A DNA stretch of 38,651 nt from Saprospiraceae bacterium (GTDB taxonomy: Bacteria; Bacteroidota; Bacteroidia; Chitinophagales; Saprospiraceae): NCBI GenBank assembly GCA_020630525.1, contig JAHDBF010000002.1, positions 23,757-62,407 of the forward strand, given 5' to 3'. Shown here in pieces: positions 1-38,651 of this stretch (position 1 is its first letter; every line of letters starts with the position of its first letter). Both the position numbers and the translations under genes were made by a program. The notes beneath the pieces were generated by a model. The model was not told the origin of the DNA, searched no databases, and saw only the letters and a list, made by a program, of their open reading frames with translations.

Positions 1-81
1 GTGGAAAATTTAGAGTGGAAAGTTTTTAGTTTATAGTTTAAAGTGGATAGTGGAAAATTTAAAGTGGAAAGTTTTTAGTTA
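1..81. repeat. AT-rich direct repeats upstream of the four-helix-bundle gene
   Basis: Positions 1-31 and 50-80 are the same 31-base sequence with one mismatch, built around GTGGAAAATTTA and GTTTTTAG. Between them, AGTTTAAAGTG lies at 35-45 and its exact reverse complement CACTTTAAACT lies at 512-522, beyond the gene at 106-459. The array may extend left of the window. Related AGTTTAAAGT-type repeats sit close to genes of this family in other Bacteroidota (from memory); I infer that they mark the edges of an inserted cassette. Confidence 0.75.
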
Positions 82-105
82 TTTCTATCGATCAAATTAA
101 CTTTA

Positions 106-459
106 ATGAAAAAGAGTATTCTTGACGAGAAAGCTGTTTTGTTTGCAATACACATCATTAAATTATCTAAAGTTCTAAATGAACAAAGAGACTTTATAAT
201 TAGTAAACAAATATTACGAAGTGGCACTTCAATAGGTGCTAACATTCGTGAATCTCAATCTGCTGAATCTTCTAAAGATTTTATTCATAAACTAAGTATA
301 TCTTTAAAAGAAGCGAATGAAACACTTTATTGGCTTGAACTATTAACAAAATCAGAAATGATTAACAAAGAACTCTATACAATGCTAAACTTTAAATGCA
401 CTGAATTACAAAAGATGTTAACAAGTAGTATTTTAACAATGAAAAAGAAATTGAAATAG
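106..459 (+). CDS. Four-helix bundle protein (23S rRNA intervening-sequence protein family)
   Basis: A 117-residue, wholly helical protein with the usual family pattern: an N-terminal helix with an Ile-Ile-Lys-Leu stretch, then S-G-T-S-I-G-A-N-I-R-E-S at about residues 40-51, which is the family signature, then helices rich in Glu and Lys ending in a basic tail. Members (TIGR02436/S23-like) were first found inside insertions of 23S rRNA genes and are also free-standing in many Bacteroidota; they form pentameric bundles related to the Avd accessory protein of diversity-generating retroelements. Their cellular role is unknown. Here no rRNA, reverse transcriptase or template repeat is nearby. 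The gene stands alone between AT-rich repeats (1-81 and 466-550), which suggests a small mobile or domesticated cassette. Confidence 0.85.
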   Translation: MKKSILDEKAVLFAIHIIKLSKVLNEQRDFIISKQILRSGTSIGANIRESQSAESSKDFIHKLSISLKEANETLYWLELLTKSEMINKELYTMLNFKCTELQKMLTSSILTMKKKLK

Positions 460-465
460 AATTAA

Positions 466-550
466 AAAGTAAAGTTTAAAAATGAACATCGACAAAAAAA
501 TTTTAACTGTACACTTTAAACTTTAATCTTTAAACTGTAAACTGTAAAAC
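466..550. repeat. AT-rich repeats downstream of the four-helix-bundle gene
   Basis: This stretch holds reiterated ACTTTAAACTTTAA and TTTAAACTGTAAACTGTAAA units. CACTTTAAACT at 512-522 is the exact reverse complement of 35-45. The array runs to within a few bases of the preT start codon at 551, so the leader and perhaps the promoter of the pyrimidine operon lie in repeat DNA. Confidence 0.7.
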
Positions 551-1888
551 ATGGCAGAATATAAACAACCCAAAACTGAAGCAGAATTCCAAGAAAATTT
601 TGCACAGAAAAAACCTTTAATGAATGACACAGAAGCATTTTATGAAAGTTCGCGCTGTTTGTTTTGCTATGATGCTCCGTGTATGACTGCGTGTCCGACA
701 GGAATTGACGTACCTCTTTTTATTAAACAAATTAATACAGGAAATAAAGTAGGTGCAGCGAAAACCATCTTTGATTCTAACTGGTTGGGAAATGCTTGTG
801 GAACGATATGTCCAACTGGAGTTTTGTGCGAAGGAGCTTGTGTGTACAATCACCAAGATGTTCCATCTATTCAAATAGGGAGATTACAAAATCATGCGAC
901 TAATGTGGTAATCAAAGAAAACATTCAAATATTCAAACCAGGAAAAAGCAATGGTAAAAAAGTAGCAGTAATTGGTGCTGGACCGGCTGGAATAGCTTGT
1001 GCTTGCGAATTAAGAACGATGGGATATGAAGTAGACATTTTCGAAGCAAAAGACAAGCCTTCAGGACTTACAGTATACGGTATCGCTCCTTATAAAATTA
1101 CAAACAAGGAAGTATTAGATGAGATGGAATATTTACAATCCCAACTAAAATATAATATTCACTATAATCACAAAATTGAAAGTAAAGAACAATTACAAAA
1201 ATTAGAACAAGATTATGATGCAATCTATCTAGGAGTAGGATTAGGCGCAACCGCTGAACTTGGACTAAATGGAGAAGACAAATCAAATGTTATTGGTGCG
1301 GTAGAATTTATAGAAGAATTAAGGATGAAACATCATGAAGTAAAAGTACCTTCTACTGTTGTAGTAATCGGTGGTGGTAATACCGCAATGGACGCAGCCT
1401 CTGAAGCAGCAAGGATGGGTGCAGAAACAGTGACCCTAGCCTACCGTAGATCAAAGGAAAGTATGGGTGCTTATGGATTTGAATACAAGCTTGCCGTTAG
1501 TTCAGGAGTAAAAGGAGTTTTCAATGCACAACCAGTTGAAATTATTGGAAATGGCGCGGCAACAGGAGTAAAGTTTATAAAAACTGAAGTAAAAGATGGA
1601 AAATTGAATTACATAGAAGGAAGCGAATTTGTCATTCCTGCCGAAATGGTAATAATGGCTACTGGTCAAGCCAAGCAAGGAAGTTTCTTATCATTAATTG
1701 ATGGATTAGAATTGGACAAAAGAAATAAAATTGTTGTTAATACAGAAACTTATCAAACAACAAATCCAAAATACTTTGCAGGAGGCGATGCTGTCAATGG
1801 CGGTGCAGAAGTGGTAAATGCTGCTTACGAAGGCAAGCGTGCTGCTCATGGGATAGAACAACATTTACACTCAATCTTAAACGCATAA
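551..1888 (+). CDS. preT: NAD(P)H-dependent dihydropyrimidine dehydrogenase, subunit PreT
   Basis: Flavoprotein subunit that takes electrons from NAD(P)H and passes them through FAD and iron-sulfur clusters to PreA for reduction of uracil and thymine. The N-terminal helical domain carries the cysteine sets expected for two 4Fe-4S clusters (Cys36, 39, 44, 48 and Cys83, 87, 93, 97). An FAD-binding GAGPAG motif lies at residues 142-147, a second Rossmann motif GGGNTA at about 275, and the C-terminal FAD motif with GGDAVNGGAEVV at about 420. Length (445 aa) fits PreT and the related small subunit of glutamate synthase. The gene ends 12 bases before preA, which supports the PreT call over a GltD-type protein; no gltB-type large subunit adjoins it. 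Confidence 0.9.
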   Translation: MAEYKQPKTEAEFQENFAQKKPLMNDTEAFYESSRCLFCYDAPCMTACPTGIDVPLFIKQINTGNKVGAAKTIFDSNWLGNACGTICPTGVLCEGACVYNHQDVPSIQIGRLQNHATNVVIKENIQIFKPGKSNGKKVAVIGAGPAGIACACELRTMGYEVDIFEAKDKPSGLTVYGIAPYKITNKEVLDEMEYLQSQLKYNIHYNHKIESKEQLQKLEQDYDAIYLGVGLGATAELGLNGEDKSNVIGAVEFIEELRMKHHEVKVPSTVVVIGGGNTAMDAASEAARMGAETVTLAYRRSKESMGAYGFEYKLAVSSGVKGVFNAQPVEIIGNGAATGVKFIKTEVKDGKLNYIEGSEFVIPAEMVIMATGQAKQGSFLSLIDGLELDKRNKIVVNTETYQTTNPKYFAGGDAVNGGAEVVNAAYEGKRAAHGIEQHLHSILNA

Positions 1889-1900
1889 ATCAAAAAGAAT

Positions 1901-3232
1901 ATGGACTTATCAATAAATTTTGCAGGAATAAAATCTCCCAATCCTTTTTGGTTAGCATCAGCACCACCGACAAACTCAGGCTATCAAGTAATGAAAGCAT
2001 TTGACGCCGGTTGGGGAGGTGCGGTATGGAAAACGCTAGGTGTACCCGTCATCAATGTATCAAGCAGATATGGATCTATAAATTATCGAAATACAAGAAT
2101 GGCTGGTTTCAATAATATTGAATTAATTACAGATCGACCACTTGCTGATAACTTAAAAGAGATCGAAGAAGTAAAAAAGCATTGGCCAGATCATGCCGTC
2201 ATTGCTTCATTAATGGTAGAAACAAAAGCGGAATGGCACCAAATAATAAAAGACGTAGAAAATGCTGGAGCTGATGGTATAGAATTAAATTTTGGCTGTC
2301 CGCATGGTATGTGTGAACGGGGAATGGGCTCAGCAGTGGGACAAGAACCAGCAGTGTTAAAAACAATCGTTGAGTGGGTAATGGAAGTTGCTAAAATTCC
2401 AGTCATCACCAAACTTACCCCAAATATTTCTCATATCGAAGAACCAGGACTAGCAGCTGTGCAAGGAGGAACAGATGCATTATCATTAATCAATACCATT
2501 AAAAGTATAGTTGGGATAGACTTAGATAGTTACGCGCCCTATCCTGTAGTCGATGGTAAAGGTACTAATGGTGGATATTGTGGTCCAGCGGTAAAACCTA
2601 TAGCCATGCAAATGCTTAAAGAATTGGCGCAGCATAAAGAAATAAAAGACACGCCTATATCTGGAATAGGAGGAATAGAAACCTGGAGAGATGTCGTAGA
2701 ATTTATTTTGCTAGGTGCAGAATCTGTCCAAGTTTGTACTGCAGCTATGCACTACGGATTTGGAATAGTCAGAGAAATGGAAGCAGGGTTAAAGCAATTT
2801 ATGTCTGACAAAGGATACAATACTATTTATGACTTCAAAGGAAAAGCATTGCCTAATGTAACAGAATGGAAACACTTAAATCTCAAACATAAAGTAGTCG
2901 CTGAAATTGACAAAGATAAATGTGTTGGTTGTGATCTATGCTATATCGCATGTGATGATGGTGCACATCAAGCGATAAGAATTCCAGAAGGTAATGGTAA
3001 TAGAATTCCAGAAATCATTGACGAGAATTGCGTTGGTTGTAATCTTTGTTCCTTGGTTTGTCCAGTAGAAGAATGTATCACAATGGTAAAGCGCGATGAT
3101 GGATCACAGCATGTAACTTGGAATGAAAAATCCATGGCTGATGAAATTCCAACCACTTTTAATGATGACAGAGCAGGCGGAAAAGGACATTTTGTCCCTT
3201 CTGTTGAAGATGCATTAAAACATAGAAAATAA
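1901..3232 (+). CDS. preA: NAD(P)H-dependent dihydropyrimidine dehydrogenase, subunit PreA
   Basis: Catalytic subunit reducing uracil or thymine to the 5,6-dihydro form. Residues 1-310 are a dihydroorotate-dehydrogenase-like FMN barrel. The motif N-F-G-C-P-H-G-M puts Asn130 and Cys133 at the positions of Asn668 and the catalytic Cys671 of mammalian DPD, so the enzyme looks active. Residues about 340-400 form a two-cluster ferredoxin domain with two C-x2-C-x2-C-x3-C type sets (CVGCDLCYIAC and CVGCNLCSLVC). Translation is probably coupled to preT upstream and to the deaminase downstream, whose ATG directly abuts the preA stop codon. Dihydropyrimidinase and beta-ureidopropionase, the next steps of reductive degradation, are not in this window. 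Confidence 0.92.
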   Translation: MDLSINFAGIKSPNPFWLASAPPTNSGYQVMKAFDAGWGGAVWKTLGVPVINVSSRYGSINYRNTRMAGFNNIELITDRPLADNLKEIEEVKKHWPDHAVIASLMVETKAEWHQIIKDVENAGADGIELNFGCPHGMCERGMGSAVGQEPAVLKTIVEWVMEVAKIPVITKLTPNISHIEEPGLAAVQGGTDALSLINTIKSIVGIDLDSYAPYPVVDGKGTNGGYCGPAVKPIAMQMLKELAQHKEIKDTPISGIGGIETWRDVVEFILLGAESVQVCTAAMHYGFGIVREMEAGLKQFMSDKGYNTIYDFKGKALPNVTEWKHLNLKHKVVAEIDKDKCVGCDLCYIACDDGAHQAIRIPEGNGNRIPEIIDENCVGCNLCSLVCPVEECITMVKRDDGSQHVTWNEKSMADEIPTTFNDDRAGGKGHFVPSVEDALKHRK

Positions 3233-3667
3233 ATGGATAGATTTATGGAAGAGGCCATCCGCCAAGCAAGAAAAAGCTTAAACGAAGGCGGCATACCTAT
3301 CGGATCAGTTATTGTAAGAAATGAGGAAATACTTGCTGTAGGACATAACAAAAGGGTGCAAGAAAAAAATCCGATTTTACATGGAGAAATGGATTGTTTA
3401 AATAACCTAGGGCGTATTGGTTCGTTTAAAGATTGTACAATCTACTCTACCCTGATGCCATGTTATATGTGCGGAGGGACAATTGTTCAGTTTAAAATCC
3501 CAAAAGTAATTGTCGGAGAAAACAAAACTTTCGAAGGATCGCAAGCATTTATGGAATCGCATGGCATAAAAGTTACCAATCTAATGCTCCCAGAATGCAT
3601 TGAGATGATGGAACAATTTATTAAAGAAAATCCAGACCTTTGGTTTGAAGATATTGGTGAACTATAG
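3233..3667 (+). CDS. Cytosine deaminase, yeast Fcy1-like zinc enzyme
   Basis: A 144-residue zinc-dependent deaminase of the CDA fold. H-G-E places the zinc ligand at His50 and the catalytic proton shuttle at Glu52; P-C-Y-M-C supplies ligands Cys77 and Cys80. The C-terminus (QFI-x-E-x-P-x-x-WFEDIGE, residues about 128-143) closely matches yeast cytosine deaminase as I recall it, including the C-terminal W-F-E-D-I-G-E segment that caps the active site. This favours cytosine -> uracil over tRNA adenosine or guanine deamination. Its ATG follows the preA stop codon with no gap, so its product, uracil, would be the substrate of PreTA encoded just upstream. A broader nucleobase specificity cannot be excluded. 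Confidence 0.8.
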   Translation: MDRFMEEAIRQARKSLNEGGIPIGSVIVRNEEILAVGHNKRVQEKNPILHGEMDCLNNLGRIGSFKDCTIYSTLMPCYMCGGTIVQFKIPKVIVGENKTFEGSQAFMESHGIKVTNLMLPECIEMMEQFIKENPDLWFEDIGEL

Positions 3668-3678
3668 AAACATTATAA

Positions 3679-4770
3679 GTGAATAAACAAAGTATATTTT
3701 TACATATTCCTAAAACGGGAGGCACTACGCTTGAGTGTACCATACGAGGAACTAAGTGGTTAAAAAATGACAATAAATTAACCTATCGACATCTCGTAAT
3801 GGAGTCTGGAAAATCTGATGCAGGTGATGTTTTCTTACCAGAAAACTTTGATAAATATTCAAATTTCAATATTTATACTATGCTCCGCCATCCAGTTGAT
3901 CGATTGGTGTCAGAATACTATTTTGCAAAAGACAGACAAGGTCACTTATCTAAAATCAAAAGTAAACCCAAAACCCTAAAACAATTTGTCTCTACTAATG
4001 AAAGTGCAAATTATATGACAAGATTTTTTCTTGGTCAGAAAATATACAGTCCGATAAAGTTAAAACAAGCAGATGTAGATAAAGTAATTAATGTGATAGA
4101 TCGTCTTCCTATCCATGTGGGCATTTTCGAACAATTTGACAAATCATTAGCCTACCTTTCTCAAGTTTTAGGATTTAAAATCCCAAAAAAAATTGAAGTA
4201 AAAAGAGTTACGCTTAATAGACCTAAGGTCAATGAAATTTCCGACGAAATAAGAGAAATCATTATAAATAAAAATGATTTAGATTTTCAATTGTATAATC
4301 ATTGTGTCGAAAAACTGAATCAAGTAAACGTAAAATCTGCAAATATAAAATTTGAAAAAGACAGACATTCTTATGTCATGAAATATACACAACGATTTAT
4401 TCTCGTAGATTCTTTTTTGAATGACAAAACTTTTATTCACAGAAATAAAGCATTTTTTGATGCACTAAATTTATACCTTCATAAGCATCTGCCATTCTCT
4501 GGTGGCAAACAATATACACATTCATGGAATGCAACTGTTGTAAAAGCGATTAGTAAACAATTACCTACATTTGGCAGTAACATTATTCTCGATAACAATG
4601 AAAATGATCCTTTAATTAACACAGCGTTGATTGCCTCAGAAATTGAAATATTTTCAAAAGAAAACAAAAACTTTAAAAAGATACTTTTAAAACCCGAAGA
4701 AAGTAACTTTATTATTTCTCCTAAAGGAGCTGAAAAAAAATCTCTTTTTGGGAAATTGTTTGGAAAATAA
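3679..4770 (+). CDS. P-loop sulfotransferase family protein
   Basis: The N-terminus shows the PAPS-binding loop H-I-P-K-T-G-G-T-T (residues 9-17), typical of the sulfotransferase-2/heparan sulfate sulfotransferase group. The second PAPS element is Arg70-His-Pro-x-x-Arg75-x-x-Ser78 followed by Tyr80-Tyr81. Residues up to about 215 fit this fold. The remaining 150 residues, including a segment around FSGGKQYTHSWN, resemble nothing I recognise, so this may be a two-domain enzyme. The acceptor is unknown; family members sulfate carbohydrates or proteins. The start is GTG at 3679, placed a few residues before the P-loop; it is 11 bases after the deaminase stop. Read-through from the pyrimidine operon is plausible, a shared pathway is not evident. 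Confidence 0.72.
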   Translation: MNKQSIFLHIPKTGGTTLECTIRGTKWLKNDNKLTYRHLVMESGKSDAGDVFLPENFDKYSNFNIYTMLRHPVDRLVSEYYFAKDRQGHLSKIKSKPKTLKQFVSTNESANYMTRFFLGQKIYSPIKLKQADVDKVINVIDRLPIHVGIFEQFDKSLAYLSQVLGFKIPKKIEVKRVTLNRPKVNEISDEIREIIINKNDLDFQLYNHCVEKLNQVNVKSANIKFEKDRHSYVMKYTQRFILVDSFLNDKTFIHRNKAFFDALNLYLHKHLPFSGGKQYTHSWNATVVKAISKQLPTFGSNIILDNNENDPLINTALIASEIEIFSKENKNFKKILLKPEESNFIISPKGAEKKSLFGKLFGK

Positions 4771-4810
4771 ATAAATCCTCAACGTTAGAATAAAGTATCT
4801 TAACATTTTA

Positions 4811-5638
4811 TCACCCTGCAATCTCCCCAAACTCAACCGCCTCAGAGTATGCCATTTTAACACCTGCTTTACCCAATGCTTTTTTCACATTCGCAGTAGA
4901 GTCAAAGAACACTTGCTCGTAATCTTTAACTTTCGCATACGGCCGTACCGCAACCTGTATAAAATGTGTATCAAAAACAGAAATACCAACCTCTGGTGCA
5001 GGATCTGAAATCACATTTGACGTTTCTTTTAATGCATCTAATATCACTTTACCTACCCTATCAAAACTTTCGTTGTAAGGCATATTTATCATAAACTCTA
5101 ATCTTGTATAACCGTCATCTCCAGTTGAATTAATAATCACATCACTAATTGCCGTTCCGTTGGGAATAATAACTATTTCGTTTTCTAACGTACGTATGTA
5201 TGTGTTGATGATTTGAATCTCCTCGACAAATCCTTTATGATCTCCTATACTTATAAAATCACCAATTTTATATTGTTTAAAAATCAACAACAAGATACCA
5301 GCTGCAATGTGACTTAAGCTTCCCTGCAGTGCCATTCCTACAGCAAAACTTGCAGCAGCCAACGCAGCTACAAAAGAAGAAGTAGGAATCCCTACTTTCT
5401 CAACAACAATAAAAATGACCAATACTTTTAACAGTGTCCCAACGACAGATTTTAGAAATGGCTTCAACTCATCTCCTAGCGAACTTCCATCTAAAAATTT
5501 GTTGAATACATTTAAGATTTTCCCAACCAACCAAAAACCTATTACCAACATTAATAATGCGATAATGACATTCATGACTGTTTCTGTAAAAGACGCTGAA
5601 GTAACAAAATCTTTTAATTGCATTAAGATAGCTTCCAT
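4811..5638 (-). CDS. Small-conductance mechanosensitive channel (MscS family)
   Basis: A 275-residue inner-membrane channel expected to open under hypo-osmotic membrane tension. Two hydrophobic segments (about residues 18-42 and 65-85) precede the pore helix, an Ala/Gly-rich run at about 90-112 containing AALAAASFAVGMALQGSLSH. The cytosolic beta domain follows, with the GDFISIGDHKGFVEEI and IPNG motifs, and then the C-terminal alpha/beta domain. Length is near that of E. coli MscS (286 aa). It converges with the sulfotransferase gene across a 40-base gap in which I see no clear terminator hairpin. A second, longer MscS homologue lies at 28674-29666. Confidence 0.9.
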   Translation of the reverse strand: MEAILMQLKDFVTSASFTETVMNVIIALLMLVIGFWLVGKILNVFNKFLDGSSLGDELKPFLKSVVGTLLKVLVIFIVVEKVGIPTSSFVAALAAASFAVGMALQGSLSHIAAGILLLIFKQYKIGDFISIGDHKGFVEEIQIINTYIRTLENEIVIIPNGTAISDVIINSTGDDGYTRLEFMINMPYNESFDRVGKVILDALKETSNVISDPAPEVGISVFDTHFIQVAVRPYAKVKDYEQVFFDSTANVKKALGKAGVKMAYSEAVEFGEIAG

Positions 5639-5672
5639 TGATATATATTAAATTTATCTAATATATACGAAG

Positions 5673-6419
5673 TTATAATTTTGAAAGGAAAAAATGCAAT
5701 GCTTTCCGCTTTAGAGGTGTTAAAGTGTAGCTAATGTGCTCATTTAGATAAGTTTTGTAATCTATCTTATCACTTTTAAGTCCTAGAATTACATTTTCCA
5801 TATTCATTGTACCAAATGAAAGAATGTCTTCCAGTTTAGTATCAAATTTTATATCCAACTCCTTTTTGGCAATCCATACTGCAAAAGTGAATGGCAAATT
5901 AGTATGCTCATTCCATACTGCACCAAGATCATATTTAAATTCATAATTGTGTTCTTCTTCAAAAACTTTATCTCCGATCATCAAGATTGCTTCATTTTCT
6001 TTGATTGAAACTTGCTCATTCGCAACATCGATAGTCTCATATTTTACTTCTTGTCTCCAATACTCATCAATTAGAATTCTAGTCAATCCAGCAGAACTAA
6101 CTGAATGATTATCAAGGAAAATTTTGCTTATTTCATTAATCGGCGCATTAGACAACAAGCAAACGGTGTATACTGGAGATATACAGCCAATACAGTGCTC
6201 AGTAATAATTCTATAATCTGTTCTTCCTTTTAAAAACCCAACTGGCACCAGCGCAATATCTGCTTCTCCATTTGCAAAGCTTTTTGCGCAATCAGCAGGA
6301 TGTTTTAATGTTAAATCAAATTGATTGGCAAGTTCATGATTTTCAAATCCAAACATAAATGGCTTAGTATTGGAATAGTTTACCATGACTACTTTAGGAT
6401 TGTTTGGCATTTTAATCAT
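5673..6419 (-). CDS. mqnA: Chorismate dehydratase MqnA (futalosine menaquinone pathway)
   Basis: MqnA converts chorismate to 3-enolpyruvylbenzoate, the entry to the futalosine route of menaquinone synthesis. It has the periplasmic-binding-protein-like fold and the family N-terminus V-N-Y-S-N-T-K-P-F, then the S-F-A-N-G-E-A-D-I-A-L-V-P-V segment near residue 50 that lines the active site. Length of about 250 aa is normal. The reading frame extends upstream to a TTG at 6434; I prefer ATG at 6419, with ATG at 6410 also possible because it puts the family N-terminus at the usual distance and has an A-rich leader. Other mqn genes are not in the window. It is transcribed in the same direction as the MscS gene, 34 bases upstream of it. 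Confidence 0.85.
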   Translation of the reverse strand: MIKMPNNPKVVMVNYSNTKPFMFGFENHELANQFDLTLKHPADCAKSFANGEADIALVPVGFLKGRTDYRIITEHCIGCISPVYTVCLLSNAPINEISKIFLDNHSVSSAGLTRILIDEYWRQEVKYETIDVANEQVSIKENEAILMIGDKVFEEEHNYEFKYDLGAVWNEHTNLPFTFAVWIAKKELDIKFDTKLEDILSFGTMNMENVILGLKSDKIDYKTYLNEHISYTLTPLKRKALHFFLSKL

Positions 6420-6566
6420 ATCACAATTAAACAACTTATTTTGAGTAATGTTGGTGCGAATTTGGGCTTTTTATGACGTTATACCTAATATATTTTTAAT
6501 AATATGCACTATAAATCACAAGCCAATTAACGATAAGCGATTAATATTCAATACGTTACGCAAAAT

Positions 6567-6598
6567 TTTGTCTTTGGTACAAATTAGTCATATATGTT
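6567..6598 (+). promoter_or_regulatory. Possible promoter of the DUF4833-ceramide operon
   Basis: TTTG at 6567-6570 and TATATGTT at 6591-6598 are 20 bases apart, roughly matching the Bacteroidota -33 TTTG / -7 TAnnTTTG pattern. This lies 69 bases before the DUF4833 start, in the 247-base region between it and the divergent mqnA. The -7 match is imperfect, so this is a weak prediction. Confidence 0.28.
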
Positions 6599-6666
6599 TA
6601 ATCATAAATAAAGACAATGAATTTTCTATAATACCTGTAAATTAGTATTACAAAATAGACTTTGAG

Positions 6667-7185
6667 ATGGAAGATATGTTTTCGCAATCACAGAAATTAC
6701 TTAATGGAGAATGTGGGTTACCTGCCAACTATCCAGTACCTAAATGTGAAAACCTATTGTTCTATATGCAACACAATAACAATACAAACACAGTAATTTA
6801 CACCCCAAATCTCGATGATTTTGGGGAGTTAATTGTGGATAGACCAATAAATGTTAATTGGAAATGCTATGCTCAAGGTGGCATCAATAAAAAACTAAAT
6901 CAAATTCAAGAAAAATTGGCCTATGGGTACAATTCTAGAATGACGCGAAAAAACTGTTATGAATTTCACTTAGTATCTTATAATAAAGTCATTTTTTACT
7001 TAAGGAAAATTGATGGAAGATTTAGGATAATAACCAAAATCAATGGACTTTGGTCATTCGTTGAAAACATTTACGTATTTACAGAAAACTTAGGCATATT
7101 TCCACAAGTAAAATATGCAGAAATTTACGGTACAGGCATGAGATATAATCTCCCTGTATATTATAAAATTGACACTAATTTATAA
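6667..7185 (+). CDS. DUF4833 domain protein, first gene of the ceramide operon
   Basis: A 172-residue protein with the features I associate with DUF4833: F-Y-M-Q-H-N-x-N-T-N-T-V-I-Y (about 31-44), a P-I-N-V-N-W-K-C-Y-A-Q-G-G stretch, and I-Q-E-K-L-A-Y-G-Y around residue 85. The rest looks beta-rich. I see no signal peptide or membrane segment, and an in-frame stop upstream rules out a longer start. Function is unknown. It ends 18 bases before the serine palmitoyltransferase gene on the same strand, so it is probably co-transcribed; a role linked to sphingolipids or their transport or modification is guilt by association only. Confidence 0.7.
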   Translation: MEDMFSQSQKLLNGECGLPANYPVPKCENLLFYMQHNNNTNTVIYTPNLDDFGELIVDRPINVNWKCYAQGGINKKLNQIQEKLAYGYNSRMTRKNCYEFHLVSYNKVIFYLRKIDGRFRIITKINGLWSFVENIYVFTENLGIFPQVKYAEIYGTGMRYNLPVYYKIDTNL

Positions 7186-7203
7186 ACAATAAAATAGTTT
7201 ATT

Positions 7204-8406
7204 ATGCAACTTACAGATAGAACAAAAGCATACGACATTCCCCAAAAAATAGAAGCAATGGGTTTATACCCTTACTTCCGTACTATTCAGTCAGACCAAG
7301 ATACTGTTGTTAAAATCAATGGAAAAGATGTAATTATGTTTGGCTCCAATAGCTACTTAGGGCTAACCAATCATCCAGTAATAAAAGAAGCTTCCAAGGC
7401 GGCAATTGACAAATACGGAAGTGGTTGCGCAGGCTCAAGATTTCTAAATGGTACTTTGGATTTACATTTAGAGTTGGAGGAAAAATTGGCAAAATTTGTA
7501 GGGAAAGAAGGGGCATTGGTTTTTTCTACTGGATTCCAAGTTAACCTTGGTGTGATATCTTCTGTTACAAGACGTAATGACTATATTATAGTTGATGACT
7601 TAGTGCATGCTTGCATCATTGATGGAGCAAGACTTTCTTTTTCTAAAGTTTTAAAATACAGACATAATGATATGGCTTCTCTAGAGAAAGTTTTGTCAAA
7701 ATGTGAGGAAGACAGAATTAAATTAATAGCTGTAGATGGTGTATTTAGCATGGAAGGAGACTTAGCCAAAATGCCAGAAATCGTACAATTAGCAAAAAAA
7801 TATAAAGCAAATATTTTTCTCGATGATGCACATGGACTTGGTGTAATGGGGAATTTAGGAAGAGGAACTGCTGACCATTTTGGAGTTACTGATGATGTAG
7901 ATTTAATTATGGGAACATTTAGTAAATCACTTGCATCTATTGGTGGGTTTGTCGCCTCAGATAATGCAACAATAAATTTCCTAAAACATAATGCACGTTC
8001 TTTAATATTCTCAGCAAGCATCGCTCCTAGTAATGCAGGTGCAGTCGTTGCTGCTTTAGATATTATGCAATCAGAGCCAGAGCGATTAGAAAAACTATGG
8101 AGTAATACCAGACTTGCAATGAAAATGCTTAAGGATTTTGGTTTTGATACTGGTCATACAGAAACACCTATTATTCCAATAATGGTAAGAGATGATTTAA
8201 AAACATTTCAATTGACAAAAGAATTATTAGACGAAGGTGTGTTTGTAAATCCTGTAGTTTCTCCTGCAGTTCCTAGTTCTAGTTCACTAATCAGGTTCTC
8301 ACTCATGGCTACGCATACAGAAGATATGATACAAGAAGGCATAGAGAAGATTTATAAAATAGCAAAAAAATTAGGCATTTTAGATTTGGAAAAAACAATT
8401 GCATGA
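7204..8406 (+). CDS. spt: Serine palmitoyltransferase
   Basis: PLP-dependent alpha-oxoamine synthase that condenses L-serine with a long-chain acyl-CoA or acyl-ACP to 3-ketosphinganine, the committed step of sphingolipid synthesis. Length is 400 aa. PLP-site residues are visible: His135 in D-D-L-V-H-A-C stacks on the cofactor ring, Asp208 in L-D-D-A-H-G binds the pyridine nitrogen, and Lys241 in G-T-F-S-K-S-L-A-S forms the Schiff base. The N-terminal part (residues 10-50) and the S-N-S-Y-L-G-L motif fit Bacteroidota Spt. Related KBL, BioF and HemA enzymes share the fold; the operon partners (GNAT acyltransferase, NAD-dependent reductase) support Spt. The stop overlaps the next start as ATGA. 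Confidence 0.9.
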
Positions 8407-9530
8407 GCCTAACGATTAAAGAAATATTTACCGATAAAGAAAAGAAAAAATTCATAGATTTTCCGCATGACCTATATGCATCTGATCCTAATTATGTTCC
8501 TGAATTACACATAGGGCAAGCTGAGCTAATGAGTCCAAAGAAAAATCCATTCTTTGAAAATGCAAAAGTAAGTTTGTTCCTTGCGCTTAGAAATGAAAAA
8601 ATAGTTGGAAGAATTTCTGCAATCAAAAACAACAATTATAATGACTACCACAATTGTAATGTCGGTTTTTTTGGCTTCTTTGATTGTATTGATGATGATG
8701 AAGTTGGCGCGCTTTTATTCAAAACCGTAAAAGAGTGGCACATTGCAGAAGAGCATGATGCAATCCTAGGTCCAACTAATTTTAGTACCAATGATACTGC
8801 TGGTTTATTGATAGAAGGTTTTGATTTACCCCCAGTTGTTATGATGACATACAATCAACCTTACTATATTAGACTTGTAGAAAATGCAGGTTACAAAAAA
8901 GAGATGGACTTATTCGCTTATCGAATAAATACAAATTCAGTCTCAGAAAAAAGTCTTCGAATTTCAGGAATGCTCGAAGAACGATTAAAGAAAAAAAACA
9001 TCACACTCAGATCGCTAAATCTCAAAAACTTTGATTCCGAAGTAGAAAAACTTAGAGAAATCTACAATAAGGCTTGGGCAAAAAATTGGGGATTTGTTCC
9101 TTTCACTCCTGCGGAATTTGACCACTTAGCAGATGGATTAAAAATGATCGTGGATCCGAAATATGCATACATTGCAGAAGATGGAGACAAAGTTGCTGGC
9201 TTTATGATTGCGCTACCGAATATCAATGAGATAATGATCAAAAACAAAAGAGGCAGATTATTCCCTTTTGGTATTTTTAGATTGTTATTCGGTAAAAGTA
9301 AAACTAAAATCCTACGAATAATAACCTTAGGGGTAGTCGATGAATATCGAAAACTGGGTATAGAAGGATTGTTTTATGCCAAGGTTATCCGTGCCGCCAA
9401 AGAAAACAATATCGAGTATGGAGAAGCATCATGGATTCTGGAAAATAATGAAATGATGGTCCAGGGTGCAAAAAACCTAAATGGAGAAAAATACAAGACC
9501 TACCGAATCTATAGCCATTCATTAAAATAG
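8403..9530 (+). CDS. GNAT-fold acyltransferase, candidate bacterial ceramide synthase
   Basis: A 375-residue GNAT-superfamily protein, larger than simple acetyltransferases. The C-terminal half carries an acyl-CoA-binding-like segment ([20 protein letters not shown], about residues 298-317). The N-terminal half has a conserved-looking [14 protein letters not shown] motif near 122-135. In Caulobacter, ceramide synthesis uses Spt, a GNAT-type acyltransferase (bCerS) and an epimerase-like reductase (CerR). This gene overlaps spt by four bases and is followed after 7 bases by the reductase, so N-acylation of 3-ketosphinganine or sphinganine is the best guess. Substrate assignment rests on order and fold and on my recollection of that family. 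Confidence 0.7.
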
Positions 9531-9537
9531 ATTTTCG

Positions 9538-10536
9538 ATGGGAAATAAAAAACTCTTGATTACTGGAGCCAACGGTTTCGTGGGAAGTTTCCTAGTAGAG
9601 CATGCCATTAATGAAGGCTATGACACTTATATTGGTATCAGAAAATCTTCTGACCTTACTTTTCTAGATGGTTTATCATTTGGTAAAATCTTTATTGATT
9701 TTGAAAACGAAGAACTTCTAAGAGCACAATTGGTCGAAAATAAATTTGACTACATCATTCACAATGCTGGAATTACACGTGCCAAATCTGAGGCAGAATT
9801 TCATAAGGTAAATGCCAGTTATGTGTACAAAATGGGAAAGCTACTTATAGAAGAAAATATCATTCCTAAAAAGTTTGTTTTCACCAGTAGCTTGGCCTCT
9901 TATGGACCCGCAGATAACACTCCAGATAACATTGTAAATTATAAAGTTTTCCCAAAACCTATCACACAATATGGTCGATCAAAACTCCAAGCAGAGGAAT
10001 TTTTATATGGTCTTAAAAAACTACCCGTTTTAATATTTAGACCCACAGCAGTTTATGGACCGAGAGAAAAGGATATTTTCATTGCCATAGACTCTATCAA
10101 TAAAGGCATCTGTTTAAAAATCGGAAAAGAGACTCAATTGGGTTCTTTTATCTACGTCAAAGATTTGGCAAGTCTAATGGTGAAAAGTTTATCTTCTGAC
10201 GTTTCTCAAAAAGGTTATTTTGTAAGTGACGGTAACACGTATCCGATCAAAAATTTTAACGCCTTAATTTCCAATATCTTAAATAAAAAACCACTAAAAT
10301 TAACAGTCCCTATTTCCTTTCTAAAACCCATAGCGTACATTTCCGAAACGTTAGGTAGAATCACAGGAAAATCAACAATTATAAATCGTGATAAAGTAGC
10401 AGAGTTAAGTGCGAGAAACTGGAATTGCGACATCAAAGATTTAAAAGAAGATTTTGATTGGGAACCTAAGTACAGCTTAGAACAAGGGATGAAGGAGACC
10501 ATTGAATGGTATAAGCGTGAAGGATGGATTAAGTGA
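9538..10536 (+). CDS. NAD-dependent epimerase/dehydratase, candidate ceramide reductase CerR
   Basis: Extended short-chain dehydrogenase of 332 aa. The nucleotide-binding motif G-A-N-G-F-V-G is at residues 10-16, the catalytic Tyr145-x3-Lys149 pair is in Q-Y-G-R-S-K, and the active-site Ser lies in the T-S-S-L-A-S-Y-G stretch near 116-123. R-P-T-A-V-Y-G-P-R-E at about 168-177 is typical of the epimerase family. Third gene of the spt cluster, 7 bases after the acyltransferase. By analogy with Caulobacter CerR it would reduce the 3-keto group of the (oxidised) ceramide or of 3-ketosphinganine. A sugar epimerase role is the main alternative but no glycan genes adjoin it. Confidence 0.75.
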   Translation: MGNKKLLITGANGFVGSFLVEHAINEGYDTYIGIRKSSDLTFLDGLSFGKIFIDFENEELLRAQLVENKFDYIIHNAGITRAKSEAEFHKVNASYVYKMGKLLIEENIIPKKFVFTSSLASYGPADNTPDNIVNYKVFPKPITQYGRSKLQAEEFLYGLKKLPVLIFRPTAVYGPREKDIFIAIDSINKGICLKIGKETQLGSFIYVKDLASLMVKSLSSDVSQKGYFVSDGNTYPIKNFNALISNILNKKPLKLTVPISFLKPIAYISETLGRITGKSTIINRDKVAELSARNWNCDIKDLKEDFDWEPKYSLEQGMKETIEWYKREGWIK

Positions 10537-10606
10537 TTAGATTTTCAACCATATGTCAACACAATACGTTATATACTACCAATAGGTTATAAATTTTTCT
10601 TAAGCG

Positions 10607-11968
10607 TCAATAATTAAAATATGGATCAATAACAATGTCTTCTTCAAAGGACAATATTTGCTTTCTTACCAATTTCCTATACTCAACAGAACCATTCCCT
10701 CTAGTTCTATAAATTTGATTTAGGTTGTAGGAATAGGCAGATACTAGATTTACTTTCCATCGCTCCTCTGCTTTACTCATATTTATGTCAAAAGCAATTT
10801 GTTCTCTTTTATCTAAAAGGTCTGAAACTTTTATAAGTTTTACTGTAGCAACAGAATCTGAATCTAACGTAACTCCATTTATTTTTACGCTAGCATGTAA
10901 ATCTTCGATCGACAGAAAACCTCGATTAAATAATTTTAAAAAGAATATATAATCAGACAATTTTTTCTTTGCTTGCGATAATCTCTTTTGAGATTTTGCT
11001 TTATCATTTTCATCTAAATAAACATATTTCGTCATCAATGCCAATTCATAAATTAAAGGGTTATTCTTATAATCCTTGGTTAAAATAGTCCTTAACTCAT
11101 CTTCGGGCTTAGTAGATTGTAACAATATGTTCTTATAAAATTCTATACTTTCTGCATCTATCATTGACATCAAACTATCTATCTTGTTGTGATTTAACAA
11201 AAAATGATTTAGGTCACTTACAACTCGAGCTTCGATATTCTTGTCTAAAAAAGGAACAGGTTTAGATTCATCAACCAATATAATATCACGAATTGTAAAG
11301 CTTTTACCATCTGTTGGTAGAAGTCTTGGATTGACCTTTATTGGTTTTTGAACTTTATTATTAAATCTAGGGAAGGCACCCAATAAATCAGTTTTTGCAA
11401 AAGCAATATTTTGCATTGGATTATTGCCTTTATAATAGCCAAAAGCCCAATTTTCATCACCCCATTTTTTCTTATTATTATCTACAGGAGCATAAAAATA
11501 AATACTATCAGCATCATGTCGATTTACATTGATTGCAATTTTTTTGTAGTCATAATTCAATATATAGATATGGCTTGTATCTGGATTATTAATATGATCA
11601 GTAAATCGTTCTGCCCTATCAATTATATTAGATTGTAATTCATTTTTCTTGGTGTTGTCTTTTATAATACTTCCTAAGAAAATAAAAATAAAAATCGCAC
11701 CAAATAAAATTAAACCAAAAAAAGAATACCAAGGATCATTAGATTGTCCAAATTTCCTTTCAACAATCCTATAGACGCTATGTGGTGCCATGTAACTATT
11801 TCCCCCTTTTTCATAAACCCAAAGTCTTTTAATCGGAAAAATAGGCAAAAACATTAAATGTCCAACTCTTACTTTTTCAGCAATTTCAGTATTAGGTGGT
11901 AATTCTATTTCTGGTAATTCTTTTTGCGAGAAAGAACGCATTGTTATGTGATAGTATCCGAATATCAT
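10607..11968 (-). CDS. Unknown protein with one membrane segment
   Basis: A 453-residue protein I do not recognise. Residues 1-75 form a soluble N-terminal piece with a hydrophobic-aromatic pattern (LMFLPIFPIKRLWVYEKGG), vaguely like the N-terminus of small zinc-ribbon membrane proteins but without any cysteines. One strong transmembrane helix follows at about residues 81-103 (GLILFGAIFIFIFLG). The large C-terminal region of about 350 residues is soluble, mixed alpha/beta, and contains a Lys-rich helical stretch near 325-350 that could be tetratricopeptide-like. It converges with the ceramide operon (70-base gap) and diverges from the MFS gene. No function is proposed. Confidence 0.6.
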   Translation of the reverse strand: MIFGYYHITMRSFSQKELPEIELPPNTEIAEKVRVGHLMFLPIFPIKRLWVYEKGGNSYMAPHSVYRIVERKFGQSNDPWYSFFGLILFGAIFIFIFLGSIIKDNTKKNELQSNIIDRAERFTDHINNPDTSHIYILNYDYKKIAINVNRHDADSIYFYAPVDNNKKKWGDENWAFGYYKGNNPMQNIAFAKTDLLGAFPRFNNKVQKPIKVNPRLLPTDGKSFTIRDIILVDESKPVPFLDKNIEARVVSDLNHFLLNHNKIDSLMSMIDAESIEFYKNILLQSTKPEDELRTILTKDYKNNPLIYELALMTKYVYLDENDKAKSQKRLSQAKKKLSDYIFFLKLFNRGFLSIEDLHASVKINGVTLDSDSVATVKLIKVSDLLDKREQIAFDINMSKAEERWKVNLVSAYSYNLNQIYRTRGNGSVEYRKLVRKQILSFEEDIVIDPYFNY

Positions 11969-12088
11969 CTGATTCCAATATGGTTAAAAATGTTAATCTA
12001 ATGTAAACAAAACTTTTGGATTTTGAGAATTGGAGACAAAACATCTAACAAAAATATAATTACAAATAAATTCACTATTTTGCCTTAG

Positions 12089-13249
12089 ATGAATGCAAAA
12101 AAATCAATTCTTCCAACAATAGTTATCGCCCAATTCTTATGTACGTCATTGTGGTTTGCTGGGAATGCGGTGATGAATAATCTGATTGTTGATTTTGGAT
12201 TAGAGACTACAGCATTGGGACATCTTACATCAGCCGTTCAATTTGGATTTATACTTGGGACTTTGATTTTTGCCATATTTACCATTGCAGATAGATTTTC
12301 GCCCTCTAGCGTATTTTTTGTAAGTGCAATATTAGCTTCAATTTTTAACCTAGGAACAAATTGGGAGGAAAACAATATAACAACACTACTTATCATTAGA
12401 TTTTGCACTGGATTTTTCCTCGCTGGAATCTATCCCGTAGGAATGAAAATAGCTGCAGATCATTTTGATAAAAGTCTTGGAAAAGCTTTGGGGTTTTTAG
12501 TAGGTGCCTTGGTACTTGGCACTGCTTTTCCACATTTATTAAAAGACATAACTAGCATAACACCCTGGCAATACGTTATTATTGGCACCTCTAGCCTATC
12601 ACTTATTGGAGGTCTTTTAATGATTGTTATTGTGCCAGATGGACCGTATAGGAAAGCCAGTCAAAAACTAAATATTTTCAGCTTTTTCGGTGTATTCAAA
12701 AATAAAAATTTTCAAAAAGCTGCTTTTGGATATTTTGGTCATATGTGGGAACTTTATGCCTTTTGGACTTTTGTCCCATTTATTCTTTCAAGCTACAATA
12801 AGGAAAACCAATTATCCATAAACGTTTCGTTATTTTCATTTATCATTATTGGCGTTGGTAGTATTGCATGCATCCTAGTAGGTTTTATTGCAGAAAAAAT
12901 TGGTACTAAGAAAACAGCCACAACTGCCCTACTTTTATCATGCATTTGTTGTTTGATTTCCCCTATGATATTAAATCAAGAATCATTAATATTGTTTATA
13001 GGATTTCTAATTATTTGGGGTGCTGTGGTTATTGCTGATTCACCACTATTCTCTACATTAATTGCCAAAAATGCCAACCCAGAATTAAAAGGTACTGCAC
13101 TTACGATTGTAAACTGCATTGGCTTCCTTATTACAATTTTTAGCATCCAATTACTTAACTATTTATTTTCTATTGTAGATTCTAATTCAATATATTTAAT
13201 CCTTGCTATTGGTCCATTGCTAGGCTTAGCAAATTTATTTCGCAAATAG
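12089..13249 (+). CDS. Major facilitator superfamily transporter
   Basis: A 386-residue inner-membrane protein with about twelve hydrophobic segments in two halves separated by a polar loop near residues 190-215 (PDGPYRKASQKL). The first half has the MFS pattern including F-C-T-G-F-F-L-A-G-I-Y-P-V-G-M-K near 105-120, the position of the helix-4 motif. Substrate is not evident; the overall look is that of the cyanate/nitrate/antiporter-like branches. It stands alone between a divergent unknown gene and the TonB-type receptor 104 bases downstream. A TATTTTG sequence 13 bases before the ATG is too close to serve as a normal -7 box unless the transcript is nearly leaderless. Confidence 0.85.
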   Translation: MNAKKSILPTIVIAQFLCTSLWFAGNAVMNNLIVDFGLETTALGHLTSAVQFGFILGTLIFAIFTIADRFSPSSVFFVSAILASIFNLGTNWEENNITTLLIIRFCTGFFLAGIYPVGMKIAADHFDKSLGKALGFLVGALVLGTAFPHLLKDITSITPWQYVIIGTSSLSLIGGLLMIVIVPDGPYRKASQKLNIFSFFGVFKNKNFQKAAFGYFGHMWELYAFWTFVPFILSSYNKENQLSINVSLFSFIIIGVGSIACILVGFIAEKIGTKKTATTALLLSCICCLISPMILNQESLILFIGFLIIWGAVVIADSPLFSTLIAKNANPELKGTALTIVNCIGFLITIFSIQLLNYLFSIVDSNSIYLILAIGPLLGLANLFRK

Positions 13250-13325
13250 TTCAGTAAAATCAATACACGTTTCAATTCCAATATGCCATTTACAATTCAT
13301 TAAGAATTAATACAATCCATAAGCC

Positions 13326-13333
13326 TATATTTG
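13326..13333 (+). promoter_or_regulatory. TAnnTTTG -7 box for the outer-membrane receptor gene
   Basis: TATATTTG matches the Bacteroidota -7 consensus exactly and lies 20 bases before the start codon of the receptor gene, giving a leader of about 13 bases. I see no clear TTG at the expected -33 distance, so the box is plausible but not certain. Confidence 0.4.
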
Positions 13334-13353
13334 CTGTACAAATTATCATCTTT

Positions 13354-15714
13354 ATGAGAATCTTATTCACATTAGTAGCACTATTTATTAGCTTTAACAT
13401 ATTTGCTCAAAAAGAAAAATTTCTAGTAAAAGGCACTGTAATAGAAGCTAGCTCTCAAGAAGCAATAGATTATGCATCTGTCATTATAAAACAAAAATCT
13501 ACTGGAGAATTACTCGCAGGAACGACTACTGAAAATGGAGGAAACTTCTTGCTAGAATCTGAAAGTAAAGAAATAATTATTGAAATAAGTTTTATAGGAT
13601 TGAGTACCTCAGAATTTACTGCAGTCACTTTTAAAAATAATATTGCAGATCTCGGTATTGTTGCATTGCGATCAGATGCTAAATTAATAGATGAGGTATT
13701 AATATCAGCAGAAAAATCGACAACGGAATTTAAATTAGATAAGCGGGTTTTCAATGTAGGAACAGATCTCAGTAGCACAGGTGCAAGCGCATTAGAAGTA
13801 TTGAATAATGTACCTTCTGTTAATGTCAATATCGAAGGTGAAATATCATTGAGGGGTTCGTCAGGAGTGCAGATTTTGGTAAATGGCAAACCATCTATTT
13901 TATCGGATGAATCTAGTAATGCCCTCGGAACGATCACTGCAGATATGATAGAAAAAATAGAAGTCATCACCAATCCTTCTGCAAAATACGAAGCTGAAGG
14001 AACAGCAGGCATCATCAATATCGTATTAAAGAAAAACGAAAAAAAAGGATTAAATGGGTCAATCTCAATCAATACTGGAATACCGCATAATCACAGTATC
14101 GGAGTTAGTCTAAACAAACGTACAGAAAAATTTAATCTCTTTACTCAATTCGGAGCTGGATATAGATCATTACCACGCTACAACGAAAATAGAAACATAG
14201 ATAAATTAAATATTTCAGAACTCTATTCTGATGGATTAGAATACAGAAATGAAAATTTTTACAACATAATATTAGGCTCAGATTATTATATCAATCCACA
14301 AAACGTAGTTACACTTTCAGGAAGTTTTGCCTATGAAATCGAAGATCAACCCTCAGAAACTGAATTTGAATTTAGCAGAAATAATTTCATCGAAAGTAGA
14401 TGGACAAGAAAAGAAGTAACTGAAGCAACCAATCCTAAGTTGCAATACGAATTGCAATACAAACGAGATTTTAAAGATAATAAAGAACACAAATTATTAT
14501 TCAGTGCAATAGGCCAATTCTTTGGAAAAGAACTTTCTTCCACTTTTACCAATCAATTAAATTTTGGACAAGCTCAACTTAACAACCAAATTACAGAAAC
14601 TGCTTTCAAAGAAGGGAAATTTACATTTAATCTAGATTACACTAAACCATTTAACAAAAATTGGACTTTAGAAACAGGTGCACAATTTTTAAAAAATGAC
14701 GTTAGTAATGATTATGCCGTTAGTGATGAAATTGATGGAACATATATTGCCAATTCAAACTTAACCAATGTTTTTGAATACAATCAAAATGTTTTTGGTG
14801 CCTATGGAACAGGGTCGTACGAAAATGAAATTTGGGGATTAAAATTAGGATTACGCACAGAACATACTAATTTAAAAACGCTATTAATTACAACTAATGA
14901 ATCAAACGAAAACAGATTTACAAATCTATTTCCATCTCTCCATACCTCATTCAAACTATCAGAAAAAACATCATTCCAAGCAGGTTATTCACGTAGAATA
15001 TACCGTCCTAGGTTATGGGATTTAAATCCATTTTTTAATATAAAAAACAACTTTTCTATCAGAACTGGAAATCCCAATCTGCTTCCAGAATATACAGACA
15101 GTTATGAGATCGGAAGTATATTCATATTTGAAAATTTGTCATTAAACATTAATGCTTATTATAGATTTACCACAGATAAAATAGAACGTGTATTCTTTTT
15201 TGAAAACAATGTAAATACTGCAAGGCCAGAAAATATAGGAATCAATAAAGCAACTGGACTAGAGACAAATTTTAAATATAGCCTAACAAAAAAAATATCA
15301 TTTAATGGTGATGCCAACTATAATGTATTCCAAAGAGATGGAGAATTCAATGATCAGATTTTTGATTTTTCCGCTGACAAATGGAATGGAAAATTAACTG
15401 TAAAATATAAAATCCGAAAAGGAATAGATATCGAATTTACAGGGAGACACCAATCTAGAGAACAAACAATCCAAGGATTAGTCTCTGCATTTTCAATGTT
15501 AGACGCAGGATTAAGAATAAAAATATTGAAAGGTAAAGGCGTATTTAATTTTAGTGCCAGAGATATTTTTGCTTCAAGAATAAGAGAAGCAACCATTGAT
15601 AATGAAAACTACTTTCTTAATGGACAAGGCAGAAGAGGTCGTTTTTTAACCCTAGGGTTTAGTTATGGATTTGGCAAAGGAGAAGCCATGCAATATTCTG
15701 GACGAAGGAGATAA
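13354..15714 (+). CDS. Outer-membrane beta-barrel receptor, TonB-dependent type
   Basis: A 786-residue outer-membrane protein. A signal peptide (MRILFTLVALFISFNIFAQ) is followed by a carboxypeptidase-regulatory-like beta sandwich (about 25-110), a plug domain (about 130-230, with S-L-R-G-S-S-G-V-Q-I-L-V-N-G-K-P and I-E-K-I-E-V-I-T-N-P-S-A-K-Y-E-A-E-G) and a 22-strand-type barrel ending in aromatic alternation. This is the OMP_b-brl_3 branch of TonB-dependent receptors. It has no SusD partner nearby, so glycan uptake via a SusCD pair is unlikely; siderophore, peptide or signalling roles remain open. The C-terminus ends in R-R-R after the last strand instead of the usual terminal aromatic residue. 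Confidence 0.88.
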   Translation: MRILFTLVALFISFNIFAQKEKFLVKGTVIEASSQEAIDYASVIIKQKSTGELLAGTTTENGGNFLLESESKEIIIEISFIGLSTSEFTAVTFKNNIADLGIVALRSDAKLIDEVLISAEKSTTEFKLDKRVFNVGTDLSSTGASALEVLNNVPSVNVNIEGEISLRGSSGVQILVNGKPSILSDESSNALGTITADMIEKIEVITNPSAKYEAEGTAGIINIVLKKNEKKGLNGSISINTGIPHNHSIGVSLNKRTEKFNLFTQFGAGYRSLPRYNENRNIDKLNISELYSDGLEYRNENFYNIILGSDYYINPQNVVTLSGSFAYEIEDQPSETEFEFSRNNFIESRWTRKEVTEATNPKLQYELQYKRDFKDNKEHKLLFSAIGQFFGKELSSTFTNQLNFGQAQLNNQITETAFKEGKFTFNLDYTKPFNKNWTLETGAQFLKNDVSNDYAVSDEIDGTYIANSNLTNVFEYNQNVFGAYGTGSYENEIWGLKLGLRTEHTNLKTLLITTNESNENRFTNLFPSLHTSFKLSEKTSFQAGYSRRIYRPRLWDLNPFFNIKNNFSIRTGNPNLLPEYTDSYEIGSIFIFENLSLNINAYYRFTTDKIERVFFFENNVNTARPENIGINKATGLETNFKYSLTKKISFNGDANYNVFQRDGEFNDQIFDFSADKWNGKLTVKYKIRKGIDIEFTGRHQSREQTIQGLVSAFSMLDAGLRIKILKGKGVFNFSARDIFASRIREATIDNENYFLNGQGRRGRFLTLGFSYGFGKGEAMQYSGRRR

Positions 15715-15726
15715 TAACAATTTTAA

Positions 15727-15834
15727 ACGATAATAATTCCCACACTTAGATTAATGCGGGTACGTATCGGACGTATACTACTCAATGATTTACCAGAAGG
15801 TGGTGTGATAGAAGTTGAGGAACTGGTAGTTTAA
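15727..15834 (+). pseudogene. 3' remnant of an RsuA/RluE-type rRNA pseudouridine synthase
   Basis: An open stretch of 35 codons before a stop at 15832-15834 reads P-T-L-R-L-M-R-V-R-I-G-R-I-L-L-N-D-L-P-E-G-G-V at its centre. That matches the conserved C-terminal end of small-subunit/RluE-type pseudouridine synthases (PTLRL-x-RVRIG ... L-x-x-L-x-x-G), which I recall as the last 25-30 residues of these proteins. An in-frame stop at 15724-15726 cuts off everything upstream, and the catalytic Asp-containing domain is missing. An internal ATG at 15754 would give a 26-residue peptide. Most simply this is the tail of a gene lost by deletion, left between the receptor and GNAT genes. Confidence 0.5.
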
Positions 15835-15846
15835 ATTAAACCTAAA

Positions 15847-15854
15847 TAGTTTTG
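15847..15854 (+). promoter_or_regulatory. TAnnTTTG -7 box for the GNAT gene
   Basis: TAGTTTTG fits the Bacteroidota -7 consensus and is 20 bases before the GNAT start codon, the same spacing as the box of the receptor gene. No TTG at a suitable -33 position was seen. Confidence 0.33.
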
Positions 15855-15873
15855 AGATTTAAAATAAAAAAAT

Positions 15874-16422
15874 ATGACTCCAATAATTTCAAAAAGAATT
15901 AGCCTTACTAAGATTCAAGCAAATGACATTCCCAAGATTGTTGATTATGCTAACAACGCAAAAATCGCCGAAATGACACTCAATATTCCACATCCTTATT
16001 CTGAAGATGATGCCATATTCTGGGTGAATCTATCAAATCAAGGTTTTAAAAATGGCAGTCAGTATACCTTTGCTATTAGATTAAATTCTACAAAAGAATT
16101 CATAGGAGGAATGGGATTAATTGTAGAAAAGAAATTTGATTTGGCGAGTATCGGGTATTGGGTTGCTGAGCCATTTTGGAATAATGGTTACGCTTCGGAA
16201 GCACTTGGATCATTACTCAAGTTTGGATTTAAGCAAGTAAATTTGAATAAAATTTATGCCACTCACCTAATAGAAAATCCAGCATCAGGAAAGGTTATGA
16301 TTAAAAATAATATGATTAAAGAAGGGACTTTAGTGGATCATGTTAAAAAAAATGAAGCATATCATTCACTAGTACAATATCGACTTACAAAAAAGGAATA
16401 CTTAAAAATAAATCCACAGTAA
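15874..16422 (+). CDS. GNAT acetyltransferase, RimJ/RimL-like
   Basis: A 182-residue acetyltransferase of the Acetyltransf_3 type. Strand 4 and the following loop read S-I-G-Y-W-V-A-E-P-F-W-N-N-G-Y-A-S-E-A (about 90-108), the RimJ/RimL signature that binds acetyl-CoA, followed by a helix and the I-E-N-P-A-S-G-K-V-M motif. Enzymes of this group acetylate the N-terminal amino group of ribosomal proteins or small molecules such as spermidine; the target here is unknown. It is one of five GNAT-fold genes in the window and is monocistronic. Confidence 0.85.
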   Translation: MTPIISKRISLTKIQANDIPKIVDYANNAKIAEMTLNIPHPYSEDDAIFWVNLSNQGFKNGSQYTFAIRLNSTKEFIGGMGLIVEKKFDLASIGYWVAEPFWNNGYASEALGSLLKFGFKQVNLNKIYATHLIENPASGKVMIKNNMIKEGTLVDHVKKNEAYHSLVQYRLTKKEYLKINPQ

Positions 16423-16479
16423 ACACTTAATTTTACTATCCATAACCCTAAACTACCATGAGCAATGTTTTATAAAAAG

Positions 16480-16579
16480 CATCAAATATTAGCATGTAGA
16501 GTTTTTGTAGTATCAACCAATATTTGATGTAGTATTTCAAGCTTAGGGAATGTTATTTTCCGATTGTCTATTAGATACA
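16480..16579 (+). promoter_or_regulatory. Upstream element of small secreted protein gene, copy A: GTAG at 11-bp phase
   Basis: CATGTAGAGTTTTTGTAG at 16493-16510 is followed 18 bases later by GTAGTATTT at 16529-16537. GTAG starts at 16496, 16507 and 16529, i.e. steps of 11 and 22 bases, one and two helical turns. The same words with the same 18-base gap precede the paralogue (29946-29990). A second shared word, TCTATTAGATACA at 16567-16579, lies about 25 bases before the ATG. Copy A alone also has an exact 11-base inverted repeat (16480-16490 with 16519-16529) around the element. I infer a regulator binding direct repeats on one face of the helix. Confidence 0.6.
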
Positions 16580-16603
16580 TTCCGTAACATAAATCTTTTA
16601 GTC

Positions 16604-16978
16604 ATGAAAAATTTAATTTTAATCTTAGGCATATTGTTGAGTTGTTCTATTCTTGTATCAGCTAATAATATTGAAAAAGGGAAAATCAAAATTCTTGATA
16701 AAAGTGAAATTGTAGTTAGTGTCAATAGTGATTTTGATTTGAGTTTTATTACTACATCAAAGTACAACACAGATGCTAAAAACTTAGAATTTCAATTTGC
16801 TACTGAAGTAAAAACCATTCACGTATTTAATGAAGATGGTGAACTAGAAATGATTCTTCCGATTAACTCCAAAGATCTAAGTCTTGGAATGAGTTTATTT
16901 TCTCAAGGAAGTTATAAAATCGGATTTGTAGTTGACAATGATGATGAAATAAAATATACAGACTTATTGGTAAGATAA
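16604..16978 (+). CDS. Small secreted protein, paralogue A
   Basis: A 124-residue protein with a cleavable signal peptide (residues 1-19, ending near V-S-A-N-N) and a beta-rich mature part of about 100 residues. The C-terminal half holds the best conserved stretch, G-E-L-E-M-I-L-P-I then S-L-G-M-S-L-F-x-Q-G-x-Y-K-I-G-F-V, which looks like the last strands of a small beta-sandwich resembling a T9SS C-terminal domain, but shorter. Start chosen at the ATG before the signal peptide; the frame runs further upstream to 16550 without a good start. The paralogue at 30056 is the same length and aligns without gaps at about 53% identity by my hand count. Function unknown. Confidence 0.75.
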   Translation: MKNLILILGILLSCSILVSANNIEKGKIKILDKSEIVVSVNSDFDLSFITTSKYNTDAKNLEFQFATEVKTIHVFNEDGELEMILPINSKDLSLGMSLFSQGSYKIGFVVDNDDEIKYTDLLVR

Positions 16979-17019
16979 GTTTACGATAAAAAGGGGTGTT
17001 AGTCAATTAGTTTTTTTTG

Positions 17020-17054
17020 AAAGAGGCTGTGCTTAGAGAAGTACAGCCTCTTTT
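17020..17054. terminator. Hairpin terminator between paralogue A and the converging membrane genes
   Basis: AAAGAGGCTGT at 17020-17030 pairs perfectly with ACAGCCTCTTT at 17043-17053 around a 12-base loop. The stem has T runs outside both arms (17011-17018 on one side, 17051-17054 on the other), so it can act on both strands. It lies 41 bases after the secreted protein gene and 25 bases after the end of the minus-strand gene. Confidence 0.85.
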
Positions 17055-17078
17055 AGTTCTGAAATTATAATTAAAACA

Positions 17079-17624
17079 TCATATGATCAGTCCTGCCCTA
17101 GCAAGATTATAAAGATTCAATAAAAATCCCAATGTAAATATTATTCTTCCGACAATATCATAGTTAATATTCTTATTTGGACCATTTCTAAAATGCCCCA
17201 TAAAATTAGCTCCTAAAAATATCGCTCCAATTCCCAACGGAACTAAAAATGCAGAACTAGGAACACTATTAAACAACACCCAACCAATAGTTGAGAACGC
17301 AATGAAATATAAAATCTCAGGTAAACTGCTTGGCTTATTTTCCTCAGTTATTTCTATATTCTTATGCAGAGCTCGATCAAACAAAAACAATCTTGCACCA
17401 AAAGCACTAAAAACTAAAACCGAAATAAACAATTGTATTGACAAAGAAGTGATAAGGCCAATAGTAATTAATATTGGCACCCATACTGTCAATACAGTAA
17501 TAATTCGAAATGGCCAATATTTTAAATATGAACTAATATTCCCGTTACTAGGAAGCCACCATGACATATAGAGATTTGGAAACAATTCAGCAATCGGAGA
17601 AAACAACGATAATAAGAGTATCAT
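17079..17624 (-). CDS. Integral membrane protein of unknown function
   Basis: A 181-residue protein with about five hydrophobic helices (around residues 1-12, 38-60, 62-80, 105-125, 125-140 and 160-180) and short polar loops. No family motif is recognised. It follows the duplicated membrane protein by 12 bases on the same strand, so the two are almost certainly co-transcribed and may form one complex. The F-R-N-G-P-N-K-N-I-N-Y-D loop near residues 147-158 is the longest polar stretch. The start (ATG at 17624) gives a helix right at the N-terminus; no signal peptide cleavage site is evident. Confidence 0.65.
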   Translation of the reverse strand: MILLLSLFSPIAELFPNLYMSWWLPSNGNISSYLKYWPFRIITVLTVWVPILITIGLITSLSIQLFISVLVFSAFGARLFLFDRALHKNIEITEENKPSSLPEILYFIAFSTIGWVLFNSVPSSAFLVPLGIGAIFLGANFMGHFRNGPNKNINYDIVGRIIFTLGFLLNLYNLARAGLII

Positions 17625-17636
17625 ATTTATCTAAAT

Positions 17637-18920
17637 TTAGATCATCGGAATAGAGATAGCAATAGACAATAAAATCCAACCTGCCATAAATAATGGTTCT
17701 CCTACAGAATATACGATAGGATTAGGATTTACCTCATCATTAATCATCCAATAGTCTCCACGCTTTCGATTACCAAAAACTGTCTTTTGCCCCAAAATGA
17801 CCAAAATTGCTCCTGGAAATGCTAAGTATCTTGCGATGCCGCCATCATATCCGATGTTGAATGCAAGCGCAAGAAATAATAAGACAAACAACATTGAAAA
17901 TTTATTCTTCAATCCTGCATTTTTCTTATACAAAGCTGTCTGTATAAATATACCAGCAACTGTGGCTTGTAAAATACAATTTGCCAGCAATAATAATTTA
18001 CGTGTATCTATTTCTAAGATTGAATTATCAAAAGCCAAAAAACTAGACAAACCAAATAAAGTCCAAAAAGTAAAAAACGGTATTGGTGACTCAAACAATC
18101 TTCCAAAGTGCGCTCCGTCTGTTCCCATTCCAACATACTTACCGCCTTCATCATGTGCATAATCTATCATCATTACGATAGGCACCATTCCACATCCAGC
18201 TATAAATGCAAGTGCAGTTCTGAAATTAAAATAGAAAGGAATCCCATTTTCCAGTGTACCTGCATTCGTAGATGACATTCCTACCCAAAAAAGAAACCAC
18301 CCAAATATAAACAATGGTCCACCCATGTTATACACCACTGGATTGGGATTTGGTTTTCCCTCTGCTTCCCAAGCGTCTCCCATTTTTCTATTTTTCCATA
18401 ATATCTTCATTGATAATATAATAGAAATTGCACCTAGAAAACATAGTATAAATGAAGGAACTCCATTTCCAGTTGAGATACTTGATGCAATAGAAAGTCC
18501 AATCCAAGAAACTAAAAACAACATACTAAGCTTCTTCTTTTTACTAGCATTTCTAGTCATCACTGCATCTCCCATTGGTACTGAAGCAACTATACCTAGG
18601 ATAAGAGAAAAGACAAGTGCAATAATATTTGGAGTCTCAAACTCAGGTTTAAATCCTCCACTTGTTGGGAATAAATAAGAGACCGCAAATAATAACCAAC
18701 CAATTAGAAAAGCAATTGGAAATGGAAATGCAGCTTTTAATTCTTCTATTGGAATGACAACATTACCATTGTTTTTCCCTTTAAGTAACGCACGGGTATA
18801 TGCTGCAGAACCTTTTTCATCCCAAGTCCTATCAACATACCATACTCCACTAATAAGTGTAATAACTCCAGCTAATGACAATAATGATCGAGGACCAAAT
18901 TCAATAAAAATATCAGGCAT
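17637..18920 (-). CDS. Polytopic membrane protein with full-length internal duplication
   Basis: A 427-residue protein with about ten hydrophobic segments. Its two halves resemble each other: residues 127-216 and 337-424 share L-S-M-L-F, G-A-I-x-x-I-L, N-R-K-x-G-D-x-W, N-P-N-P-x-V-Y-x-x-G-x-P-L-F and G-W-x-L. Similarity continues more weakly upstream, where V-D-R-T-W-D-E-K-G near 29-37 lines up with I-D-Y-A-H-D-E-G-G near 252-260. This points to an ancient tandem duplication of a roughly 200-residue unit, as in transporters with inverted or parallel repeats. I recognise no named family. It is the first gene of a two-gene minus-strand unit. Confidence 0.7.
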   Translation of the reverse strand: MPDIFIEFGPRSLLSLAGVITLISGVWYVDRTWDEKGSAAYTRALLKGKNNGNVVIPIEELKAAFPFPIAFLIGWLLFAVSYLFPTSGGFKPEFETPNIIALVFSLILGIVASVPMGDAVMTRNASKKKKLSMLFLVSWIGLSIASSISTGNGVPSFILCFLGAISIILSMKILWKNRKMGDAWEAEGKPNPNPVVYNMGGPLFIFGWFLFWVGMSSTNAGTLENGIPFYFNFRTALAFIAGCGMVPIVMMIDYAHDEGGKYVGMGTDGAHFGRLFESPIPFFTFWTLFGLSSFLAFDNSILEIDTRKLLLLANCILQATVAGIFIQTALYKKNAGLKNKFSMLFVLLFLALAFNIGYDGGIARYLAFPGAILVILGQKTVFGNRKRGDYWMINDEVNPNPIVYSVGEPLFMAGWILLSIAISIPMI

Positions 18921-19310
18921 AATTTTGATGTATTATATTAATAAATAAAATATAAGCGCAAATTAATTTATTATTAATTTAGATGGAACAACAAAACAAC
19001 CCTGCGTGTCACCTGAAGTAAGTGTAGTAAAATAATCAGTTAAAAAAGTAACATATCGACTTATGTATCATAGTACATAATTGTTTTTTTTCGAAAGTCG
19101 AATTTTATAAATCAATAAAATCAATGTATTCCTTTTCATGCATAAAATTTGACATGAATAGTCTTAGCAAAAATGCCAATTACAAAAAACAAGACAATCT
19201 TTCAATTCTTACTTTACCCGACAGTATTGAATGGAAACTTAATGATTTAATATAGGAATTAGCTTAATTTTAGATTTGAATATTAAGAATTAAACCTTAA
19301 AAAAATCAAT
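18921..19310. other. 390-base intergenic region between divergent genes
   Basis: The region separates the minus-strand membrane gene pair from the plus-strand redox block. It holds an AT-rich start region for the former, a candidate -7 box for the latter (19271-19278), and a 33-codon open frame (19154-19255) whose predicted peptide contains L-P-D-S-I-E-W-K-L-N-D-L-I. That peptide could be a fragment of a lost gene, but I could not support it as a gene. I see no RNA structure or repeat. Confidence 0.5.
19271..19278 (+). promoter_or_regulatory. TAnnTTTG -7 box for the redox block
   Basis: TAGATTTG matches the Bacteroidota -7 consensus and lies 32 bases before the zinc-ribbon gene start, giving a leader of about 25 bases. 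A -33 TTG is not obvious. Confidence 0.38.
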
Positions 19311-19616
19311 ATGAATTTCTTTTCAAAATTATTTAAGCAAAAAAACAGCACCCCAAAACTGGATGAAGCTCAACTTGTAGATGCTGCTGTATGCCCCAAC
19401 TGTTGGGGAAAAATGGAATATGACAATCAATATATAGATTATGTAAAAGATCAAACAAAATCTAACATTAATCATGACAATACAGGGAAGAAAGCTTTTG
19501 TACAGCAATTTGTAGAAACACATGTTACAGGAATTCATCTCAAAAAAGATGGAGATCATCTATCTTGTCCAATGTGCAAAGGCAAATATAAAAAGGTAAG
19601 CAACAAAGCAAATTAA
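19311..19616 (+). CDS. Small zinc-ribbon protein
   Basis: A 101-residue cytosolic protein with two C-x2-C knuckles, Cys28/Cys31 (V-C-P-N-C-W-G-K) and Cys86/Cys89 (L-S-C-P-M-C-K-G-K), about 55 residues apart, which together would bind one zinc. Between them lies a mostly helical segment with several His residues. The N-terminus M-N-F-F-S-K-L-F-K could be an amphipathic helix. The partner or substrate is unknown. The stop codon is one base from the ATG of the MerA-like gene, so translation is probably coupled and a role with that flavoprotein is likely. Confidence 0.75.
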   Translation: MNFFSKLFKQKNSTPKLDEAQLVDAAVCPNCWGKMEYDNQYIDYVKDQTKSNINHDNTGKKAFVQQFVETHVTGIHLKKDGDHLSCPMCKGKYKKVSNKAN

Positions 19617-19617
19617 A

Positions 19618-20988
19618 ATGACAAAAGAATATGACTTAATAGTTATTGGCGCAGGATCTGGTGGATTAGTCGCTGCAACAACAGCACATAGAAAAGGACT
19701 TAAGACAGCGCTTATTGAAAAACATAAAATTGGTGGAGAATGTACGCATTTTGGTTGTGTTCCCAGTAAAGCATTAATAAATGCTGCTAAAGCATATCAT
19801 AGTATTTCTAAAATGGGTAAGCTAGGAATACAAGTTGAAAAACCAAAAGTAGATTTTAAATCTATAATGGAACAAGTCGACGATATTGTACAAGGTATTT
19901 ACAAACATGAAACTCCAGACATTTTTATAAACATGGGAATAGATGTTTTTGTGGATAACAATGGTGCTCAATTTTTAGACAATAATATGATATCCATTGG
20001 CAAAGATACTTTGTCTGCAAAAAACTATATCATATGTACTGGATCATCTCCAAGGCTCCCTAACATTAAAGGCATAGAAAAAGCATCAATATTACACAAT
20101 GAAAACTTTTGGGAATTAAGAAGTTTTCCAAAGAAAATTGTATTCATAGGTGGTGGTGTAATTTCTGTAGAGTTGGGACAAGCTCTTGCAAGGTTAGGAA
20201 CTGAAGTTATAATAATTGAACGTAATACTAGAATCTTAAAAGTGACTGATCCTGAGATTGGAGAATATCTAACTAATCAAATTATAGAAGAAGGCGTACA
20301 AATCATTTTTAATGCAACAATAAAAGAATTCGAAAGTGAAAATAATTTAGCTTATGAAATAGATGGGATCAAGCACAATATTTCTGCAGATCACTTCTTC
20401 TTTGCAACTGGAAGATCAGCAAATACAAATGGTATAAACTTAGAAAATGCAAATATTGAATTTGATCAAAGAGGGATAAAAACTAATGAATTCCTCCAAA
20501 CTACAAACCCCCATATTTATGCGTGTGGAGATGTAACTACACCATATAAGTTCACACATACTGCATCTCATCAAGCCAATATTTGTATTGACAATATAAT
20601 AAACGGAAATACAAAATCTAATGATCTCAGCATTTTACCTTGGGCGATATTTACAGAACCAGAAATTGGTCATGTCGGATTAACAGAATTAGAAGCAGAA
20701 GAAAAGTTTGGAAAAGAAAATTTAAAAATTTTCAAAGTAGAAGCAGCAATCGATCGATTTATTACCGATAGAAAAACAGGAGGATTATTAAAAGTAATAT
20801 TTGACAACAACGACTTAGTAGTAGGCGCAGAAGGAGTTGGCACACATGCTGGCGAGTGGATCCAATTTTTTACATTGGTAATTAAGAACAAAATCCCAGC
20901 ATCAAAAATGGCAGATACAATTTTTGCTTATCCAAGTTATTCGGAAATAGTAAAAAAAGTTTTTAGCAGATATTTAAGAAGTAAATAA
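19618..20988 (+). CDS. MerA-like FAD-dependent disulfide oxidoreductase
   Basis: A 456-residue class I pyridine nucleotide-disulfide oxidoreductase. An FAD motif G-A-G-S-G-G lies at 11-16, the redox disulfide is Cys42/Cys47 in G-G-E-C-T-H-F-G-C-V-P-S-K, the NAD(P)H motif G-G-G-V-I-S is near 178, and the dimerisation domain begins near 340. The C-terminal A-H-P motif that supplies the catalytic His of dihydrolipoamide dehydrogenase reads A-Y-P here, so it is not a normal Lpd. It also lacks the N-terminal heavy-metal domain and the C-terminal cysteine pair of true mercuric reductases. An uncharacterised small-disulfide or metal reductase is likely. It overlaps the next ATG by one base (TAATG). 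Confidence 0.82.
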   Translation: MTKEYDLIVIGAGSGGLVAATTAHRKGLKTALIEKHKIGGECTHFGCVPSKALINAAKAYHSISKMGKLGIQVEKPKVDFKSIMEQVDDIVQGIYKHETPDIFINMGIDVFVDNNGAQFLDNNMISIGKDTLSAKNYIICTGSSPRLPNIKGIEKASILHNENFWELRSFPKKIVFIGGGVISVELGQALARLGTEVIIIERNTRILKVTDPEIGEYLTNQIIEEGVQIIFNATIKEFESENNLAYEIDGIKHNISADHFFFATGRSANTNGINLENANIEFDQRGIKTNEFLQTTNPHIYACGDVTTPYKFTHTASHQANICIDNIINGNTKSNDLSILPWAIFTEPEIGHVGLTELEAEEKFGKENLKIFKVEAAIDRFITDRKTGGLLKVIFDNNDLVVGAEGVGTHAGEWIQFFTLVIKNKIPASKMADTIFAYPSYSEIVKKVFSRYLRSK

Positions 20989-21704
20989 TGGAAACCAACT
21001 ATAGTATCTCTGCAATCATAGTTGCGTATAACGAAGAGCTATTAATAGAAAACATCATTTTACAATTGAGAAATCAAGAATACGATGGAGATCTAGAAAT
21101 CATATTAGCAGATGGCGGCAGTAATGACAATACAGTTGAATTAGCCAAAAAAGAAAACATTTTAATTTCTACTTCGGCCAAAGGGAAAGCAAATCAAATG
21201 AATGCTGCGGTAAAGATTGCTTCTGGTGATATTATATTTTTTGTTCATGCAGATATGACTTTGGACAAAAACACAATATCAACCATTAATAAGCACATAA
21301 AAGATGGATATAATGGCGGCGGATTTGCAAATGAATTTGATGAAAATAATGAAAAAATCAAACGATTAGGAAATTGGTTTAATTTTAGAATTTTAGATAA
21401 AAGAGAACAATCAGACAAAGGCATATTTTATGGAGACAATGGCATTTTTGTAGAGAAATCTGTTTTCCAAAAATTAAATGGATTTAAAGAAATTCCAATA
21501 ATGGAAGACTACGATTTTTCACTAAGATTGAATCAAGACCATAGTACTATAAAAATCAGAAATCCGATAATCTTGGTATCTTCTCGTAGGCATATAAAAG
21601 CTGGGTTTTTAAAAACCAGATTACAATGGGTAATCATCAGGAAGTTATACAAATTAGGAATTTCACCCTTTACATTAGTAAAATGGTATAAAGACGTAAG
21701 ATGA
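20988..21704 (+). CDS. Family 2 glycosyltransferase, TIGR04283-like
   Basis: A 238-residue GT-A glycosyltransferase. It has I-V-A-Y-N-E-E (11-17), the L-A-D-G-G-S-N-D-N-T nucleotide-sugar loop (40-49), K-G-K-A-N-Q-M-N-A-A (65-74), the metal-binding H-A-D at 87-89 and the acceptor motif M-E-D-Y-D-F near 175. K-G-K-A-N-Q-M-N and H-A-D are the marks of TIGR04283, a family named for arsenosugar clusters. No arsenite methyltransferase (ArsM) or radical SAM ArsS is in this window, so an arsenosugar role is unsupported and another small-molecule glycoside is equally likely. Coupled to the MerA-like gene by a one-base overlap. Confidence 0.8.
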   Translation: METNYSISAIIVAYNEELLIENIILQLRNQEYDGDLEIILADGGSNDNTVELAKKENILISTSAKGKANQMNAAVKIASGDIIFFVHADMTLDKNTISTINKHIKDGYNGGGFANEFDENNEKIKRLGNWFNFRILDKREQSDKGIFYGDNGIFVEKSVFQKLNGFKEIPIMEDYDFSLRLNQDHSTIKIRNPIILVSSRRHIKAGFLKTRLQWVIIRKLYKLGISPFTLVKWYKDVR

Positions 21705-21759
21705 TATATCATCAATTAGTTAGTAAATATTTTTTAATCAAAATTAATATTAGATAATA

Positions 21760-22263
21760 ATGAACGAGCAAAATATAAAATACGGAATAGAAGGTCATCA
21801 AGCACCAGAATTGGCGACAGATATTCATTGGATAAATGGAGCCGGTCAAGAAATAGATCCTATCCAATTAAAAGATTACGAAAATAAATTTAAAGTAATA
21901 TATGCATTCCAATCATGGTGTCCAGGATGTCATAGCAGAGGCTTACCTTCTTTACAGAAAATGGTAAATGCATTAAATGGAAACGACAATGTTGTATTCT
22001 TTGCAATGCAAACTGTTTTCGAAGGTTTTAATGCGAACACAAAAGATAAGTTATTAGAAACACAAAATAAATACAATTTACAAATACCGTTTGGACACGA
22101 TATTGGCAACGACAAAACCAATAATAGGTCTAGCACAATGTATCACTATAGAACTGGTGGAACACCTTGGTTTATTTTGATTGATAAAAGCAATAGAGTT
22201 GTTTTTAATGATTTTCAATTGAATACCGAAAAAGCAATTGATTATTTAAAATCGGTAAAATAA
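21760..22263 (+). CDS. Thioredoxin-fold (TlpA/AhpC-TSA-like) protein
   Basis: A 167-residue thioredoxin-fold protein with the active site W-C-P-G-C (Cys54 and Cys57) after the strand K-V-I-Y-A-F. The cis-proline segment is G-T-P-W-F-I-L-I-D near 137-145. There is no signal peptide or lipobox, so it should act in the cytosol, unlike typical TlpA and ResA. The CPGC dithiol suggests disulfide exchange. The stop abuts the start of the glutaredoxin-like gene with no gap, so the two are likely made together. Confidence 0.78.
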   Translation: MNEQNIKYGIEGHQAPELATDIHWINGAGQEIDPIQLKDYENKFKVIYAFQSWCPGCHSRGLPSLQKMVNALNGNDNVVFFAMQTVFEGFNANTKDKLLETQNKYNLQIPFGHDIGNDKTNNRSSTMYHYRTGGTPWFILIDKSNRVVFNDFQLNTEKAIDYLKSVK

Positions 22264-22533
22264 ATGAAGGATAGAAAAAATGACATTTTACTCTACGGAG
22301 CAGACCGTTGCCACAAAACGGTATTTTATTTAGAACTTCTTGAAAGCAAAAATTTAGAATATACTTTTCTAGATGTAGAAAAAAATCTGAATGCAGCACA
22401 AGAGTTAAGAGCGATGTATTCAAGTGGGAAATTAAATTTTCCAACTTTAGTTATTCATGGAAAAAAATTAAGAAATCCATCAGTCAAAGACATAAATAAA
22501 TGGCTAGATAAAAAAGAAATTAAATCATGTTAG
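22264..22533 (+). CDS. Glutaredoxin-like protein, monothiol active site
   Basis: An 89-residue glutaredoxin-fold protein: beta strand D-I-L-L-Y-G, active-site segment R-C-H-K-T with a single cysteine at Cys16 (C-x-x-T instead of C-x-x-C), and the cis-Pro60 in N-F-P-T-L-V-I. The last residue is Cys89, which could serve as a resolving thiol. Monothiol glutaredoxins handle glutathione disulfides or iron-sulfur clusters; with no C-G-F-S motif, the cluster role is less likely. It lies two genes before selO, and glutaredoxin is a reported SelO AMPylation target in E. coli. Its 3' end overlaps the small GNAT gene by seven bases. Confidence 0.72.
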   Translation: MKDRKNDILLYGADRCHKTVFYLELLESKNLEYTFLDVEKNLNAAQELRAMYSSGKLNFPTLVIHGKKLRNPSVKDINKWLDKKEIKSC

Positions 22534-22814
22534 CATCCGATTATATATTTTCTCACAACAAGGAATCACAACAATTCATTCTTCAAATTGATAAAGAAAA
22601 CAGCGCAGTTATTGAATATACTTTAAGAGATAATATATTCTATTTAACACATTCTGAAGTACCATCCAACATGCGTGGAAAAGGGATTGGTAAGATATTG
22701 GTAGAAAAAACATTTGACTATATTGAACAACAAAATTCAAAAGCAAAAGCCATTTGTAGCTATATTAAAATGGTAGCAATGCGAAGCCAGAAATGGTCTA
22801 TAATAATTATATAA
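22527..22814 (+). CDS. Small GNAT protein (Acetyltransf_CG/YjdJ type), probable 3' frameshift
   Basis: A 95-residue short GNAT-fold protein with the acetyl-CoA loop M-R-G-K-G-I-G-K at residues 49-56 following V-P-S-N, typical of the small single-domain YjdJ/human GTLF3B group. The family normally ends with a C-x-F/Y segment and then a (K/R)-(H/x)-P-E-x motif. Here the frame instead runs into R-S-Q-K-W-S-I-I-I-I. Adding a single A near 22784 gives R-K-P-E-M-V-Y-N-N-Y-I-N-E-L and a stop about 20 bases into selO. That would restore the family end, so a one-base deletion or sequencing error close to the 3' end is likely. Confidence 0.75.
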   Translation: MLASDYIFSHNKESQQFILQIDKENSAVIEYTLRDNIFYLTHSEVPSNMRGKGIGKILVEKTFDYIEQQNSKAKAICSYIKMVAMRSQKWSIIII

Positions 22815-24392
22815 ATGAACTTAAATATAAAAGATAAATTCAATAAAGAATTGCCTGCAGATCCAGACAATTCTAATACTAGGAGACAAGTACATAACGC
22901 ATGTTTTTCATACGTTACACCTAGAAAACCATCTATGCCAAAACTCCTACACTACTCAGAAGAAATGGCAGCAAATATTGGCTTAGATTCTCAAGATGTT
23001 AAATCGTCAGATTTTTTAAAAGTATTTTCTGGCAATGAAGTAATGGAAAACACAAAGCCATACGCTATGTGTTATGGTGGTCATCAATTTGGACAATGGG
23101 CTGGGCAACTTGGAGATGGCCGAGCTATCAACCTTGCAGAAGTCGAACACAATGACAAGTCGTGGTCATTGCAACTCAAAGGTGCAGGAGCAACACCCTA
23201 CTCCAGAACGGCAGATGGATTCGCAGTACTGCGGTCTTCTATCAGAGAGCATCTATGTAGTGAAGCCATGTACCATCTTGGTGTACCGACAACGCGATCC
23301 TTATCATTAATGCTATCAGGAGATCAAGTGATGCGTGATATGATGTATGATGGAAATGCAGACTATGAAAAAGGAGCTATCGTTTGCAGAGCTGCAGAAT
23401 CGTTTATCAGATTCGGGAATTTTGAAATCCTTGCTAGTAGAGGCGAACTAGAAACACTAAAAAAATTGGCAGACTATACAATCAAAAATCACTTCTCAGA
23501 TATTCAACAAGAAGACAAATCTAAGTATTTAGATTTCTTTAGAGAAGTTACCAATAGAACACAAGAGATGATTGTACATTGGCAAAGAGTCGGATTTGTG
23601 CATGGAGTAATGAATACAGATAATATGTCAATCTTAGGATTAACCATCGATTTTGGACCATATGGTTGGCTGGAAGGCTATGAAGAAAATTGGACACCTA
23701 ATACAACGGATAGACAGATGCGTCGGTATCGTTTTGGCCATCAACCAAGCGTTGCCTTATGGAATTTAGTTAGATTGGCAAATGCAATATACCCTCTTGT
23801 AGAAGAGAGTAAAGGTTTTGAGGAAATCTTAAATCAATACCAAGTAAATTATCAACAAGCATACGCAGATATGATGATGTCAAAACTTGGATTAGAAAAT
23901 AAAGAAAATCTTAAAAAAGACTTGATTCCAAACCTTATCGAAGTATTGCAATTGAGTGAAACTGACATGACGATATTTTTTAGAAAATTGGCAGCATTCA
24001 CAAAAGAAGGAAATTCAAAAAATGAAGAGATAGATTTCTTAGCACTAATAAAAGATGCCTTTTACAATCCAGAAGAAATAAAAGATGAAGTATATCTTAA
24101 ATGGCAAAATTGGTTCGAATCATATAGACAACATTTGCAATTAGAATCACTGACTGATAATCAGCGTAAAACAAAAATGAATGCAGTCAATCCCAAATAT
24201 GTGCTTAGAAACTACATGGCACAATTGGCAATCGACGCAGCAGACAATGGCGATTATTCTGTGATTAATGAATTGCATACTTTATTAAAGAAACCATATC
24301 AAGAACAATTAGAAAATGAAAAATGGTTTGTTAAACGACCAGAATGGGCAAGACATAAAGTTGGTTGCTCGATGCTTTCATGTAGCTCATAG
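22815..24392 (+). CDS. selO: Protein adenylyltransferase SelO (UPF0061/YdiU)
   Basis: A 525-residue pseudokinase-fold enzyme that transfers AMP from ATP to Ser, Thr or Tyr of target proteins and is linked to redox control. Family features: G-G-H-Q-F-G-Q-W-A-G-Q-L-G-D-G-R-A at 88-104, L-K-G-A-G-x-T-P-Y-S-R at 121-131, T-D-N at 268-270 and the D-F-G-x-Y-G motif at 279-284 carrying the metal-binding Asp residues. The C-terminus ends G-C-S-M-L-S-C-S-S; eukaryotic SelO has selenocysteine near this end, replaced by cysteine here, as in other bacteria. The length suits a bacterial SelO. It is immediately adjacent to, and coupled with, the upstream GNAT and glutaredoxin-like genes. Confidence 0.93.
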   Translation: MNLNIKDKFNKELPADPDNSNTRRQVHNACFSYVTPRKPSMPKLLHYSEEMAANIGLDSQDVKSSDFLKVFSGNEVMENTKPYAMCYGGHQFGQWAGQLGDGRAINLAEVEHNDKSWSLQLKGAGATPYSRTADGFAVLRSSIREHLCSEAMYHLGVPTTRSLSLMLSGDQVMRDMMYDGNADYEKGAIVCRAAESFIRFGNFEILASRGELETLKKLADYTIKNHFSDIQQEDKSKYLDFFREVTNRTQEMIVHWQRVGFVHGVMNTDNMSILGLTIDFGPYGWLEGYEENWTPNTTDRQMRRYRFGHQPSVALWNLVRLANAIYPLVEESKGFEEILNQYQVNYQQAYADMMMSKLGLENKENLKKDLIPNLIEVLQLSETDMTIFFRKLAAFTKEGNSKNEEIDFLALIKDAFYNPEEIKDEVYLKWQNWFESYRQHLQLESLTDNQRKTKMNAVNPKYVLRNYMAQLAIDAADNGDYSVINELHTLLKKPYQEQLENEKWFVKRPEWARHKVGCSMLSCSS

Positions 24393-24440
24393 GCTTTATG
24401 TTAAATTTACTACATAGAACAAAACAATTTTTAAGAATCA

Positions 24441-25133
24441 ATGAAATATCCGAAAATTAAAACACCAAAATCGCAGGCGCTTGACTTAGCTCAGTTCAAA
24501 GAGATGGATTATTATACCGTAGAAAATTATAGCTTGCCGATAGAATTGATGATGGAAAATGCGGGATTGCAATTGGCAAATCTTGTGGCAAGTAACACTA
24601 CTAGTCATAATGAAACTATATTGATCGGCATAGGAAATGGGAATAACGGAGGAGGAGGATTAGTCGCAGCGAGAAGACTTGCTGCTTGGGGTTATAATGT
24701 ATATCTTGATATTAGTACAGAGATTTCAAAAGAGCTTCCAAAAAAACAATTGGATCGCGCATTGAAGTTTGGTGCCAAATCATCAATGATGTCGAATCCA
24801 TCAATTTGGGTGGACGCATATCTTGGGTTTTCACAAAGACTGCCTCTTGGAGATAACTTATCAAGTATCATATCCAAGGCAAATAATTGTACATCAAAGA
24901 AAATCTCCCTAGACATCCCTACAGGTTTCCTTGGTGATATATCTACAAACTATTTTAAAGCAGACATGGTTTTGAGTCTAGCAGCTTCAAAAAAAATACT
25001 CTATTCATTACCACAAAAAACCAAAATATTTATTTCGGACCTAGGCATTCCAAAAGAAATCTATGAAAAATTTGGCACTAAAATTCCTTCCTTTCATTTG
25101 AGTAATATGCTATTATTAGAAAGAAGCAATTAA
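24441..25133 (+). CDS. NAD(P)H-hydrate epimerase-like protein (YjeF N-terminal domain)
   Basis: A 230-residue protein of the YjeF_N family, which epimerises damaged NAD(P)HX. It has the N-terminal helix A-L-D-L-A-Q-F-K-E-M-D and E-N-A-G near residue 47, the nucleotide-binding G-N-G-N-N-G-G-G-G-L-V-A-A-R-R-L (about 70-85) and the active-site L-D-I-P-T-G near 156. Two points are odd: the usual G-N-N-G-G-D-G motif has Gly in place of Asp, and the V-D-A-x-F-G-T-G loop reads V-D-A-Y-L-G-F-S. There is no fused dehydratase domain (YjeF C-terminal). It may be a variant enzyme. It follows selO by 48 bases, probably the same transcript. Confidence 0.82.
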   Translation: MKYPKIKTPKSQALDLAQFKEMDYYTVENYSLPIELMMENAGLQLANLVASNTTSHNETILIGIGNGNNGGGGLVAARRLAAWGYNVYLDISTEISKELPKKQLDRALKFGAKSSMMSNPSIWVDAYLGFSQRLPLGDNLSSIISKANNCTSKKISLDIPTGFLGDISTNYFKADMVLSLAASKKILYSLPQKTKIFISDLGIPKEIYEKFGTKIPSFHLSNMLLLERSN

Positions 25134-25181
25134 TTATATTCATAATACTCAATTATTAAAATTAACTTATATTTTCATTTC

Positions 25182-25847
25182 ATGGTTAACGTTACAAAAT
25201 TCTGGTTTCTAAAAGACTTCAACTTATTTCATAAAATGGGTAAAAACAATTTAATGGAATTAAGTAAATTGTTAGAAATGATCAATGTAAAAAAAGGAGA
25301 AATCTTACACTTTGATAGAAAGGATAAAAAACTAATTTACTTCATAAAAACTGGAGTAATAAAAATTGTTAATAAAAAAAATGACCATACTCAATCTATA
25401 TTGAAAGCAGGAAATATTTTTGGAGAATTGGCCATTTTCGAAAACGAAAAAAACGATGAGTCACTAGAAAAAGCAATTGTCCTTGAAGACGGTACAGTAT
25501 GTGTCATAGATTCTGAACAAATGAAAATGATACTAGAAAAACATGACTCTCTAAAAAATCAATTGATTAAATTACATGGATTAAAAATCAGAAAATTACA
25601 ACGGAACTTAGAAGACCTACTTTACAAGGATAGTGAAACGAGGATCAAAGAATATGTAATAAGTTATATTAAAGAATTTGGAAAAGAAAAAGATGGAGTT
25701 CTTGTTGCAAAAAACATAATATCTCATCAAGACATTGCTCAACTAACCAATAACTCAAGACAAACGGTAAGCAACGTTATGAGCAAGCTAAGAAAAAATG
25801 GAGACATCGACTATGATAAAAAAGAAATTAGTACTAAGCACTTATAA
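25182..25847 (+). CDS. Crp/Fnr-family transcription regulator
   Basis: A 221-residue regulator with an N-terminal cyclic-nucleotide-binding-like beta roll (about 20-125) and a C-terminal winged helix with the recognition helix in N-S-R-Q-T-V-S-N-V-M-S-K-L-R-K (about 190-204). No cysteine set for an Fnr-type iron-sulfur cluster is visible, and the phosphate-binding cassette is not of the cAMP type, so its ligand is unknown. It ends 14 bases before the Rieske-glutamate synthase gene and probably controls, or is co-transcribed with, the following operon. A TATATTTT-like sequence lies about ten bases before the start. Confidence 0.85.
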   Translation: MVNVTKFWFLKDFNLFHKMGKNNLMELSKLLEMINVKKGEILHFDRKDKKLIYFIKTGVIKIVNKKNDHTQSILKAGNIFGELAIFENEKNDESLEKAIVLEDGTVCVIDSEQMKMILEKHDSLKNQLIKLHGLKIRKLQRNLEDLLYKDSETRIKEYVISYIKEFGKEKDGVLVAKNIISHQDIAQLTNNSRQTVSNVMSKLRKNGDIDYDKKEISTKHL

Positions 25848-25861
25848 AAACAAAGAAAAAT

Positions 25862-27472
25862 ATGAAAAAAATTAAACTGTGTTCTTATTCAGAATTGGAA
25901 GAAAAGAAACCACTTGGCAAACAAGTAAATGGTTTAGATTTAGTAATAATTAAATACGGCAGTGAGGTATCAGTACTCTACGGTAGGTGTCTACATAGAG
26001 GAGCACTTATGGCAGATGGTCATGTAGATGGTGACAATATAATCTGCGGTGTCCATAATTGGGATTACAGAATCGATACTGGAGTGAGTGAATATAATAA
26101 TAAAGAAGCGTTGCATAAATTTCATGCAGAAGTTTCTGACGACACAGTTTATGTTGATGAGAATGAGATTAACGAATATCTGGTCAAGCACCCACAACCA
26201 TTTAACAGAGATGTTTACTTAGGTCAATATGCAGATACCCACCCAGAACCTACAGAACCATACACAAGCTACATAAAGGAACTTGCACAAAATGGACTAA
26301 AGAACTGGGGACATCATGGTCCTTCTGAATCAATGGGCGTAGACAGAAACACATTACCAAAATGGGAAAACATACAATTCTTACCAGCACAATTGGCATC
26401 ACGTCCACTACTAGATGAAGAGTCTGTAAGCACGAAAGTGACTATCGGTAAAAATGCAAAAAAACCATTATCCTTAGACATTCCACTTTTTGTTTCTGAT
26501 ATGAGTTTTGGTTCACTTTCTAGAGAGGCAAAAATTGCATTATCAATGGGCGCAGAATTATCAGGAACAGGAATTTGCAGTGGAGAAGGTGGTATGTTAC
26601 CAGAAGAACAGGCCAATAATTCAAGATACTTTTATGAGTTGGCATCTGGGAAATTTGGCTTCTCTTGGGACAAAGTAAAGAAAGCACAGGCGTTTCATTT
26701 CAAAGGCGGGCAAGGTGCTAAAACTGGAACTGGAGGACACCTTCCAGGGAATAAAGTCACCGAAGAAATCGCTGAAGTAAGAGGTTTAAAAGTAGGAGAA
26801 ACTGCAATATCTCCAGCCGCTTTTCCAGATCTATTTACAGCAGAAGATTTTAAGAAATTTGCAAATGAAGTAAGAGAGAAAACTGGTGGAATTCCAATCG
26901 GATTTAAAATTGCGGCGAGTCATATCGAAGCTGATATAGACTTTGCAATTAATGTAGGTGTTGACTATATTATCCTTGATGGTAGAGGCGGTGGAACTGG
27001 TTCTGCACCGACAATCTTAAGGAACAATATAAATGTACCTACGATTCCTGCATTGGCGAGAGCAAGAAAACATTTGGATAAAATCGGAGCTTCAGATGTT
27101 ACTTTGATTATTACAGGAGGATTGCGTGTAGCAGAAGATTTTGCTAAAGCAATGATGCTAGGAGCAGATGCCATTGCAGTTTCTAACTCAGCACTCCAAG
27201 CGATCGGGTGCTTAGGAATGAGGGCTTGTAATTCTAACAACTGTCCAGTAGGAATAGCTACTCAAAAAGACAACCTAAGGCAGCGATTAATAATAGAAGC
27301 ATCAGCCAAACAATTGCATAATTTTTTCGATGCAACGAATGAATTAATAAAAGTGGTGGCAAGGTCTTGTGGACATGATGACATTGCTAAATTTAATCAC
27401 AACGATCTTTCTACTTTTGATTATGACCTACATAGACTTTCTGGAATTAACTATGCTGGAATAACGCACTAA
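25862..27472 (+). CDS. Rieske [2Fe-2S] domain fused to FMN glutamate synthase-like domain
   Basis: A 536-residue protein. Residues 1-110 are a Rieske ferredoxin domain with C43-x-H45-x16-C62-x2-H65 ligands (G-R-C-L-H-R-G and I-I-C-G-V-H-N-W). Residues about 140-530 form the GltS/GltB2-type FMN barrel, with G-G-R-G-G-G-T-G-S-A-P near 370 and the cysteine motif G-C-L-G-M-R-A-C-N-S-N-N-C-P-V-G-I-A-T-Q near 450-468 for the 3Fe-4S cluster. There is no glutaminase domain, so it is not a full glutamate synthase; the Rieske domain presumably feeds or receives electrons. The substrate is unknown. It follows the Crp/Fnr regulator directly, suggesting redox- or ligand-controlled expression. Confidence 0.82.
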   Translation: MKKIKLCSYSELEEKKPLGKQVNGLDLVIIKYGSEVSVLYGRCLHRGALMADGHVDGDNIICGVHNWDYRIDTGVSEYNNKEALHKFHAEVSDDTVYVDENEINEYLVKHPQPFNRDVYLGQYADTHPEPTEPYTSYIKELAQNGLKNWGHHGPSESMGVDRNTLPKWENIQFLPAQLASRPLLDEESVSTKVTIGKNAKKPLSLDIPLFVSDMSFGSLSREAKIALSMGAELSGTGICSGEGGMLPEEQANNSRYFYELASGKFGFSWDKVKKAQAFHFKGGQGAKTGTGGHLPGNKVTEEIAEVRGLKVGETAISPAAFPDLFTAEDFKKFANEVREKTGGIPIGFKIAASHIEADIDFAINVGVDYIILDGRGGGTGSAPTILRNNINVPTIPALARARKHLDKIGASDVTLIITGGLRVAEDFAKAMMLGADAIAVSNSALQAIGCLGMRACNSNNCPVGIATQKDNLRQRLIIEASAKQLHNFFDATNELIKVVARSCGHDDIAKFNHNDLSTFDYDLHRLSGINYAGITH

Positions 27473-27482
27473 ACTTGAAATT

Positions 27483-27836
27483 ATGGAAACCATATTTCAC
27501 ATTTTTAAAATAATAGCTCAAATAATTAATGTCATTGGGATATCTATTTTAATATTTGGATTCAGTAAAGAATTGATTAAATACATTATTACAGAATTCA
27601 AAACTGGAATAGGAAAAACTCCGACAAAAGGAATACAAACCATCAGATGCCAATTAGGACTTTACATCCTATTGGCATTAGATTTCCTTATCGCTTCAGA
27701 CATCATACTAAGTGTTGCAGAACTATCTATGGAAGAACTTATTCAACTTTCAGTCACGATTACACTACGAATTGCAATGGGATATTTCCTAGGAAAAGAG
27801 ATTGATGAGCTAAATAGTGAATTAAAAAATGACTAA
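27483..27836 (+). CDS. DUF1622 membrane protein
   Basis: A 117-residue membrane protein with three hydrophobic segments (about 10-32, 58-75 and 90-108) and the DUF1622 family features E-T-I-F-H-I-F near the start, R-C-Q-L-G-L-Y-I-L-L-A-L-D-F-L-I-A-S-D-I in the middle and T-L-R-I-A-M-G-Y-F-L near 95. Such proteins are widespread in bacteria; their function is not known. It starts 10 bases after the Rieske-glutamate synthase gene and overlaps the DUF547 gene by eight bases, so it is part of that operon. Confidence 0.82.
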   Translation: METIFHIFKIIAQIINVIGISILIFGFSKELIKYIITEFKTGIGKTPTKGIQTIRCQLGLYILLALDFLIASDIILSVAELSMEELIQLSVTITLRIAMGYFLGKEIDELNSELKND

Positions 27837-28668
27837 ACTCAAAATTGTATTACTTGGAATTCTATTTATTTCAATCATTGCCTTTGGCTATTTAAAGTAT
27901 AATCATATGAACATTAATGACATAGCTTTAAAAGTGTTAAGTTGGGTAAAAAAAATCAAAGGCGATGCTGTAGATCTGAAAACTATAAACAGTCAACAAA
28001 CAAATTCTATGAATCACGATCAATGGACTACCCTACTAAAAAAACATGTAACGGATACTGGTAAGGTTAACTATCAAGGATTTATGCAAGATAGCGAATC
28101 ATTCAAAGCGTATTTATCTGCGCTATCGAGTCATGTTCCAGGAAATAACTGGTCTCAAGATGAAAAATTGGTCTACTGGATTAATGCATACAATGCTTTT
28201 ACCATTAAACTTATTATTGATAACTATCCACTAAAAAGCATTAAAAATATTGGAGATGGATTACCAATGATTGATTCGCCTTGGGACATTAAATTCTTTA
28301 AAATTGGAGATCAAGATTTTGATCTAAATACAATAGAACATGAGATTCTAAGAAAACAGTTTAATGAACCGAGAATTCATTTTGCAATTAACTGTGCGTC
28401 GTTCTCTTGTCCGATCATTAGGAATGAAGCTTTCGAAGTCACCAGAATAGATCAACAACTAAATGAGCAAGCATCAAACTTTATTAACAATATACACAAA
28501 AACAAAATCGACGCGAGGAATACTAAGTTGTCTAAAATCTTTGATTGGTTTCAAAGTGATTTTGGAGGAGAAGCATCATTATTGAAGTTTATAAAACAAT
28601 ATGCACCATCTCTTAATGAAGCAAATAAAATTGAGTATATTGATTATGATTGGACACTAAATGAGTAA
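27829..28668 (+). CDS. DUF547 domain protein, membrane anchored or secreted
   Basis: A 279-residue protein with an N-terminal hydrophobic helix (residues about 4-22), read as a signal anchor. The DUF547 region follows, with D-E-K-L-V-Y-W-I-N-A-Y-N-A-F-T-I-K-L near 115-132 and the central I-N-C-A-S-F-S-C-P near 186-194, the cysteine-containing signature. DUF547 members resemble transglutaminase-like or papain-like folds and occur in bacteria and plants; a catalytic role is unproven. It sits between DUF1622 and the MscS channel and is probably located at the outer face of the inner membrane. Confidence 0.82.
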   Translation: MTKLKIVLLGILFISIIAFGYLKYNHMNINDIALKVLSWVKKIKGDAVDLKTINSQQTNSMNHDQWTTLLKKHVTDTGKVNYQGFMQDSESFKAYLSALSSHVPGNNWSQDEKLVYWINAYNAFTIKLIIDNYPLKSIKNIGDGLPMIDSPWDIKFFKIGDQDFDLNTIEHEILRKQFNEPRIHFAINCASFSCPIIRNEAFEVTRIDQQLNEQASNFINNIHKNKIDARNTKLSKIFDWFQSDFGGEASLLKFIKQYAPSLNEANKIEYIDYDWTLNE

Positions 28669-28673
28669 TATTC

Positions 28674-29666
28674 ATGGAAGTATTGAAATTTGAAAACTGG
28701 TCTAACATTTGGGGTATAATCATTCTGTTAGGGATGCCAATTCTTTTTGGGTTTGCCACAATGATTTATAAAAGGAGAAAACCCAAAGGACACGGTTTAG
28801 TTCCGCCTCAGATTATCCGACTTCTATTGATTCCATTTCTTACTACCTATTTAATAATTACCAAAATAATTGGTATTTCAACGGAGCACTTAGGTTCCAA
28901 AATTTTGATCACAATAATATCGTTGATCTTAATTTCATTTCTTTTCAATGCGATAAATTATCTATTCTTTTCTGAAAATAATATCCTTACTAAAAAAGAA
29001 ATCATTCCTAAACTAGGGCGCGACGTTTTACATATTATAGCCATCTCTATAATATCGGCTTGCGTGCTTTCTAGGATTTGGAATTTAGATTTAGGAAATT
29101 TACTGACTGCGCTAGGTGTAAGTTCTTTAGTAATTGGTTTAGCATTACAAGAGCCATTAGGAAATTTATTTAATGGGGTTTCTCTACTCATGGCTAATCC
29201 ATTTAAGAAAGGTGATTGGATCAAGGTTGGCGACGAGATAGGTAAAGTAGCAGAGATAAATTGGAGATCAGTTAAAGTGCACACCAGATTAAATGAGCAA
29301 ATTATTCTCCCAAATAATATGCTAGGAAAGGAAAAAATTAAAAACCTTAGTCGACCTAATAAAATTCATGCAGAATTATTGGAATTTGGTTTTGGATATA
29401 ACGATTCGCCTGAGAAAGTAAAATCCATATTACTCGAAGTTGCCAAAAACAACCCAAATGTTTTATCAGAACCGCTACCAATACCTATAACTATTTCGCT
29501 AGATGATTTTGCAATCACGTATGGATTAAAATTCTACATTAAAGATTATCAAGATGTAATAGTTGTAAGAGATGAAATCATCACAAGTGTATTCAATGCT
29601 GCTGAAGAAAACCAATTAACCATTCCTTATCCCAGGCAAGATATCTCTATTACAATGGAAAAATAA
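28674..29666 (+). CDS. Mechanosensitive channel, MscS family (longer type)
   Basis: A 330-residue inner-membrane protein with about five transmembrane helices (10-30, 42-62, 73-100, 115-133 and the pore helix near 140-160). The pore helix contains L-T-A-L-G-V-S-S-L-V-I-G-L-A-L-Q-E-P-L-G-N-L, followed by the K-K-G-D-W-I-K-V-G and I-L-P-N-N motifs of the beta domain. It is longer at the N-terminus than the MscS at 4811-5638 and shares little sequence outside the core. It ends the Crp/Rieske/DUF547 operon, which suggests that operon products deal with envelope stress. Confidence 0.88.
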   Translation: MEVLKFENWSNIWGIIILLGMPILFGFATMIYKRRKPKGHGLVPPQIIRLLLIPFLTTYLIITKIIGISTEHLGSKILITIISLILISFLFNAINYLFFSENNILTKKEIIPKLGRDVLHIIAISIISACVLSRIWNLDLGNLLTALGVSSLVIGLALQEPLGNLFNGVSLLMANPFKKGDWIKVGDEIGKVAEINWRSVKVHTRLNEQIILPNNMLGKEKIKNLSRPNKIHAELLEFGFGYNDSPEKVKSILLEVAKNNPNVLSEPLPIPITISLDDFAITYGLKFYIKDYQDVIVVRDEIITSVFNAAEENQLTIPYPRQDISITMEK

Positions 29667-29945
29667 TAGTGATGAATCACAAAGAACAATTTAAACTCTA
29701 GATCTATTACTGCTTAATTATCATTAATAATAGCACAATCTAGCATTTACTTACAATTTGGCACGGGCAATAATTAATAAAACAACAATTCCCTATCCTG
29801 TCATTTACCCCTATGCCAAATTAAAATTCCCTAAAAACATATCGTAATAAATTAATGTAAAGTAGCTTGCACTTGCATGCTAATTACTTATAACACAATA
29901 AATTACACCTAAAAAAGAAACCAATTAGTAAAATTTACATACTAC
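29667..29945. other. Intergenic region upstream of paralogue B
   Basis: This stretch after the MscS gene contains no gene I can support. A repeated CTTGCA near 29870-29880 lies inside an imperfect palindrome-like stretch (TAGCTTGCACTTGCATGCTA). No terminator hairpin with a T run is obvious after the MscS stop codon. The regulatory element for the following gene begins at 29946. Confidence 0.5.
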
Positions 29946-30033
29946 CATGTAGGGTTTTTGTAGAGCATGTCTAGCACTTGCGTAGTATTTACCCAATGGG
30001 GTTAACATCCATTTTTGTGGTCTATTAAATACA
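29946..30033 (+). promoter_or_regulatory. Upstream element of small secreted protein gene, copy B: GTAG at 11-bp phase
   Basis: CATGTAGGGTTTTTGTAG at 29946-29963 and GTAGTATTT at 29982-29990 are separated by 18 bases, exactly as in copy A. GTAG starts at 29949, 29960 and 29982, with CTAG at 29971, so four tetranucleotides sit at constant 11-base steps. The word TCTATTAAATACA at 30021-30033 matches copy A at 16567-16579, and the distance from GTAGTATTT to the ATG is within one base in both copies (65 and 66 bases between). This level of conservation in non-coding DNA suggests a functional promoter/operator shared by the two genes. Confidence 0.62.
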
Positions 30034-30055
30034 ATTACGAACAAATATTATTACC

Positions 30056-30430
30056 ATGAAAAATTTATTAATCTTAGTAGTATTAACATTCAGTTTTTCT
30101 GTTTCTGCTTTAGGAAATAACATAGCTGATGGCAAAGTAAAAATCGTTGAAAACGCAAAAGTTGAATTTACTGTAAGCGAAGGATTTGATTTAGACTTTA
30201 TTCTAAGTTCAGGGTATAATGATGAAAGTGAAAAATTAGAGTTTCTATTTGATGCTACAATAAATATGATTCAAGTCTATAATGATTTAGGAGAGTTAGA
30301 AATGGTATTGCCTATTTCATCAAAAAAATTAAGTCTTGGAATGAGTTTATTCGATCAAGGAAATTATAAAATTGGGTTTGTTTTAGACAATACAGATGAA
30401 GTTAAATATACAGAACTTCTAGTAAGATAA
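30056..30430 (+). CDS. Small secreted protein, paralogue B
   Basis: A 124-residue protein with a signal peptide (about residues 1-20, hydrophobic L-L-I-L-V-V-L-T-F-S-F-S-V-S-A) and a beta-rich mature part. It aligns with paralogue A (16604-16978) over its whole length without gaps. The strongest conservation is residues 79-124: G-E-L-E-M-x-L-P-I, S-L-G-M-S-L-F, Q-G-x-Y-K-I-G-F-V, K-Y-T-x-L-L-V-R. Both genes end in L-V-R and share the same words just after the stop codon (GGTGTTAGT and AATTA). The two are therefore whole-unit duplicates. Function unknown; export to the periplasm or beyond is likely. Confidence 0.75.
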   Translation: MKNLLILVVLTFSFSVSALGNNIADGKVKIVENAKVEFTVSEGFDLDFILSSGYNDESEKLEFLFDATINMIQVYNDLGELEMVLPISSKKLSLGMSLFDQGNYKIGFVLDNTDEVKYTELLVR

Positions 30431-30448
30431 AGGGTGTTAGTTAATTAT

Positions 30449-30484
30449 AAAAAAGTCGGTGCAAACGTGTACTGACTTTTTTTT
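30449..30484. terminator. Hairpin terminator after paralogue B
   Basis: AAAAAAGTCGGT at 30449-30460 pairs with ACTGACTTTTTT starting at 30471 around a 10-base loop, with one G-T wobble, followed by T8. It sits about 20 bases after the secreted gene and ends at the last codon of the converging gliding-domain gene, so it can serve both strands. Paralogue A has a hairpin at the same relative place, though with a different stem sequence. Confidence 0.82.
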
Positions 30485-32837
30485 ATTTTATCAAACTAAC
30501 TGTACCCGTATAAGTTTCAATTATTCCATCCAAAAATTGTACTTCGACAAACCAAACATAAACTCCAGACAATACATCACTACCACCAGCATAACTGCCA
30601 TCCCAAGAAGAATTCAAATCATTAGGCATAAAGTTATTTCGATTAAAAATTAAATTTCCCCATCGATCATAAATCTTATAAGTATTTACTTGTGCTGCCT
30701 CAATTCCAGCATAAACTACTAGCCTATCATTAGCACCAGTATCATTTACATTAAAAACATTAGGAACATATACACGCCTACGTTTATCTACAAAAACATT
30801 GACACTTTCAGTATCTTTACAACCATCATCAGATACAACTGTAAGTACATATGTACTATTATTAAACACATATGAAAATGGATTTAAACAATCATCACAA
30901 CTTAAGCCTTCATTACCATTCCAAACAACAGAATCAATTTCGATATCGTTTATTATTGGTTCAATTAAAACACTATCTCCCAGATAAATTGTCAAATCTT
31001 CTTCAAATGTGATCTCAGGAATATCAGGAGTCACTAAAATACCGCTATCAATTACAACACAATTATTTTCATCCTGCACAGAAAAAAAGTATGCGCCTTC
31101 TGGCAAATTTTCATATTCCAATTGTTCAGAAAAAAGACCATCATTTAAAGCAAAAGTGTAGTCAGGAACACCTCCAGAAACTTGATCCAAATTGACAATT
31201 CCTGTTATTGGACCATCGCAATTAGGATCTATATAATTAGCTGATAAAATGAGTTCTGGTGCTGAACTCAAAGTATACGACTGCACAATAGAACAGCCAA
31301 CCATATCTGTTATAGTTACTGTGTACTCTTGAGCAAGTAGATTTTCTGCCGTTTGCACGGATTGTCCATTACTCCATAAATATTCATAAGGTGCAACTCC
31401 ACCAGATGGCATTGCAGTTAGCTCTCCATCATTGACTGGTACGCCATATGATTCAAAACAACTAACACCATACCCGTTATAATCTAAAGAATCGAAAGCA
31501 ATTTCTAAAATAGGTGGCTCTGTAACTTCCTGTAGCACAACAACATCATTTCCAAAATCATCAGAAATATAAATCTGATAAGTTCCGACAGGTATATTAG
31601 GGATTTGATTATCCACCAATAAATTAGTCATACCATCACCAGTTATTTCTGGCTCAAAAATATTGGTATATGTATAACTTAAAGGAGGTTCTCCTTGATC
31701 TACTGAAAATATTAAAGTACCTGTTGCAGTACCATTACAAATTACAGGGATCTCATCTGGTATTCCAATAATTTCGCATTCGATAACCCTCAATTCTAAG
31801 AATACAATACTATCACAATCATTACTAGTCAACACTGTATCAACATATGATCCTGTCAAATTATAAGGTGTATCTCCAATAAAATAAGACTGATCATTAC
31901 ATATCCATAGATCAACAAAATCTACAGGCTGCGGAAGAACAGTCAAATTTAAATTAATCAAGCTATCACAACCATTAGGCAACTGAACTGATTCCTGATA
32001 AAAACCAGAATTACAAAATTGTGTGCCGTTATACTCTACACATTCACCATCACATACAACTTCCGTTACTTCTAAGTTTCCAAATTCCCGAACTATAATT
32101 ATAGAGCAGAATTCAGGCCCTTGATTGCATACATTTCCTGGACTAACACAAACCTGATACTCCCCTAATTCATCAAAAGTAATTTCATTTACATTACTAT
32201 TGCCCGAGACAGTTTGACCATCGACTGACCAAAAATACAACGCTGCGCTAGGCAATTGCTCTGCCGTAAATGTTGTAGGATTGTTGGGACAAGTTTCTGC
32301 TGGATGTGTAAATGCGGCTACGTCTTGCAACGGCAAACTTTCTGTACTCCCAGATACAACGTTAAATGTCCATTCACAGGTAGTTCCATTACTTCCATCC
32401 ATTACAAGATAATAATGCTGTCCTATGGTTAAAGGCGTAAAATTGGAAAAAGTCTGTGATGTAAATTCTCCAACATCAGTATCACACATTGTTATTGGAT
32501 TAAATTCTATGCAATCTAGACTTTCAAAAAATCCTATTTCCAAACTATTTTGGAAAGTTCCAAAACAATTTCCTACATCCACCCTAATAGTAAGATTTTC
32601 AGTACCTGCAACAAATGCGATATATTGTAGCTTATCAAACATTGTTGTACAAAAATCGGGTAAAGGCTGACCTATTGCATTAATGTCATTTATACCAGTA
32701 AATCCATCAATATCACAAATGACGCATGCATCAGCACAAAAAGAAGCCATTTGTGGATTTGAACCACATGGCGGTGGTTGAGAAAATGACATTCCAACAC
32801 TAAAAATAAATATTACAAGGGTATAAAATAATTTCAT
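30483..32837 (-). CDS. Secreted protein with gliding-motility-associated C-terminal domain (T9SS type B)
   Basis: A 784-residue secreted protein. I chose ATG 32837 because it starts the signal peptide (MKLFYTLVIFIFSVGMSFSQ); the longer frame would overlap the GNAT gene. After a Cys-rich region (about 20-175) come PKD-like and SprB-repeat-like segments: F-W-S-V-D-G, two C-D-S-L/I-containing repeats near 300-360, and G-G-V-x-P-Y-x-Y-L-W-S-N-G near 490-505. The C-terminus (last 85 residues, containing Y-D-R-W-G-N-L-I-F and W-D-G ... G-V-Y-V-W) is the CHU_C/TIGR04131 gliding-motility type B sorting domain. It should be exported by the type 9 secretion system and placed on the cell surface or released. 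This supports a gliding Bacteroidota host. Confidence 0.85.
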   Translation of the reverse strand: MKLFYTLVIFIFSVGMSFSQPPPCGSNPQMASFCADACVICDIDGFTGINDINAIGQPLPDFCTTMFDKLQYIAFVAGTENLTIRVDVGNCFGTFQNSLEIGFFESLDCIEFNPITMCDTDVGEFTSQTFSNFTPLTIGQHYYLVMDGSNGTTCEWTFNVVSGSTESLPLQDVAAFTHPAETCPNNPTTFTAEQLPSAALYFWSVDGQTVSGNSNVNEITFDELGEYQVCVSPGNVCNQGPEFCSIIIVREFGNLEVTEVVCDGECVEYNGTQFCNSGFYQESVQLPNGCDSLINLNLTVLPQPVDFVDLWICNDQSYFIGDTPYNLTGSYVDTVLTSNDCDSIVFLELRVIECEIIGIPDEIPVICNGTATGTLIFSVDQGEPPLSYTYTNIFEPEITGDGMTNLLVDNQIPNIPVGTYQIYISDDFGNDVVVLQEVTEPPILEIAFDSLDYNGYGVSCFESYGVPVNDGELTAMPSGGVAPYEYLWSNGQSVQTAENLLAQEYTVTITDMVGCSIVQSYTLSSAPELILSANYIDPNCDGPITGIVNLDQVSGGVPDYTFALNDGLFSEQLEYENLPEGAYFFSVQDENNCVVIDSGILVTPDIPEITFEEDLTIYLGDSVLIEPIINDIEIDSVVWNGNEGLSCDDCLNPFSYVFNNSTYVLTVVSDDGCKDTESVNVFVDKRRRVYVPNVFNVNDTGANDRLVVYAGIEAAQVNTYKIYDRWGNLIFNRNNFMPNDLNSSWDGSYAGGSDVLSGVYVWFVEVQFLDGIIETYTGTVSLIK

Positions 32838-32863
32838 TCTTAAATTTCTACACTGACTCAACC

Positions 32864-33319
32864 TTATTTTGGAGTCCAATAATAAAAGTTATGTTCCGTA
32901 TCAAGTTCAAATCCTGCTTTAGGGTACAATTGATTTCCGATCAAATTATCTTTTGCTGTTTCCAACATTAATCCTGCAGATTTGGTACCAATACTTAATT
33001 TTTTTGCTTCGTTAATCAACATATAAGAGATTCCCAAACCACGACTTTCGTAAGAAACAAAAAGATCATTTAACAACCAAAAACGTTTCATTTGAGTAGA
33101 AGAAAAAATCGGATATAGTTGCACAAAACCAATTCCTTGTTTATTTCTTCCTTCTGCAATATATATTACAGAATCATCATTTTTTAACCTTTCTTGTATA
33201 AATGTCTTTGCACCGATTAAGTCTGATTCTCTTTTATAGAATACGCGATAATTATCAAAAAGCTGCACCACATTTGACAAATCTTTTATTGTAGCTCTTT
33301 TTATGATGATTTTTTCCAT
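32864..33319 (-). CDS. GNAT acetyltransferase
   Basis: A 151-residue single-domain GNAT. The acetyl-CoA loop is S-R-G-L-G-I-S-Y-M-L near 94-103, preceded by the strand L-N-D-L-F-V-S. It ends 26 bases before the gliding-domain gene and is the fourth gene of a run of five minus-strand genes with small gaps (35035 to 30483). Small molecules or proteins may be targets; nothing in the sequence narrows this down. Confidence 0.83.
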   Translation of the reverse strand: MEKIIIKRATIKDLSNVVQLFDNYRVFYKRESDLIGAKTFIQERLKNDDSVIYIAEGRNKQGIGFVQLYPIFSSTQMKRFWLLNDLFVSYESRGLGISYMLINEAKKLSIGTKSAGLMLETAKDNLIGNQLYPKAGFELDTEHNFYYWTPK

Positions 33320-33339
33320 AAATAAGACAATTTAGTTAT

Positions 33340-33846
33340 TTAAAATTCAATACGATATAACATTAACTCTTCTGGATCATTAGGTAGATTTACAAATTCT
33401 ATAAATTTTAATCCTAGTCTTTCAATCAGCTTTTGGGAAGGTATATTGTTTTTAGTGGTTATGGCACTTACTAAAGAAATATTGAATTCATTTTTTGCCA
33501 ATTCCATAATTTTCGTAGCACTCTCAAATGCATATCCCTGTCCTTCATACTCTTCTAATAAGGCAAATCCGATATCTACACCATCTAAACCTTCTCTATC
33601 ATATAAACCACAACTTCCGATTTTAGTTTGATTTGATTTTAATATTATAGTATTGTTACTGTAACCAAGTCGTTTTAGTTGAGGAAGCATTTTAGTTTCA
33701 ATGTATTTTTCAGCTTGTACAATTGACTTAACATTTCTATCTCCGATATTTGCAATCCATTTAGGTGTATTCATCAATTTCAACACAAAAGACGCATCGC
33801 TAATATCCGTTGGTCTAATAATCAATCTTTCAGTTTCGTACTGCAT
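33340..33846 (-). CDS. GNAT acetyltransferase, RimJ/RimL-like
   Basis: A 168-residue acetyltransferase of the Acetyltransf_3 type, starting E-T-E-R-L-I-I-R-P, the usual N-terminus of RimJ/RimL-like enzymes. The acetyl-CoA-binding strand and loop read D-I-G-F-A-L-L-E-E-Y-E-G-Q-G-Y-A-F-E-S near 90-108, and N-x-P-S-Q-K-L-I-E-R-L-G-L near 138-150 is the C-terminal family motif. The protein target is unknown. It follows the membrane protein gene by six bases and precedes another GNAT by 20. Confidence 0.86.
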   Translation of the reverse strand: MQYETERLIIRPTDISDASFVLKLMNTPKWIANIGDRNVKSIVQAEKYIETKMLPQLKRLGYSNNTIILKSNQTKIGSCGLYDREGLDGVDIGFALLEEYEGQGYAFESATKIMELAKNEFNISLVSAITTKNNIPSQKLIERLGLKFIEFVNLPNDPEELMLYRIEF

Positions 33847-33852
33847 TATATT

Positions 33853-34542
33853 TCAATTTTCTGATTGGTCGTTTTGCTTCCGATATTTATATACATTAGT
33901 CATATATGCAATTATCAATGGTCCGATAAGAATAACGGATACACCGGTCAAAATTATAAGAACAGTATATGCGCTAGAATGTGGATTTTCTATTCTGATT
34001 CCACTCATTACATTAAATACAACCCTATGTAAATTCAATGCAGTTAATATGGAAATAATTAAGCACATTGGCATCAATGCTAAGACAAATATGTTGAAGT
34101 AATTCAATCGGGTAAATACATGTAAAAAGTAAAATAACAAAGCCAATCGCCAAATTGCAACAATCAATAAAAACCAAACATTAATGGAATTTGCTAATTG
34201 CATTGAAACAAATTTTTCTACAGGAATAGCATAAAATATTGCGGGAAAAGAGGTTAGACTTATGAATGTTAATACCCTAAAATAACTCCATTCCCTTATT
34301 CTATAAGGCATCAAAATAAGCCAGATTAAGAGTGCCAATACAAAAATATAAATTACAGACCCTAAGCCTAAATGTTGCATTAACTTAGCTTCTGGATCAT
34401 CCCAGTATCGCCCCATCCCAACAATCCAAGTCCCAATTAATCCTACTATAAAAGTTGATTTCTCAAAACCCAAAATTTCATTTTTTGTGATTTTAAAAAC
34501 AAGTAAACGATAGATAGTAGCTATTTGATTTATGATTCTCAC
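33853..34542 (-). CDS. Integral membrane protein of unknown function
   Basis: A 229-residue protein with five or six hydrophobic segments (about 30-45, 62-82, 88-105, 122-145, 148-170 and 190-215). The loop after the first segment contains G-M-G-R-Y-W-D-D-P-E-A-K, and the general outline recalls YIP1-type proteins, but I cannot assign it. It sits between the DUF1761 gene (10-base gap) and a GNAT gene and is probably part of that operon. Confidence 0.62.
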   Translation of the reverse strand: MRIINQIATIYRLLVFKITKNEILGFEKSTFIVGLIGTWIVGMGRYWDDPEAKLMQHLGLGSVIYIFVLALLIWLILMPYRIREWSYFRVLTFISLTSFPAIFYAIPVEKFVSMQLANSINVWFLLIVAIWRLALLFYFLHVFTRLNYFNIFVLALMPMCLIISILTALNLHRVVFNVMSGIRIENPHSSAYTVLIILTGVSVILIGPLIIAYMTNVYKYRKQNDQSEN

Positions 34543-34552
34543 ACCTTAATTC

Positions 34553-35035
34553 TTAAATAAATGCTGAAATTAATCCACCAATAATTAGACTCGTGACCAA
34601 CAGGTATGTAAAATGAAAGAACATCCGTTTCATACTAATTTCTCCTAATATTTTAAGCATCACAAGCATCGGTAAGCAGAATCCGAAAGCAATTATTCCA
34701 CCATGAAAAACTCCATGAAAAAAATGTCTATGCTTAGTCCCATACTTAGATAAGAATTCATTGACCACTTGTTTTGATTCTTCATTACCCAACATTATGT
34801 CTGTAAAAAACAATTCATAAAAACCAAGCTGATGAATAACCAAATTCATATATCCATAAACCATAGTTACACCCATAAAATAATACAACAAGAAGTATTT
34901 GAGACTTAAGCTTGGCAAACTATTTAGTTCAATTTTAAATATATTTTTAAACAAAGAATTTTCTGAATACCAGAAATATGATAACATTAATGGCACTAAT
35001 GAAATAATTGCAAATGCAAAATAATTCAAATTCAT
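34553..35035 (-). CDS. DUF1761-like membrane protein
   Basis: A 160-residue membrane protein with four helices. The N-terminus, with P-L-M-L-S-Y-F-W-Y-S, matches DUF1761, whose members carry a short F-W-Y motif after the first helix. The C-terminal pair of helices contains H-G-V-F-H-G-G-I-I-A-F-G. The two His pairs (H-x3-H near 108-112 and in the loop before) might bind a metal, though no function is known for this family. First gene of the five-gene minus-strand run. Confidence 0.7.
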   Translation of the reverse strand: MNLNYFAFAIISLVPLMLSYFWYSENSLFKNIFKIELNSLPSLSLKYFLLYYFMGVTMVYGYMNLVIHQLGFYELFFTDIMLGNEESKQVVNEFLSKYGTKHRHFFHGVFHGGIIAFGFCLPMLVMLKILGEISMKRMFFHFTYLLVTSLIIGGLISAFI

Positions 35036-35095
35036 AATTTAGATTTTATTCGATAGCAAATACTCACTTTAATTCAGTTTACATATCAATAATAT

Positions 35096-36484
35096 TTACA
35101 AGTTGACAAAAGCGATTCCTTCTCTAAACACATCAATCGTTTTCTCTATGTCTTCATCATTTGTCTTCCAAGAACATACACTAATTCTAATGGCAGCTCT
35201 ACCATCCCATGTTGTTCCACCCAACCAACAAACACCAGATTCTTGAATGTATTTCAACAATGCTTTAGTTTCAGCATCACCTTTGTAAGCAACCATCACT
35301 TGATTAAACACAACATCATTAACAATCGTTAATCCGACCTTACTTAATCCACTTTCTAATTCTTTAGCACGTATATACAACCCCGTTACTAGTTCGTCAA
35401 TTCCTTTTTTTCCTAAATAGCTCAACGTGCTCCATAGGTCTATTGCTCTTGCTCTTTTAGACATTTCTGTAGTATACAATATCGGATCTCTATACTCACT
35501 GTACACCAAGTATGCACCAGTAGCTTGTAATGCACTGATCATAGCATCTGGATATCGACACATTACAATCCCTAGATCATAAGGAGTATTCAAAGTTTTA
35601 TGGCCATCCACTGCCCATGAACTTGCCAATTCTATTCCTTGTGTTAAGTATTTTAGTTTTTCGGAAGCATGCGCCCATAACCCAAATGCACCATCTATAT
35701 GCACCCATGCATTATATTTATTTGCGATAGTGCAAACTGTTTTAAAATCATCAAAGGCACCAGTATTGGCATTTCCTGCTTGGAGTAAGATTAAGCAACT
35801 TGAGTCAATTTCGGGTAATGCATCTACAACTATCCTACCTTGATCATCAGAAGGTATCCATTCAATATTATTTTTTCCATATCCCAATATTACCAATGTC
35901 TTTTTGATACTGGCATGTACTTCTCGGTGTGCCAATATTCTCAATTTGGGCGCACCATATAATCCATCCAAATTGATATCCCAACCCAAGTTCTTTAATA
36001 ATTGATATCTTGCTGCTAGTAAAGCACATAAATTTGCTGTAGAAGTTCCACTGACAAACCCAGCTACCGTTTCTTTAGGTAAATCAAAAATGTCTTTTAG
36101 CCAAGATTCACATACAGATTCTAATTTCGCATTAATTGGAGAGGTATTATACAATCCTCCGTTCTGATCCCAAACATCTGCCATCCATTTAGCAGCAAGG
36201 CTTACTGGAACTGCACCACCATTTACAAATCCATAGTATCGTCCACCTGTTTGTGCCACAGTATTAGGTGCACCATAATCATTAAGCATTTGTAAAATTT
36301 CCATCGAACTTTTACCCTCTTCTATCATCGGCTCCTCAAAATGTTTCAACAACAATTGTGATGCTTTACTTGGAAAGGCTTCCATATCATCTGCAGCATC
36401 ACTGTAAGCAAGCGCATATTCTTTAGCCTTTTCAAAAATCATTTTGTCTGATAAATCATTTCGCATTTTTTCATGAATACTCAT
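35096..36484 (-). CDS. PLP-dependent group II decarboxylase family protein
   Basis: A 462-residue PLP enzyme of the aromatic-L-amino-acid/glutamate decarboxylase fold. His190 in H-R-E-V-H-A-S stacks on PLP, Asp264 in H-I-D-G-A-F-G binds the pyridine nitrogen and Lys296 in V-D-G-H-K-T-L-N is the Schiff-base lysine. The substrate is not deducible; many Bacteroidota relatives are annotated only as aspartate aminotransferase family or pyridoxal decarboxylases. It lies alone on the minus strand, 39 bases downstream of the alkD-like gene and 60 upstream of the DUF1761 gene. Confidence 0.85.
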   Translation of the reverse strand: MSIHEKMRNDLSDKMIFEKAKEYALAYSDAADDMEAFPSKASQLLLKHFEEPMIEEGKSSMEILQMLNDYGAPNTVAQTGGRYYGFVNGGAVPVSLAAKWMADVWDQNGGLYNTSPINAKLESVCESWLKDIFDLPKETVAGFVSGTSTANLCALLAARYQLLKNLGWDINLDGLYGAPKLRILAHREVHASIKKTLVILGYGKNNIEWIPSDDQGRIVVDALPEIDSSCLILLQAGNANTGAFDDFKTVCTIANKYNAWVHIDGAFGLWAHASEKLKYLTQGIELASSWAVDGHKTLNTPYDLGIVMCRYPDAMISALQATGAYLVYSEYRDPILYTTEMSKRARAIDLWSTLSYLGKKGIDELVTGLYIRAKELESGLSKVGLTIVNDVVFNQVMVAYKGDAETKALLKYIQESGVCWLGGTTWDGRAAIRISVCSWKTNDEDIEKTIDVFREGIAFVNL

Positions 36485-36523
36485 AGGCAGTTCTTTATTA
36501 TTGATTGAATAAAATTATAATGC

Positions 36524-37192
36524 TCAAATATATTTTGACGCTTCGCGAATGGTCAATTTGGGTAGATCTGGATTTTCCGTTAAAAATTCGCGAACGGCTT
36601 TCGCGTTAAATTTTGAATATTGGCGCAATGCCCAACCTGAAGCTTTGTTTATAAAAAATTCTTTAGATAATTTGTGTTTTAAAATATTAGATTTTAGCAA
36701 ATCGAAATCTGTTTCTTCCTTGTATTTAAGTTGAAACAATATGGCAGTTCTATTTAACCACATGTTTTCATTATTGATCCATTTTTGATTATAAGAGATA
36801 ATTAACGCTGGATTATCTTTCATCAATTTCCCAGCAATGTTAGTTGCCAGATAATCTACAGTGTCCCACCAAGATTTATTTAATACTAAATACTCCAACA
36901 AAGCAAAATCTTCAATTTTTAAATCAGATTTACATTTACCCATTATTTCCAGCGCCACCATTTGACATTCTCGATACTCACCATTCCAAAGCGCAATTGT
37001 TATTTGCCTCCAATCTCTTTTAATTTCTGATTGATAAAAATTCCAAATTTCTTTTAAAATCAATTTTCTTTGTGGAGATGGAACACCATAAAATTCAAAA
37101 TAATGCTTCATATAAGCTTTCATCTGAATTGCCTTTTTTTCATTTGCAAATTCTGAAAGCGCTAACTCAATTTGTTCAACAATTTGTTCCAT
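36524..37192 (-). CDS. DNA alkylation repair protein (AlkD-like)
   Basis: A 222-residue HEAT-repeat DNA glycosylase of the AlkD type that removes positively charged alkylated bases such as 3-methyladenine and 7-methylguanine. Family features are the N-terminal Y-F-E-F-Y-G-V-x-x-P-x-R, then K-S-W-W-D-T-V-D-Y-L near residue 110, whose Asp corresponds to the catalytic Asp113 of AlkD, and the C-terminal G-W-A-L-R-Q-Y. It diverges from rarA across 70 bases, pairing two genome-maintenance genes. Confidence 0.85.
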   Translation of the reverse strand: MEQIVEQIELALSEFANEKKAIQMKAYMKHYFEFYGVPSPQRKLILKEIWNFYQSEIKRDWRQITIALWNGEYRECQMVALEIMGKCKSDLKIEDFALLEYLVLNKSWWDTVDYLATNIAGKLMKDNPALIISYNQKWINNENMWLNRTAILFQLKYKEETDFDLLKSNILKHKLSKEFFINKASGWALRQYSKFNAKAVREFLTENPDLPKLTIREASKYI

Positions 37193-37262
37193 AAATTTAA
37201 ATATAAACCAAAAATTCCATTAGCCTACAGAAATAACATAAATTAGCAACTTGTTAATAATT

Positions 37263-38549
37263 ATGAGCCAAATCAATATTCCACTAGCAGAGCGAATGCG
37301 CCCCAAAACCCTAGATGCATACTATGGGCAACAGCATCTTGTAGGGAGTAAAGGTCTATTGTATAGTGTTATAAAATCTGGTCGGATTCCTTCTATGATA
37401 CTGTGGGGTCCTCCAGGTGTTGGGAAGACTACCTTAGCCAATATTTTCTCTACAGAATTGGATAGGCCATTTTATGCATTAAGTGCTATAAATTCGGGGG
37501 TAAAAGATTTGCGTGAAGTAATTTCTACAGCAGAGCGACAACATTTATTTTCAAAACCACATCCGATTCTCTTTATTGATGAAATCCATAGATTCAGTAA
37601 ATCACAACAAGATGCATTGCTTGGTGCTGTAGAAAAAGGAGTTATTACTTTAGTAGGTGCAACTACAGAAAATCCTTCTTTTGAAGTGATACCAGCGTTA
37701 TTATCTAGGATGCAGGTTTACGTATTACAACAATTAAAAGAGGAAGAATTGATAGCCTTAGCCAATTATGCTTTGGACAATGACATTCACCTAAATAAAT
37801 ATAGTATAACATTAGCAGAAACTGAGTCATTATTAAAATATAGCACTGGTGATGCCAGGAGATTATTAAATTGCCTAGAACTAGTTATTAATAAAAATTT
37901 AGAAGGACAAATATTAAGTATTAATAACGAGATCGTTGAAGATACGATCCAACAAAATATGGTACTTTATGACAAGACTGGTGATCAACATTACAATGTA
38001 ATTTCTGCTTTTATAAAATCAATAAGAGGTAGTGATCCGAATGCAGCAGTGTACTACCTTGCCAAAATGGTGGAGGCAGGAGAAGATCCACTTTTTATTA
38101 GTAGAAGATTGATAATTTCCGCATCGGAGGACATCGGATTGGCAAATCCCAATGCACTACTTATGGCGAATCAATGTTTTCAAGCAGTACATCAGATTGG
38201 TTATCCAGAAGCTAGGATTATACTTTCTCAAGCAGCAATTTATCTTGCGATGAGTCCAAAAAGTAATGCTTCGTATATGGCGATTAACTTGGCACAATCA
38301 GAAGTACGAAAAAATCCAAACGAACCAATTCCACTTCATTTAAGAAACGCTCCAACTAAGTTGATGAAACAATTAGATTATGGTGCAAATTATAAATATG
38401 CGCATGATCATGAAAACAATTTTGTAGATATGAATTATATGCCCGAATATTTAAATGGGCACAAATTTTATGATCCAGGTAACAATCCAATAGAAGAAAA
38501 ATATAAAAACAAATTGGCTCAGAATTGGGGAAAAAGGTTTGATTATTAA
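37263..38549 (+). CDS. rarA: Replication-associated recombination protein A (RarA/MgsA)
   Basis: AAA+ clamp-loader-like ATPase acting at stalled replication forks. I chose ATG 37263, because the frame upstream only reaches a TTG at 37251. The Walker A motif G-P-P-G-V-G-K-T lies at residues 49-56, Walker B with D-E-I-H-R-F near 104-109 and a sensor segment G-A-T-T-E-N-P-S near 133-140. The C-terminal MgsA region contains R-G-S-D-P-N-A-A-V-Y-Y-L-A and the D-P-x-F-I-S-R-R stretch. Length (428 aa) is typical. The following gene is purK, 22 bases downstream. Confidence 0.93.
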   Translation: MSQINIPLAERMRPKTLDAYYGQQHLVGSKGLLYSVIKSGRIPSMILWGPPGVGKTTLANIFSTELDRPFYALSAINSGVKDLREVISTAERQHLFSKPHPILFIDEIHRFSKSQQDALLGAVEKGVITLVGATTENPSFEVIPALLSRMQVYVLQQLKEEELIALANYALDNDIHLNKYSITLAETESLLKYSTGDARRLLNCLELVINKNLEGQILSINNEIVEDTIQQNMVLYDKTGDQHYNVISAFIKSIRGSDPNAAVYYLAKMVEAGEDPLFISRRLIISASEDIGLANPNALLMANQCFQAVHQIGYPEARIILSQAAIYLAMSPKSNASYMAINLAQSEVRKNPNEPIPLHLRNAPTKLMKQLDYGANYKYAHDHENNFVDMNYMPEYLNGHKFYDPGNNPIEEKYKNKLAQNWGKRFDY

Positions 38550-38571
38550 AAGTCATTTTAAATTTTAAGCA

Positions 38572-38651
38572 ATGTATTCAGATATAAAAATAGGCGTTTT
38601 AGGAGGAGGACAATTGGGAAGAATGTTTGGTTTGGCTGCTGCCAATTTTGG
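38572..38651 (+). CDS. purK: 5-(carboxyamino)imidazole ribonucleotide synthase PurK, 5' end only
   Basis: The window ends 26 codons into this gene. The visible part, I-G-V-L-G-G-G-Q-L-G-R-M-F, is the PurK N-terminal nucleotide-binding motif. PurK uses ATP and bicarbonate to make N5-CAIR in purine synthesis. The start ATG at 38572 is the first in frame after rarA. The rest of the protein is beyond the window. Confidence 0.78.
   Translation, partial: MYSDIKIGVLGGGQLGRMFGLAAANF

Follow-up and report, generated by a model that had tools for sequence, protein, structure and literature searches.

SelO genes have been described in genomic neighborhoods with msrB, with a trend for msrA, an arrangement interpreted as a response to oxidative stress (Dudkiewicz et al. 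2012, PMC3281104). According to the available text of later reports, E. coli SelO AMPylates glutaredoxin at Tyr13, which is said to inhibit deglutathionylation (PMC8097203, PMC12663964), and mycoredoxin, together with mycothiol, recycles MsrA (cited in PMC10950700). Which proteins bacterial SelO modifies in nature is still poorly established. Classical glutaredoxins carry the active-site motifs CPYC or CGFS, GrxA being a dithiol CPYC protein, and mycoredoxin has a dithiol motif. A clostridial selenoprotein glutaredoxin reportedly reduces MsrA, a case in which we know of no SelO.

The window analyzed here, a stretch of 38,651 nucleotides from a Saprospiraceae bacterium (contig JAHDBF010000002.1, positions 23,757 to 62,407), encodes a redoxin, a glutaredoxin-like protein (Grx), a small GNAT acetyltransferase, and SelO in immediate succession (Table 1). 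As described in an earlier sequence-only reading, the four open reading frames abut or overlap throughout 21760–24392: grx starts on the base after the rdx stop, grx and gnat overlap by 7 bases, and selO follows the gnat stop without an intervening base. The same-strand run extends beyond what that reading had recognized, with zr, an FAD reductase gene, and a glycosyltransferase gene upstream of rdx, the last of these ending 55 bp before rdx. Promoter and terminator scans returned no more matches than in shuffled sequence, and an Rfam search gave no match.

Table 1. Genes of the cluster and its surroundings in the window.
Feature	Coordinates	Strand	Evidence or remark
zr: small CPNCWG...CxxC zinc-ribbon-like protein	19311..19616	+	recurrent cluster member, no curated family
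FAD pyridine-nucleotide disulfide oxidoreductase (mercuric/lipoamide/glutathione-reductase superfamily; subfamily not settled)	19618..20988	+	PF07992, 227.3 bits
family 2 glycosyltransferase, TIGR04283-like	20988..21704	+	180.1 bits vs cut-off 182
rdx: redoxin/TlpA-like, CPGC (...WCPGCH...)	21760..22263	+	PF08534, 37.3 bits
grx: monothiol glutaredoxin-like, CHKT motif	22264..22533	+	PF00462, 29.0 bits vs cut-off 22.9
gnat: small GNAT, Acetyltransf_CG family	22527..22814	+	PF14542, 66.3 bits vs cut-off 30
selO: protein adenylyltransferase	22815..24392	+	PF02696, 436.3 bits vs cut-off 22.8
Rieske + glutamate-synthase-domain protein	25862..27472	+	PF01645, 292.5 bits; possible accessory member

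The SelO of the window is a full-length domain protein (PF02696 over positions 15–464 of 466) that passes NF000658 (575.4 bits, cut-off 431) and falls below the cut-offs of the equivalog models NF040880 (410.6 vs 900) and NF045949 (439.1 vs 850). Its Asp279 aligns with Asp256 of the solved chain 6k20, which we take to be E. coli SelO (HGVMNTDN...TIDFGPYG), and the C-terminal CSMLSCSS is intact. Judging by this alignment, the catalytic aspartate is intact in the window protein; D256A is the inactive form of SelO in the available text of PMC12663964. In the SelO tree, the window protein groups with one same-genus SelO (G001; SH-aLRT 92, a branch not starred), a row from another genus is closer by path, and the remaining same-genus rows lie elsewhere. 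A transfer of SelO along with the cluster was considered and set against the G001 grouping, which weakly suggests vertical descent.

Two features of Grx had been singled out by the sequence-only reading, a single active-site cysteine (CHKT) and a terminal cysteine (the C-terminal end being KSC). Both are present in the window protein, but the terminal cysteine does not generalize, being confined to the window among 49 aligned domain rows. The C, H, and K of the motif are invariant across 35 aligned orthologue rows, giving CHK[TS] overall; since this stands in place of the classical CPYC or CGFS in the window protein and its orthologues alike, the protein is best called glutaredoxin-like. Its AlphaFold model (pLDDT 87) has a glutaredoxin fold with the order beta-alpha-beta-alpha-beta-beta-alpha, and the top PDB matches, led by 3zij (TM 0.70), are thioredoxin-like and glutaredoxin entries. 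By sequence or fold, Grx comes nearest to the thioredoxin-like BC3987, to archaeal glutaredoxins, and, weakly, to mycoredoxin (TIGR02200), the best NCBIfam match with 28.5 bits where the model requires 89.5.

The C-x-K-[TS] motif is reminiscent of ArsC, and Grx might accordingly be read as an ArsC-like thioltransferase engaged in arsenic chemistry with the upstream glycosyltransferase. A weak profile match of Grx to the arsenate reductase entry 2kok (E 0.002) points the same way, as does the glycosyltransferase score, barely under the cut-off of the arsenosugar model. However, a profile built from the glycosyltransferase sequence by itself matched nothing in the remaining selO or grx loci, and the link of grx to Msr genes, detailed below, predominates. 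We regard the arsenic reading as barely credible and the glycosyltransferase as perhaps a mere neighbor of the cluster.

A scan of the species-genome collection recovered 42 grx orthologues, 40 of them flavobacterial; as it used only two short peptide patterns, distant relatives may be missed. L208, where a weak Grx match adjoins a reductase-like frame, was not included among the 43 grx loci, and Grx domains within frames of approximately 470–490 aa (L148, L179, L193, L237) were not scored as grx. On the same strand and within 5 kb of grx, msrA or msrB is found in 39 of the 42 loci, selO in 24, an rdx orthologue in 18, and zr in 12; Msr is thus a tighter grx partner than SelO. Among 199 sampled Flavobacteriaceae genomes, a sample that overlaps the 42 loci and includes its center, G168, chosen via grx locus L207, selO is present in 11 of the 16 genomes with a strong grx match (counting G275, with one stop within the matched stretch) and in 53 of the 183 others (Fisher p = 0.0035; p = 0.0067 without G168). 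In 10 of the 11 genomes with both genes, grx lies directly upstream of selO. The linkage of the two genes is not due to chance.

The sequence-only reading had made its proposal depend on the grx/GNAT/selO order recurring in related genomes. It does recur: in another Saprospiraceae genus (G113, locus L204), where no msr lies beside the three genes, and, as grx before selO, in the Flavobacteriaceae. Five relatives from the genus of the window carry selO without adjacent grx, the contig of one of them (G005) stopping 671 bases upstream. Window Grx is 59–62% identical to its four best flavobacterial counterparts and 48–51% to the two Saprospiraceae ones. Grx may have been gained horizontally from Flavobacteriaceae, but the 76-column tree lacks the resolution to decide this, and rdx and zr are nearest to Saprospiraceae homologues.

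Seen from selO, the picture is dominated by msr genes. The 64 flavobacterial selO loci include msrA in 45, msrB in 38, a true grx in just 10, and a window-type redoxin in 7, and the 65 Saprospiraceae loci, the window among them, include msrA in 12 (three of the 65 Saprospiraceae selO genomes, G049, G079, and G125, were left out as contig-end fragments). No grx lies beside selO in 54 of the flavobacterial and 63 of the Saprospiraceae loci. Because several loci stop at contig ends, these neighbor counts are lower bounds. Redoxins near selO that match window rdx at ≥46% identity occur in 7 flavobacterial and 4 Saprospiraceae loci, looser counts (10 and 6 selO loci) pooling other redoxins, and an rdx orthologue immediately precedes selO or gnat in three genomes (G095, G098, G009). 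Five of the 64 other Saprospiraceae loci carry, on the strand of selO and no more than 5 kb from it, a homologue of zr, which has no Pfam or NCBIfam match above cut-off and a poor predicted structure (pLDDT 65). For the FAD reductase, none of the 25 NCBIfam models listed reaches its cut-off. Homologues of the Rieske protein (77% identical) sit between msrA and grx in two of the 42 grx loci (L167 and L190). With selO often beside msr genes, and sometimes beside grx, in marine Bacteroidota, the window holds one version of a redox-repair cluster that is itself conserved.

These data bear on the suggestion of the sequence-only reading that Grx is the cognate substrate or a dedicated partner of SelO. 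As an operon-encoded substrate, Grx would be AMPylated on Thr19 or Tyr22, close to the active cysteine, and dethiolation would thereby be shut off under oxidation, in the manner suggested for E. coli GrxA. The adjacency and co-presence of the two genes among the 199 genomes and the E. coli precedent argue for such a relationship, as does the conservation of Tyr22 (invariant) and Thr19 (nearly so) across 35 orthologues. Against it, Lys18, invariant in the 35 aligned orthologues, stands where GrxA has Tyr13, the second residue past the first active-site cysteine. Moreover, selO went undetected in seven of the 16 searched genomes in which grx is present with selO not nearby (at least two MAGs, completeness not told; L179 and L205 were outside this search), and Thr19 and Tyr22 are retained in those seven genomes, so the two residues are probably kept for another reason. 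Together with the many selO loci devoid of grx, the same-genus relatives among them, and the closer tie of grx to msr, this makes a substrate role for Grx unlikely, and on these gene contexts the cluster is not supported as a private glutaredoxin–SelO pair.

At the opposite extreme, the genes may share only a regulon, responding jointly to oxidative stress while Grx, GNAT, and SelO have no direct biochemical connection. Fluid membership is consistent with this: mapping grx–selO adjacency onto the SelO tree takes 16 changes, of which well-supported branches force at least 6, selO occurs mainly with msr alone, and a second msrA, zr, an OsmC-domain protein, an aldo/keto reductase, and the Rieske protein come and go between loci. 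However, grx is placed immediately before selO in 10 sampled genomes, GNAT occupies the slot directly before selO in four loci that have no grx (L139, L140, L251, L259), and four loci encode the Grx and GNAT domains in a single frame, starting with ATG in L191 and L192 and with only TTG ahead of the Grx part in L198 and L206. The one-frame fusion suggests a physical tie between the glutaredoxin-like domain and GNAT, and a regulon alone is, in our judgment, a somewhat doubtful account. Natural fusions of this kind also offer a hint at the function of this small acetyltransferase family. The odd-looking C-terminus of the window GNAT had raised the idea of a frameshift, which was dropped because relatives share the same ending (e.g., CSFIKILALRSPKWKEIIK).

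No msrA or msrB, and hence no Msr–SelO operon, was detected in the window; in the same genome, msrA and msrB lie together on contig C79, and another msrA is located on C64. We considered whether MsrA beside grx is a 1-Cys form, with the resolving cysteine expected to be missing, and rejected this, cysteine content being alike with and without grx. In the comparison of 77 MsrA rows near grx with 62 near grx-less selO (first and second msrA pooled; 141 canonical rows in total), the cysteine columns were filled in 76/77 versus 62/62, 68/77 versus 56/62, 39/77 versus 34/62, and 77/77 versus 59/62 rows. With respect to small thiols, the bacillithiol gene product BshC was found in all 19 genomes searched, that of the window among them. 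A GSH-S_ATP search also gave matches in 19/19, exceeding 180 bits (GshB-like) in 10 of the 19, so that glutathione is a possible thiol as well; the best match in the genome of the window reached 98 bits. N-methyl-bacillithiol has been measured in a Polaribacter, according to the available text of PMC6282198.

The explanation that we favor, and to which we give about an even chance, is a cytoplasmic operon for stress repair, where Grx, probably using bacillithiol, would assist Msr enzymes and the repair of thiols and SelO would be expressed alongside. Under this model, rdx, grx, gnat, and selO would form the core of an operon for the repair of oxidative damage. In many marine Flavobacteriaceae the gene order is msrB-msrA-(redoxin)-grx-(GNAT)-selO-second msrA; the Saprospiraceae version, including that in the window, has fewer of these genes in a changed arrangement, and msrA and msrB are found at other places in the genome. 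In Lacinutrix (L191), one strand carries msrB, msrA, redoxin, a grx–GNAT fusion, selO, another msrA copy, and zr, and L168 has an additional OsmC-domain protein downstream. Grx would most likely act as a monothiol thiol-transferase, the single CHKT cysteine accepting a mixed disulfide with a small thiol, most likely bacillithiol, and would regenerate Msr enzymes or oxidized protein thiols much as mycoredoxin and mycothiol do for MsrA, possibly with electrons from the redoxin and the FAD reductase. SelO, presumably transcribed with these genes, would AMPylate metabolic or redox enzymes upon oxidation. A bolder version, in which the CHK[TS] proteins constitute a new class of bacillithiol-linked methionine/thiol-repair reductases switched by SelO AMPylation at Thr19/Tyr22 and GNAT acetylation at Lys18, strikes us as a long shot.

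The cluster suggests a role for SelO alongside methionine and thiol repair beyond the glutathione world, and the recurring operon, with a Grx-like protein, redoxin, GNAT, and Msr by SelO in carriers of bacillithiol genes, provides a short candidate list of natural SelO targets. The sequence-only reading held that the linkage falls outside the usual context of selO. This is true in part: the linkage of selO with msrB is already published, whereas we found no published description of the grx/GNAT/redoxin part, and in the available text of PMC3281104 the word glutaredoxin appears once, in a reference title, and acetyltransferase is absent. Compared with the neighborhoods of Dudkiewicz et al. 2012, the loci share the proximity of SelO to methionine sulfoxide reductase genes and differ in their Grx-like, GNAT, and redoxin neighbors, which we did not find in the selO context described there. 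With SelO and E. coli GrxA, as far as the available text of PMC8097203 and PMC12663964 describes them, they share the combination of an AMPylase with a glutaredoxin in a redox circuit, with the difference that the modified active-site Tyr13 is replaced here by lysine within CHK[TS]. The mycoredoxin-1/mycothiol–MsrA system, as cited in PMC10950700, also pairs Msr with a small glutaredoxin-fold protein in a bacterium with a non-glutathione small thiol, whereas window Grx, a putative thiol-transferase, scores far below the mycoredoxin cut-off. Finally, the clostridial selenoprotein glutaredoxin (Kim et al. 2011) resembles the present one in being paired with MsrA and differs in its selenocysteine, in place of which the proteins described here carry the cysteine form CHK[TS].

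The abutting or overlapping run of redoxin, glutaredoxin-like (grx), GNAT and selO genes described in the sequence-only reading was confirmed, each of the four reading frames being backed by a Pfam match (see the table). Upstream on the same strand lie genes for a zinc-ribbon-like protein (zr), an FAD disulfide reductase and a TIGR04283-like glycosyltransferase, and downstream of selO those for a YjeF_N protein, a Crp-type regulator and a protein with Rieske and glutamate synthase domains. Homologues of the last, 77% identical, are found in two flavobacteria (L167, 6388-7992; L190, 5854-7458) within a run of methionine sulfoxide reductase genes and grx (msrB-msrA-grx).

Genes of the window's cluster and its flanks
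Gene or product	Position	Strand	Match
zr (CPNCWG...CxxC)	19311-19616	+	
TIGR04283-like glycosyltransferase	20988-21704	+	just below arsenosugar cut-off
redoxin	21760-22263	+	Pfam Redoxin, 37.3 bits
glutaredoxin-like (grx)	22264-22533	+	Pfam Glutaredoxin, 29.0 bits
GNAT	22527-22814	+	Pfam Acetyltransf_CG, 66.3 bits
selO	22815-24392	+	Pfam SelO, 436.3 bits
Rieske plus glutamate synthase-domain protein	25862-27472	+	
DUF547 protein	27829-28668		

In five relatives of the same genus, redoxin, grx and GNAT were not found beside selO, with the contig of G005 stopping 671 bases upstream of that gene. Across the family, selO is present in 65 of 150 genomes, and the genome search returned only two strong grx relatives outside the window, in G113 and G009; the remaining matches were weak, several of them inside long frames. 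The order is grx-GNAT-selO-zr in G113 and msrA-redoxin-GNAT-selO in G095 and G098; G009 has two separate runs, msrB-msrA-redoxin-selO and zr-redoxin followed by a grx-GNAT fusion. We mapped 65 selO loci in Saprospiraceae, comprising the window, G113, the 5 genus relatives and 58 other loci. On the same strand and no more than 5 kb away, 12 of them carry msrA, 6 zr, 4 GNAT, 4 the window-type redoxin group and 3 msrB; true grx accompanies selO at only two, the window and G113.

A collection of species genomes, described as covering 84,980 species, was pattern-scanned with a three-row Grx alignment, yielding 43 loci, or 42 once L208 was left out (40 flavobacterial and 2 Saprospiraceae). Profile searches within 5 kb on the same strand of these 42 grx genes identified msrA in 38, msrB in 38 (either in 39), selO in 24, redoxin in 18, zr in 12 and GNAT in 5. 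The linkage, whose conservation the earlier reading had proposed to check, is not limited to the window and recurs in G113 and at flavobacterial loci. Four loci encode grx and GNAT in a single reading frame, with an ATG before the Grx part in L191 and L192 and only a TTG in L198 and L206; both domains pass Pfam in L191, which also holds the fullest cluster (msrB, msrA, redoxin, grx-GNAT, selO, second msrA, zr), every start lying at or near the preceding gene's end.

Several relatives of the cluster genes deserve mention. Members of the small zr family turn up in two bacterial families, in the vicinity of selO, grx and the second msrA (the window, L036, L125, L140, L145, L161 and L191); no curated family matches this one above cut-off, and structure prediction gave a low-quality model (pLDDT 65). 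The gene 3' of selO often encodes a second, divergent MsrA carrying GCHWC (L166, 11129-11590; L168, 9846-10355, 75.8 bits against PF01625; L191, 10067-10585, where the listed frame overlaps the selO end). At L168 it is followed by an alpha/beta-hydrolase-OsmC fusion (10352-11572), likely an additional peroxide-defence gene of the flavobacterial operon. Frames of ~470-490 aa with two glutaredoxin domains ahead of an apparent thioredoxin-reductase domain (e.g., L025, 301-1719) lie near selO in L148 and L237 and near grx in L179 and L193. Apparently decayed copies include grx interrupted by stops (G175:C12:179718-179964; G356:C18:57822-57992), an interrupted zr (L199, 6556-6855) and a selO split across two frames (G047:C7:36846-38227).

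Among 199 Flavobacteriaceae genomes, strong grx (>80 bits in a frame of <250 aa, our own cut) occurs in 16, selO in 64 and both in 11, such that selO is present in 11/16 grx genomes versus 53/183 others (Fisher p = 0.0035; p = 0.0067 without G168, which entered the sample through its grx locus). Grx directly precedes selO on the same strand in 10 of the 11 genomes with both, for which random placement within 500 bp has a chance of about 2e-38, a figure that ignores shared ancestry. Grx adjacency requires 16 changes, at least 6 forced by well-supported branches, on a SelO tree whose 148 rows are enriched in grx loci (21 seeded through grx). Together, these results place grx-selO linkage far above chance, yet either gene often stands alone: of the 18 grx loci without nearby selO, 16 belonged to searchable genomes, 9 of which carry selO elsewhere, and 7, of unstated completeness, gave no match. 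The search also took in L208, which is not counted among these. The commonest companions at the 64 flavobacterial selO loci are msrA (45) and msrB (38), followed by true grx (10), the window-type redoxin group (7) and GNAT (2).

Alignment of the window SelO to four distinct SelO sequences with solved structures spans residues 26/29-519 of 525; the protein retains Asp279 as the equivalent of E. coli D256 and ends in CSMLSCSS. It clusters with one same-genus SelO (SH-aLRT 92, unstarred), a weak sign of vertical inheritance. The Grx-like protein is predicted to adopt a glutaredoxin fold (pLDDT 87); its nearest structural matches include archaeal glutaredoxins and BC3987, a thioredoxin-like protein. 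BC3987 is also a weak match by sequence profile, along with an arsenate reductase and one putative glutaredoxin from a mycobacterium; the top NCBIfam match, far below cut-off, is mycoredoxin. C16, H17, K18 and Tyr22 are kept in 35 orthologues and Thr19 is nearly invariant; the terminal Cys highlighted previously is not common to them.

The proposal that the Grx-like protein is a private SelO substrate is weakened by these comparisons and by the frequent occurrence of each gene without the other. In E. coli glutaredoxin, SelO modifies Tyr13 in the active site, a target identified using human SelO in E. coli extract (PMC8097203), whereas motif alignment places Lys18 at that position in the window protein. 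Thr19 and Tyr22 are also retained in 7 genomes without a selO match, and GrxA-like modification is therefore unsupported; an acceptor other than the GrxA-type Tyr13 is possible.

BshC was above cut-off in all 19 genomes tested, including the window's, and a glutathione-synthetase-like domain exceeded 180 bits in 10 of the 19, remaining at or below this value in the window's genome (98 bits) and in G113. Because of this distribution, and because measurements in Polaribacter detected N-methyl-bacillithiol (PMC6282198), we favour a bacillithiol-linked role for the Grx-like protein. The cluster is best read as a redox-repair operon; the Grx-like protein would serve Msr and thiol repair, with SelO a frequent but not obligatory companion.

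MsrA is regenerated by mycoredoxin/mycothiol (PMC10950700), and such recycling provides the closest working model for the Grx-like protein; the model's prediction that MsrA encoded beside grx lacks a resolving Cys was not borne out. SelO genes have been reported near msrB significantly and near msrA as a trend, interpreted as an oxidative-stress link (PMC3281104). ProFaNA lists 4,848 over-represented domains across 45,479 SelO neighbourhoods; its SelO section names neither glutaredoxin nor the Acetyltransf_CG GNAT, which its supplementary tables may list (PMC10364804). No published account of the grx-GNAT-selO arrangement was found in the SelO, glutaredoxin, Msr and GNAT literature, surveyed mostly at listing level. 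We regard the arrangement as a variation on the known Msr-SelO neighbourhood, the additions being a redoxin, a GNAT, a zinc-ribbon-like protein and a glutaredoxin-like protein with the CHK[TS] motif.
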